This document shows positions 1-64,000 of a stretch of 64,000 bases of DNA, piece after piece; position 1 is the stretch's first letter; each line of letters opens with the position of its first letter. This stretch comes from Tetraselmis striata. Its lineage: Eukaryota > Chlorophyta > Chlorodendrophyceae > Chlorodendrales > Chlorodendraceae. The translations under genes and the position numbers were made by a program. Location of the stretch: positions 39,765-103,764 of the forward strand of contig VCJN01002047.1 in the NCBI GenBank assembly GCA_006384855.1, written 5' to 3'. The notes beneath the pieces were generated by a model. It saw only the letters and a list, made by a program, of their open reading frames with translations, searched no databases and was not told the DNA's origin.

Positions 1-667
1 CCCCTGAAAGTTTCGGGTCACTGCATGCATCCATGCAGGGACAGCGAGTGAACATGGTGTGAACGTACTTCATGTTTTGCGATTGCAGAAATGTGTATCA
101 CTTACCTTTTATGACAGGTGAATGTCACCGGAGCGAAAGCCGGAAATTGGGGCTGTCCGGACCATGAACCGGAAACCTTCCGCCAGAACCGAGCCCAGAG
201 GGGTAGGCCTACTGCTGAACGAGGGATTTCGGGGAGTGAAGGTGCTCGGCACTGAACTGGACCTAACGAGTCAACGGCAACGCAGATAGCGGGGCGTGGA
301 TGGTGTGTACTATTGCGTCCGACGTTGCCGGATGTTTGTATCCGTGCAGGTCTCCTTGGCGCAATTCAGAGCAGGGGAACCAAGGTGTTTACTGCGACTA
401 GGTCAGTGGGAACCGCCTGGCGGCTAGAGGAAAGGAGGGCCGCAGGGGAGACGGGGGGGGGGGGGGGGGGGGGGTGGAATGATGTCAGGTCACCGCAGCA
501 CTGAGGGCATCATTCCCATCCTACCACCTGTAGAGCCCCTAAAGGTGAGGTGCGGTGTTGGGATAGGCAGCCACGGGGGATTTGGGGAGCTTGGGGAAAG
601 AGTGAGTGGGGCGGGGGGCGCGGGGGGAGGAAGGGAGGGGGGGGGGGGGGGGGGGGCGCGTGCACAC
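1..667. other. Region downstream of mapped SENP8-like exons; no gene resolved
   Basis: This stretch lies 3' of the last mapped exon of the minus-strand SENP8-like gene. It contains two G runs on the + strand (453-474 and 637-656). The second lies about 12 nt past the donor of the last mapped exon. I looked on the minus strand for the catalytic-Cys exon that SENP8-type proteases need (a Gln followed by Asp-Cys-Gly) and did not find it, so that exon is probably beyond position 1. Open frames here are low-complexity and I do not support them as genes. Confidence 0.5.
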
Positions 668-1854
668 CCAAATTGTCCAGACAACGCTGCGTGCAGCTGC
701 CGCGCTGGCCCGGCATTGGTGCCGGCCGAGGAGTCGAGGTGCACAAAGCTCCGGCTGCGGGCAAACAGCGCCAGCGTGCTCCTGCCCGCATGTTTAGCGG
801 ACGTTCCGGTCAGCGAGGAAACCGGTGCTGCTGCCTCAAGCAGCTGCCGCAGCATCGGTCTCAGAGGGGTTCAGAAGGGGTTGTAGGCGGGGCGGGTGGG
901 GGGGGGGGGGGGGGGGGGATGTAGGGCCCCACCAGTGGCTGCCACCGCCAGCGCAGGCGGCATCCGGGTTATTATTCACCGCAAACACCACCACCTGCTT
1001 GCCGCCAAGCTGCAGACGTGGGCCACCACAATCATCAGCAAACGCGGTGTGGGAGGACGGCTATGCCATGTGCAAAAGGAGGAATGCTTGCTAGCCACCG
1101 CAGACTGAGCTGCCTGGCGCCCCTCAGCAACAATGGAAAGAAGGCCCAGATTTTTCACCCTTGCTCATTCCCGGCAGGCATGCCCAGCCAGCGGCCTTGC
1201 CTGCAGAGAATCGATAAGTTGGGAGGCGCCTGCAGCGGACCCAGGGGGCGGGCGCGGGGTGTCAGGCCAGGGGCGTGCGCCTATGAGTGTGCTTGCGAGT
1301 GGGGTTCTTAATACAGACGAGGGGGCATGATTCCCCTGTGCAGCCGCTCGGCCTTGCCTGCTCTGCGACCACCACAGGCATGGGGAGGTGTCGGCTTACC
1401 GTCTTGCCCGCAGTTTGCGAGCAGGAAGGTCATCGACGGCGGTATGAACGCCACAGGTGGATCACCTGCCAGCCACAGTAGGGATGCCTAGCAGGAGTCA
1501 GCGGTGCGACAGTAGCGCGCGGGTGTCGGCTGGCAGACAACGCACAGGGGACGGGTGAGGTAATGTCATGGGCGCAGGGGCAGCAGCAGCGCACGTGAGA
1601 CGCACTCCCGCCCGAGGTACTCAAAGTAGAACGCAATTATCTGCGTGGAGGGGGTGGGGCAGGCGCGTAGTGAGGGCCAATCAAGGGCGAGAGACCTCCA
1701 ACCACTCCTGCGCAGAGGATGATGCAGCACGTAGTAGCCGATAAGACAACAGGTTAAGGGGGGGGGGGGGGGGGACCTGGTCATTCAGCCAGTGTGGCCC
1801 CCGCAGCAGGTCCACATCGCCGCGACGCAGCAGCACGTCGTGATAGCTGAGCAC
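668..1854 (-). CDS. SENP8: SENP8/DEN1-like NEDD8-specific cysteine protease, partial
   Basis: C48-family (Ulp1/SENP) protease of the SENP8/DEN1 type, which in known family members removes NEDD8 from cullins and matures NEDD8. Six exons are read on the minus strand: 1854-1777, 1640-1595, 1465-1400, 1229-1201, 1009-933 and 781-668, with consistent phase. Seen in order: LSYHDVLL and GPHWLNDQ, then IIAFYFEYLG, then VAFIPPSMTFLLANCG, then GGKQVVVFAVNNNPD, then GGGSHW carrying the catalytic His, then FVHLDSS carrying the catalytic Asp. The intron after the 1229-1201 exon starts with GC (AG|GCAAGG). Long C runs on the sense strand follow the donors of the 1st, 5th and 6th exons. The first exon opens on an acceptor (GGCAG|GTG), so the start codon is in an unmapped upstream exon. 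The Cys box is missing, probably outside the window, but loss cannot be excluded. Confidence 0.85.
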
Positions 1855-2011
1855 CTGCCAGCGAGGGGTAAGCCACACTGGGCTGAGCTCGGTTGCTACC
1901 CGTGTTCGCAGTCGGGCCAACCAGCGTGCGGCAAGCGGGCAGCGACGGTCGCACCTTCTTATCTGCGTCGTCCATGTATGCGCACAGGCAAGCTGCTGGC
2001 CGCCAGCGCAG

Positions 2012-2057
2012 GGTGTGTGTGTGTGGAAGGGGGGGGGGGGGGGGGGGGGGGGGGGGG
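2012..2057. repeat. (GT)n followed by a 29-base G run
   Basis: A GT dinucleotide repeat runs directly into an uninterrupted G run at 2029-2057. Read on the other strand this is C-run then (CA)n, the same polarity as all the other composites in the window. Confidence 0.9.
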
Positions 2058-2365
2058 AGGGGTCGGTTTGGGGAATCTCGAAAGCAGCCGGGCGCGCGAG
2101 ATTAGGTCGGAAGGCGGACGGCAGCAAGCATCCCGTGCACGCTACCCACCCGCACCCGAAGATATCGATGTCGTGGCGTAAAGCTGCTGCCGAGCTCGCA
2201 CGACAGTGGCAGCGTCTAGCCTCGCGAGCGTTGCAGTGTCGGCACAGGATACGTAGCTCGCAAGAACTTGTTCCGACTTGGCCGCGGGGCATGCCGAGCC
2301 GCACGTCGCGATCGGCAACTCCGAGCGGCGCGCGATTTCGTGGAACTGTCCAGCGGCGTCGTTAT

Positions 2366-2508
2366 TGGTTCCGGAGCTCGGCCGGAAAAGGGCTGCTGGC
2401 GGTGTCGTTGTTGATGGTTTCGGAGCAAACCACTGGGTGGTGCGGTCGCGGCAGTATGGTTTCGGAGCATGCGTGAAGCCGTCGTCGCCGGATTCGTGGT
2501 TTCGGAGC
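2366..2508 (+). repeat. Four copies of a TGGTTTCGGAGC-like 12-mer
   Basis: The 12-mer TGGTTTCGGAGC occurs at 2415-2426, 2457-2468 and 2497-2508, with a one-base variant at 2366-2377 (TGGTTCCGGAGC). Spacing is 49, 42 and 40 bases. The same 12-mer is the putative tRNA primer-binding site just inside the LTR of the retroelement at 55290-55301 and 61576-61587. It occurs again at 9758-9769 and in reverse at 20756-20767. Confidence 0.8.
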
Positions 2509-2580
2509 GCGGCAACACTCTCGTCGCGCGATGCTGATGTATACACCCAGGAAGCGCAAATTAGAACCCGTGTTTACTAA

Positions 2581-2581
<1 letters not shown>

Positions 2582-2621
<40 letters not shown>
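2582..2621. repeat. 40-base C homopolymer
   Basis: The longest mononucleotide run in the window. No gene could be tied to it. Its exact length in the genome is uncertain because such runs are prone to sequencing and assembly error. Confidence 0.85.
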
Positions 2622-2622
<1 letters not shown>

Positions 2623-2796
2623 CTCCAATCAATGAAGCAAGATACACGGCTTAAGTCATGCCACTCAGGGGTAATTGATACGATGCATATCATCGGCGGA
2701 ACAATCCGTGTGGATCATCATCACATTGTATTTGCTGAGGCAACCGCATGAATAATATGAATAATTTAATTTGCGTCTACGACCTTCGTTTAAGCC

Positions 2797-3438
2797 TTGC
2801 GTACAGAACAATTAGTACTTCGGTCATATGGTGATGAGGTCTCGCCGCAGCGCATCAATCATGCTACGAAAGTTATGCATTTGTGCATGCGGTATGGTCG
2901 AAAAGGGTGTTTCTTCGTTTCGGGGCAGTGCCGCAGTGCACTTCGAGCACATAACAACTTCCGCACTCATGTTTTTAGTATTTCATACTTGAATTTGTTC
3001 ACATCTAGCACCCATACATGGGTAGGACCGGATATCATAACATTATCATTGGGCCTAGAGATAAACGGTTTACCCCATATGACCCATAAGTCCCAATTCA
3101 GTCTCTGCACCATCCAATGCAATGGTGCAAAATGTACTCGTATGAGAGTAATGCGCAATCGAGATGCTACGTATGTCCTTGCTACCGGTCCTCCTACGTG
3201 TCCGCCGGTGCCTGCCAACCCTACACATGCCCACGCATGCACGTCTGCTCCAACAACGACCAGCAACTATGCGCTTGTTGTCCACTCAAAGTCGGGCTCG
3301 TCCAGCAGCGCGACGCGCGCCTACTCGCTGAGACCGCATTGGCGTGCAGCACGCGCTGTCGCTCAGCCCACCGCCTTAGCGGCTAGCGCCCCGCGTCCCG
3401 GTGGCTCACGCGGCAGTGGCCATGATCACCTGCATTAG
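2797..3438 (+). CDS. Unrecognised open reading frame, 213 aa
   Basis: An uninterrupted frame with an ATG start in DNA of ordinary base composition. I recognise no domain or motif. The C-terminal third is rich in Ala, Ser, Arg and Pro, and the middle has several Cys/His residues without a clear metal-binding spacing. It overlaps a minus-strand coding-like frame by four bases at its 3' end. It may be a chance frame or the remnant of a mobile element. Confidence 0.2.
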   Translation: MRTEQLVLRSYGDEVSPQRINHATKVMHLCMRYGRKGCFFVSGQCRSALRAHNNFRTHVFSISYLNLFTSSTHTWVGPDIITLSLGLEINGLPHMTHKSQFSLCTIQCNGAKCTRMRVMRNRDATYVLATGPPTCPPVPANPTHAHACTSAPTTTSNYALVVHSKSGSSSSATRAYSLRPHWRAARAVAQPTALAASAPRPGGSRGSGHDHLH

Positions 3439-3665
3439 GCATGCAAGTGCTCGTACATCGCGCGCCAATCCTCCCGCAACCGGCCCCACACAAAGCAAGT
3501 CGGCGCGATACAGCGCGCACGGTGGTCCGACTGCAGCGCGCCGTTCTTCGCGGCTGTGTGTATGGTGCCGCCCCACTTGCTTAGCTTATTGTGGCCAACC
3601 ACCTCGTGGTTGGAGGGCGCCCAAGCATTGCCTTGCTCCGCAAGGAACATTCGTTCATTAAACAT
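3435..3665 (-). CDS. Short protein-like frame, possible 3' fragment of a lost gene
   Basis: A 76-aa frame on the minus strand with well-mixed, protein-like composition (for example EVVGHNKLSKWGGTIHTA and CFVWGRLREDWRAM) that ends at a stop just after LHA. Its composition differs from the low-complexity frames around it, so it may be the C-terminal end of a degraded or intron-containing gene. I do not recognise the family. No convincing upstream exon was found between 3666 and 4500, although another protein-like stretch (about 4190-4082, minus, containing ATLLINDHRF) is open there in a different frame. Confidence 0.28.
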   Translation of the reverse strand: MFNERMFLAEQGNAWAPSNHEVVGHNKLSKWGGTIHTAAKNGALQSDHRARCIAPTCFVWGRLREDWRAMYEHLHA

Positions 3666-5440
3666 GTTATGTTGTTCACTTGTGAAAGTTGCCTTTTTTT
3701 TGAGCCATTTTGCACGAAATTCTCAAAACGCATGTTTTGGAGGCACAATTGCACAAAATCCCCTTGGTTGCACTCGATTTCACTATTTACCCGCGCAAAA
3801 CGTGCAAAATTGGGCATGCGCAGAGCGGATGCGAGGAAAAACCTAAGTCAGGACGCGCGCCACCCCATCAATTCATTGCGTTTGACGTCGTATGATCGTG
3901 GGGCAAGCGTGCGAGGGGAAATACTTGAAGTGTCTAATTGTTACAGTGCTCAAATCGCATTTTCTAATGGGCACGAGTAGCCAACACTCGCACCCCCCCC
4001 CCTCCCGCCCCCCACAAAGGCCCCTACAGATACGTACGTACAACACCACTGTCTATCATTATATTGTCAACATGTCCAAAACGCACTTCTTCTCGTCTGC
4101 ATTGAAGCGGTGGTCGTTGATGAGCAAAGTGGCAAACAAGTTGCATTTGGTGAAACGCTTGGCCTTCGGAATCTTCACATGCGGAAACAATTGAAGCCAC
4201 GCTCGGCGGAAGGAGGACCGAAATTGATGCGTGCTTCCCTAAATCAATTTGGGGACACAATGAAAGTTAGTGAATGTTGCCGATTGAAGTCAAATACCCA
4301 TTACTAGGACCCGCGGAAAGGAAGCACTCACTGTTACGATCCTTGCAGTCGGCAACATACATCAAGTTGTACACTCGGGACTTCCTCATCCAGCATGCAT
4401 GGCAACTAGCATTGCGCTTGCCCGCCAGACACGGTTTAGTATGTATGCTCAAGCCTGCCGCTAGCGTAGGTATCATAACAACTTCACCTACTGTCGTACC
4501 TCGAACTATGGTAGGTACTGCCAGTCGCTAAGTAACTATATATTTACAGCATGAGCTAGCAGCAGAAGGCGATATCAGAAAATCACCATAAAAAGTCGCT
4601 AAGTAACCGAACCCAGCATCATTACCCATGCATACTCGTACAGTGCTCGACATATTAACAATAGCGCGACAGTACTTGCTATAGCCGCGATGCCGCCAGT
4701 ACTACTGTAGTAGTATAACACTTGTAGTAGTATAATAATGTAGTCGCTCGTACAGGCCAGGCCAGGCCAGGACAGGGCAGAACGCCACGAGGTGCATCCA
4801 GGAGACCAGGACCCGCTCCGCAGGCAAGATAGCCCCCGACCGCGGTAAGGACTACCCGGTACCAGAAATAGCATAATAATTTACTCGCCAGCTACGGGCG
4901 GTAGTAGCAGCGACTACTAATAGTTACATGAGCTAGCTGCAAAGGGCACTCTAGCGACTACTGGTTTGGATTACAAAAGCAACTACTGGTACTACTTTTC
5001 TAGTACTACTTTTAGCAGCAGGTGGATTTGTTACTGTCCTTTTTGTAATTCACACCTGTACTGGTAGGGACGGCTTGCGAGGCCATACCATGTACTGATC
5101 GAGTACACGCGGTCATCGTCGTGCCACCTGCGTGCGCGGGGGCTGTCTTCAGATACCTGCGTCTCGTCCGTCTACAGGTATTTGCAGTTTCGCACAACTA
5201 GCGGCATTGACGACAACCAGCAGCGGCCTGCTCAGACGCAAGCACTGTTATGGGCATGATCTCTCGGAGCTTAGGGGCTCGGGTGCCGTCGGGGTCGCGA
5301 TGGGCAGTTGCAACTTTGTGATGGCGGGTCCAGCGGACGCTACTACGCGGGCGCGCGGCATAGAATGATATGTATATAACGCTGTATATAACGCTGTGTA
5401 TGTAACGTAGTTGTGTGTGACGACGCAACTACGATCGGGT
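3666..5440. other. AT-richer spacer with dispersed repeats
   Basis: No supported gene. It contains a short C run (about 3993-4002), scattered protein-like minus-strand fragments up to about 4480, two copies of an AGTCGCTAAGTAAC motif about 71 bases apart (near 4525 and 4595), several TAGTCGCT/AGCGACTA octamers at 4740-4960, and a segment near 5028-5060 (GGATTTGTTACTG, then AATTCACACC) that recurs at about 20265-20305. These look like relics of short dispersed elements. Confidence 0.5.
4549..4597 (+). repeat. Dispersed ~48-bp repeat, copy 1
   Basis: A segment starting ATGAGCTAGCAGCAG and ending near AAATCACC...AAAAAG. It recurs with few changes at 54601-54650 and more diverged at about 11651-11702. 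A fragment (ATGAGCTAGCTGCAAAGG) is at about 4927. Confidence 0.7.
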
Positions 5441-5544
5441 GGCTCGGTCGCGCAATTTGTTCATCCACAGGTGTGTATCTGTTTATCTGTTCATTGCGTA
5501 TGTGGTGTGGTATGATGTGCAACACAACCCCCTCGAGTCACCAT

Positions 5545-5628
5545 GCGTCCGTCCACCGGATGGACGCACCATGCGTCCATCCACAGCATGGACGCACCAT
5601 GCGTCCATCCACAGCATGGACGCATGGC
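5545..5628 (+). repeat. 28-bp hairpin minisatellite, three units
   Basis: Three units start at 5545, 5573 and 5601 (period 28). Each core begins GCGTCC and ends GGACGC and can fold on itself. The orientation is the reverse complement of the 25-bp units at 7521-8400, with a 5-base ACCAT-type spacer. Confidence 0.85.
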
Positions 5629-5742
5629 GACTGTGGAGGGAAACGAATACCAAATCCGTATACCATGTTCGATAGGAAAGGAGCTCCTTACCTCAAAGCG
5701 AATATACTCGTTGATGTACTCAGTTATTTTTTTATGTGCCAC

Positions 5743-5765
5743 GCGTCCATCCACAGGATGGACGC
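5743..5765. repeat. Perfect 10-bp inverted repeat with 3-base loop
   Basis: Arms GCGTCCATCC and GGATGGACGC flank the loop ACA. This is a single, perfectly palindromic relative of the minisatellite unit and may be the ancestral or self-complementary form. Confidence 0.9.
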
Positions 5766-5844
5766 AAATATATTCCAGCCAGATAATAATAGCCTTGCTT
5801 GAAACGGAAAAGGAATGGACACACTCGGCTGAACTAATAGAAGG

Positions 5845-6489
5845 CTAAAGTAATGAAAAGGCACTCGCCCGGAGCAAGGTTCCGTTGGGCCTCTTCCACA
5901 ATTCCTGCTTCGACTCTTCGCGGGAATAAAGGTAGGAATTACCTTGAGCGGGGGATGGAGGAGACTCCTCCGGTTGGAGCGCGAGCTTGAGTCGGGCAAC
6001 GAGGATATCGCGTGAGCGATTATGCCCCTCCGCATGCATCTCCTTACGGGTCTCGCGAACATCAAACAAGAATTCGTCGCGGCAACGTGCTTCCACCATC
6101 GTGGGTGCCGATGGGTCAAGGGGCGAGCCAATGAGTCGAAAGAGGCACTTGTTGCTTTTGCAACAAGGATGAACGGCCTTGCGGTCGAGCGTGTGAGTCA
6201 ACAACAAACGCGCACGAGAGGATGCCCTCTTGGGTATCGCGACGAAAGCTCAAACCGGCGGTCTTTCCTCCACCAATCGCGCCATCGCGTTGAATGTAGC
6301 GATACTCGGCTTGGCCAAGCTTACCGGAATTGCGAGGTTTATTTGGCACGACACAAGTGCGTGAATCGGCTTGGAAGATGAAGTGAGCGCCATCGGATAG
6401 GAAGGGGGAGGTGGGGATGAGCGACGGCGAGAGACTGTGAAATGAGAAGAACCTTGATGGTGGACCGCCCTACGATCGTCCTCAGTCAA
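5845..6489 (-). pseudogene. Possible decayed coding sequence, unrecognised
   Basis: Overlapping minus-strand frames (5845-6207, 6116-6349, 6250-6489) have protein-like composition without low-complexity bias, including IGSPLDPSAPTMVEARC and QAEYRYIQRDGAIGGGKT. They are in different frames and I could not join them with clear splice signals, so this may be a degraded gene or an unresolved multi-exon gene. No family is recognised. Confidence 0.2.
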
Positions 6490-7520
6490 ACCTTGGGTGG
6501 TATTTCGGATTGTATGTTGACTCGTCGGTCAAAGGTTGCCCTCCATATCTGTGGTTGCGAGCACCCGGTCAACGCAAATCATATACCGATCAATCGCAGT
6601 ACATCGTACAGTATGAATTTATTTATCGAACCAGTACTACTGTAAAACTACACGAATTGATATGCTATACAATACATTCCGTAATACATCGAACGATATT
6701 AATCGGTATAATATTTATTATCATATATGCGCTCTTTCAGTACTTCGTGCTAAACCCCTGTGGCGGCGCCGCCGCCATCGGGCCCAATCTGCTGACCAAG
6801 GGCTGCTGACGAGAGTTCATAACTCACTTCTCCACCACCCTCAACACCACCATCTACTTCCTCGCGAGCCTGCCCAGACATGTCCGCCGCGTTCCCGGTA
6901 CGGACCGAGCCTTGCCATTTCCTTTGCCTGAACCTGACATGTGGTTGGATGCGGTATCGTTCGCGACCGAGCAGGTCAAGCGCGGGATCAGGTCACCCCA
7001 TCTGCCCAACGCCCCTATCGGTCAACCACCAGGTAACGCTCATGGACCCACAATTTCGCACTTCGCCCAGCCTCGCCCACCTCAAATGACAAGAGTCGAG
7101 TCTTGCACCGCTAGCCTACCCACGCAACCTCGGGCTCTCTGTGTCTCCACATTGTTATATATGTTGTTGTACTGACCAATATGTGCCGATGGCGCTGCTA
7201 TGCGCCTGCAGACGGCGGCCACTCGGCCGCCCGGCCTCATGCAATCCTCGATATCGAAGATATGGAACTCGCCATCGACAGCTCTACTCTGCGAATAGGA
7301 GTCCCACCTTGCTAGGGGCAAGAGTATACGTAACCACCTGCAACTGAAACGCGGCAGGTGAGAGAGGCATCGTCCATCTTTTTTAGCTAAATATGTATTT
7401 CAAGAGCCCTTGCTTTCAGTAGATGCCGGGTTTCATATATTAATGGACATTCTAAATATCTCATTTCCTCAGGGGTAATACATGGTATTTATTTGGTTTT
7501 GTAGTAGCCTGTTTGCCTGC
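6490..7520. other. Spacer with no supported gene
   Basis: The left part (about 6590-6740) is AT-rich and the right part (6760-7340) is more GC-rich with short open frames on both strands. I see no recognisable domain, RNA gene or long repeat. Confidence 0.4.
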
Positions 7521-7720
7521 GTCCATGCTGTGGATGGAAGCATGTGTCCATGCTGTGGATGGAAGCATGTGTCCATGTTGTGGATGGAAGCATGCGTCCA
7601 TGCTGTGGATGGACGCATGCGTCCATGCTGTGGATGGAAGCATGTGTCCATGCTGTGGATGGAAGCATGTGTCCATGCTGTGGATGGAAGCATGCGTCCA
7701 TCCACAGTGTGGATGGACGC
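7521..7720 (+). repeat. 25-bp minisatellite array 1, eight units
   Basis: Units start every 25 bases from 7521 to 7696. The consensus begins GTCCATGCTGTGG and ends ATGGA(A/C)GCATG(T/C). Each unit holds an inverted repeat (GTCCAT and ATGGAC). The last unit is a variant with GTCCATCCACAGTGTGG. Because 25 is not a multiple of 3, the Met/Trp/Cys/His-rich open frames across it are by-products of the repeat, not genes. Confidence 0.95.
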
Positions 7721-7721
7721 A

Positions 7722-8459
7722 ATGGTCCTAATCTATTTGATCCATCTTAGCGCCTAAAGGCGGCCCGTATCCAGCGAGTACCCTACCGGTACCGGTACAT
7801 GTGCCCATCCTATGGTTGGTCTAAGGATGTGCCCATCCTTTGGATGGACCATCGCGTAGTCAGCGTAGTACATTGTCGCATTTATTTGTACTCGGTAGTA
7901 AGTATAGCGATTACCGGTACGGTACCTGTATAATTATGCGTCCATGCTGTGGATGGACGCATGCGTCCATGCTGTGGATGGACGCATGCGTCCATGCTGT
8001 GGATGGACGCATGCGTCCATGCTGTGGATGGAAGCATGTGTCCATGCTGTGGATGGAAGCATGCGTCCATCCACAGTGTGGATGGACGCAATGGTCCTAA
8101 TCTATTTGATCCATCTTAGCGCCTAAAGGCGGCCCGTATCCAGCGAGTACCCTACCGGTACCGGTACATGTGCCCATCCTATGGTTGGTCTAAGGATGTG
8201 CCCATCCTTTGGATGGACCATCGCGTAGTCAGCGTAGTACATTGTCGCATTTATTTGTACTCGGTAGTAAGTATAGCGATTACCGGTACGGTACCTGTAT
8301 AATTATGCGTCCATGCTGTGGATGGACGCATGCGTCCATGCTGTGGATGGAAGCATGCGTCCATGCTGTGGATGGACGCATGTGTCCATCCTGTCCTGTC
8401 CATCGCATGCCTACATCCTACTACGGATGATGGGCCCCCGCGTAGTCAGCGTGGCACAT
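7722..8459 (+). repeat. 369-bp higher-order tandem duplication holding arrays 2 and 3
   Basis: A 369-bp unit starts at 7722 and again at 8091. The 217-bp non-array part is identical in both copies by eye, and each is followed by 25-bp units (array 2 from 7940, six units; array 3 from 8309, about four units). After array 3 the sequence becomes a diverged, shortened version of the unit (for example CGCGTAGTCAGCGT near 8440), suggesting an older third copy. Confidence 0.92.
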
Positions 8460-10240
8460 TATCACTTTTGTTTGTACGACTGGTGTTAATGACAAAAGGG
8501 CAGTGAGAAATCCACCTATCTACTGCTAAATGCTAAGAGTGGTATTACTAGAAAATCAACACATCAAGCCGCCTAGCAGCGGCCCGGTCTTTGTACTGGT
8601 ATAGCGATTAGTATGCCGGAATACCGTATCGGTACTCGTCTTTTACGGTACTTTCTACTACTAGTAGTTACTAGTGAAACTTCATTAAATTTAATCATGA
8701 TGACGGCGCATTGCGGGTTTTTTGCGCTATTTATGTATGCACTCACTCATTTTACGGTATGACAAGCATATTGGCGATAGCGTAATTACACTAAAAAGTA
8801 AAAAATAAGCAGAGCGAAACTCGAAATTCGGGCTCTGATGAGCAGCAGGTATTGTCAGCATGCTGCAAATAATTTCGGTTTCATGTACGGGACCGGGGTA
8901 CCGTAAATCGTACTGCTTTTTAGGCAAGGTACGGTACCGGTACCATACTTTTGATTATTTTGATGCAGTAAAACACTCATCGCTTTCGGCCGGGTTACAA
9001 GCTCATGGCCCTTTGAATATACGAGTGCGTGGCTGCAACAAGCCTCCTGTAGTGGCTTACAGGTAGTTGGCTATTTAGTCCAGAGTAGATCTTATGCTTC
9101 TATTCAAAATACGACAAAAACGCTGGATGTCTTTCGAGAGCAAAACTTGGAATGCGCTAATCTATGCTTAATACTCATAACAATCAACAATCGATTAACT
9201 CGTGCTAAGATAAATGACGGCAAGGGACGGAAATACGAATAATGTTATTTCTCAATGTGTCCCTTTCGATAACCATTTTGCTTTATTATTGCAGCCTCCC
9301 GTATCGCCAAGGAGCACATACTTGCAAGCACTACAAGCCGATGTTGCCAGATCGAATCAAGGTAGGGGGAGATACCTCGGTCTGTGCAAAAATGGTTGTC
9401 GTGAGTAGATAGAAGCGCCAACCAACGACCTAGGTGTCGATGCCGATACCGGCAATGCTGGGGGCTATCACGGTGATGATCATGATGCCGTTGTCTACCA
9501 GCGGCGAAGAGAAGGAAGATGGGGATGAATGTGATGACGAGGACGAGGAGGAGGAGGAAGGCGGGCACTCCTCCGAGCCGGCGGATTCAGAGGAGGGTGA
9601 TGATGCTTCCAGTGATAGTGATGATGATGCGCTGGGTGACTAAGCCGCTGCCGCAAGCAGCCCCAGTCATGTGTGCGCGTAGGCACTTGGGCGGCCGCGC
9701 CTATTTTCTAATTGAGAGCCGGCCATGAATACATGTGTAACAATGTGTCACCATAATTGGTTTCGGAGCATCTGCATATCATTCATGTCCTCGCTTCATG
9801 CCTTTCGGATGCATGACAAACATGATGGTTTCGAAGCTTGTCTAGGAGACTTTACTCTTGCATTGCTTGTATTACCATCCATGTGTTGCTGCATGGTAGC
9901 TTTGATCATACATGAAAATAGCAATGGCAATGTTATTATGGTTTCAACATTTCTATTACAGACTTGGTTAGCTATAATTACTGACAGCGCCCACTACGTT
10001 ACTTGGTAATACAGTACCAAGTTATATCCGTGATCATCATCTGTACCAAGCTAAATCGGTGATCATCATGTTGCCCCATCCATGAAAGCCCGCCGGGGGC
10101 AAGACGTCGGCACTTAGATTATTTTGTGGCGCGTGTCTTGTCCCCTGAAAACAAGGGTTTTGAGGCCAACATTGCTTAACACCGCAACCATGAAACTTTT
10201 GACGAACCTAACATTTATTTTGAACCTATGTTAAGGTAGA
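8460..10240. other. Spacer with GTAC-rich stretches and an acidic frame
   Basis: No firm gene. It contains several GGTACC/GTAC-rich patches (8590-8660, 8890-8945), an acidic open frame at 9434-9643, one further copy of the 12-mer TGGTTTCGGAGC at 9758-9769, and two tandem ~30-bp units at 10015-10074 (GTACCAAG...GTGATCATCAT). Confidence 0.45.
9434..9643 (+). CDS. Short acidic-tail open frame, uncertain
   Basis: A 69-aa frame whose last two-thirds is almost entirely Glu, Asp, Ser and Gly, ending DDDALGD. Such tails occur at the C-terminus of many nuclear proteins, so this could be a last exon, but no upstream exon or domain supports it. Confidence 0.2.
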   Translation: MSMPIPAMLGAITVMIMMPLSTSGEEKEDGDECDDEDEEEEEGGHSSEPADSEEGDDASSDSDDDALGD

Positions 10241-10243
10241 CCT

Positions 10244-11000
10244 TTAGCATGCGCAGCATGGGGAGCCACGCCTCATCATTTGTTGCAGTTGTGCCGGCTC
10301 GGTCCGTTGCTTGGCTCCCCACTCAAAACCGATCGCCTCCATGCGACTCCACCGGTGTGCCGGCAGCCGCCCCTCCCGCTGGGCCTTCCGTTGCCGGGCC
10401 GCCCACTGCCGCAATGACGGGGAGGTTGGCCTTGCAACGCGTGTGCACCTGGCATTCATTGCCCCCGTGACGCGATTTACGCCTCCGCAAACATGGCCTA
10501 CCAGCTCAAGGCATGCCAGCGCGTCTCCTCAGGGTTCCACTCGAAGTTCAACGCCTCTAGCGCCGCAATACGCCCATCGCTACTCAGCTTATCTCTTCGT
10601 TTCAGCCCGCGTTGCTTGCTAACCGAGGCGGCCGCCCATGGGCGAATTGGCCTCGTACTCCAGTGGCACCATGCAGTGCCCCTCAGCTGCCGCTCGGAAC
10701 GCCTTCCGCTGCTCCTGCATGTCTGGTCAGTGCGCCTCCAGCGAGCTCCTCTGAATGCCAAGCGCACAGAGCATCCATGCGTGCCGCGACAAGGTTGTTG
10801 CTGTCCCGCAAGTTGGGGATACCGCTTGACCCAGCGGCCCACGCACGGCCGGATTGGGCGCAACGTCATTCGACACGTGGCAATATGCCCCGGGTCCGCT
10901 AGGAAGCGGCGCAGCTCCTCTACGTGTTGCCACCATAGCGCGTCGTCCTCGGGGGCATCCTACTCTCCGACCCCCTCGCGCTAGCTGCCAGTGCCAGCCC
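10244..11000 (-). pseudogene. Decayed gene with helicase-associated (HA) domain repeats
   Basis: On the minus strand several stretches match the helicase-associated repeat pattern (Trp-rich helix, LG-W--QR, then R---LEALGF-W): WWQHVEELRRFL (about 10930), a segment with GRWVKR, then EGHCMVPLEYEAN, then SSDGRIAALEALNFEW, then LRQWAARQRKAQREGRL followed by RMEAIGFEWG (about 10440-10280). The pieces lie in different frames with in-frame stops between them, and no clean splice joins were found, so I call it a pseudogene. HA repeats are common in stramenopile and some algal genomes as multi-copy proteins of unclear function. Confidence 0.5.
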
Positions 11001-12470
11001 CAACGCATGACGCCTCGTCTCACTGACCAGAGAAGTGGGCGCCAAGCTTCGTTTCCAAGTTTGAAAGGGATGCTGCGGCAGCCACGTTGCCAGGGGAGCG
11101 CAGCTCGGCCGCATGAATCATGAAGCGGCGCATGAGAGACGTCGACACGCGGCGAGGAATGTCCCATTGTGGTAGTAGCGGCGGCGGCCCGGCGGCGGTG
11201 GTGATGACGGTAGCGGGCGAGAGCCCTGCGATGTTGGGACGATGTTGCACTGGGAGAGCATCGTCCCGACCGGTCGGCGGCTGTCGGCTGCCGGCAAGGC
11301 GTCCGACGCTCTTAGCCCCAAGCGAGGTGCGCCTCCCTTGGATTATGCGGCGTGATGTCGTTGGTGTGCGCGTGAGTGCAGCGATACTGAGTCACTAGCG
11401 CATGTGTTGCCTAGAGAGTGGCCGTCGAAGCAGCAATGTCGCCCCCATCGAATAGGTGGAGCGGCGGAATGAGGAAACACTGACGAGCGGCGCATTGCAA
11501 GTGATGTGGGCGGGTTGGTCGCAAGACCATCAACATCCTGGCCGGCACAATATAAGAGCGCAACATTCCTTTCTAAACTAGGGCGTACCCGTACAATGTC
11601 AAAGTAGCCGCTAAGGATCCAATCGTCACTCGATGTGCGCTATTGTATTTACATGATGATGGGCTAGCCGCAAAAGGCAATCGCAAAATCACCCTAAAAA
11701 GGCTTTATCAATATTAATATCACTACTAGCGCGTACGTGACTGAAACTCTAAATGGCGGTGCCTACCATGGCCGTGTTGTGCCACCCTTCTAGCGTTTTC
11801 CAATCATACTCTGTTGCTATTATCCGTGGACTGTTATTTATCATCCTGTTATGCCTGTTATCCTAGTACTATCCTATTATCCTGTTAGCACTGCAAAGTT
11901 CCTTCGCAACAGACTGATAATGTGATCGTGATTATCATCACTGAAATAATGTGAAATGGTAACTGTGATCGTGATATCATCCATGCGTAGTCGCTCTGGG
12001 CAGTAAATAAGATCCTTACAACCGGTACATCAGCGGCACTTGCTTATGGCGGTGATTTTTGAAACGTACTGTATATCCAATGTAAACGGTCAGGCTCGCC
12101 ATAATCTACGGCTATATCAGCATATATTATGTATCAGCATATATTATGTATTATGGGATCAGGCATGCCCGAGAGCAACCCCCCCCCCCCCCCCCCCCCA
12201 TCCAATAGTACATAATACCTATTCGGCACTGCTCTGTCGTCGCTTTATTTTAGATCCAGCACGGCGATGAAAGGCCGGGGGCTGAGCGCTCGGGGCGTAG
12301 AAGCCACACAGACTGACAGACTACCCTGAAATTCGGCCACTCCGATCGGTGCCGCACCGGTAGCGAGCACCAAGTCCCCCCCCCCCCCCCCCCCCCTCCA
12401 AGTCCCTCCTCCAGCAGACTCCAGACCGTCCGAAGGCCCTCGGCTGGCACCGCAAGGGCTGCGCGTCTCC
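11001..12470. other. Spacer upstream of the HDAC gene
   Basis: GC-rich to about 11400, then AT-rich. It holds a diverged copy of the ~48-bp dispersed repeat (about 11651-11702), a GTGCCACCCTTCTAGC segment near 11788 that recurs near 31635, a C run at 12179-12198, and another C run at 12376-12396 about 130 bp upstream of the HDAC start. No gene is supported. Confidence 0.5.
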
Positions 12471-12527
12471 GTGTCGCGGCGTAGGCTCCCCACCACTTGC
12501 CTCCCGATTCCCACACAAACGGCCGCG

Positions 12528-15500
12528 ATGGCGAGGAGCGTGCCGGGGGTGATGATGGTGGCGACGACTGCTGCGCCATGCCGGTGGCGGAAGAGCAGCA
12601 CGCTGCTTTCGCCGGCGGGCGGGCCTGGCCGCAGTGGCACGCGGCGTCCGCTCAACCGCTGCGCATCGGTGCCGGCGCGCGACGCGGAGCTGAGGCTGCC
12701 GCAGGGCTGGGAGCAGCGCACTCGGCTGCTCTACGCGGCATTGCCCAACCTGGAGCACGATAAGGAGGGGCACCCGGAGCAGGCCGCCCGGGTGCCCGCC
12801 ATACTGGAGGCGCTGGAGCGCTATGGGCTGCGGGGGGAGGAGCTGGCGACACAGGTGCGCCGTGACTGGGGCGGCGGAAGGCGAGTCGGCGGGAGATGGC
12901 AATACAAGTGACTGAGTATCCGACAAAGCAATATACTTGCCGGCGCGGTCGACAATCAGGGCGCTTACGGCTCCAGGTGTCCCCTGGCCCTCCGCCTTCC
13001 CCACTGATCCCATCCCCACGCTCGTCCGCCCTGTGTCGCAGGATATCCTTGAGCTGGCTACGCCGCGGATGGCCACGCCCGAGGAGGTCGCGGCCGTGCA
13101 CATCCCAGCGTACACCACCGAGCTGCCCAACGTCTGCCGGTCCAAGGTGCGCTGCGGCATGGGCTTTACGACTGTCGCAATACTCCCCGCCGCCTCCGCC
13201 GGCCGAGATTTAGGCCGAGCTCACTCGCCGCGTGCCCGGTAGGGGCCGGGCGTGCTCGAGGGCGGGGGGCCGACATACTTCACGGAAGGATCCGCCAGCG
13301 CGGCATTCCTCTCCGCGGGCGCGGGCATCCAGCTGGTGGACGGCGTGGTGGCGGCATCGCGCGCCAGGGCCGCAGGCGACGGCGCTGGGGCGGCCGGCTT
13401 CGGAGTCTGCCGGCCGCCAGGTGCGTCCCGGGCCGCCTGGGCTCGACTCAGCTCCAAATGAGCGCCCCCTGACACGCGCGCTCCCGCCCTCTCGGTGCCG
13501 CCTGCCTCGTGCCTCGTGCCGCACCGCTGGCCGTCGATCTGGGCGGCTGCCTGACGCGCCATGGCGCCCTGTAGGCCACCACGCCATCCCGGCGGGTCCC
13601 ATGGGCTTCTGCCTTTTCAACAACATCTCCGTCATGGCGCGCCACGCCCAGGTATGTGAGCGCGCCACCAATCCCCCCGCACAGGCAGCGGCGGCATCCC
13701 CAGCTCCCCAGGTCCGACGTTGGCATTGGCCCCAGCGGATCTCCCATGCGTTGGTTCCTGAGCGGCGCACCTCCATGCCACCGCAGAGCGCTCATGGGCT
13801 GAAGAACGTCATGATTTTCGACTTTGATGTGCACCACGGTGGGAACACAGGCCCTCCCCCCCCCCCCCCCCGGCTCTCCTCACTGCCATTGCGGCGCCTC
13901 GCCGCGCCGCCTCATTGCTGTCCAATGCCGCGCCCCGTGACGCCTTGCGTAGGTAACGGCACGCACGATGCCTTCTACAAGGACCCCTCTGTGCTCTTCG
14001 TCAGCACCCATCAGGTGGCCCCACCTCACCAGCATCCTCTCCCCTCAATCCGCCTCAGCCCCCCCCCCCCCACCGTCCAGGGGCCGCATGCCTCGCCCCT
14101 GCGGCGGCCAAGTTAGCCCCTGCCCCCTCCCCACTGCCTCCCATTCAGGCGGGCGGCTACCCAGGCACGGGCCTGATGACGGAGGTGGGGGAGGGCGACG
14201 GGGAGGGCTACTCCATCAACCTGCCGCTCCCAGGTGCGCCGAGGTGGGGGTTGCGGGGAGGGGGGGGGGGGGGGGGGAGGGGCACCACGCTGCGCCACCG
14301 TGCAAGTGGGTTCCGGGGGGACGGGGCTGAGGTGCGCCTCACACGCACCACCAGGTGACAGCGGGGACTCCTCCATGCGGGCTGCCTTTGAGGAGGTGGT
14401 GCAGCCTGCCGCCATGCGCTTCAAGCCGGACATCATCCTGGTGAGCCCCATGCATTAAAAGGGGGGGGGGGGGGGCAGTCAATACCCGCACAATCATTGG
14501 AACTACCCTCGCGTGCATTGGTAATAATGAACTGTTACCACATCACTTGATTGGGTACCCGGGTCCCCGAAATAACGAAAGGTTTGCAGTGTGAAGAGGA
14601 TATTCCCATGCTGTGCTTGCGCTGTGTTCCGAGAGACTATGAGATGGGCGTAGGCACTCCGTCCTTCTTCACGCGGGGGGAAACAACAATGTCAATATGT
14701 AGCAAACCAAAACAAAATCACGGCTGCAGCATGCAACAAGTGCATCGATAATTACGCAGAGTACTCAGATGTAGTTTGACTTCTTCATACGTTTATCCTC
14801 GTGATGAATGAGGCCCAGGGGGGGTTGGGGCAGAATCGGTACTCATGAGGGGACCCAAAATGAGTTTCCAGGTACCGCAGCCGCGCCGCTCACTGTGTGC
14901 CCACCAAATGCCGCCGCGCATGCAGGTCTCCGCAGGCTACGATGCGCACTGGCGAGGTGCGCCTGTCCCCCCCCCCCCCCCCCCCCCTCCCTCTCCCGCC
15001 CCCCCTTCCTTCATCCTGATGCAATCTCGGGCCCATCCTGAAACTAGCCTATCTGCCCAGGTGCGTGCGGAACGTTTACCGATGCGCGCGCGATAGGCAG
15101 TGCGAACTCGTTCCATTCGGTCGGAAAGGCGATTTCTGCCCATAGTGGCAACCTCCCAAGCATGTGCAGTGCGTCATGCATGAGTTGACTGGTCCGGCCG
15201 TGGTGGGAAACGCGTCAAAGTGCAATGCACCGTGATAATAAAGCTCCTGCGCCGTCGTCGCCGTACGGTTAGCCGCCGCCGTCCGATCCTACTGGGTGCG
15301 CTGTGAGACTTCCACTTGGTCCGTATGCACGTGGTGTCACGTGTGCAGGTCACGGGTACATGGTGTGTGTATGATCGCAACACGACAGCCTGGCGGTGAT
15401 TGCTGTGCAGATGCCGTCTGAGCGATCTGGGCATGTGCACATGGCAGCTAGCTGTACACCGCAGGGTGTGCGGGTGGGAAGCGCGGTACGGCCCCCCGAG

Positions 15501-16599
15501 TGTAAATCACGACTACCACCGGACGCGTACAGCATCTGACGGCGTCTCGACATTCGTCACGGTTTTGGCAGGTGTATGCGCGCCCATAGCAACGAGAACT
15601 TGGGGCGGGGGTCCCACATACACACAGACACCTATCTGCCACAGCACGAAGTGCATGCGCGTTGCACCAGTTTAGACGAGGCAGCAGCCAGCGGCGCGGC
15701 GCAGTGGTGGCGGGGCCGCTGGTGGCTGACGTTGCCGCCCCCGTGCGGTCTTGCCGCAGACCCGCTGGCCGGCCTGCAGTTCCGGACCTCCACGTACCAC
15801 TGGCTGACGCGGTCCATCCGGGACATGGCGGACCAGCTGTGTGGTGCGCGGGCCCGCCGACGCCGCCACCATTTCGGTGTCACGGCATATATGCGCATTC
15901 TGTACTGCAGGGGGATACTGACTGGTGGCGAGCCATGGCCCACCCTTCTGCGCCCCCCCCCTTTCCCCCTGTCCCTGTCTTGCTTGCACAGAGGGCCGGG
16001 TGGTCTTCATGCTGGAGGGCGGCTACGACCTGCGCGCCCTGGGCGAAAGCGTGGCCAACAGCTTCCTCGCCCTCCTGGACAAGGGCCCGGAGGACAAGTT
16101 CAACCCGGCGGTGTGCCCTCCCATTCAATGGACCGGAAGTGCATGCCACAGCTGCAACTTTAAATCGCTCCGTTGCCCTCATGTACATTCAGCTAGCAAT
16201 GGGCGCAGCATTTAGTAGAAACCATGTGCACGTAAGCTGATGGCGTACTTTAGTTCCAAACATCCAGAATTCACAATATACTACAGAGAAATTCCCACCG
16301 TCAGTACACTGCCATGTTGACATTTTTAGGGCCTATACCCAGCGATGTGCACACCGTGGATAGTCGTTATTTCTCGCCGCTTCTGTGTTCGATCGCACTG
16401 AGAGTCCCTAATTGTTTCGGAGCTGCCTGCCATGGGGTGATTTCTTCCGCGGTTTGTGCAGTAACGATGTCGTCGCTGTGTTCTGTGGCGTTTGGGACTG
16501 AGGCTCAGCGCGGTGCGCGGTGCGCAGTTGCTGCGGGATGAGCCTGATGAGAAGGTGCGCAGCGCCATACTGGAGTGCAAGCGCATCCACGAGCTCTAG
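12528..16599 (+). CDS. HDA14: HDA14-like class II histone/lysine deacetylase
   Basis: Zn-dependent deacetylase most like plant HDA14, an organelle/cytosolic enzyme reported to act on non-histone lysines. Twelve exons: 12528-12854, 13042-13146, 13243-13420, 13575-13651, 13787-13838, 13953-14014, 14149-14233, 14355-14440, 14926-14956, 15760-15843, 15992-16110, 16528-16599. All introns are GT-AG and the phase holds throughout, giving 425 aa, close to HDA14 (about 423). Motifs: [11 protein letters not shown] near residue 70, RPPGHHAIP (His 205-206), DFDVHHGNGT (Zn ligands Asp243 and His245), YPGTG, SAGYDAH (Zn ligand Asp330), LEGGYD (Tyr374), and the conserved end KVRSAI...HEL. The Arg/Ser-rich N-terminus resembles a transit peptide; an in-frame ATG at 12471 would add 19 aa. 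Introns 5 to 9 each carry a C or G run soon after the donor. Confidence 0.93.
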
Positions 16600-17294
16600 C
16601 TGCCGGAAGCCCCCACCCAGCGCCCTCTTTTTCCCCGGCACTTCAAGGAGAGCCGCCGTGGCGCCAATGAAGGTCTAGCGCTGCGACTTCGGGCAAGAGG
16701 CGCCGCCGCTCACGTCCTTTTATTCACGGTGCCAGGCCGGGGCGCCATGAACATGCATGTGCGTGTTCGTACGTAGTAGCCGGTGCGCTATTTTCTGTGC
16801 AATGCCGGTCAAACCGGTCTCTGTAATAACATGACCTTATCCGCAATAAAAATCCAAAAGTTCTCGCTCCGGTACGGGTACCGGTACCGTACCGTACGAT
16901 GACGCTGACGACGCTGATGCTGCGCGCGTTATTGCAGTGCGTTAACTCCCGGGTACTTGCAGTGCTTTAGTGCTGCAGTTGAACGCCGGTTTCGTGCTGG
17001 GAGTTGGCGCGCATGAGCCTAGTACTAAAGGTCTCGACGTAACAGTAATTTAACCTATTTTGCACCGTGGAATTCATTTTGCACCGCAGGGTTTTGTTAT
17101 ACCCTAGTTTCCGGGGCTACCATCAGTACTTAAGACTCACGGGTTGTGTCATTCTTTCCTAGTACAAAGGTCGTACATTCTTTCTCTTGTGTCATATACC
17201 GGCACGGTCTGCATTAACCCCCATCGATTTCGAATTTGTCCGAGCCTATCATAACCTCGGCGCAATGCATCGTTCTCTGATGTAGTGCTCGCAG
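16600..17294. other. HDAC 3' flank and spacer
   Basis: It contains the likely HDAC 3' UTR, a dense GGTACC/GTAC patch at 16870-16900, and two nearby TTTTGCACCG segments at about 17060-17085. No gene is seen. Confidence 0.4.
16822..16826 (+). terminator. TGTAA polyadenylation signal candidate (HDAC)
   Basis: TGTAA, the usual green-algal poly(A) signal, lies 223 bases past the HDAC stop codon. It is a five-base motif, so chance occurrence is possible. Confidence 0.35.
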
Positions 17295-17924
17295 TTGGCA
17301 GCACTCTTGCTCGGCAGTCTTCTCCTTGTTGCCTCGGACGTTGCGGGTGGGTCCGGCGTACATGATGATGAGGAGGTTGCTTGTCTTTCACCGCTCGAGC
17401 GGCGTATTCGTCAACTGGAAGGCTCTATTAACACCGTCCATAACTCTATCAGGGTTTCGAGCTCCGATGAGGCTGCTGCTTCGACTTCAGAGCAGCGTCG
17501 TCCTCATGAAGCCAAAGCCCCTCAGCATGAGTCCCGTCTGACGGCCCTGGAGGCGCAGCTCAACCAGATGATCTGCATCATACCTCCGCATACACTGCAG
17601 CATACCTCCATGATCTCCGACCTGCAGCATGCCAAGATGGAGCACCTTGGCATGGCCACGTCTGCATGCGCAGCCAGGATGGCACAACATCTACCTGCAT
17701 ACCCTCGTCCGAAAAGCTCTTCTTTGGTAGACAGTCCTCGCAACTGCGAAAAACCCGAAGTCGACACTCAATTGGATGCAACCGGGCTGGATTGCGCCAT
17801 CAACCATATCGGGCACCACTTGCGGAAGGGATCCCAACATCAATTAGTTCGTACGTTGTTTGAGTGCTTATTTCACAGATACCCCCCGCTCGGGGGAGGG
17901 GGGTCTTGCCGTATTCAGCATTGA
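17295..17924 (+). CDS. Coiled-coil-type open frame, unrecognised
   Basis: A 209-codon frame without an ATG near its start (it begins at TTG), so it would need an upstream exon. The first residues are hydrophobic (LLLGSLLLVA). They are followed by heptad-like stretches (LERRIRQLEGSINTV and ESRLTALEAQLNQM) that suggest a coiled coil. The C-terminal part contains LVRTLFECLF. I recognise no family. With the next frame (18009-18428) and a repeat found again at 54 kb, it may belong to an old mobile element. Confidence 0.3.
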   Translation: MAALLLGSLLLVASDVAGGSGVHDDEEVACLSPLERRIRQLEGSINTVHNSIRVSSSDEAAASTSEQRRPHEAKAPQHESRLTALEAQLNQMICIIPPHTLQHTSMISDLQHAKMEHLGMATSACAARMAQHLPAYPRPKSSSLVDSPRNCEKPEVDTQLDATGLDCAINHIGHHLRKGSQHQLVRTLFECLFHRYPPLGGGGSCRIQH

Positions 17925-18008
17925 GAGGAGGTGATGCTGCAGGTGCGGCGATATATCTGCCGGGGTAGTGAGGCCAAAAGCTTGAAGGAGACAGCATAAG
18001 CATGGCTC

Positions 18009-18428
18009 GTGGCGATGGCGTTGGTTTGTGCAACGTGCATCTGCTTCTCGTACCCAGTCTTCTCGGTTGAGCTCAGCCACGGCACAACTTTACGAAGCTG
18101 CGGTCGGAGTGAAATATGGTCTCCAAGCATCTTGCCGCGATCACTTGATATGCAGGGAAGGCGGGCTTTATGTGTAGGTATTGGCTCGCAAAAAAAGCTG
18201 AAAAAGCTGTCATCCATGGCGGTGTCAGACCGCATGTACGTTCTTAGCTCCGGAGACCGTGAGCACTTGGTGCTTCGCATGCTTCTGAACATGTTTGCTG
18301 TGACGTCCGGCAATCCCATCCAGTTGTCTTCCACACTTGCCGTACTGCGCCGCGATGCTTTACGGCTTGGCCAGTCCACGGTAGCTGTCATTATGACATT
18401 GTTCAAGCCTACTGGCGTTACTAGCTAG
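18009..18428 (+). CDS. Unrecognised open frame, 139 aa
   Basis: ATG-started frame with protein-like composition. The second half (residues about 60-139) contains SSGDREHLVLRMLLNMF and LAVLRRDALRLGQS. No family is recognised. It follows the coiled-coil frame by 84 bases in the same direction and precedes a repeat at 18573-18745. Confidence 0.25.
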   Translation: MAMALVCATCICFSYPVFSVELSHGTTLRSCGRSEIWSPSILPRSLDMQGRRALCVGIGSQKKLKKLSSMAVSDRMYVLSSGDREHLVLRMLLNMFAVTSGNPIQLSSTLAVLRRDALRLGQSTVAVIMTLFKPTGVTS

Positions 18429-18572
18429 GGGTGCGCGGAGCACGCATATATTCTTGATGTAGTCCTCGCACGCGCGCTACTCAGCAAAGGCTTAGCGCAG
18501 TAGCATTGTAATATCAAACACATTGACACTCATACCTCAGTTGTCAACACCCCCACTCAATACGCCTTAAGG

Positions 18573-18745
18573 CTCCCCAGTCGCCGCGAGATCCGAGGAT
18601 CCGTGACGATAACCAACCACCCCGCTTAGCCCCCTACCGCACCGATGCGGGCACCGGCCCTAGGGGTTGTGGAGGTCCACGCGGAGGTGGGGTTGGTGCC
18701 GCCGAGCCTGCCGCACTTTGGATCATCCGTTCATGGTGGCGGGGT
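18573..18745 (+). repeat. Dispersed ~170-bp repeat, copy 1
   Basis: The segment from GATCCGAGGAT through CCACCCCGCTTAGCCCCCT and GTGGAGGT...GAGGTGGG matches 54093-54260 (GATCCGAGGAC, CCACCCCGCTCATCCCCCT, GTCGAGGTGGG), with indels. It is diverged, so the duplication is old. Confidence 0.6.
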
Positions 18746-18839
18746 GCTCCATCTCATTGTTTGCATCGCGTTGTTCTTGCGAGTAGCGGAGTGGAAGCTT
18801 TTGCCGGGATTTTGCGATAGCTCGTACTTGTATATGTAG

Positions 18840-19349
18840 CACACAGTGCGCACAAGTTGCTTGCGCGCAACGCCAGGGACGGGCACTAACTGCGGGATCG
18901 GCCTCGACAAGCCGCGATTATTATTTCGAAGTAATTCTGGCGGAATATCAGAGTATTTCAACAACATACGTCAAATTGACATTCATGTAGTATGGCTACT
19001 ATGCCGTATTTGACTGCGAATAGTATTCCCAACGATGATGACAAGTACGAGTACCTCGGAAGGGACGGGGCCTTGAAGGGTTTGTTGCAATGGGTGGCAT
19101 ATCGGAGACTAGCAACTTGCAGGTGTCACGGGGACATGCATAACCGGACTTTCCATGACAAATTGCCAACTTGGAGGGAAAAGCACCCATTGCAATAACT
19201 TGCAAACTGCGAGCTTCAATCGAACAATGGCTAGTGTACGACAAGTGAGTATGTACACCACACCAAAAAACGACGATCATGCATGCGTAGCGGCATCCGC
19301 ACTTGACTGACTGCATTCCTGACAAGTTAGGCTCGGAAGCCCCCCCGCC

Positions 19350-19380
<31 letters not shown>

Positions 19381-22300
19381 CTCAATAAGGAGTGACCGCT
19401 TGTGCTCCGCGAGGCCAGCGCCCCTCGTGGAGCGAGAATGTGAAAGAAAATCCCCCTATCGGGAGTCTGTCGTCGCCCCGCGTCGATGCAAATAGTACCA
19501 TTGAGACTGATATGTGTAATAAAGCTCTGCTGCTAGCTCATGTAATTATATATGTAATAAAGATTAGCCACGTGTAGCTAGTACGGGTACCGTATATTGC
19601 AGTACCTGATGTCTATAGTGCAGCATAACGCAGCGTTACGTGTAGTACGATCCCAGTAGAATATAAGGATTACTATATTATGTATGGAGTTCTATCTATA
19701 TATGTGTGTGCCATCCCTTATTTCGGGGGGTATTAGTCGCTATTGTAGTCGGTCGCAGCAAGAATTTTTGTAGTCAGTCGTCGTGGCGCGCAGCATACGC
19801 AGCAGACGGGCAATATATATCTATTCATTGGACCATAAAACCGATGACGCGCGCGTGATATGCTGACAGCCGCTCCGCGCCCGTATACGCGAGGCAGATT
19901 GCGCGAATATCTATACGTACAGGTAAGGATTATCGCCGGAAGCGACGTCGGCAGCCACTCCAGTAGCGACTAGCGCCACTAGTAATCAGCGCGAAGTTCC
20001 GCAGGGTTTCGTTTAAAAAAAAGTTTATCAGAACGATTCGCGGTGCGTAGCATCAGGGGTTACCCCTGGTAGTATGCGTGGTTTGCGGGTTAATTCATAT
20101 ATACCCCTGTACTCTGGAGATATTTTAATAGCGTTTGCTTTACCAGTCTCGTACCTGTTCAGCGACTGTAAATCACCATTCACCTACTGTGAGGGATGCG
20201 GGGCGCTTGTGACAGGCTTGTGTAGTCGCTGTGGGTTTAGCGACCAGTTCTGCTTGTACCGGCGGATTTGTTACTGGTGGCCTTGTTGTAATTCACACCA
20301 GTAACGCCACGTAGCAGTCGATATAGCAGAGTTTCCTATGTACGGCAGATGTACCTGGGCGTGCGACCCGGGCGGTCGTACGATACTAATTATATAGCGC
20401 GACTGGCGCTACTAGTTGTACGCGCCTTTCGCAACTCGAGGATATCACGGTGGACAGGATGACATCTCCCGGGAGCGTACCGTGAGGGTTGAATTCTTCC
20501 TATCCATTGCGTTTTCCGAGTTGTGCCTCCGTAGGTGTTCGATTCAATGATCGACCTGCGTGGTGGACATGCTGGACGGGAGATAGGTCGGGTGGCCGTC
20601 CTAGAATGTTATTTAGTTGTACTTGTACCGATAGTCGCCTGCACGTGATCGATACTCGTACGGCTAACATTCCATCCCGTCCAATCCACGGACGACTAAT
20701 CCGATTTCCGGGTGATAAGGGAATCGAACCATTGATCTCCTGGATCGCAGCCAAGGCTCCGAAACCAGTGAAAGCAATACAAAAGATCCGAGCATGTCAT
20801 GTACCTGCGGGCAGCCGCATATGTAGCCATATCATGTACACGGGCGCATCCGAGTACCAGTATATGGCGATGTACGAGTATCGGACCCCGGGCAGGTTTA
20901 TATCGGCACGAGTACAACTAGCATGGGGCGACTGGAATGGCACTACTACCGCCATTCCCGCAGCCCCGCCCCTCATATACCGCCGCCATGCGCATGTATT
21001 TCGTTGGCGGGAGGTCCTCACCACGCAGCGCCCCACCTACCGGACACAATGTAGCGTAGAGTGCTACATGAACCATGCATCTAGCCGACACAGTCACCCG
21101 CGCAGCCGTACGTTCTCTCAAGTACTCCGCCCCCCTGAGGCCCGAGATTTAGCGCGTTCAACCACATCTCGCTGCATGTTTGGATGCAAGGTGGCTGATA
21201 CTGGTTGTTGTTGGCTTTATTTGATGCGAGTAGGTGTGCGGAGTTGAAATCGCTGCAGTGTCTCCAATTATACTGCGACGGCCGTTTTGGCAGCGATCCA
21301 ATTAATACGTAGAGCCGTGAGTGATACTTCGCCTACAGTACTACGTCAATAGTGTACGAGGTAATGCTATGTGAGGGTTATTATTTTAATCGTCTATACA
21401 GTATTATGTACATGAGGCTATACCAGTAGTACGTACTCTTAATGGATTTTTAAGCCGATGGTACGGTATAACACGTAGCATTTAACTGTGTATATATATA
21501 GACTATACATCACGAGTACCCTATATTATAACGTTAGCACTACCATAATTGTCGCCACATCGCAAGGTTTTGATATTTGATTACATAAGGGCTTTCACAA
21601 AAGCGCACTTCAAACAGAACTAACAGCAACTATGAAAGGTTGCCAGCAAAAGAGAGACACAAGCCTGAAACCAAGGTCGAGCAGGAGGACAAGGAGCCAA
21701 GAACCAAGAAGGAGACAAGGGAACCACGAAGTCACTTAGCTGCAAGGAACCAAAGGAACCCCCGCCCCGGGGTAGGCTATCAGCCGCGGCGAGGACGCTT
21801 GCAGCCAATGTCTCGGGTCATAGCAACACATGCCGACGAGCGACGCGACCCAGGCGCAGGAGCACCATCACGTGCTGCACGCGCAGCCGCGACCCCGCCC
21901 GCCAAGAACGTTGTCTGCATGTGCCATGTTGATGAGCAAGGAGAAACGGCGGCGCCACGCAGACAAGAGCTGGCCGATTTTTTTGCCAGTGTGTGCGTGG
22001 CTAGCTTTCGCGAGGTTTTAGTACTGCGTACCTAGCGACTAATAAGGATTACTACTCCCCTAAGTACTAGCTTCTTTATTGCATCGGCGGTCAGCCCGTG
22101 GACTGCTCTGAACTACTGGTACCCTGTATAGGGTCCAGGGCCTTTATCCCTGTGTAGAAGCATCAGCAACTGGAGGGGTATATTAGTATATTGCTGGCGT
22201 CTAAGACCATCGCGCAATATTGTACGCTTATGATTCGATGATTTCATCGATTTCGTCGTGGCTAATTTTGCTCAGTAGTCGCTACAGTACCCGTAGTCGC

Positions 22301-22720
22301 TGTAGAAAAGTCGCTAGCGACTATATACGGCACCGCCCGTCCTGGCAGCGCTACAGAACCGGATCCCCATACTCCGAATGCTGATGCATAGCGACTACTT
22401 TGTGCACATAGGCGATGCTGATGCGCCCTACTCATCGGGGGGCAGCTGGCAGTACCAGGGTTTGGCGGAGGCTGATATCCTTATTACTGTACTGCTGTAC
22501 AACAATTCCAGACCTAACAGAGCTACACCCTAGGTTTGATCCTACCCGTGCCACTTCGACCTGATTGGGGGGGGGGGGGGGGGGGTACGTATCGAACTGC
22601 CGTACTGCTGGGGTTTCGTAGCGGGGCCCGCGCGCTGGGCTGACGCGCGAACGACGCCGCATCTTCGTCGACCGCATTGCCGTATGTCGGGTCGTGGCGC
22701 GGGCGGCCGCGAGCGATTAA
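18840..22720. other. AT-rich, repeat-laden spacer
   Basis: No gene is supported. It holds a C-run/(CA)n composite at 19340-19380, many TAGTCGCTA/TAGCGACTA and AAGGATTACT motifs (19662-20000, 22030-22400), a segment at about 20265-20305 shared with about 5028-5060, a reverse copy of the 12-mer TGGTTTCGGAGC at 20756-20767, and a 19-base G run at 22567-22585. A 252-codon frame at 20489-21247 starts at TTG and looks like chance. Confidence 0.5.
19340..19380. repeat. C run followed by (CA)n
   Basis: A C-rich run broken by one G at 19347 passes directly into (AC)n, with the same polarity as the other composites in the window. Confidence 0.9.
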
Positions 22721-22728
22721 TATATATA
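22721..22728 (+). promoter_or_regulatory. TATA-like box upstream of the subtilisin gene
   Basis: TATATATA in a locally GC-rich setting, 215 bases upstream of the subtilisin start codon. The distance allows a 5' UTR of ordinary length. No transcript data are available to confirm it. Confidence 0.35.
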
Positions 22729-22943
22729 GGGACACGACAACTATCCTCCTGAAACACCCCGTCGACGCAGAAAGTGAGCAAGCGTATCGAGCGCAATTGG
22801 CAGCGCTCCAATAACGAGGTCGATAGCAGCTACGTCGCCCCAGTTGACTCAACAATACACTACCACAGGACAAGAGCTCGCCCACGACCGGGATTCTTAG
22901 ACTGCTACTCGCTCATCACTGAAACAAGAACCGCGGCCTCGAC

Positions 22944-25900
22944 ATGCGTCCGAACTCTCGCGTTGCAGTGGCGCTGCCGCTGCTCCTGCTCCTACTCACC
23001 GCAATACCCGCTGCCGCGGGTCGCGAGCTTCAACAGTCCAAGGATGTATCTACCGCCTCCGGTGGCCGTCTCATCGTCGCCCTGTCCAAGGACGGCGCCG
23101 AGTTGGCTGGCCAGAGTGGCTCCGCCGTGAATACCTTGTCCGCTACGCTTGCCAGCGCAGCCTCGGTCACTAGCGTTCAAATTCTGCCCATCCTGAACCT
23201 CGCTATCGTCAAGTCAGGGAACACGGCCCTCTCTACCGCCTCGCTTCAGATGCTTTCCTCCGTGAAGAGCGTGTCCGCCGACGTACGCGTGCAAATCGCC
23301 GGAGTTCCCGACGACGCGCTGTACAGTAGCCTGTGGGGGATCGATAAGGTCGAGGCACCCGCTGCTTGGGACATCACTACTGGCAGCCACAGCGTCGTAG
23401 TATGCGTAATTGACACCGGTAAGCCGGGCCTTAATCGACCCCCCCCCTTTGAATAATTGCCACACTATACAAACGCTGAAACTCGTGTCCGCGTGCTGAG
23501 ACGACTCGCGCGTCCCTGCTGTTTTATTCGAATGCAGGTGTAGACTACCTGCACGAGGACTTGGTGAACAACATGTGGATCAACCCAGACGAGATCCCCG
23601 GCAACGGCATCGACGACGATGGAAACGGCTTCATTGACGGTGAAATGCCCACGCTGCTTACCTTGCTGACGGGTCCCGATTCGTGTCGACTAAATACTTG
23701 TAGGTACTGTGACGCTGCATAGTATTACAGAATCTCGACGACGCGTCGTGTCTTTCAAGCCAGTGGAGGTCGCATTTTTCGCACGGTTTTGTCGAAAAGT
23801 GCTTCTGCAATGCTACCCGCGTTGTTCGATTCTTGCTTTGCGCGGCGGCTCGCCAGATCCCTGCCCTGACGACAAATACACCCGTCTGCTGTACCGTAGA
23901 TGTGCACGGAATCAACGCCATCGATATGAGCGGGGACCCCATGGACGACCACATGCACGGAACCCACTGCGCCGGCACCGTTGGCGCGCAGGGCAACAAC
24001 ACCATCGGAGTGGTCGGTGTGGCACCCAACGTATCCATCATGGCCTGCAAGTTCCTGAGTGCCTCAGGCGGCGGCGACATATCCGACGCGCTGACCTGCC
24101 TTGAGTACGCCGTGGCCAATGGCGCGCAGATCTCCTCCAAGTGAGCGCCCATGCCTCTGACAACTCTGACTGTCATTGGCTTGCAGCGTTAACGTACACA
24201 TTATAGCGCGAGTATTCTGACAGTCTTAGTAGTATATACTGCATATTACTATGCCATAATTCAATTTATACTGTCGCAGATAATGATCATATTGAAACAA
24301 TGGTAGCCTTACAGCACAACTAAATTCAGTAATTTCAGTAGTCATCTTCCAACAGTGTTATTGCTTTTATTTGGAGCATGTTCTCACCCTTGCTGTGCGT
24401 GCCTGTGAATCAGCTCCTGGGGCGGTGGCACCTACATGTCCGCTTTTGAGGACGCCCTCAATGCCGCCGGCGTGGCCGGTCACCTCTTCATCGCCGCTGC
24501 GGGCAACGATGCGCGCGACAACGACATCACCCCCAGCTACCCCGCCTCCTACTCGCCCACCGTTGACGCCGTCATGTCCGTCGCCTCTGTTGCTGACAAC
24601 GACATGCTGTCTGGCTTCAGCCAGTGGGGCGCCACCTCCGTCGACCTGGCTGCCCCCGGCAGCAGCATCAACTCCTGCGCCGCATCCGTTATTGGCGGTG
24701 GCTACACCAGCATCAGCGGCACTTCGATGGCCACCCCCCACGTGTCCGGCGCTGCCGCGCTGCTGCTAGCAAACAATCCCGATCTCACGCCCCTGCAGAT
24801 CAAGCAGATCCTGGTCAACTATTGCACGCCAGCACCTGCGCTTGAGGGCATGGTGGCCTCCAATGGTATCCTCAACGTCAGGGGTGCGCTCACCGGCAAC
24901 GTCCCCGACCCCATCGAGATGCCCGTCCCCACCCTGGCGCAGACCTTTTCCAGCGGCAACTTCGACCTGGTCCAGTCCCAGTCCAGCGTCACCTTCTCGG
25001 GCCCCGAGTACATCCCCTGCGTAGGCGAGCTTGTGCAGCTTCCTTCAGGTGGCACCGCCATTCCTCTGCCGGACGATGGCAACGCGGCTGTGGACTTCAC
25101 GGACGGGTTCACCTTCACGTTTTTCGGCGAGGAGTACGGCAGGGTGTATCTGGGCAGCAACGGCTACCTGACCTTTGGCGAGGGTGACAACATCTACAAC
25201 CCGTCTCTCAGCAACCACAACCGCCTGCCCCGCATCTCGGTGCTCTACACCGACCTCACTCCCGATGCCGAGTCCACCATCAGCTTCGTGCAAACGCCCG
25301 ACATGTTCGTGGCGACGTACGCCAACGTCAAGCGCTACGGCCAGGACACCCAGCGCAGCACCTTCCAGGTGGCGCTCAGGAGTGATGGCTCCGTCACTCT
25401 CTCCTACCCAGAGGTGGTCAACGACGCCACCATCATCGTCGGCCTCAGCAACGGCGGCTACTCTCTGGCGACCGTCTTCTCTGCGTCCGAGCAGTGCGAG
25501 TCGTCCACCACTACGCCGCCCCCCTCTACCACCCCCCCCACCACCACCCAGACGCCCGTCACAACAGCGCCCCCTCAGCCGGACGAGCCCACCCCAATCT
25601 GGGAGATGTTCTGGCCCAGCCGCCCCTTCGACCTCACAAACAGTGCGCTGAACTTCAACCAGCCTGCCAGCGGCTTCAGCCCCTGCCGTTCCCCCTGGGA
25701 AAGCAACTCCTTCCCCCACGACACCTCCGCGTCCACAGGGCTAATGCTGGGCGACGACGACAGCCAGCTGGTGGACTTCATCAACGGCTTTGTGTTCCCC
25801 TTCTTTGACTCGGAGTACACCAGCGTCTACATCGGCTCCAACGGCTACCTCACGTTCGCCGACCCCGACACCAAGCACGCCGCCAGCGCCAAGAACCACC

Positions 25901-26553
25901 ACGCCCAGCCGCGCATCTCTGCGATGTACGCCGACCTCGTGCTGGACGCCGAGTCGGTCATCAGCTACGAGCACGTCCCGGATGCCTTCGTGGTGACCTA
26001 CTACAATGTCATGCAGTACGGCCACGAGGCGCACCGCAACAGCTTCCAGATCAAGCTGGTGGGTGACGGCAGCCTGAGCATCACCTACCTGGACGTGGAG
26101 ATCTACGGCTCGGCGCTGGTGGGGCTGTCCAGCGGAGAGGCTAGCGAGGCGGTGGAGGTGGACTTCACCGAGTTTGGCTTCTGCCCCACTCCCGCCCCCA
26201 CTCCGGCTCCAACACCCGCCCCCACTCCTGCCCCCACACCCGCCCCCACTCCCGCCCCCACCCCCGTGCCCACCCCAGCGCCCACACCTGCCCCTACTCC
26301 TGCCCCCACTCCCGCCCCCACACCGGCACCCACCCCCGCGCCCACACCTCCTGCAACCACCACCGCGTTGCCGCCACCCCCCACCGAGCTGGTGTGCCCA
26401 TCAACTCACCAAGTGGAGCTCAACTGGACCACCGAGGGTGTCTACGCCAACTGCCACTCCATGACCGAGACCGTGCCCTGCAACGGGTACTTCAGGGTGG
26501 ACAGGCTGGAGTCCGAGCTCGTCGCCACCTGTGTCACTACCCCCGAGGAGTGA
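22944..26553 (+). CDS. Secreted subtilisin-family (S8) serine protease with twin C-terminal domains
   Basis: Four exons, 22944-23418, 23538-23639, 23900-24140 and 24414-26553, join in phase to 985 aa. Residues 1-26 form a signal peptide ([20 protein letters not shown], then IPAAAG). An inhibitor-I9-like propeptide follows, then the S8 domain with catalytic Asp157 (VIDTG), His212 (HGTHCAG), oxyanion Asn304 (AAAGND) and Ser377 (GTSMATPH), so it should be active. After the protease come two related segments of about 150 aa ([10 protein letters not shown]...[10 protein letters not shown] and [10 protein letters not shown]...[10 protein letters not shown]), separated by a Thr/Pro-rich linker. A long TPAP repeat (26180-26350) and a 50-aa Cys-containing tail follow. 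This layout suggests an extracellular, perhaps wall- or matrix-associated protease. Exon 4 is very GC-rich, and intron 1 has a 9-C run 20 nt after its donor. Confidence 0.93.
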
Positions 26554-26773
26554 GAACTAGCAACCCGCTAGCGCGCAAAATTAGGCCAAACTTCCGAAGC
26601 TCCAAATCTTCAACTTCACCCCACTCGTCCGAGAAGCACACCCGACGCTGCAAAGCTCCGGGATACGTTCTTCCCGACAGCAGAGGGAACGCGCCACATT
26701 GGCGGAGTGCAAGCAATCGCAGCGCTCACATTCATTCATACATTTTCATTCCCGTCTCCGGCCTTACGGATGA

Positions 26774-26778
26774 TGTAA
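26774..26778 (+). terminator. TGTAA polyadenylation signal candidate (subtilisin)
   Basis: TGTAA 221 bases past the subtilisin stop codon, nearly the same spacing as for the HDAC gene. Confidence 0.33.
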
Positions 26779-27329
26779 TTTATGTATTCCCATCCGTGCT
26801 GCGGTGCCGCCTCCTAGCACCACAATGTCCAGGGCACACATCATCCGGCGCTACAACACGAATTATTCGACAGAAATGTGCAAAACAATTCCATTTTTTG
26901 GCGGCCCGGCGGACATTTTGTCCGCGTGTTTCCTTGTGCGGTGTTTCAATGCCGTGCGTGCTATCAGTTGCCCACATAATTAGCGATTATGTAACATAAT
27001 GTACGTAATTAGCATCGGATGTTGACAGAATGTCTATTTTGTTGTTGATGCTAGTCGCCACCTAGATGAAATAAGTCCAAGCATTAGACAAAGGATTGCC
27101 TACTGTGGCAGCGGATTGTCCGGATGTGCTTCATTAATTTGATACTTTATGTTTGTGGCGGCGCATAGGGAGGCTATGCGGCAGGAACCGAGAATATGAG
27201 CGGGCAGCAGGGTGACAACACGCAGCAAGCGGCCGCAGTGATGGCGGCACACGGATACGCAGCATAGTTTGTGGCAAAGCAGGAGCGCATGTCGTCAGGT
27301 GTCATGTTTCGAGATAACACAGCGCCTTC

Positions 27330-28500
27330 ACATACACGCACTCACGTAGACCTATCTTGGTTTCAGCTGCCCCGTTTTTATCCTTCTCGCTGCCCCGCGG
27401 AGGAAATGTTGTTGATGTACCCAGGTCAGTGGTATTGTATATGCAGTGATATCAATATCGAGTGCGAACTCGACAAGCCCGCGGCTTGGCGTGATGAGCC
27501 TGTGGTCTTACCCATTATGAATCCCAGCGTGGAGGATGCGCCACGGCGAGTGACCACTCATCTGACATGACCCAGCATGCAGCAGGGCGACCGTTGGAGA
27601 CAGGTAACGTGACGGTGCATGCCGGCAACGCATTTACGCGTCAAGCAATTCGCCGGCAGAGCATCGACAAGGGGATGTGATCAAGCTATCATGTTAAAGG
27701 AAAACAAAAAGCTCAGACCAAGACACAGGGGCGCTCCAAGGCACAAAGCCCTGCATAGGCTCCAGCGCCCTTCCATCCTTCACTTTGTTCACCAGCGACT
27801 GTGTTGTTGCTGAGCTCCTGCTGCTACTGAACATGCAACCCACAGAACCCGCAAGCTACGCGACGGGTCGCGATGAGCGCTTGCTATCCTACCTGATATT
27901 CATTAACGTGGAGGTTGTCAGGGCCTTAATTTCACCCGCCTGAAATGATGAGCCAAGCAGCAGGCTGAATCATGACATGACATGTGGTGACGGGTGATGC
28001 AGCCATGCTGCATGTCGGCAGCAAATCAACCTTCGAGTCATCCGCTGGCGGAGTAGCATTGCCAAGAGGATGTGATGAGCTGATGATGATGGCGCGGAGG
28101 GAAACAATCACCCCACACTCATACACACACCCGCAGAGACGTAGACCGGTCTGTCTATCAATCTTCGCTATCCTCCGCTCTATCCAACAGTGAACCCTTG
28201 TTTTTATGGGTACTGTACCTACAATAATGTCCAGAAGATACGCGGAATCCGCAAGGCCGCGGAGGGGGCAATGAGCCCGTGGTATCCCCCCCCCCCCCCC
28301 CCCCCCATTTCCATGTTGGCGTGGAGGCTGTCATGACGGCCATTCGACCCCGGTTGGCGAGATAAGCCAAGGAGCAGGCTGGAGGATGACATGACTTATG
28401 GTAACGGGTGACGCAACTATGCGTGTCGGCAGCGCATCAGTCGTCCGCCGGCGTAGGGTGCAAAGGAGTCTCCTCATGGCGTGATGATGTGACAGGATGC
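27330..28500 (+). repeat. Three diverged tandem units of about 380-400 bp
   Basis: Anchors (GAACTCGACAAGCCCGCGG, GAACCCGCAAGCTACGCG, GAATCCGCAAGGCCGCGG) start at 27466, 27845 and 28245. Each is followed by GATGAGC or ATGAGCCC, then GTGGAGG, then GATGAGCCAAGCAGCAGGCTG-like, CATGACATG-like and GTCGGCAGC sequences. In unit 3 a 21-base C run (28286-28306) occupies the place of ordinary sequence in unit 1. No coding potential is supported. Confidence 0.75.
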
Positions 28501-29235
28501 CTTATATGTGTCACAGTGCCGTATCAATGGCACTTACTGTTGCAGTGTGCGCTCTGACTGGCTACCCTAGTGGTGCTGCTACTGTACGTACGGGGACGAT
28601 GACATCACCAGCTGCCTGGAGCACGACTTAATACAACATCTATTCAAGTGCTGCACAGAGTCCACCGAGGCAAGACAAGTCCTAGTCGCGTGCATTGCGC
28701 GCTAAGTAGACAATGATAGACAATGATCATTACATTATTACATTACAGTGTATTGCAGCGCACTTCTGCTGCCGCGCTTATACTTGTTTTTTTTTTCCGC
28801 TTCCGGCGAGACGTCTGTCGTCCAGGAGCTAATACGAGTAGTACAGGACTGGCAAGAGTGAAACCCTCAAATTACCTATAAGACGACGGCCGGTTAATAC
28901 ATATATAATCCTTACTTATATAGCGACTAGCGCTTCTGTTGCTAGTACGTGCGCGCGCGGTGCTTGCCCTTTTGGCTCGCCCCTCGCTCCTTGGCAATTG
29001 TTCCACTCTTTCATTCTCAGCTGACGAGTCGTCCCGCTCGCAGCTCTGCGGTAGTTCGCTCCGAGGGCAGATACCCTGTAGCGACTATGTTTATGTAGTG
29101 GAGCTTCCACGTAGGCGCTGTCGCTGTACTTCCTTTCGGGGGCCCGTCTGCCCGCGGGGCTGCGCATGCGCGCTGGCTCCTCGCGCACGCTGAGCACGCG
29201 GCTGACATCAAGGACGCCCTGCGCCCATCTGCGCG
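28501..29235. other. Spacer and likely 3' UTR of the TRP-like gene
   Basis: It contains TTACA (TGTAA on the minus strand) three times at 28730-28747, about 490 bases past the stop of the minus-strand channel gene, and TAGCGACTAGCG with AATCCTTACT at 28909-28932. No gene is seen. Confidence 0.4.
28730..28747 (-). terminator. Clustered TGTAA polyadenylation motifs (TRP-like gene)
   Basis: Three TGTAA motifs on the minus strand within 18 bases. The cluster is better support than a single motif, but the distance from the stop (about 490 bases) is long. Confidence 0.3.
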
Positions 29236-31209
29236 TCACCCGCGCAGGCTCCTCACCTCCGCCGCCAGCTTGTCGATCGCGCGCTGCTGCGAGGCCAGCG
29301 AGCGCTGCTGCGCGTACAGCAGCGACAGCAGCTCGTTGTCCACGGCAGACGGCCGCGCCGCAGCGCCGCCCGCGAGGTCGGCTTCGAAGGAGCGCCTCCC
29401 GGGCGCGTCCCCGCGCGTCTCCTTGCGCATCGCAAAGCGCGACGTCATGGTCGGCTGCCTGCCGGCGCGCTGGCGACCCTTCCCGCGCGGGGTGCCGGCC
29501 GTCAGGTTCTCCGCGTAGGGGCTGCGGCTCGGCGACGGCGCCGCGCGGGAGTACGCCCCTGGCAGCGGCTGCGACTGCGGCAGGGGCGCCCGTCCCAGAG
29601 GGCTTCCCTCGCGGACGACCCCAACCTGCTGGCACGACACACACGGCGCGTGCACGTGGCAGTCAGAGCGCGCACGATGAGCGAGATGAGCGCGCGCACT
29701 TCAGTGCGCTCCCCTGCGCAACACGACAGCGATACGGTGCAGATGGCGGCGACGCCGCGTGCCCCCCGCCGCTCCCGCTGCTCTGTGAATCAGTGTCGAA
29801 TAGTGACCATCTGTCGATACTGTAGGTTTCAGCTGTATAAGAACATAATTACTATAAGTAAACCCTACAACCCCTGTGCAAGCGCCTCGCTGGACGTGAA
29901 GTGAACGCCCGGGCGCGACACGCTGAGCGATGTGTGTGTGTGTGTGTGTGTGTGTGGTTTGGAGGGGCGGGATGCTCCATCCCTTTTGGCGCTCTGTAAC
30001 ATGTGAGCGAGAAGGGGCAGCGACGTGGAGGGGAACCGGCTATAGGTGATTTGGGTGCGAGAAGCCCTTCATAACGACAATGCAAACAATGAACGCCTCC
30101 TATCTAAGCTATGCCCAGACGCTCCTCTGCTCCGGGCCACAAGAAAGTCCGTCTGCCTCCTCTCCCTCCCCCTCTTTCCCCTCCCCTCCCCATCCACCCT
30201 GCCGACGCGGGCATAATGAGAACATTGCGAATAGGAACCTGCCCTGCCTGCCAGAGGTCAAATGAAGCCTAAACTATAGCGGAATCATCATGGTGAATGG
30301 TCTCACTTAATAGTTGCTAGCAAGCCCAATTCGAGGCGTATAATAAGGAGTCGTATCGGTGGCGTCGGCACCCGTACTTCACGTAGAGTGATGGGTGCTG
30401 ACGAGCATGCTGGCCGGCGCATCTCACTATGTTACGGGACAAAGTGCCCCTTCATGTATGAGCACCGCGCCGGCACATGGCGTGAAGGGAAGCAGTTATT
30501 GGATGTGGTCGGGAGCGGGGAACGACCGGCCCCCGGTGAGAGGCCTTCCCTCTGGAGAGGAGTTGGGAATTGGGGGGGGGGGGGGGGGGGGGGGCAGGAG
30601 CGGAGGCAAACCCGGGCCCCACCTCATTCACGGGAGGGAGACTCCGCTCCAGGCGCGGGTCGCTACTCCCCGCCGAGTCTTCCGCACCCTCCGCGCGCTC
30701 GCTGTCTGGACCCTCCTTGTCGCCCTCCTCCTCCTCCTCCGTGTGCAGCTGCAGGTCCGCGCCCAGCAGCGCCATGTTCACCTGCGCCGCCGCCACCGGA
30801 GCGAACACAGGAGAATCAGCGCGCCGTCATCGGCACCCACACGGAGGGGCTCCTTCGAGCCCAGCCGGCGTATCCGACAACGGAGAGCCATGTCAGCCGC
30901 GGGGGCGCACCTCCTCCGGCGTGAAGACCTCCCAGCGCGAGAGGTGGTACTTCTCAATCATCCCCGTCCAGGCGCGCCCCCGACGCGCCCGACGCAGCTG
31001 CGGCTGGAAGGGATGACCGGCGCCCGAGACATTACTCCAGATGTCCCCGCTCTTGAATTGCTGCACCGGCACCGGCACCGGCACCAGCAGCAGCAGTGAG
31101 AGCTTCGTTGCGGCGACCGGCCGATCTACGGGGGCCAACGCATCGATGATACCTCATCGATATTATAAGCCTCAAATTTGGCTCGCTAGCAACCTGCAAG
31201 AACATGTGC

Positions 31210-31240
<31 letters not shown>

Positions 31241-33774
31241 AGAGATATGTGTGTGTACACGTATACATATATATATGTATGTATGTATCTACATATACAT
31301 ATACATTTACATATATACATATACATATACATACACACATATATATAATATATTATAGCTTCGTCCACAATTGACCTCTAGCACCCTGATAGGCAGGGCA
31401 GGTTCTTATTTGCAGTAAAGTAAAAGTAAAGTTCGCCCTGTGTCATCGGCTGAATAAGCCGCCCCAGCGCCGACCTCTTGCCCCAACTACAGTCATAGGT
31501 CCGGCATAGCCCATTAGACCATTGCCTGATTTGAACCCCGAAGGGCGAATGCATCAACCGGGGTAACCCAGGACACGGGCCTCCTTAGCGCATAAAGGGC
31601 AAAAAGAAAGCGGCAGCGTATGGCTGTGTTTTGCCACCCTTCTAGCATTTTTTCCTATTTCTACTCTTCTCTGGTGTTATTGTACTCTTCTCATTATTGC
31701 CAAAGTTCCATCGCAATATACTGCTTGTACGCGATATGAAGGATTGTGTGTTCCTTCATGCCTGCAATATTGCCGCAATATATATTTCCATCAAGTCTGC
31801 AATATCCCACGAAACGCGCGAGGCAATCCTCACATTCTTACCCATATATATACGCATTAAATATGCATTTGGCTATACCGCATAGGGATTCCCTGACACG
31901 TAAAAGTGTACCGCGCAAAATAATGCTGCCAGTGTGATTAACGCTCTCTTGACGTAGTGCACTCTTCATTTGTTCTATTGACGTCGTGCATCGGTCCGCA
32001 TTCCTGTGTCGTCATCTAGTTTCAGATAACGCGCACACATTTCCTGCATAAATGGGCATAGAAACTCAAAACAACGTACTCAGTGCTTTCCGAAATCGAT
32101 TTGCAGTACTACGACTGATGAGACGTATCGGTCAGTTTTCTTTCCAAATAGTCGAAGCAATCAAAAATGTTTTTCTATTCTATTCTAGTACATTTCTAAT
32201 TGCCAAACTTCCATCCTGATAGACTGGATAGTCTCCGTCTGCACCGGGAATGGATACCTTTCGCTTATGGCTTAGGGTTTGGCGCTACCCTTAATCCTGC
32301 GGAATGTATCCTTAATACCATCCTGCGTGGCTTTAAACAGGGCAACCAACAGCCACAGAATGCACCGGCGCACAAACAAATCATCCATGTCAATCGGACT
32401 GGCGCTTATAAAAGCTTGGGCGACCGCATTCATCGCGCTGGGGAGGAGGGGGAAACGTGTCAAGGATGCGCCGCTAGGCATCCGTGGGCACACACACACA
32501 TGTCCCGCGACAAGGGCGCATCCCTATTCCTTTTGCTCGTGGCATTCTTTGCAAAGTATCGGTGCAGTGGGGACGCCACACTGACAGACATGCGCGCGCC
32601 AGAGCTGGGGCCGCGCCCATTCTTGGCGGGCACGCGCCTATCTATCGTTACTTGCGGCCCTTTCGCTAACTATATATTCCGGTTTTCAAGCGTTCAACCG
32701 CGACTTCCGTAAACACAACACAAACCACACCCAATTGCGCCAACCATACTTGAAAGACTAGACATCAGGCAATCGCTGTCCTACACTACGCAAAGGTACT
32801 AAGAGCATGAAAAAGCTGGGTTCACTATCCGACATGGTACTCGTGCCGTTTTCACAGAACACGCATGGCCCTCCGATACGGGTATGAGTATGGCGTAAAC
32901 TACTGATGTGGTTTCGATGGCCCCGGTGGCTTGAAAGCCCGATGAATATCTGTGTGGTGGAGGCACCGCAGGGATGGGCGGGCGCGTAGGTGAGGGGGGA
33001 GGGGGCCGCGCCCACCCTTGACGGGACAGTGAGCATCGAGCGGAAGCGGCTGGCGGCAGCCGGCTCCTCCGCGGCGGTCGTTGCCCGCTTGAGCATGCCG
33101 TGCACTCGGCGGCTCAAGCGCCGGGGGAGCAGGCCCACGCCCAGGAGCATCCATGTGGCGTGGAAGAGCAGCGTTGCGGGGAAGGCCCACAGCACCAGCC
33201 AGGCCACCAGGAGGACGAGGCCCAGGGAGTACAACGCCAGGCCGACCGGCAGCAGCAGCACCAGCAGGAGCGCCCTGGCCAGCATGCCCAGCAGGCCGCG
33301 CAGCAGGCGCCAGAGCCGCCTCACCCAGCGGCGCCAATACGACTGCTCCGGCACGGCGGAACACCCGGCATGGCATAGGATGTCAGTCGCCGCGGGGCGT
33401 CACGGGGTTGCTAGCTGATGGCGTCAGTTGGGCTGCGCATATCATACGGACAACAAGCAATACACTGCTCCATAAAATACGGGGAAAACAAGGCATATAT
33501 ATATTCCAGTCACCGGGAATGACCCAGCCGGTATCATGATGTGTGGCTGTGTTAAATGCAGCGCAGACAGGTGGCTACATTGAGCTTGCCCTATATCAGC
33601 GATTACGTCCAGCCACGGCTGCATCTACCTGGTTGCATGCATGACAGGCTGCGGATATTGCGTAGTCTAGGGTTGATGCCATCATGGGAAACTGTCTACA
33701 AAACCAGGGGCACATGGTGCTGACCTGAAAACAAAGGATACAAACATATCTACATACACAGAGAGAGAGCGCGT

Positions 33775-33805
<31 letters not shown>

Positions 33806-36800
33806 AGAGGGGAGAGGGGGAGAGGGGGGGGGGGATCTCATCGCTCATGAAACAATGTTACTCTAGTGTTATAAGTAATGACAATACGCACCCTGAACAT
33901 GAGCACTTGCATTTTGACACGAGCCGCCGTATGCGGGGCCTGAATCTGATCGATGGCTGCTGGCCCGTGTAAGAATGATCCGACACAGATATGGGAGGAA
34001 GCGCCAGTCATCCTGCGTCGTGTGAGTGTGGATCCTCTGGGGATGCCTCACCTTGCGGCGAGTCGCGGGGCTCTTGAGTACGTTTCCAGTAGAGCCATCG
34101 TCATCCATGGCGGACCGCCGTCGCTCCTCTCTGCGGCGGGTCCGCAGTGTCTGCTGGCGCAGGTGAGCTCGTCTGGTCAGGCGAACAGCCTGTGTGATGG
34201 CGAAACTGACGACGCAGTAGGGCAGCATGAAAAGCGCCACGGCCATCATGGTGGCGGCCACCCAGGGGGTGAACCACACGAGGTACAGCAGGTAGGGCAG
34301 CTCCGCGGCGCCGGTCGGCAGCTGCATCGCCTTGCCGTCCGCCAGGTTGGTGCCGTCCAGGACGGGGAGCAGCGCGTTGGTGAAAATGGTTGCTGGGATC
34401 GCCTCCCGCGTCCGGCTGGGCAGCTGGCTGGTGAGGACGAGCAGCGGCGAGAAGGGCGCTGGCAGCATGTGCATTTTGACCTTTGGGTCACGGCAGCGGC
34501 GAGAGCAGGCGGGGCGCAGCAGCAGCACGGGCACCAGCATCGAAATCGAAATCAGCATAGGAACATCAACATGGGCATTGAAACCAGGATCATGGTGGGC
34601 GTGGGCATATGTTGGCATGGGCCTGGGCATTGGCGTGCAGGCCTGGGAGCGCCCACCTGCGCCTGGTACGTCTGCAGCGTCTGGCTGCGCTGGAAGGTGC
34701 TCTCCGCGTCGATGGTGGCGGGGTCGTACTTGTAGGTCAGGATGGCGATCAGCAGGTTGGCCATCAAAATGGTGCCCAGGACCGCGTAGATGACGAGCAC
34801 CACGATGCTGTACGTGGTGAGCGTGGAGTCCGGGCAGGTCAGCGGGTCCGTGCAGTCGCGCTGAGCCCGCAGGAGCACGTCAAACTTGAAGTCGCCCACG
34901 AAAAACTGGAACAGAAACATGCACACCGCTCTGCGCGCACAGGGGAGTGGCAGTCATTTCAGCACACTGCGTTTCCATCCAAACCCAGGGGGGATCATTG
35001 GCGCGTGAGGCCGCCACTAGTCCCAACCTGCCGACAGCTACACCGCCTGTCAACTTGCCAACATGTAAACTTGTTCTCGATAGAGATCTGATATGCGCAT
35101 CCACCGGGGAGGGAGAGACAACATCCATGCACTGCTGCCGAGAGCGTATGTCCACCTGTGCATGACGAACACCGTGCAGCAGCTGGGCGACTGGCAGAGG
35201 GCGAGGTGGGGTACTCACTGGAGGCTATCCCAGCCAAAGCTCTCCGCCCTGTGGTCGGGGAAGAGCGAGAAGAGCGCGGCGGCAAAGCCCATGATGAGCG
35301 CTGCCAGCGGCACCAGGAACAGCAGCACCTCCGCCATCATGGTGCCTATCACGTAGAGCAGCGGCCCCAGGTTCTTGCTGATGGGGCGCAGCACCAGCAG
35401 CGTGTGGGCCCACAGCGTGAAGGCGCACACGCTGAAGAGGATCTTCATGGCGCGGTACATGCCCATCATGGGCGCGGGCTTGGCGCCCGCGCACACCAGC
35501 GCGATGTCCGCCGGACTCTGCAGCCGGGCCGCCGCCGCATGTTGTGAGAATACACCACACCACATAAGTGGGTTCGCGGAAACAAAGAGAACCAACTGCT
35601 TTCCCATATTGAGTCAGGAACATCTGCCCAGTTTTCGTGGCGTATTCCGAAGTACATATATATAAATCGAAGCTTTCCCCCGCTTTCGGAGCGGGAGAAG
35701 CCGGCAGGGGGGGGGGGGAGGGAGTTGGAAATGATAATGTATAGCGAACCCAAGGAGTGGTTACGGAAGTGAGAGCTGCGGCAGCTGCGGCAACGGCAAG
35801 CCGAGCGGTGCAGATGGCAAGGACTGTGTCCGGTGTCTGTGCCCCCCGGCAGCGGTGCTTGGTGCAAAGGCCGGCACACATCTCGTGAAACTGACTAGCG
35901 CTAGGTTTATTGGGGAGGCGGGGGGGGGGGGGGGGGGGGGGGATGCGCAGCGGAAGCGCACCTGCAGGATTTTGTCCATCTCAAACTCGGTGCCGATCCA
36001 GAGCGTCGCCGTCACGGACAGCAGCACCCCCATCGCCGCATCGTGCAAAATGAAGCTCTGGCTCTGCGTCATGAGCCGGCTGATGGAGGAGTTGAACTGC
36101 GCGCGGAGGACGAGCCCGAAGTCCAGCAGCATGCCGAGCGCCCACACGCACAGCGCGGCCATGAGCGCGACCAGGAGGTACAGGTTGGTGGCGAGTGGGC
36201 CATCCTGGGAGGTGTGCATCCCCGCAAACGCCCCGCGCTCAGCTCGCATCGTCGGGGCGCCATCTGCGCAACACACCACAATGGCATGTTACCGCAGGAA
36301 CGTTACAAGGATGGAATGCAAGAGACGCAACGTAGCAGGTAAACCATCGAGGTATGCAGAGGCGCATAGGCGGTGCCATGCGCGGCAGTGGCCGCTGACA
36401 GCAGTCACGTGTATGCACCTGCCCACGTGGTTGCAGGGTCGCCGGGGATGGGCGCGCATTTGAGGCGCTCTGGCGCCTTCGGCAGGAAGAGGCAGGCATG
36501 GAAGAGGACCAGGAGGTAGAGCTGCATCAGCACGCGGAAGCACCAGCGGCCCCTGGCAGGCCACGCAGCACCCGAGTGAGTGAACGTGGTATCCGGGTGC
36601 CTGGGTGCCGGCTGCAAGAGTGCGATGATGCGTGATTACCGCCTGCTACTTCAGCATCGCAGAGATTAAATTGCACACGACCAGACGCCTTCATCCTATT
36701 CCGGTACGAGGCCGGTATACTCAAGACTGCTGTTCTAGATGAGCATGCCACCGAGTGAATTACGGATAATAGCGTTTTTACACTACAAATGACACCCTCA

Positions 36801-39800
36801 ACTACGGTATGAGTAATCGTAGCAAGTATTTGATTTTTAAATTTATTCACAAATATATGTTTATGGGAGTATTGTGTATTGTTCATAAAAAGTTATGTAT
36901 TATTCATAGTGGCGACGACTACCCGGTACGACTACGAGTTTTTTTTGTACCCGCACCGGATCGACCGCACTGCATTACTAGTAATCCTTACTCCTTAATC
37001 CTTACTCGTCGTATAATTTATAAATCGCCGCTGCTTCTGCCATACAATACTGCGACTCTACCTACGACCATGTAATGTATTCATGTGATTTTAAATTTAA
37101 TCAGAAATAAATTATGGGAGTTTTATGTATCATTTTAAAAATAAGCAGCGACGACCACCCGGTACGAGTACGTGTACCCGTACCGGATTGCTTGCTTTGA
37201 TCGCGCGCTGCGCAACTGGTACATAATAACAATTCGCCGCTGCCAATAAGGATTACCGTATAGTACTGCTACTCTACCTACGACCGGGACTAAACGGCTG
37301 CCACCGATTCTACGAGTACGAGTACATGTGAAAGCAGGAAAATATCACCAATAAAACGGACGTGATTGCGTAATTGTAAACGTCGAAATATTTTCCAACT
37401 TTAAGGAAAAACTTCACTGGAAAAGTCCTGTCCTGCTGTCCACAACTACAGGTTGGACGCAGCCTACTTTTCGCATTTAGGAGAAAAACACTTTTCGGGC
37501 CCAATTTGATATCGAACACGATCGCCGAATCGCGGCGTCTCCAAGCGACATTCGATGAGCGATGGCCGGCTGTCTAGTCTTGAGCTCTATTGAGTTCTAT
37601 TCCCCCCCAAAATGGCGTTGGCAGCTGCGCGTTACCCGGAAAGCACATCTAGGCACTCGCGAGTACACTCTGTAGTGTCTATACCCGCCTCGTGGAGGGC
37701 TGGGGATGTCTATTGTGAAATGGGACGCCAGCTTGATGGGAAGCAGTGTACGGGGGGTGCCTTCGATCCTATTTTGATATGTGTGCGTGTGCGTGTGCGT
37801 GTGCGTGCGTTCGTGTGCGTGTGTGTGTGTGTGTGTGTGTTTGGGGGGGGGGGGGGGGGGGGGTAGGCACCCACCTCGGGCTGTTGTAGAACGCGCGGTG
37901 AGAGAAGACGAGAATATGCAGGAAGCTGCTGAAGACCTGTATCGCGGGCTCCCCGACGGGGCCGCAGAAGCCGCAGGCCTTCATGAAGCGACTAACAAAG
38001 CCGTTGTTGTTTATGGAGGTCTCGACGGCGTCGTGGGATTGCTGTGGGCGACAAGCGGGGGAGGGGAAAGCAAGCGGGGGGCGAGAGGGGGGGGGCGGGG
38101 GGGGGGGGGGGGGGGGGGGGGGGGGCTTGTTGGAACTCCAGGGGTGACTGCCGTGAGACTGTAGTAGATGTGTGGCAATTCCGATGTTTGCATAAACTAC
38201 CAGAACGTGTACGATTTGTACCCTAGGTTGCTACAAGTACATATATACCATACCACGATGTGTGGCAAGAGTTGCGCTTTTGCGGCGGATGTCGCCCCGA
38301 TTGTGGCAGAGGACGCGTGCGCGCTGAGCAAGCCGGCCGTGTCTGAGAAAGCGGATGGGGGCGCGGCGCGTAATCATAGAAAAAACAAGGTACGCGAGTC
38401 ACAGCAATAATGAATTGTTTTGCACCATTGAATTAAATAATCCGTGCCATATCATGTTAGATTTCCACATAGTGCATTTTTTTCTGTATTTGCCGCGGTG
38501 TGGAGGTGGTTGGGAGGGGGGGAGGCTAAAAAACAATAATATATGACGAACCCAAAGACAGGTTACACTTTGCTCGTGGTTAACGTGATAGTTACGTAGA
38601 GCGTGCAGTGTAGGCACCAAAGTGGATGTGGGTGGTTGGAACGTGCAGAGGGTCAGGGGCGGGGGGGGGGTGGGGGCTCACTTGAATGTAGATGTCGCCA
38701 TACCAAGCTTGCCCCACAAACCTGCGCACAATGTTGGTGGAGGTGAACTCCGTGTCGCGCAGGCGGGCGGCTGTCCTGGTGACGTCGGCGAGGTGGATGG
38801 GTTGCAGCTTGTCCCAGTGCTCAGTGGGCGCCAGCACCTGCGCATGCACACCCACGTGAGCCGCGCAAGCGCCAAGCCGCCCGACGGCATGCTGTGCATA
38901 ACGACAAGGTGGGAGGGCTTTGCGGCACTCATTATCCGCTACACGGCATGGGCAGCATAGCTCGATCCCCGAAGCTGTTTACGTGGCCGGCCATTCAACG
39001 ACTGTGTTGATAGACTTCCATTGCGCACTCACCAGCATCCACACGGCGGCAATCCCCCATCAGATGGTGGGAGGCGTACCACAGCGGCAAAGGGGGAGGC
39101 GCAAAGAGCTGACCTTGGCCGCAGTCAGGCGCCCCCGGACGGGGTGCGTGAACCCGTCGGACAACTTGCTGAGATCCTCGACCAGGTCGAGCGCCGCGCG
39201 CCGGTACTTGTCTGAAAGCTTGCCAAACTCCACAGCCTGCCGCCACAGGCACGAGGGAGGGGGGGAGATAAACCAGCGGGCGTTGCCTCCGATGAACGCC
39301 CCCTCCCCCCCTCCCCCCCCCCCCCCCCGTTGTTCAGTATCTGCGACGATGCTGGCAAAGGAAAGGGCGGAGCACACGTACCAGCCCTGCGGTCTTCTCC
39401 GTTTTTTTCGCCGCGTTGAGCGAGTAAGCGATCGCGTAGCATGTGTTGAGCGGGTTGCGCCGTGTGCGCACGTAGCCGGTGAGCAGCTTCTCCAGGCCGC
39501 CGCGGCTGGCGGGCAGCAGGTCGCTCTGCCGCACCAGAAAGTCGAGCGACGCCCTGAGGGCAGACAACAGGCATCTGTCACAGGCTCCTTTAACGGTGGG
39601 TTCCGCGGCGTGGTTGTGTGTAAGTAATAAAGTCACCTCCTGACAGACCGGTACGGACGGCAACATGTAGGTGGTATGTCCAGCGGGTGGCCCACAGAGC
39701 ATTCGCCAGCGGGCCGACAGCAGGAATACGGGTGTCCTACTGGTAGTGTGCACGGCGGTATTCAATAATATACGCCTTGAGGCTGGCGTCTATGAAACGC

Positions 39801-41128
39801 CTGTAATTGTGATTGACACTGACAAGGAGAAGAGGGGGGGGGGGGGGGGGGGGGGGGAAGACAGCAACACGCCGAAGAGCGCTGTCGAGGATGTGTCAGC
39901 TGCCGATGAGTACTGGGGGAAGTGTTGGATGCGCTTGTGGCAAATCGTCTGGCAAATGCAACCTCAAGCATCCTCCATTCTCCGAGTCTTTCAGAATCCG
40001 TTGCATGTGGAGCCAAATATTAGGGTTTTAAGGGGTTTCCGTGCCCTATGTCATACCTAACCCTAAACGTGAATTTCATCTACAAAGGATTCTGAAAGAT
40101 ATCGAGATTGTAGAATGAGATTGCAATACATACCTGGTGGTGTAATGGACGGCCGCGGCCGGGGAATTTTCGTTCATGGTATGTCGTCAAGTATTTGGCG
40201 GGGGTGGTTGGGGGGGGGGGATACAGAACCAGCTAGCGCGAGCCCACCAGTAGTAGTAGCCACACGCTGTACGTGAAAAACTGCGACTCGGAAACAACAC
40301 GGAAGCACGCAAATCCGCACCGCGACTCCGGGGGAAAATCACGGACTAGAAACCCGACGCGAAACAGCGCAATTATTTTCTGCTCCCGTCAATTTGGTAT
40401 GGTAGCTGGAGCACACCTTGCCATGCAACGACACAATCGGCATCTAGGCGAGCGGGGGAGTGGGGGAGGGAGGGGGGAAGGGGGGGGGGGGGGGGGTTAG
40501 GAGATGATACCAGTCCAGCTCAGCGCCGTGGTCCAGCAGGCAGCACAGCATCGGCATGTTGTGCGTGGCGGCGGCAGCGTTGGTGAGCAGCGCGCCGCGG
40601 GGAACGCCATGGCGGCTGCGCGTCAGTGTGATTGTGACATTGGCCCCCGCTTTGAGCAGCTTCTCAGCCTGGAAGGAGGCGCCACATTGTAGTGTGAGTA
40701 ATGAATGCATCAGGATTACTCCCCCCCCCCCCCCCCCCCAAACACACACAAACATCCGCACAGGTCGTTCATCTTTATAATCAATTGCCAGTCGGGTCAG
40801 GCGGCCGCAGAAAGTGGGGTGTGATACAAAGCGTGGCTGATCCAGCCTCACCTTCTCCACGTCGCATTCGAAGATGGCCTCCACAAGGGAATCGTTCAGC
40901 CGCTGGTGCAGAAATTCAAGCACATGAGGGGGCGCTCAGCCGTAACCCCAAAGAGCTTCAATATGAGGCGAGGCAATGCGCACGCAGTGTAGGATCTCTA
41001 CAACTGCACACCTATTGCTCAAGCGTCCAATCACCACAGTTTCCCTTACACACGCTACCCCCCTCCAACACACACACACACACACAAAAACAGACACAGA
41101 CACAGACACAGACACACACACACACACA

Positions 41129-41163
<35 letters not shown>

Positions 41164-42999
41164 TGGCGTACCTTTTGGGTGAACATGGCCTCAGAGCGGC
41201 TGGGAGGGGCCTCCAGGCGATGTAGGTAGTCCTCACCCTCCTGGTCGTCCAGTGCCTGGGAAGGGTGGGAGACCCATCACATGAGGAGAGGCCTTGCGTA
41301 AGACTACCGGCGGCAGCCATTGCTGGTAGACGTTGTGATAAGGCCGACCGCGCGTTTGCATGGCAACCCGGGACACACTCGCACCTTCCAGCAGAAGATA
41401 TAGCCGCACTGCGAGACGCCTGCCGCTGCGGCGCCGCCCAGCACAAACGGCTGTCCCGCTGGCAGCGTTCCGGACTTGAGGGCCCACACCTAGGGCGCGC
41501 ACCGCAATCCTGCCTCAGAGAATTGGCGTCATGCCTGTCAAGAGCGGCACTGCCGCACGGTTTCCATTGCTGCCTAGTGAGGCATATGGGATGACAAGAT
41601 AAAAGAGTATCAACCAAGATATATTTTGGTGGAGTGCGAGGAGGGATGGCTGGACACACCTTGAGCGAGGATTGCTTCATCCGCTGGTGTGAATCCGCCA
41701 GCATCAGGGAGATGCGGAACGCTGTCGAAAAGCGCCAGTCGACGCTGATGCTCATGTCCTTGAGCGGCTTGAAGCGCTCTGTCAGCCAGGTTGGGACCTG
41801 CACACCCAGCAATCACGCCCGTGTCTCACCGCTGCCCTGGCAGATGGGGCAGCATGTCTGCGATCTGCTGGAGCTCTGCAAAGAGCCGATCAAAGTGATT
41901 CCTTGCTGGGGGTGCTGGGTTCGTTGGGGGGGGGGGGGGGGGGGGGGGGGGCGCACCGTGGTGTTTGAATGGAACAGGACATGCACCACTGTGTCTTCCT
42001 TGAAGGTGGCCGTGAGGTAGTGCTGGTTCACACTGCGCTCATCCCAGTAGCGGCTGCATTGGGCATCGCAGCAGGTGGTATACACATCAAGGCTCAGAAA
42101 CAGGGGATGCTGCTGTTGCTGCTGCTGCTGAGCGGTGGCGCACTGACCCTGAGTTCCATGGCGTTGTGTGAGATCTAGAGAAGCGGCGCTGGAGCATAGC
42201 AGCGATTACCTGGGGAAATAGTTAGCATTCTGGAGGCTCTTGGGGATGCTCATGGCGGTGGTTTCCGGCAGGTGGTCCCAGAGCTGGCAGCCTACCGGCC
42301 GCAAGAGGGGAGTGCGGTGTCAGCAGCCATCCTTGGTTCACCCTGGGGACGGCCAGCCCCGAAGCATGCCCGCACGAGGCTATAATGAACCTATAAATGA
42401 AGAGACCTACCTTGCTCCAGCTGCATAACATGGTCCACATGCACCGTCTTGTTGGCCTCCCCCGCGCTGAGCTGCAACCTGGGGTCGAAGCAGTGCTCCT
42501 CAGCATCGGGGCGGGTTGTGGGTGGGCACGGTGTGGGCGGCGCGTGCACGTATTCGAATGAGCATGCGTGGGCGCGGATGTTTCCAGTTGTAGCGACGAA
42601 TCGCTGGGTGCTTGGGGCAAGTGAGTTGGGGAGTGTACGTGTGTGTGTTTTAAGAGCCGGCGGTTCCGGTACTTGCCTGATGTGGAAGGCATGCGACTCG
42701 AAGGCGCGAACCGCTGCTACACGCACATGCCACGAGTGACCGCGAGGCCCGACCTCCGCTGCTCCGGCCTCGCCGTCATGCTCCGCTGATGTCGAGTCCA
42801 GCTGGACGGGTGGTAGGCCCGCCGCCTGGGGTAGCGGCTCCAGCGTGACGCGTGGCTTAGGGCGGCCCGCGATGGCAACTGCTTCCCCCGCGTGCTCCGG
42901 AGCCGCGGCCGCGCTGCCGGGCGACGACGCTCCCGCTGATGCGCCCAGCAGCGGCGCCGCCGCCTGATCGGTCGGCACCTGCGCCCGGCCAGCCATCAT
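29236..42999 (-). CDS. TRP-type cation channel with ankyrin-like repeats and extra C-terminal membrane segments
   Basis: 22 exons: 42999-42677, 42478-42411, 42291-42210, 42092-41957, 41797-41660, 41489-41385, 41255-41172, 40902-40852, 40668-40511, 39553-39382, 39236-39114, 38837-38682, 38041-37875, 36552-36419, 36263-35962, 35517-35219, 34930-34657, 34480-34052, 33342-33016, 31060-30911, 30781-30623, 29628-29236. Phase is continuous for 1409 aa. Residues about 313-380 resemble two ankyrin repeats (AIFECDVEKAEKLLKAGANV; LLDHGAELDW). Hydrophobic segments at about 590-830 fit S1-S5. FQFFVGDFKFD (841-850) fits a pore loop and 873-898 fits S6 (MANLLIAIL), followed by a charged helix. More hydrophobic segments lie at about 984-1023 and 1083-1130. 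An acidic stretch and a C-terminal coiled coil (LLYAQQRSLASQQRAI) follow. Intron 1 is GC-AG. Six introns carry a sense C run near the donor. The TRP call rests on layout and the pore/S6 pattern; the subfamily is unclear. Confidence 0.85.
31165..31415 (+). repeat. Dispersed repeat interrupted by an ATGT/ATAC microsatellite
   Basis: The outer parts (TATAAGCCTCAAATTTGGC...GAACATGTGC and ATTGACCTCT...GGCAGGGCAGGTTCTTATT) match the continuous segment 50783-50880. Here a ~150-bp ATGT/ATAC repeat (about 31205-31345) sits between them. It lies in intron 19 of the TRP-like gene, but reads on the + strand. Confidence 0.75.
31443..31577 (-). repeat. SINE-like dispersed repeat, minus-oriented copy
   Basis: Its reverse complement matches 52320-52450 closely (for example GGTTGATGCATT, GGGGTTC(A/G)AAT, GGCAATGGTCTA, GGGCTATGCC). 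It contains a GGTTCAAATC sequence that fits a Pol III box B. It lies within intron 19 of the TRP-like gene. Confidence 0.75.
33760..33834. repeat. (GA)n microsatellite passing into a G-rich run
   Basis: A GAGAGA repeat followed by a G-rich run, inside intron 18 of the TRP-like gene. Confidence 0.85.
36831..37292. repeat. Two diverged AT-rich tandem units inside TRP intron 13
   Basis: Unit 1 (about 36831-37075) and unit 2 (about 37089-37292) share in order TTTAAATTTA(A)T, ATGGGAGT, CGACGAC(T/C)A(C)CCGGTACGA, GTACCCG(C/T)ACCGGAT, AATTCGCCGCTG-like and CTCTACCTACGACC. They contain the AATCCTTACT/AAGGATTAC motif seen elsewhere in AT-rich spacers. Confidence 0.7.
37771..37863. repeat. (GT)n followed by a 21-base G run
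   Basis: Lies in TRP intron 13. On the sense (minus) strand it reads donor, C run, (CA)n, with the C run 11 nt after the donor. Confidence 0.9.
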
Positions 43000-45708
43000 G
43001 CTAGCGCACCACTGTTGCGTGCTGTGAACACTGTAGCCGTGTGGGTACGATACTAGGCTGCTGCGGCTGCTGATGAGGATGCTGCCGCAGCAGTGCCGCC
43101 CTTCTGCGCAATGCGTACGCGCATGCGCGCAGGGCGGCGGAAGAGGACCGGCTAACTAACCCGTACCACTGACGAACCGGTCGTTTTTAATATAAATAAA
43201 CTAGCGCAATCTGCTGCGCCTGGGAATCTGCTACAGTCGCTGGTAGGTATTAGTAATGGGCGCACGCCGCGAGCGGGCGGGCTCGTAAACCTGTACGATC
43301 CGTACGATCGATCTCGTACATGTTTGGAAAAAAAAACTACTGGTAAAGGAGGTTAATATCATAATTATTCGCCTGCCGAGTTCGCCCTTCGTACCTGTAC
43401 AGGTACAGGTACATGGTACTACGAGCGTGAACGTACCCTGTCCAATATCTGGATTCTGATGGAGAAACCTGCTGCATAGCAGTCGCTACGTCGCTACCTG
43501 CAGCCCCCGTGACGTGCCTGCGCGATTGCCCACCCCACCGGAGTCACTGTGCAACTACAGCATCCACCCAGCGCGCGGGTTGTGCTCGTATTAATTTCCT
43601 GATAATCCTTACTCGTACTGCTGCTGCTTTTAGCGATGGATCTGTTATTGTTGGCCGCCTGCCGCAACTGCTGATGATTAAATGCGCTAGCTGCAACATT
43701 CAAGAAATCCACACAAAAATCCAGAAGGAAACCCAGCTACGGGAACCGCCATAGCAGCCACCGACCAGGCATGGATCGTCACCCGCCAGCCGCCGCTCCA
43801 CCCAGTAGGGGCGCTTTCTCCTACACTCAATGCCGGGACACTCCAATATCGTCGGCACTAATATAAAAGCCGAATGTGAGGTGGAGGTGTGATAATTATG
43901 TTACGAGTACGACATACTACGAGTTATAAACAGTAGTACCTGTGTTTGTACTAGTGCGATGTGTACCTGAGACTGCGATGAGTATATGTACGATACAATG
44001 CTGTGGTAAGCGTTGTGACAACCAATATATTTGTATTGTCAAAACACTGTAGCCTCTTGTCTCTGCACCACCACTGCATACCACCATTGTTTGTCATAAC
44101 TCCAGTATCTATACCGTTGAGACTGTCGCAGAGGCGCTGGCGAGAAAGGAGCTTGAAAGAGTACGTAGGTCTCGCAGCAAGGAGCGCCGGAAGTCCGGGG
44201 GGGGGGGGGGGGGGGTTAACCCAGGATGGGACGCCACGGGCGTGCAACCGACGCTAGCCTCCCAACGCCAAATCCGCCGGCGCCAGCTCGGTCGCGCCCC
44301 TTCCGCCGAATGTAGAACTCCCTCCCAAGCAAAACATCCCGGGCCATTTCAGTGTAGCGGGACTAGGCCGAATGTGACGTGGACCGAGGCGCCAAATATA
44401 CAAGACGGGAAGGGAGAGGGTGGTACGAACAGCGAACGTGGAGTTGACCGGACCAGCAGCGACATCTGAGACGCCGGTGTCCAGCTCGCATTGCTCCACC
44501 GCGGCAGTGGCAGCCTGGGCGCCACCAAGGCTAAACCAAGGCTACAAAGGTGCCACCGGTGCACGAGCCCCGCCCCCATCCCCAGCCGGGGTTGGAGGCG
44601 GAGGGAGGGCTCGCGATTTTGGTGGTGGGGCCGGGGACGATCGTCGGGTCCACCTAGGCAGCGGCTGGGTGGGGCGAAGAAGTATCCGCCTGCTAAAATT
44701 CACACAGTCAAGTATAGGCGCTATCGGGTAATACTATGCAACAGTCGCCACATGTGCGAGTATTCTAACTTGGCATACGGGTGTTATTTGGCATAATCTA
44801 GGAGGAGGGTCTATTTGATCAGCCGTGGAGGAGGAGGAAGAGTGTACGCGGCAACCAGCACCGACGTTCATCCTTTGACAGTTCGACTTGGCTGCATAGC
44901 ATTATTGCTAATTGCTCGACCACTGCCCGGCCACAAGGGACCTATGTCACCATGGGCATTTGAGACACGCAATGGCAGTCGAACACCAACGCCCGAAGGC
45001 AAGGCACAACTGCCTCCTCCTCCGCACGGGTTGTCGTCCCTTGGCTTCGTCGGCCCTGACCACCGCCCAACCTAGAGCTTCGGCCAGCGTACAGTACCAT
45101 AGATCGAACCCCCTCCGGGCATCCATCCTTTCACGGACGCTTCCAAGACGCTTCATATCTGTCTTAACGTCTGCCCGATAACCGGAGTGACACATACCTG
45201 CTTAATCCCATCCACATGCCAGCCTAGCGCCCCCCCCCCCCCACCTTCACGGTACGGCCACCAGGTTCCCTCTCGCGTTATTCGTGTTCGTACAAATCGC
45301 CGGGATTTTGTGTACCTGCTGCAGCACATACCGTTATCGTACTCATCGTCGTTGCCACTAACTACAGGCAGAATGGCTGCTACGGGCGTGATGCGTGGTC
45401 GCCATCACGCGACGATTCGATCGAGAATAACAAGGGGATAGCGGCTATCTGGTCGATATGCTCGGACGCTCGCAAAACTGCCATCTGCGCCGTGTACAAC
45501 TTCGGAGGGGAAGCGACGACTGGACGGCGTTGCGGAAGAGCTGCCTCCCGCCGTGCCATTGCGTCTTTGAAAGGTGCCGCGACGTGATTCTGGCGGCGGC
45601 CGGAACGCGCGCGCGTGGGGGGGGGGGGGGGGGGGGGGGGGGCGGCGGGGGTTATCGCTCCAGAGAAACCAGAGTCCACAATCTTCGCGCCAGCCGCCAG
45701 GCTGTCAA
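43000..45708. other. Spacer between the TRP-like gene and the small divergent gene
   Basis: It should hold the TRP-like promoter near 43000-43200. Also present are GTAC-rich patches (about 43385-43435), AATCCTTACT (about 43603), a 19-base G run (44197-44215), a C run (about 45228-45241) and a 26-base G run (45617-45642). A protein-like + frame around 45410-45590 (containing NNKGIAAIWSICSDARK) is open but has no partner exon that I can support. Confidence 0.4.
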
Positions 45709-45861
45709 CTAGCTGACGACTGGATGCTTTGACGTGACAGGTAACAACGCCGGCATGAGTTCCGCCGAGATGGCAAACAAGAATTCTTCAGAAGCCACTT
45801 TGGTGGCGATCTTCCGGGAGTATCGGAACCTGTCCTGGAGCGAGCGCCTGGTGACCCCCCC

Positions 45862-45894
<33 letters not shown>

Positions 45895-46078
45895 CACCCG
45901 TTTCGTCGGCTTGTAAAGACCTTGCAAGGAAACTGGGGAGAGGGTCGTCCTCCTCCTCGTCACCCTCGAGGCCATCGACTGGCGTCGCGGGAATAGGTTT
46001 CTGCGTCTGTGGTTGTTGAATGGAAAAGGTGCGGGAGTCTAGCTCGTCGAGTCGCAGCATGAACCCGCCGTATTGCAT
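45709..46078 (-). CDS. Small two-exon gene of unknown function, 98 aa
   Basis: Exon 1 (46078-45921, ATG start) ends in phase 2 and joins exon 2 (45847-45709), which ends at TAG. The combined 98-aa protein has an acidic middle (DGLEGDEEEDDPLPSF) and a conserved-looking second half (RFRYSRKIATKVASEEFLF, then AISAELMPALLP). I do not recognise the family. It is soluble, with no signal peptide or membrane segment. The 73-bp intron is largely (GT)n plus a 24-base G run on the sense strand. The gene diverges from the permease gene, so the two may share a promoter region. Missing upstream exons cannot be excluded. Confidence 0.55.
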
Positions 46079-46445
46079 AAACTTTCGGTGCTGACGATTC
46101 TAACGCATCGCTCAGGTGAGTGACAATTTCGCTGAGATCTCGATTAACTCATGGACGAGGGGGGCGGGGGTGGTGTGTGTGTGTGTGGGTGGGGGGGGGG
46201 GGGGGGGGGATAAAACAGTGCGAGAACGCACACTCGTATGCGCGGAGCAGCCATGCCCATGCGGATTCTGCCGCTTCTCTCAATCTCCTAAGCAAAAATT
46301 TTGAGCACAGGGGAAAGGTACATTTGTGTAGGGTGGCAGTTGTAAGTGCTGGGCAGATCTAGTCCAGCACAGCGTCTGACACCCCCCCCCTCCCCCCCCC
46401 CCCCCCCCTCTGTCCTCTCCGCCCCCCTTTGCTGATGTGGCACAG
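46079..46445. promoter_or_regulatory. Shared divergent 5' region of the small gene and the permease
   Basis: Between the start of the minus-strand small gene and the first mapped permease exon. It contains CAG|GTGAGT at 46115-46116 (a possible permease 5' UTR donor), a (GT)n-G composite (about 46171-46209) and a C-rich run (46382-46408). The permease start codon was not found. A short ATG frame at 46151 is possible but weak. Confidence 0.35.
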
Positions 46446-47307
46446 CTTGGCAAGTATGACTACCGCCAGCTCTGCACGCCGGTGCTCATCGGCAACGAGA
46501 CGGAGAACAGGTGCTGTACCCGTGCGAACAACACGGTTGGCGAGCCTGCAATCGCCAGCGCCCTGCTATGCACGATGCGCTTATCCCATTGACAAGTGTG
46601 GGGCGCAACCGCGCTTCTTAATCACTGCAGGTCGACATTCTTTGGGAAGGACGAGCCGATCCCCATCCTGCTCGGTGAGTCATCGCATGGGAAGCAAATC
46701 ATTCCACTCCCCCCCCCCCCCCCCCCCCCCGCCCCTCTGCAAACACAATTCCCGCTCCTTCCAGTAAGTGCCCTGTTTCTGTGCCCTATCAACATTGGCG
46801 GCAATGCCTTGCTGGATTCAAGTGCTGCGAGATCCTGACTTGTCACGCACACGCAGCCATCCTGATGGGATTCCAGCACGCGCTTGGGTCTGTTGGTGGC
46901 AACGTCCTCATCGTCACACTCGCCACATTTGGCGCCCCACCCACCATCAGGCAAGCAACCCGTCGCGCCCAGAATCACTGCCACCAATCCCAAATTCCGC
47001 ATGCCCACGTCATCCCTGCGTCGGTGCCCCGTTCCGCCCGCCCAGCCCTCGCGCAGCGTGACCACTCAGCTGACAGCACTCTGCCTGGCTGCGCAGGGAA
47101 TACCTCCTGTCCTGTGCCTTCATCGTCTCCGGCATCGTGTCGATGCTTCAGATCGCCGCTCTTCCGGTTCCTTTCACCAGCGGGCGGCTTCAGATCGGCA
47201 CAGGCCTGCTCTCCCTTGTCGGCTCCTCCTCCGCCTTTGTGTCCCTCTTCATGACGCAGGTCTACGGGCAGATAGTGGTACACCCTCCCCCCCCCCCCCC
47301 CCCCTCC

Positions 47308-47352
<45 letters not shown>

Positions 47353-49668
47353 TCTGTTCAGTAGCATTCACATGTTCGGATGATCACATGGAGCGTACTA
47401 AACCCACACATGCATTCCACCGGTTTCAGCCGATGTATGATTGCGTGTTCCTTTATTGGAATGCAGCTGACGGCGGCGGCCTATGCCCTGTTGCAGAGGG
47501 ATCCGACGCTCAGCTGGCAGCAGGCTTACGGCGGCGTTGTGGGTGTGTCCAAACAGCCGCTGCCCCAGCTGGTGGATACCTCAGTGCCTTAGTGGCCAGC
47601 CATACGCGTCAGACATGTGTGCGCAACCACTGACAAACGCCCACGACTCCGCAGGCGCGCTCATGACGTCCTCCCTGATCGGCCTCGGCATGGCGGCGCT
47701 GCCCCCCAAGGCCCTGCGCCGCCTGCTGCCGCCTGTTGTGAGCGGCACCACCGTGGTGCTGATTGGCACCTCCCTGGCGGATAGCGCCCTGCAGTACTGG
47801 GGCGGCGGCATCCTCTGCTCACGCTTCGTCCAGATCCCAGCTGGCGGCTGTCAGGTCGTCAATCCAGCCACAGGTGGGCAGTCCCAGCGTCTCGCCCGCC
47901 GCACCCGCTCCCCTCATCCTTGCCTCTTTGGCCCCATTGACAAAGCCCTCAGCCTTCGCCCTACAACCGCTGTTGCTGTATCTTTGCCGCTGCAGGCGCG
48001 TTCGAGGCCTCCACCAACTGCTACATGGCGCCTGGCACCTATCCCTGCAGCGGCAACGGCGATGTGAAGTTGCCCTTTGGTGCGCCCCGCGCCAGCTGGT
48101 CGATGTGTTTGGTATTCGTTCCCGGCCGGTTCGATACCGGCCGCGTTGTCATCGTAGGCTCAGCACGAGTACCCGATATACTAGCGTAAGTACTGCAACC
48201 CATCGAATTTCATCGGAAATTAAAAAGTGGCACGGTGATGAAGCTCCTCTCTCGGGGAAGCTGAAGCCTCGCAAATATAAAACCTTCCGTCGGGATGCCG
48301 CTTTCATATTTTTCGGGATCATTTAACAATCGTTTTCGACGGTCCTCCCATTTTCGTCACGAGATGTACAGCGCAATTAACTGGAAGTACTTAGCGCATT
48401 ATGGGAGCGTTATTCGTCCGGGACCGATCTTGCTCAGCAGCACAAATTTGTCCCCATCTATTAATTTGACGACTTCTTTGACCGTGGCTGGATGACCGTC
48501 GTGACCGTGACGAGCCGGATTCTCGCTCTGATTTTTAATACTATCTATACTGTACATGCTAGATCGGTATCCCTATTCACATATATGTATGTATACATGT
48601 ATTTGTTCTGTTCGTAGTGCGCATCTCTGACATCTTTTAACATCTTTCGATATCGTGATGATATACGGCAATAAGTACTAAACGGGGTTCGCGGCGTGTA
48701 CGAGGAAAATCCGATATTTTTATCGGAGTTTTAGGAACGCGCCGTGACGGTGATTCTTCATGGGCGAGGAAGTACGTCGGCTTGGCCAGATCAATGGGAT
48801 GTGCAGTCATCACGAGGAATAGCCAACTATATGTGGTGTACTTGGTGGCCATCAAGAGAAGTGCCCAGGAGGGTGTTGCTCGACCCTTTTCCAAGTGGCC
48901 GCCAAATTGAATGTTCTCTCACGCACTCGCAGGTTCACTGGAGTACCTCGGCTTTGGGTTTGCGACTCTGGTTATCGTCATCCTTGTGGAAATGTTTGGC
49001 AGCCCATTCTTCCGCAGTGCCTCTGGCGTGACGGCGCTGTTGGGCGGGTGAACACCCCTATTGCACGGCGTCCTCATCCCCTCCCACCCCCCTCCCCTTC
49101 ACCCGCACCCCCTCTCAATTTCCTTGCCAGTCTGCCCCTCATGGTGGTGTGGACCGTGGCCCTGCTCGGACCCCTCTAAGACACGGACATCTGTGCGGCA
49201 GATTCGCGTTTGCGGCTTGCTTCACCTACGAGGGTGCGCGCTACGTCAACTTTGATCAGCTTGAGGCAGCCCCGTGGTTCACCTTCCTGTGGGTGGAGGT
49301 CCGTGCTCCTGCCCCCCACCGCGGTGCCTCCTGGCACAAGCTTGCCATACTGACAGCTCACTGTAGCATGATCCTTGCTGAGCTTCGAAGGGGAAGGTCG
49401 TAGCCAATACAAAATGGCGTATCATCCCCTCCAAGCCGCCATTGTGCTGCATCCCAGGCACACATATCAGCGGCTGTTCTGATGCCCTCTGTCCGTGTGT
49501 GTGCAGCCCATCCCGCTGTCGTTCTATCTCCCTGCCTTTCTGCCGGGCCTCGTCCTCAGCGTGGTGGACCTGCTGGACACTGTTGGTGACGTGTCAGCGA
49601 CAAGCGAAGTCTCCAGGTGCCTCTCATCAACAAAGCATTAGCCCGCCTCTGCATGTGTCGCCCCTCCC

Positions 49669-49718
<50 letters not shown>

Positions 49719-51424
49719 ACAGGGCTGCCCTCACCGTGCCAAGTGTGCCACACACAGGGTCAGCCCCACGGGGAAGCAGCACATGAAGCGCATCAAGGGC
49801 GCCATGCTGGCTGACGTGCTAGCCACCCTGCTGTCTGGCCTCGCCGGAGGTACCCCCCCCCCCATCTCGGCGACAGTCGCAGTTTACTTTTAACCCGTCG
49901 GCTGGCATGCCGTTGGATTTGATTTGGTTTACGCAATCCCTTGTCTTTGCTACGCAGGAATGCCTGTGACAACCTACTCTCAGAACAACGGCATCATCTC
50001 CATGTCCAACTGCGCCTCGCGCATCGCCGGTGTGCATGGCCACCTTGCCGTGCCTTCCCTCCAAGCCACACCAGAGACTGATGCCCTGCTTTATCCCACC
50101 CTCGCCCATGACCTACCCTGCCTGCCGTGTGCGTCGTCTTCCACAGGGCTGTTCTGCTGCGCGTGGCTGATCATGTTTGGCGTCTTTGCCAAGTTTGGCG
50201 CCTTTTTTGCAACCATCCCAAACTGCGTTCTTGGTGGCATCAGTGCGTACGTCATTGGAAATGTCATTGTATCCGGCATCAAGATTCTCTGCCTCGAGCC
50301 CGCCACCCGCCGCAACCGTGTCATCCTCGCCACCTCACTTGTGCTGGGCATTGGCATCGAGATGGTCCCACAGGTGACACCAGACTTTATTTTTGGGTTA
50401 CTGGCCACTGGCATTGAAATAATCGGCACTGAGCTCGGTCCAGTCTGAATGTAGCAAGCGCTGAAGCGTACTCCTGTGATTGCTGACTATTGCCGGGCGC
50501 CGTTGTGTCGATCTGCGTGCAACTTGAACAGCTGCTGAGCCAGCTGTGGGTCGCCGAGCCGGGAAGCAACGCGCTGGTTGCTGGCCTGAGCAGCAGCATC
50601 GTCGGGTATGTCGCCTTTCCCGTCCGCTACGCGCAGTGGCAGATCGACCCCTCTCATGCGCTCTCCATCTCATGCAGTAGAGGCAATCCACCGCCTGACG
50701 TTGTCAAGTAGTAAAGGTCCAAGGATTACGGGATTAAAGTATATTCTATGGGTGCCGACGCCACCAATAAGACCCCTTTTTATAAGCCTCAAATTGGGCT
50801 TGCCAGCAACCTAAAACAACATGTGCCGCTATAGTTTGGTCTAAATTGGACCTCTGACAGGCAGGGCAGGTTCTTATTCGAAATGTTCGTAGTACCGGGC
50901 CGGCACCCATGGGTATCTGGGGATATCAAATATACTATATTATAGCGACCAGGTATGGACAGCAGAGAGCTCTGATGGACCCATGCCGGGCGACGTAGAA
51001 AATGGCCATGTTCGTACTCGGTGGGTTAGCGGGGCGGTGGGTAAGGCAATGGATGGATGGATGGATGGATGGATAAATATGGCGCAACCCTTTGGCGCTC
51101 GGTGATGACGCATCCCGCCCTGCTGCGCCCCCATACAGAATGCTGCAGAATGGCGTCAGCCTGGGCGCACTCGTGGGCGTCCTGCTCAACCTGGTCATGC
51201 CCATGTCCACACCGGAGGAGCTGGATGCTGTGCGCAGCATCGGCGACGAGCTGCGCGGCATGGTGTTGCCCACCACTTCGGCACCCTCTCAGACCCCTCT
51301 TGTGGTGCGGTCAGACAACTCGCCCTCTGCCCGCAGCACGGGCGGGGCCAGCAGCAGCGATACTGAGCCTACCGAGAACAAGCGCTACACCCCTCCCGCG
51401 GGCCGCACTGACACTTCTGCATGA
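46446..51424 (+). CDS. NCS2/NAT-family nucleobase permease, UapA (xanthine/uric acid) type
   Basis: Membrane purine:cation symporter. Mapped exons: 46446-46510, 46631-46674, 46857-46950, 47097-47259 (or 47277), 47467-47542, 47655-47873, 47996-48079, 48933-49047, 49202-49298, 49507-49616, 49758-49849, 49958-50029, 50147-50373, 50532-50605, 51139-51424, in phase, giving 605 or 611 aa. Motifs in order: DYRQLCTPVL; GFQHALG (the QH motif); PPVVSGTTVVLIG; LEYLGFGFATL...VEMFGSPF; DLLDTVGDVSATSE (the acidic TM8 motif); and MPVTTYSQNNGIISMSN, the NAT signature with Q-N-N-G as in fungal UapA-type carriers. Then GKFGAFF-like and IPNCVLGG segments and a hydrophilic Ser/Thr/Pro tail follow. The intron after 46950 is GC-AG (AG|GCAAGC). 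The first exon opens on an acceptor, so a few N-terminal residues are missing. The motifs suggest xanthine/uric acid rather than uracil. Confidence 0.92.
49672..49717. repeat. (CA)n microsatellite in a permease intron
   Basis: A (CA)n tract preceded by CCCCTCCCAA, between the exons 49507-49616 and 49758-49849. A short C-rich part again precedes the CA repeat. Confidence 0.9.
50783..50880 (+). repeat. Dispersed repeat, uninterrupted copy
   Basis: Continuous counterpart of the repeat at 31165-31415 (TATAAGCCTCAAATTGGGC, then GACCTCTGACAGGCAGGGC). It lies in the last permease intron (50606-51138). Confidence 0.75.
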
Positions 51425-51562
51425 TGGACACGAACCGCAACACAGCCCTCTACTTGAGGCTTCAGGGCCCACATCCACACATGCTGCATGCCTCTGCCTT
51501 TCCCGTGCGGCTTGCACATGATGCAAAGGGAAACATGTCCGGGAATCTGAGCAACAAAGCAG

Positions 51563-51567
51563 TGTAA
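51563..51567 (+). terminator. TGTAA polyadenylation signal candidate (permease)
   Basis: TGTAA 139 bases past the permease stop, within the usual 3' UTR range. Confidence 0.35.
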
Positions 51568-52226
51568 CAGTCACTCACGTGCTCATGCACATCGTCATTG
51601 ACCATGTCGGACGGTTTACAGTTCTGCAATACCGCCCTGCCTGAGAGCGTGATGATGGTGATATCATCACTGTATGTAGCTATATCAGTTGTAATGGTAG
51701 TGATATCATCACCTAGCTGTAGCTGTAGCTGTATCACAGTAGCTGCATATCGTTCTTATGGCACGGGGAAGACCCTTTTGTGATGACAATGACAATCCTT
51801 CCCCAGGCCATCAGAACAATATGCAGCTACTGTGTCTACCTGGTATCACCGCATCCCTCCCGGCACCACAGTCTGGGGGGTAATAAGAGCGGCTTGTCGC
51901 GACTTGGGAATTGTGTCGCAGCTTGCTGGAATAGGTCGGCCACCTCTCTGCGCACGGAGTCGAAGCTCAAACCAAGAACGCAATGACCGCAAACAGCCTT
52001 GCATTGGATCTTGGGACTGCATTGTGATATGCTGTCCTGCCCTGAGACACCGCCATCACAGCGTGGTCGTACATCCTTGATATCAATTGTTTAATGATGA
52101 GTGCGGCGGGTACTCGTGGCGAGTAATTTACGGAAATTGAATACACTGTATAAAGTATCACAAATCAAAATTATTTGCTGCACCAGTAGTACCGGTGACC
52201 TCCCGGAGATGTCAGCGCTACCAAGG

Positions 52227-52450
52227 TACATCCCTTGTCCGCTCGGTTGAGCGGTCGTCTCGTATGCGAAAGACCCGGCCTCGATTCCTGGCCGATGTAT
52301 TTCGGCAATATCGGCCCAGCGTGTCCCGGGTTTACCCGGTTGATGCATTAGCCCTGCGGGGTTCGAATGAGGCAATGGTCTACGGGCTATGCCAGACCTA
52401 CAACTGCAGTTGGCGCACGAGGTCAAGTGCTGGGGCGGCTTCGGCCGATG
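52227..52450 (+). mobile_element. SINE-like element with tRNA-like head
   Basis: The first part (GTCCGCTCGGTTGAGCGGT, then a CTCGATTCC-like segment) resembles a tRNA-derived Pol III promoter. The second part (52320-52450), with GGGGTTCGAAT, recurs in reverse orientation at 31443-31577. A two-copy family with tRNA-like signals suggests a SINE. No target-site duplication or tail was established. Confidence 0.5.
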
Positions 52451-54092
52451 TCCCGGGGCGAACGTTACTTTCCTTTACCATCCTGCCGAAGCAGAGAGTG
52501 TAGGAAGACTATTTTGGGGGAGCCAAAGACGTCCTCCGAGCCCGAATTTCGACTTTACAATAGGGTGGAATAAGACGTGTGTGACAGCATGTGGGCACCA
52601 CATTGGCGTGGAACTTCACGCCATGTCGATATCAAAGCATGTATATCGGTGGCGCAACAGTGTGTTGCGTGTACTCGTGCACGGACCACTCATACTTGGC
52701 AAGTGCCCCCTTTGAGTTCTGCCCACAGCCGCCGTGCTGGATCACCTCTTTCAGAACAACATTTCAACGAACATCGACGCATTAAGGTGCATGCCATTGC
52801 CGCGCCAGTAGTATGTTCACGATGGCGCGCACTATGATAAGCATGCAGCCAAGCAATACCATAGTAAAAGCCTTGCCATACGGCAAGGAAGCCGCGAGGA
52901 CCCTCCCCCGTTTGCGCTAGCAACGATCACAATATTGTGTCCATGTTATTACCATAAACCAATGGCATCAACACGCAGGGTCCATGCAATGAATGACCTG
53001 ATTTCAGTGCCCTACGCGCATGGTGGATAGTTATATATATCATACCAAGGGTGTTGTTGTATGAGTACGGGGACAGTGGTGTCTCACGCCTATATGTATG
53101 CCCACGAGTGGCGCAACTTGCTTGTGGTTTGAAGCGCTCGCGCTAGAAGCTCTGCTTTATTCGAAATTCGAAGTTTGTTACAACTCAATCAAATTTTTGT
53201 CTTGACAAGCTGTCTTTACCCAGCATCAGGGAAGAGCCGCACGTGGCCAACCCGCATAGGGCCCGTTCTATATATAGCGCGTACGGGGGGGCTCAGCATG
53301 CCATGTGGCTATATTGGAGTACATATGTAATATTCTTGCATCGATGGTGCGGTACCCATGGCATGCACGTGAGTCATACGGGGTAGACGTTCGTACAAGG
53401 GCGCTAACATGTACTCGCTAGCCCGGCCGCAGATCACATGACCGCGTTGTACATGCGCATGTTCCCGCCGTTATTCCCCGTCCCCCGGAAGTCGCAGCAT
53501 GCTCTGAAAGCGTTGCGCTCCACCGGCCATAGCCAAGCAGCGAGGCCGCTCGGGCGTTCCGTTGCTGAGATCGGTCCCCGCCTTGAGCTTTTGCCAGCGG
53601 TGTCCCCGGACGTCCTTGGAGATTGGAGGTGAAGGTGGGAAAAACACCCCCATGCAGGCCTGCACCGCTGGCCGTATGCTCGATGATCTTGTGCGACACA
53701 CCAGTGCCGGATCGCCCGACGTGCGGCAGCACTTGCCCACGCTCTTGGCCGAGGTCACCACCCGAGGGCGGCTTCCTAGGCCCCGTGCACGACTGGATTT
53801 ATTACAGCCACCCGCGTGCAAGGCTGTGCCGAGTAGTGTAACGACCCCCGTACTACCAGGCACGTCGCTCCGAAGTACGAAGTACCGCGGGCAAAACCCG
53901 ATTGTCTTTCGAACAACCCTCGCAAGTTGGCGGCCTTCGACCGAGTCACATAGACTCCCTGCCCACCCTTAGGCGGATCTCGGAGAGACCGACGCAAGGC
54001 CGAGGTCGTGCAATAATTATTTTCAGCAGCCCCCCGTATATAGCATGCGCTACCGGGACTGCGAGTACTATTTGAAAAGCCCCTTGTAGGCA

Positions 54093-54260
54093 TGGCTCCC
54101 TGGTCGTCGCATGATCCGAGGACCCACCACAACCGGCCACCCCGCTCATCCCCCTGCCGCACCCAACCCAGGGGCTACCAGAGCGCTCACCATGTCGAGG
54201 TGGGGGAGGTGCCGCCTGGCTTGCCGTCCCCATGATCCTCCGCTTCCGGTGGGCCGCTGC
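54093..54260 (+). repeat. Dispersed ~170-bp repeat, copy 2
   Basis: Diverged partner of 18573-18745, same orientation. Confidence 0.6.
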
Positions 54261-54600
54261 ATGGCGGCAAGCGCGGCTCTGCTTTAATTGTGTGTATGAA
54301 AGTGTTGGTCGCAACGGCTACCACGTGGCAATATATCGGGTGTATCGCGCTTTCGTGGCAACTCCCCCAAGCGTATGACCCTGAGTGACGTGCATGCACG
54401 CGCGCACGGCCTCAATGCAGCCGCGCATGGGCATGTCGATCGAATTCGCAAACCCCATACTTACTTATGTGGAGGAATATATTTACCACCATTCGGGAGT
54501 ATGTATCTATACAGAGACGACGACTGCGCGCGAATATATATATACACAAGCTTGTAGTCGTCGCTTTTCCGCCCCTTTTTGTAATGTTTTATAATAATTA

Positions 54601-54650
54601 CATGAGCTAGCAGCAGAAGGCGATATCAGGAAATCACCCCCAAAAAGGAC
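54601..54650 (+). repeat. Dispersed ~48-bp repeat, copy 2
   Basis: ATGAGCTAGCAGCAGAAGG, then GATATCAGGAAATCACC. Nearly identical to 4549-4597, 225 bp left of the LTR. Confidence 0.75.
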
Positions 54651-54875
54651 AATCAGAAAGGTCCTCTACAACGACTGCGAGGTGGAAGCAGTAACATGAG
54701 AAGACGCAAAATGGGCACGAGCCCACGCATCAGACTTGGCCATCTGCACACCGGCAGAGAGAATGCCGCCCAGGGTACCATGCACGCAAGCCGAGACCCG
54801 CTGCAACAGCCCCCGCCGTGTGCGCGACAGGTGACGGCGGAACTCAGCAGGTTGGCTGGCGACAAAGTTCCGAAG

Positions 54876-55287
54876 TGTTATGCTCCATTTCCCTATAGCC
54901 ATAATGTTCTGCTATACTAGCAGGTATAACCCCCGCAAAGGTAGTACGACTACGCATCCGCGGAGTCGCTGTACATATTAGTATTGCGGGCGTAAATATT
55001 AGTAGTATAAGGCCGAGGACTGTTCTGGAATTCTCTAGAGTTCTCTGACTCAAGCCTTACGTGGCTAACACAGCACGGGTATCCCATGACACCCGGCTAA
55101 CATAGCACAGGTATGACTATGACCTCGGCGGGTATAAATACCGCCTCGGACAAGTCTACTAGGTAGAATTCAGAGACAGAACTATAACCCAGGAACCCCT
55201 GTAACCAGAAGAGATTGGCCATACTTTCTAAATCCTTCCGCTGTATCCTAAAGGGCCTAAAGAACAGGCTTAAGCTAGAGCCTAACA
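54876..55287 (+). repeat. 5' long terminal repeat of unit 1
   Basis: 412 bp, bounded by TGTTA...TAACA inverted ends. Contains a TATAAATA box at 55133-55140 flanked by GGCGGG and CCGCC, a TGTAA motif at 55200-55204 that could serve as poly(A) signal, and two ~20-bp direct repeats (GGCTAACA(C/T)AGCAC(G/A)GGTAT). Confidence 0.93.
55133..55140 (+). promoter_or_regulatory. LTR TATA box
   Basis: TATAAATA within a near-palindrome (GGCGGTAT-type arms), about 190 bases upstream of gag. It is the likely promoter of the element and is also present in the 3' LTR. Confidence 0.6.
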
Positions 55288-55289
55288 CT

Positions 55290-55301
55290 TGGTTTCGGAG
55301 C
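55290..55301 (+). other. Putative tRNA primer-binding site
   Basis: TGGTTTCGGAGC starts two bases after the LTR end. It begins with TGG (complement of the tRNA CCA end) and resembles the initiator-Met tRNA site used by many plant elements (TGGTATCAGAGC). Which algal tRNA it matches cannot be determined here. It is repeated at 61576-61587 for unit 2. Confidence 0.75.
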
Positions 55302-55326
55302 TTAGACAGCGGTAAGCGACGTAAAG

Positions 55327-56487
55327 ATGGCTACACCAGGAGAGACGCCACCTGAGGACAGCGGAAGCTTTCCGGTAGCGGCCACTGCCGGCGAAGCACA
55401 GCCGATTCCGCTTGAAGGAGGTCAAGAGGGCACGCAACCGACCCTCGTAACCATGATGAGCATGCTTCAACGACTAGCCGACCGAGTCGAGACTATGTCG
55501 ACGGAGCAAGCGAGGATGCAAGATGTAGCGCAAGCTACAACGGCGGCAACGGCGGAGATTCGCCGCTTGGACGAGTACGTGCGACAAGGCTTCAGTCATT
55601 TCGACGACCGAGTGAACCGGAGCCGAGTTGTAGAGCAGCAGATGCGAGACCAGCTTCGTTCTGCCCGGACCAGCGACATGCCTGGGCTCATGCCGAGCGA
55701 TGTGAAACCAGCGAAGATCGAGAAGCTATCGACTACGAATATCGACGAGCTACGGAACTGGTTTCGTCATGCACGGGGTTACCTGAAATATCACAACGTA
55801 AACCCGGAGGAACCTCGTAGCGTGTACTGGGCATCTGGCTATTTTCACGGACCCGTATCCAAGTGGTGGTACGCGCAAGTGGCGAGTACGCACGACGAAA
55901 TTGGCGGCGGTTTTACCGGTATTACGCACATGGAGGCGGCACTAATCACCGAATTCTGTGGACGTACACCGGCGAAGCAAGCTCGTATCAATCTGGATCG
56001 CGCGACACAGCGGACTACAGTACAGAAGTACGCGAATTATTTCCGCGAGCAACTACTGGAGTTACCCCATCGTCACGAGGAAGATAATGTACATGACTTC
56101 CAGCGCGGACTGAAACCCCATATTCGAAAGGAAGTTGCCCTGAAAAACCCTAAGACCCTGGCAGAAGCTGTACAGGCAGCTCTGGCTGTTGAAGCTGCGG
56201 AGCGGGAGACAGATGTGCACCGCGAGATCCGTCGCGAGCGCCTAAACATCATGGACGACGATGGCGACGACGACGAGCAGTACTACAGCAGTGCTGAGGG
56301 TGAGGCTACAGAACAAGAAGATGACCTGTTGATGGCGCGGCGATTGACCGAGGAGGAGTTTGAGAGATTTAAGAAGGAAGGTCGCTGCTTTATCTGCAGA
56401 GCGAAAGGTCATGTTGCGTCCGCGTGCCCGAGCAAGAAGAAGAAGATTTCTGAATATCGACCCAGAAAGACCCGGCCGGGAAACTAA
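55327..56487 (+). CDS. Gag polyprotein of unit 1
   Basis: 386 aa. An N-terminal disordered stretch is followed by a coiled-coil-like region (residues about 40-110), then a retrotransposon capsid-type domain (residues about 135-260; WFRHARGYLKYH, SVYWASGYFHGPVSKWWYA). An acidic stretch (DDDGDDDEQYYSS) and one CCHC zinc knuckle near the C-terminus (CFICRAKGHVASAC) follow. The stop codon is immediately preceded by GGGAAAC in the register expected for -1 frameshifting into pol. It should form the particle and bind element RNA. Confidence 0.93.
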   Translation: MATPGETPPEDSGSFPVAATAGEAQPIPLEGGQEGTQPTLVTMMSMLQRLADRVETMSTEQARMQDVAQATTAATAEIRRLDEYVRQGFSHFDDRVNRSRVVEQQMRDQLRSARTSDMPGLMPSDVKPAKIEKLSTTNIDELRNWFRHARGYLKYHNVNPEEPRSVYWASGYFHGPVSKWWYAQVASTHDEIGGGFTGITHMEAALITEFCGRTPAKQARINLDRATQRTTVQKYANYFREQLLELPHRHEEDNVHDFQRGLKPHIRKEVALKNPKTLAEAVQAALAVEAAERETDVHREIRRERLNIMDDDGDDDEQYYSSAEGEATEQEDDLLMARRLTEEEFERFKKEGRCFICRAKGHVASACPSKKKKISEYRPRKTRPGN

Positions 56488-56517
56488 GACGTGAGTCGGC
56501 CGCGCGCGGCGCGCGAC
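56478..56517 (+). promoter_or_regulatory. Predicted -1 ribosomal frameshift site (gag/pol)
   Basis: The heptamer G GGA AAC (56478-56484) fits X-XXY-YYZ exactly in the Gag frame and is followed at once by the Gag stop. The -1 frame is open from 56454 through the pol region. A GC-only self-complementary segment begins about 10 nt downstream (GTCG at 56495-56498 pairs with CGAC at 56514-56517, with GCCGCG/CGCGGC inside). The same arrangement is kept in unit 2. Confidence 0.75.
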
Positions 56518-56627
56518 AGGGTGAAGGACTGTCCCCTAAAACGGCTCGCGAGACTACAGAAGTACAGCCCTCGTATCCTCGAACGACACTGAGGCCTGAT
56601 TTCCTCCACAAGGACTTCAGCGACTGG

Positions 56628-59600
56628 ATGGTACATCGCGAATTATTTCACGAGTACACGAAGAAATACGGACCCTGCGACCTGGACGGAGCTTGCGATA
56701 ATGACGGCCTGAATTCTCAAGTTTCTGGTAGTTTTTGCTGTCCGACGCGCCCATTTCAGGAACAGGATCTCGGAGAATATCGGCGTATTTGGCTAAATGC
56801 CCCGTATGACCAAATTGAAGAATTTTTGGGCCACTACCTTCGACAGAAGTTATTGCATCCGCATCTACGAGCAATTATTGTGGTCCCAAAATGGTCGCGT
56901 AAGCCGTGGTTTCGACTACTTAGAAATTTTCGTCTGGTGGATGAGTTGCCAGCGGAGACTTCTGTGTTTACGTGTCCAACGAACGATGGCATAGAAGGTG
57001 CGAGACAAGATGTTGGCCCCACTCGATGGGCGACACAGATCTACGCTGACGATGGCGCCGGCGTACGGTTTCTACCGCAGCACCTGAGAACCCCACCGAA
57101 GCCTGAGTGGACGCACTCGAAGGTTCTAGTAACCGATGGAAGACGAGTGCTTCTGACTGTAGAAGACAGCGGACTGATTTGGTTTCCAGAAGGCAAGCGC
57201 GGCGACACGGACGCGACGCCGGAGACAACAGCAGTACGACGATTACACGAGCAAACTGGGTACCGGGTACAGGAGAGCAATCTACGGTACCTCGGCACTC
57301 AGCGGACGGGAGACAACCGGTGTCCCGTATACCTGTATCGCGTTCGTCGTAATACTGTACCTACGAAGACCCCTTTGAACCGTGCATTATGGACAACCTG
57401 GAAGAAATTATTGGAGGCACGAAGTACGGGTTATCTGGAGACGGAGACAGTACGCTACCCACTACGGTACGAAAGCTTCGGCGAACAAATTGATGAATAT
57501 GTCAACCGTAACGTCCGACTACCTGGCGAAGACTCCACATCGCGTTTGTGCAACGTATCTTCACCGAGTGGTACCCGACTGCTGACTATTACTGGCGAAT
57601 TGCGAGGACGACACTGTAAAATACTGGTGGACTCTGGTGCAACCGAAAATTTTGCGAGTACCGAATGGGTGCAATTGCATCAGTGCCCTACAGTATCCGG
57701 AGGAAAACACCGTATAAAACTGGCGAACGGCAGTATGAGTACCAGTACCAAACGGCTGAGGAGCGAAGTACTTACCGTAGGAGCTTTCGACTATAAATTG
57801 GACGCTATAGTTACAGACCTGGAGAAATTCGACATTATTCTCGGACAACCTTGGCTGGAAACAGTTAATCCTGACATCGACTGGACTGCTAAAATTATTA
57901 AACACCGGAAGACTGGACAACACATTGCTACAGCGGAACAGTATACAGTACCTACGACGGTTTACCACCTGGACGCGGCTAAGATGGCGAAGGAGCTGAG
58001 GAAGAGTCGCGGCGAGGAACTGTTTGCTGTTGCGGTACGCGAGGTGTTCGATGCGGTAGCTGAGCTGCGCACGGACCAGTCGACCGAGTGGACCGAGGAG
58101 CTCAAGGAGTCCCTTATGGAGTTTGCAGACATCATCGCGGAGCCTACTGACCTGCCACCGGAGCGTGAGTTCGACTTTGAGATCAACCTGGAGAGTGATG
58201 AACCCCCCAAGGAACGAACGTACCGTATGTCACCAGCGGAGTTGCAAGAGGTACGGTCACAACTGGAGGAATTGTTGGCAAAAGGGTGGATTCGTCCGTC
58301 CAAGTCAAACTACGGCGCCCCAATTTTATTTGTGCGTAAGAAAGACGGCACTCTGCGTATGTGTGTGGACTACCGTAAATTGAATGACCTTACGAAGAAA
58401 GACCGGACCCCGCTTCCTCGTATCGACGAATTATTGGACTCATTGCATGGTGCGACTATTTTCAGTACTCTGGACCTGTACAAAGGCTACCATCAAGTAC
58501 GAATTAAACCGGAAGACATCCACAAAACAGCGTTCCGGACACACTATGGACTCTACGAGTACTGTGTGTTACCTTTCGGCTTGACAAACGCCCCAGCTGG
58601 ATTCCAGACTATGATGAACCGTGTTTTGAGCCCATATCTCGGCAAATTCTGCGTGGTATACCTGGACGACGTGCTGATCTACAGCAAGACAGCTCAAGAG
58701 CATCTCGAGCACATCAGATTGGTGCTACGGGAGTTGCAACGACACCACTTGCATATCAAGCTGTCGAAGTGTTCGTTCGGCCGTACTAGCGTGGAGTTTT
58801 TGGGCCATATCGTCGAAGCAGGACAGATCAAGATGGACCCCCGGAAGGTGGAAGCAGTTCAACAGTGGCCCGTGCCGAAGACAGTAAAGGACGTACGAGG
58901 TTTTCTCGGCCTTGCTGGCTATTACCGCAAGTTCATCCATAACTTCGCGGCTATTGCGGCGCCACTACATGACCTGACGAAGAATCAACCGGAGTTTGTG
59001 TGGACGCCTCGTGCTGATGCGGCGTTTCGTGCATTAAAGGACGCAATGGTACGAGCACCTGTACTGAGTATACCGGACACATCTGCGGACGCCCGTTACA
59101 CATTGTATACAGATGCTTCTGGATTTGCAGTGGGAGCTGTGCTGCTGCAAGATCAAGGCTCAGGACTTCGACCTGTCGCGTACCATGCACGCAAGATGAA
59201 CAAACACGAAGTTCACTACCCGGTACATGAGCAAGAGTTGTTAGCGGTTCGTGATGCACTCATCAAGTTCCGATGCTACCTTGATGGAGCGGCGGGCTTT
59301 ACGGTCATCACCGACCATGACACGCTACGGCACTTCTTTCGCCAACGCGATTTGTCGACGCGGCAAGTACGATGGCTGCAAGTGTTTGCGCCTTACCAAC
59401 GACATATGGACATCGTCTACAAGCGAGGAGCTGCCAACCATGCGGACGCCCTCTCTCGGCGACCCGACTTGAAGGATGCGCTACAGAAGCTAGATCTGCT
59501 GAACAACTGGTCAGAAGACGAGGCTGACTGCGAAATAAATTCAGTTTTATTTGCTATGGAGTCGCGACTACAAGCGGACAACAAGTTTTACGACGAAATC

Positions 59601-60641
59601 AAGACCGCATATGACTCCGACGAGTACCTGAAATCGCGGAAAGCTTTACCATCCTGGCTAGTACGTCACAGTAATGGTCTACTGTACGCCTACGGCTCAC
59701 GACTTTACGTACCAAATGTGGCGGACCTGCGACAACGAGTACTGTACGAACTACATGACGCGCCTACTGCTGGACACCCAGGAGGACGACGACTACTGGC
59801 GCGTACTGTGGAACTGTACTGGTGGCCCCGTATGAAACAGACTGTCACTAACTACGTGCGACGCTGCCCTACCTGTCAACGTACTAAGGCGGCCCGGCAT
59901 AAGCCATACGGCTTACTTCAGCCCCATGACGTACCGTCACGACCATTTGAGGTAATATCCCTGGATTTAATCACAGATCTTCCGGAGTGCCAGGGGTATG
60001 ACTCAGTAGTGATTTTCGTATGTCTACTGTCAAAGCGAGTAATTGTTGAGCCAACTACGAAGACAGTTACTGCTGAAGGCCTGGCGGAGATTATGCATCG
60101 CTCAGTTTTTCGTCATTTCGGCCTACCGGCTAAACTCATCTCTGACCGAGACCCCAGATTTATGTCGGAATTCTGGCAAAATATGTTCAAGACCATGGGT
60201 ACTAAGCTGAACATCTCTACAGCTTTTCATCCAGCAACCGATGGCCAGACGGAACGGACTAACCAAACTTGGGAGCAAGTGCTACGCTGCTACGTGCACC
60301 CCCTGCACGATGATTGGGTCAACCACCTCACCAACGTGGAGTTTGCGATCAACGCTGCTCAGTCGACTTCGACTACTATGTCCCCTTTCAAGGCGACTTT
60401 GGGATTCGAGCCGACTACACCTGCTACTACTCAACTCGCAACCGAGCCAACTCGAGCTCTTCCGGAACACGTCAAGTATGTACAGGAGCTTCATCGCTTC
60501 GCGCATGATTGCGTACTGGAGGCTCAAACTCGTATGCAGACTGCAGCTAATCGTAAACGACTACCCGTACCATTCAAGACCGGCGACAGAGTTAAGCTGA
60601 AAGGCGTCTCATCTGAAGTTTATTCAGCAACCCTGTGCTAA
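56628..60641 (+). CDS. Pol polyprotein of unit 1 with Dam-like and Nudix-like N-terminal segments
   Basis: 1337 codons from the first in-frame ATG, though the frame is open from 56454. Residues about 14-118 resemble phage Dam-type adenine methyltransferases (CDLDGACDNDG; IWLNAPY in place of the usual NPPY; IIVVPKW...WF). Residues about 160-235 resemble a Nudix domain (FPEGKRGD, then TPETTAVRRLHEQTGY) lacking most catalytic Glu. Then aspartic protease (DSGA, Asp335), RT (YRKLNDL; YLDD at 678-681), RNase H (TDAS, about 829) and integrase (HHCC zinc finger from about 1042; catalytic Asp, Asp, Glu at about 1112, 1172 and 1208). The frame ends at TAA at 60639, out of register with the downstream GPF/chromodomain part. 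Confidence 0.92.
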   Translation: MVHRELFHEYTKKYGPCDLDGACDNDGLNSQVSGSFCCPTRPFQEQDLGEYRRIWLNAPYDQIEEFLGHYLRQKLLHPHLRAIIVVPKWSRKPWFRLLRNFRLVDELPAETSVFTCPTNDGIEGARQDVGPTRWATQIYADDGAGVRFLPQHLRTPPKPEWTHSKVLVTDGRRVLLTVEDSGLIWFPEGKRGDTDATPETTAVRRLHEQTGYRVQESNLRYLGTQRTGDNRCPVYLYRVRRNTVPTKTPLNRALWTTWKKLLEARSTGYLETETVRYPLRYESFGEQIDEYVNRNVRLPGEDSTSRLCNVSSPSGTRLLTITGELRGRHCKILVDSGATENFASTEWVQLHQCPTVSGGKHRIKLANGSMSTSTKRLRSEVLTVGAFDYKLDAIVTDLEKFDIILGQPWLETVNPDIDWTAKIIKHRKTGQHIATAEQYTVPTTVYHLDAAKMAKELRKSRGEELFAVAVREVFDAVAELRTDQSTEWTEELKESLMEFADIIAEPTDLPPEREFDFEINLESDEPPKERTYRMSPAELQEVRSQLEELLAKGWIRPSKSNYGAPILFVRKKDGTLRMCVDYRKLNDLTKKDRTPLPRIDELLDSLHGATIFSTLDLYKGYHQVRIKPEDIHKTAFRTHYGLYEYCVLPFGLTNAPAGFQTMMNRVLSPYLGKFCVVYLDDVLIYSKTAQEHLEHIRLVLRELQRHHLHIKLSKCSFGRTSVEFLGHIVEAGQIKMDPRKVEAVQQWPVPKTVKDVRGFLGLAGYYRKFIHNFAAIAAPLHDLTKNQPEFVWTPRADAAFRALKDAMVRAPVLSIPDTSADARYTLYTDASGFAVGAVLLQDQGSGLRPVAYHARKMNKHEVHYPVHEQELLAVRDALIKFRCYLDGAAGFTVITDHDTLRHFFRQRDLSTRQVRWLQVFAPYQRHMDIVYKRGAANHADALSRRPDLKDALQKLDLLNNWSEDEADCEINSVLFAMESRLQADNKFYDEIKTAYDSDEYLKSRKALPSWLVRHSNGLLYAYGSRLYVPNVADLRQRVLYELHDAPTAGHPGGRRLLARTVELYWWPRMKQTVTNYVRRCPTCQRTKAARHKPYGLLQPHDVPSRPFEVISLDLITDLPECQGYDSVVIFVCLLSKRVIVEPTTKTVTAEGLAEIMHRSVFRHFGLPAKLISDRDPRFMSEFWQNMFKTMGTKLNISTAFHPATDGQTERTNQTWEQVLRCYVHPLHDDWVNHLTNVEFAINAAQSTSTTMSPFKATLGFEPTTPATTQLATEPTRALPEHVKYVQELHRFAHDCVLEAQTRMQTAANRKRLPVPFKTGDRVKLKGVSSEVYSATLC

Positions 60642-61074
60642 GCTACGCGATCGCTACGTGGGCCCCTTCGTCATTACAGAGCAGATCTCGCCAGTTGCTT
60701 TCCGATTGCAACTACCTGCGGGCGTACGAGTCCACGACGTGGTGCACGCGAGTATGCTGGAAAAGTGGTATGACGACCCTGACCAACCGGCGAAGTCTGA
60801 ACGAGTACCGATTGTCCATGACGCAAACCGATTCCATGTTCAGGACATACTCGATGTTGCCTTCAACAACAATGGCACTGGACTACTGTTTCGAGTGCGA
60901 TGGGCGTTCCCGTACAACGTACCAAGCGAAGACACCTGGGAGCCCCTACGCGGAGTCAAGCACCTGGACATTTTCCGGTCGTTCTTACTGTCTAAATCAT
61001 ACCGACAGTTTACTGAGAGCCCAGACTTCATTCGGTTCCGGAATCGCTACCCAAGCCGAGTACCTTCCGCCTGA
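60642..61074 (+). pseudogene. Detached 3' end of pol: integrase GPF region and chromodomain-like segment
   Basis: Read in the +1 frame relative to the upstream pol ORF: RDRYVGPFVI, then HASMLEKWY, then a chromodomain-like part (VQDILDVAF...FRVRW...EDTWEPL) that in chromoviruses targets integration to histone-marked chromatin. The frame change lies around 60600-60620, at KLKG in the upstream frame, consistent with a single-base indel. It ends at a stop at 61074. Confidence 0.75.
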
Positions 61075-61148
61075 ACTTCAAAAATCAAGACCAAGACTGT
61101 AGTTTCCTGTAGTTCTGTGACACCTGCACAGCGAGGACGCTTGTGCTT

Positions 61149-61161
61149 AAGGGGGAGAGAG
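61149..61161 (+). other. Polypurine tract
   Basis: AAGGGGGAGAGAG directly before the 3' LTR, the expected plus-strand primer site. Confidence 0.85.
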
Positions 61162-61573
61162 TGTTATACTCCATTTCCCTATAGCCATAATGTTCTGCTA
61201 TACTAGCAGGTACAACCCCCGCAAAGGTAGTACGACTACGCATCCGCGGAGTCGCTGTACATATTAGTATTGCGGGCGTAAATATTAGTAGTATAAGGCC
61301 GACGACTGTTCTGGAATTTTCTAGAGTTCTCTGACTCAAGCCTTACGTGGCTAACACAGCACGGGTATCCCATGACACCCGGCTAACATAGCACAGGTAT
61401 GACTATGACCTCGGCGGGTATAAATACCGCCTCGGACAAGTCTACTAGGTAGAATTCAGAGACAGAACTATAACCCAGGAACCCCTGTAACCAGAAGAGA
61501 TTGGCCATACTTTCTAAATCCTTCCGCTGCATCCTAAAGGGCCTAAAGAACAGGCTTAAGCTAGAGCCTAACA
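61162..61573 (+). repeat. Central LTR shared by units 1 and 2
   Basis: 412 bp, same TGTTA...TAACA ends as the first LTR, with about 5 differences by eye (for example TGTTATA for TGTTATG). It serves as 3' LTR for unit 1 and 5' LTR for unit 2, with no host DNA between. Confidence 0.93.
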
Positions 61574-61612
61574 CTTGGTTTCGGAGCTTAGACAGCGGTA
61601 AGCGACGTAAAG

Positions 61613-62774
61613 ATGGCTACACCAGGAGAGACACCACCTGAGGACAGCGGAAGCTTTCCGGTAGCGGCCACTGCCGGCGAAGCACAGCCGATTCCGCTCG
61701 AAGGAGGTCAAGAGGGCACGCAACCGACCCTCGCATCCCATGATGAGCATGCTTCAACGACTAGCCGACCGAGTCGAGACCATGTCGATGGAGCAAGCGA
61801 AGATGCAAGATGTAGCGCAAGCTACGACGGCGGCAACGGCGGAGATTCGCCGCTTGGACGAGTACGTGCGACAAGGCTTCAGTCATTTCGACGACCGAGT
61901 GAACCGGAGCCGAGTTGTAGAGCAGCAGATGCGAGACCAGCTTCGTTCTGCCCGGACCAGCGACATGCCTGGGCTCATGCCGAGCGATGTGAAACCAGCG
62001 AAGATCGAGAAGCTATCGACTACGAATATCGACGAGCTACGGAACTGGTTTCGTCATGCACGGGGTTACCTGAAATATCACAATGTAAACCCGGAGGAAC
62101 CTCGTAGCGTGTACTGGGCATCTGGCTATTTTCACGGACCTGTATCCAAGTGGTGGTACGCGCAAGTGGCGAGTACGCACGACGAAATTGGCGGCGGTTT
62201 TACCGGTATTACGCACATGGAGGCGGCACTAATCACCGAATTCTGTGGACGTACACCGGCGAAGCAAGCTCGTATCAATCTGGATCGCGCGACACAGCGG
62301 ACTACAGTACAGAAGTACGCGAATTATTTCCGCGAGCAACTACTGGAGTTACCACCTCGTCACGAGGAAGATAATGTACATGACTTCCAGCGCGGACTGA
62401 AACCCCATATTCGAAAGGAAGTTGCCCTGAAAAACCCTAAGACCATGGCAGAAGCTGTACAGGCAGCTCTGGCTGTTGAAGCTGCGGAGCGGGAGACAGA
62501 TGTGCACCGCGAGATCCGTCGCGAGCGCCTAAACATCATGGACGACGATGGCGACGACGACGAGCAGTACTACAGCAGTGCTGAGGGTGAAGCTACAGAA
62601 CAAGAAGACGACCTGTTGATGGCGCGGCGATTGACCGAGGAGGAGTTTGAGAGATTTAAGAAGGAAGGTCGCTGCTTTATCTGCAGGGCGAAAGGTCATG
62701 TTGCGTCCGCGTGCCCGAGCAAGAAGAAGAAGATTTCCGAGTATCGACCCAGAAAGACCCGGCCGGGAAACTAA
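61613..62774 (+). pseudogene. Gag of unit 2, frameshifted near its N-terminus
   Basis: Same protein as unit 1 Gag except for a one-base insertion at about 61733-61740 (CTCGTAACC in unit 1, CTCGCATCCC here). The ATG frame at 61613 is thereby diverted, and the remaining 344 codons stay open from 61740, including capsid-type domain and CCHC knuckle. Use of the internal ATG would yield an N-terminally shortened Gag. Confidence 0.88.
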
Positions 62775-62804
62775 GACGTGAGTCGGCCGCGCGCGGCGCG
62801 CGAC
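62765..62804 (+). promoter_or_regulatory. Predicted -1 frameshift site, unit 2
   Basis: G GGA AAC (62765-62771) followed by the Gag stop and the same GC-only stem region as unit 1. Confidence 0.72.
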
Positions 62805-62914
62805 AGGGTGAAGGACTGTCCCCTAAAACGGCTCGCGAGACTACAGAAGTACAGCCCTCGTATCCTCGAACGACACTGAGGCCTGATTTCCTCCACAAGG
62901 ATTTCAACGACTGG

Positions 62915-64000
62915 ATGGTACATCGCGAATTATTTCACGAGTACACGAAGAAATACGGACCCTGCGACCTGGACGGAGCTTGCGATAATGACGGCCTGAA
63001 TTCTCAAGTTTCTGGTAGTTTTTGCTGTCCGACGCGCCCATTTCAGGAACAGGATCTCGGAGAATATCGGCGTATTTGGCTAAATGCCCCGTATGACCGA
63101 ATTGAAGAATTTTTGGGCCACTACCTTCGACAGAAGTTATTGCATCCGCATCTACGAGCAATTATTGTGGTCCCAAAATGGTCGCGTAAGCCGTGGTTTC
63201 GACTACTTAGAAATTTTCGTCTGGTGGATGAGTTGCCAGCGGAGACTTCTGTGTTTACGTGTCCAACGAACGATGGCATAGAAGGTGCGAGACAAGATGT
63301 TGGCCCCACTCGATGGGCGACACAGATCTACGCTGACGATGGCGCCGGCGTACGGTTTCTACCGCAGCACCTAAGAACCCCACCGAAGCCTGAGTGGACG
63401 CACTCGAAGGTTCTAGTAACCGATGGAAGACGAGTGCTTCTGACTGTAGAAGACAGCGGACTGATTTGGTTTCCAGAAGGCAAGCGCGGCGACACGGACG
63501 CGACGCCGGAGACAACAGCAGTACGACGATTACTCGAGCAAACTGGGTACCGGGTACAGGAGAGCAATCTACGGTACCTCGGCACTCAGCGGGCGGGAGA
63601 CAACCGGTGTCCTGTATACCTGTATCGCGCTCGTCGTAATATTGTACCTACGAAGACCCCTTTGAACCGTGCACTATGGACAACCTGGAAGAAATTATTG
63701 GAGGCACGAAGTACGGGTTATCTGGAGACGGAGACAGTACGCTACCCACTACGGTACGAAAGCTTTGGCGAACAAATTGATGAATATATCAACCGTAACG
63801 TCCGACTACCTGGCGAAGACTCCACATCGCGTTTGTGCAACGTATCTTCACCGAGTGGTACCCGACTGTTGACTATTACTGGCGAATTGCGAGGACGACA
63901 CTGTAAAATACTGGTGGACTCTGGTGCAACCGAAAATTTTGCGAGTACCGAATGGGTGCAATTGTATCAGTGCCCTACAGTATCCGGAGGAAAACACCGT
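62915..64000 (+). CDS. Pol polyprotein of unit 2, 5' part (Dam-like, Nudix-like, start of protease)
   Basis: Open from ATG at 62915 to the window end. It is collinear with unit 1 Pol and has only scattered substitutions. It covers the Dam-like segment, the Nudix-like segment and the protease active site (DSGA near 63917). Both copies keep these segments open, which speaks against their being random junk, though the copies are too young to show much selection. Confidence 0.88.
   Translation, partial: MVHRELFHEYTKKYGPCDLDGACDNDGLNSQVSGSFCCPTRPFQEQDLGEYRRIWLNAPYDRIEEFLGHYLRQKLLHPHLRAIIVVPKWSRKPWFRLLRNFRLVDELPAETSVFTCPTNDGIEGARQDVGPTRWATQIYADDGAGVRFLPQHLRTPPKPEWTHSKVLVTDGRRVLLTVEDSGLIWFPEGKRGDTDATPETTAVRRLLEQTGYRVQESNLRYLGTQRAGDNRCPVYLYRARRNIVPTKTPLNRALWTTWKKLLEARSTGYLETETVRYPLRYESFGEQIDEYINRNVRLPGEDSTSRLCNVSSPSGTRLLTITGELRGRHCKILVDSGATENFASTEWVQLYQCPTVSGGKHR

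Follow-up and report, generated by a model that had tools for sequence, protein, structure and literature searches.

A Ty3/gypsy retrotransposon of Tetraselmis striata with Dam-like and Nudix-like domains upstream of the Pol protease

We analyzed a 64,000-nucleotide stretch of Tetraselmis striata DNA (hereafter the window), the end of which is occupied by two head-to-tail Ty3/gypsy copies that share one LTR (Table 1). Copy 1 spans about 54876-61573; copy 2, which starts at 61162, runs beyond the window. Over 2841 nt, the sequence beginning at 54874 is repeated from 61160 onward with 98.7% identity. A shared-LTR tandem such as that at 54876-64000 would be expected if two copies had recombined or a multimer had inserted. 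The assignment to Ty3/gypsy is based on the LTRs, a gag with capsid and zinc knuckle, and a Pol with the order protease-RT-RNase H-integrase. In gag, the capsid is matched by PF19259 (E 2e-8) and PF03732 (E 1.4e-5) and the knuckle by zf-CCHC at a slightly sub-threshold E of 0.0058; the match of the integrase core to rve also lies slightly below its cut-off. A DIRS-type identity was rejected, as the element has an aspartic protease and a DDE integrase (rve). The integrase tail of copy 1 is out of frame with pol, which closes at 60641; in the related protein record P0003, pol and tail form one frame. Given this out-of-frame tail, copy 1 is probably non-autonomous. A chromodomain (PF00385), the mark of a chromovirus, is matched only below threshold in copy 1 (E 0.0023) and likewise in P0003 (E 0.0076); a chromodomain LTR element is described as enriched in the putative centromeres of a lichen alga (PMC12542154, passages concerned). 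The pol of copy 2 begins at 62741 and has no stop before the window ends, and the gag of copy 2 has one extra base at 61736, in its 5' part, that splits the frame in two (61592-62107 and 61665-62774).

Table 1. Features of the tandem elements at the end of the window. LTR limits in both copies were drawn by eye.
Feature	Position	Strand	Basis
5' LTR of copy 1, TGTTA...TAACA	54876..55287	+	repeat comparison; limits by eye
PBS-like TGGTTTCGGAGC	after 5' LTR of copy 1	+	
gag frame, stop to stop	55306..56487	+	Pfam: capsid, single CCHC zinc knuckle
Pol ORF, 1395 aa	56454-60641	+	ORF list
Slippery heptamer G GGA AAC	56478..56484	+	gag frame, directly before stop TAA (56485-56487)
Dam-like domain, motif NAPY (pol residues 53-201)	56610..57056	+	Pfam core 56622-56915, profiles, predicted fold
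Nudix core (residues 224-300), box GKRGDTDATPETTAVRRLHEQTG	57123..57353	+	Pfam, alignment, predicted fold
Nudix-to-protease stretch, least conserved part of head	57354..57587	+	alignment, identities
Aspartic protease, LVDSGAT	57588..57899	+	Pfam PF08284, PF13650, PF13975
RT, RNase H, H2C2, integrase core (residues 627-1260)	58332..60233	+	Pfam
Integrase tail: SH3_Tf2-1 and weak chromodomain	60601..61074	+	ORFs, Pfam; frame differs from pol
PPT-like AAGGGGGAGAG	just 5' of shared LTR (61162)	+	
LTR common to copy 1 (3') and copy 2 (5')	61162..61573	+	repeat comparison; limits by eye
Dam-like domain, copy 2	62897..63343	+	repeat comparison
Nudix core, copy 2, RRLLEQTG	63410..63640	+	repeat comparison

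Between gag and the protease, Pol carries about 330 additional residues, referred to here as the head. A preliminary description of the locus had singled out this extension, and both the ORF and the Pfam layout bear it out; the motifs that it listed (DLD, NAPY, VVPKW..W and RRLHEQTG) are all present in the sequence. At the slippery heptamer, a shift of -1 leads into the pol frame, and in copy 2 the heptamer (at 62765) and the nine bases that follow it are identical to those of copy 1. GGGAAAC is the gag-pro slip site of MPMV and SRV-1. Four relatives (P0004, P0019, P0020, and P0021) have PAGK at the matching place, a correspondence at the protein level only, and P0020 joins a zinc-knuckle-like sequence, recognized by eye, to Dam sequence in one ORF, which supports a gag-Dam order elsewhere. 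The RNA 3' of the slip site was predicted to fold stably, though not better than shuffled sequences (-28.6 kcal/mol, z = -1.03; z = +0.50 for a shorter piece). With the gag stop located at GGGAAAC, the head would be translated solely through -1 frameshifting, as the first segment of the Gag-Pol frameshift product.

The first domain of the head matches Pfam Dam (PF05869) over Pol residues 57-154 with an E-value of 1.4e-5, its 25.3 bits falling just under the cut-off of 28.1. Weak matches to the window head also came from NCBIfam (phage_N6A_met, 0.0076) and PHROGs (DNA methyltransferase, 0.017, in competition with a portal protein at 0.03). The relation to PF05869 is established at the level of the family, by profile and predicted fold, and not by the window score alone: in an alignment of 21 head sequences that includes the window (A3), 13 members match PF05869 at E ≤ 0.1 (best 2.3e-8), and a precomputed PF05869 annotation exists for five of the 19 records recovered by the profile search described below. 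Foldseek matched the predicted Dam structure at E ≤ 0.001 to 11 BFVD entries, predicted phage N6-adenine methyltransferases, and to no PDB entry at that level; a second look at the PDB placed solved methyltransferases on top, the first of them a cap-specific adenosine methyltransferase. The Dam-like segment had been put at some 105 residues; it is indeed present but runs beyond residue 154 to about residue 201, the stretch GPTRW..VYAD being common to relatives that lack Nudix.

The usual Dam-type catalytic motif, which we take to be (D/N)PP(Y/F), is not found in this family, where NAP[YF] mostly stands in its place and the Ala at position 2 falls outside the usual form. We counted the motif in alignment A5, which holds 22 of the 27 available sequences (the window and P0002-P0027), as the motif region is missing in P0010, P0012, P0014, P0015, and P0021. 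It reads NAPF in 11 rows, NAPY in five, and HAPY, HAPL, NALF, NAQF, IAQF, and HPPY in one each; 16 of the 22 rows, from groups with and without Nudix, retain N-A-P-[YF], and the second Asp in DLD hardly varies among head sequences. Because 21 of 22 rows, Nudix-less ones among them, have Ala at position 2, NAPY/F is by this alignment characteristic of the family and not a product of decay in the window copy. The change from NPPY to NAPY pointed out earlier stands, as a feature of the whole family. Enzymes of the KsgA/Dim1 type use NIPY or NLPY, Pro at position 2 not being essential there, so the variant does not prove inactivity.

A tail and linker of 69 residues separates the Dam match from the Nudix match; the second domain, which had been described as following directly on the first, is thus confirmed but does not adjoin it. 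Residues 224-300 match NUDIX (PF00293) with an E-value of 1.8e-6 and 28.4 bits, above the cut-off of 21.1, and weak matches in the head were obtained to YtkD Nudix in NCBIfam (0.0017) and to MutT/NUDIX in PHROGs (0.023). Searching PDB chains by sequence with the window head gave nothing below 0.001 (best 0.054, a MutT), and the predicted fold of the Nudix part was matched by Foldseek to 3hhj (E 6.3e-6). Membership of the Nudix superfamily is supported in the window by a profile above cut-off together with the predicted fold, and Pfam and predicted folds agree on both of the proposed domains, with Dam sub-threshold. In A3, only four of 21 members match NUDIX at E ≤ 0.1 (best 2.9e-13).

The catalytic Nudix box, which we take to be REUxEExGU with three Glu, reads RRLHEQTGY in the window and so lacks the full three-Glu motif; boxes of the window type have lost two of their three catalytic Glu. 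Thirteen of the 21 A3 rows reach the box, and among these the fifth position of REUxEE is acidic in all 13, the second is Glu in three, and the sixth in two, all three Glu occurring only in P0003 and P0005 (RE..EE; 2 of 13). The catalytic weakening suggested at the outset therefore applies to the window and most rows, but not to P0003 and P0005. An Ala at the first Nudix Glu had been counted toward this weakening, and we no longer do so: NUDT7, the closest solved sequence to the P0003 Nudix (1.6e-5), has in common with it a GGKRDPTD-type box that likewise lacks the Gx5E Glu. Against the CoA diphosphatase profile NF007980 the P0003 Nudix reached 25 bits, the cut-off being 134, and the NCBIfam Nudix subfamily matches of P0003, P0005, and P0010 all lay far below cut-offs. 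In a midpoint-rooted tree of 16 of the 21 A3 rows (columns 93-300; deep supports weak), the intact P0003 and P0005 branch outside the rest with weak support, a position that fits an ancestral Nudix hydrolase that would later have lost its glutamates.

A search of 5.8 billion proteins with residues 45-375 recovered P0002 (57% identity, 95% cover) and P0003 (44%, 95%), both of which, like the window Pol, continue from the head into protease and RT. A profile search added P0022 and 18 records that contain the head in whole or in part, so that, P0022 not counted, 20 further protein records carry a whole or partial head, among them P0021, which covers only 14% of the head query. For P0002 and P0003, respectively, identity to the window is 64% and 54% in the Dam part, 62% and 49% in the tail and linker, 56% and 48% in the Nudix part, 49% and 32% between Nudix and protease, 48% and 41% in the protease, and 86% and 79% in RT. 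Judged by these two relatives that reach RT, Dam and Nudix are better conserved than the protease and less so than RT; the Nudix-to-protease stretch is not better conserved than the protease. In the tree, head sequence occurs in seven diverged groups, and a Dam plus Nudix head is, as far as the records go, a recurring feature of related elements. Most relatives being fragments, several with broken motifs, selection on the Nudix part may be weak. The two heads in the window are 98% identical, with a dN/dS of 0.37 on 13 substitutions (7 non-synonymous, 6 synonymous), too few to be decisive alone, and of 0.54 on five substitutions in the Nudix part. Searches for the relatives' DNA gave no confirmed locus in viral contigs (with A2, A4, and P0003) or in genome contigs (with A2). 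The PHROGs portal-protein family matches six of 21 A3 members (best 0.0013; 56592-57590) and a PHROGs family without function five of 21 (best 7.6e-4); the portal-protein family thus matches more A3 members than any Nudix or methyltransferase family, but the latter reach far better E-values. Overall, both predicted folds were recovered, and the head recurs in relatives and is conserved where this could be measured. We have very little doubt that this is a Ty3/gypsy Pol with a Dam-like and then a Nudix domain upstream of the protease, and consider it highly probable that the head is maintained by selection.

P0022 and five relatives carry the Dam-like domain and no Nudix; in P0022 it leads straight into the protease. 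Among these six records, Pfam at E ≤ 1 identifies Dam in three (best 1.3e-4), the RVP_2 protease in five, and NUDIX in none; for P0022, Pfam gives no Dam match even at E ≤ 10. A profile comparison of this group with the window family gave an alignment confined to the Dam part (probability 99.3, E 3.4e-20, columns 7-157), a result that is partly selected since P0022 had been found with the same profile (A2). Because six records have a Dam-like domain without Nudix, the two modules are, at the level of sequence, separable. The idea of a captured pair is therefore upheld for its two folds, but the pair as one inseparable capture is rejected. P0024, a Nudix-less fragment with Dam and protease, lies on a 2.24 Mb public contig, which places the Nudix-less group in at least one well-assembled genome.

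Several known systems resemble parts of this arrangement, and we cite them for the passages that concern the domains in question. DIRS elements also have a PF05869 family domain inside a retroelement Pol (PMC3266345, PMC3783388), located after RNase H and there described as of unknown function (PMC3266345, PMC3783388, PMC6338049). As portrayed in those passages, however, DIRS elements have the order RT-RNase H-MT and a tyrosine recombinase, without aspartic protease and DDE integrase, whereas in the window the Dam-like domain precedes the protease, a DDE integrase is present, and a Nudix domain follows. The DIRS methyltransferase domain thereby gains a differently placed relative. An Ectocarpus Gypsy lineage has a Pol with a foreign, nucleotide-related conserved domain at its N-terminus and a chromodomain at its C-terminus, but the N-terminal domain is NADAR, the host is a brown alga, and the passages concerned mention no Dam-like or Nudix domain (PMC12477816). 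A Klebsormidium Gypsy element with Dnmt3 in Pol likewise represents DNA-methyltransferase capture with purifying selection, and dinoflagellate retrotransposons carry DNMTs; in the same account these are cytosine-C5 methyltransferases, structurally unrelated to Dam-like enzymes (PMC5890265). In orchids, a Ty3/gypsy element bears an adenine-methylation enzyme, the AlkB m6A demethylase, which is active in vitro, but AlkB sits in an additional ORF, is an eraser and not a writer, and belongs to land plants (PMC9289625, passages concerned).

A parallel in position is the betaretroviral NC-dUTPase, a nucleotide pyrophosphatase between nucleocapsid and protease (PMC1224870, PMC3621094). Retroviruses gained dUTPase more than once, the betaretroviral one being N-terminal of the protease (PMC1224870), and it works fused to nucleocapsid (PMC3621094), according to the relevant parts of these papers. 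Only the position is alike: the betaretroviral domain has the dUTPase fold, is without a methyltransferase-like domain, and occurs in vertebrate retroviruses, and Pfam gave no dUTPase match in the window Pol up to E 10. Phage Dam-type N6-adenine methyltransferases share YGPxDLDxAxD ... WLNxPY ... PxxxxxxWFR in the same order, but have NPPY where the head has NAPY/F, and the fetched phage genes encode separate proteins. The tblastn matches to phage were weak (best E 4e-3 among the best 15 of 535 matches), and profile comparison with phage Dam gave probabilities of 96.5 and 75, the phage proteins having been chosen by query similarity and so not being independent. Among the literature matches listed, mostly non-subscription, none describes by title or abstract a Ty3/gypsy Pol with Dam and Nudix, and an earlier mention is possible. 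Within the literature searched, the head is an undescribed, conserved variant of the known uptake of nucleic-acid-modifying domains by retroelements.

Our preferred reading, to which we assign a probability of roughly 0.55, is that the head is a particle-packaged module for handling nucleic acids or nucleotides whose Nudix hydrolase has decayed in the window copy. Specifically, -1 slippage would place the head on a minority of Gag molecules, as the start of Gag-Pol; the adjacent protease would cleave, and the head would stay in the virus-like particle beside nucleocapsid, template RNA, and RT. By analogy with betaretroviral NC-dUTPase, it could there act on the nucleic acid and the nucleotide supply of the element itself during reverse transcription, a role within the particle that we put forward tentatively, at somewhat less than even odds. 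The ancestral Nudix might have hydrolyzed a nucleotide derivative, to sanitize dNTPs or trim the ends of RNA; the Dam-like domain might have bound or methylated the template or the new cDNA. The Nudix would then be a cleaner in elements of the P0003/P0005 type and a binder in those of the window type; from its box, the window-family Nudix is most likely a binding or structural module. A head in the slot of betaretroviral dUTPase would suggest that nucleotide-pool protection or self-marking is a recurrent need served by different folds. The conserved NAPY/F, together with families in which the Nudix residues are intact or lost, offers natural comparisons for tests of function. A more far-reaching reading, which we regard as unlikely, is that an undescribed Ty3/gypsy branch packages a writer-and-cleaner pair, in parallel to but independently of retroviral dUTPase: the methyltransferase-fold domain would mark or read the element's nucleic acid and the Nudix would clean nucleotides or RNA ends, later becoming a non-catalytic reader in some families.

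Alternatively, the Dam-like domain could be an active adenine methyltransferase that acts, with a working NAPY/F, on newly made element DNA or RNA to give it a host-like, permissive mark or to protect it, which we judge rather improbable. The predicted fold and the family match adenine methyltransferases, and the near-invariant Asp and widely kept N-A-P-[YF] noted above also speak for it; KsgA and Dim1 work with a non-Pro residue at position 2, but Ala at that position is still outside the usual form, and no target-recognition part was identified in the head. As for precedent, in several unicellular eukaryotes, Chlamydomonas among them, expressed genes are marked by 6mA (PMC12695648, in part), and retroelements with 5mC methyltransferases exist, one Gypsy Pol being under purifying selection (PMC5890265, in part), but the DIRS Dam-like domain is without known function in the passages concerned (PMC3266345).

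That the head is instead a decaying passenger, captured domains that were tolerated and are now eroding without a present role, appears to us distinctly unlikely. The scarcity of the three Nudix Glu (2 of 13 rows), the broken motifs of several fragment relatives, and the weak NUDIX scores of most members are what such erosion would leave, but the head persists in seven diverged groups, Dam and Nudix exceed the protease in conservation in the two groups full enough to compare, and the Dam part is kept also without Nudix. Still more doubtful is a role in chemistry at RNA ends or NAD/CoA caps, in which the methyltransferase part would recognize or modify the 5' adenosine and the Nudix would cleave caps or ADP-ribose/CoA derivatives against host RNA surveillance. 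The top solved structure for the Dam model would suit this role, the Nudix matches include Dcp2, RppH, and ADP-ribose/CoA pyrophosphatases, and NADAR (NAD/ADP-ribose) occupies the Pol N-terminus in the Ectocarpus Gypsy lineage (PMC12477816, passages concerned); however, a Nudix substrate is not readable from such matches, the NCBIfam subfamily scores of P0003, P0005, and P0010 are far too low, and the window copy is without two of three catalytic Glu. Finally, chance resemblance of motifs, with neither a Dam nor a Nudix fold, could appeal to the window Dam score just below the Pfam cut-off but is scarcely credible and was rejected, as Pfam on the window, Pfam on the relatives, and the predicted Nudix and Dam folds agree.

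Elsewhere in the window, a long open frame at 24409-26550 matches subtilase (E 5.3e-27) and a nidogen-like domain (E 1.1e-9). A histone deacetylase fragment (13214-14113) and a xanthine/uracil permease fragment (49894-50445) are probably ordinary intron-split genes.
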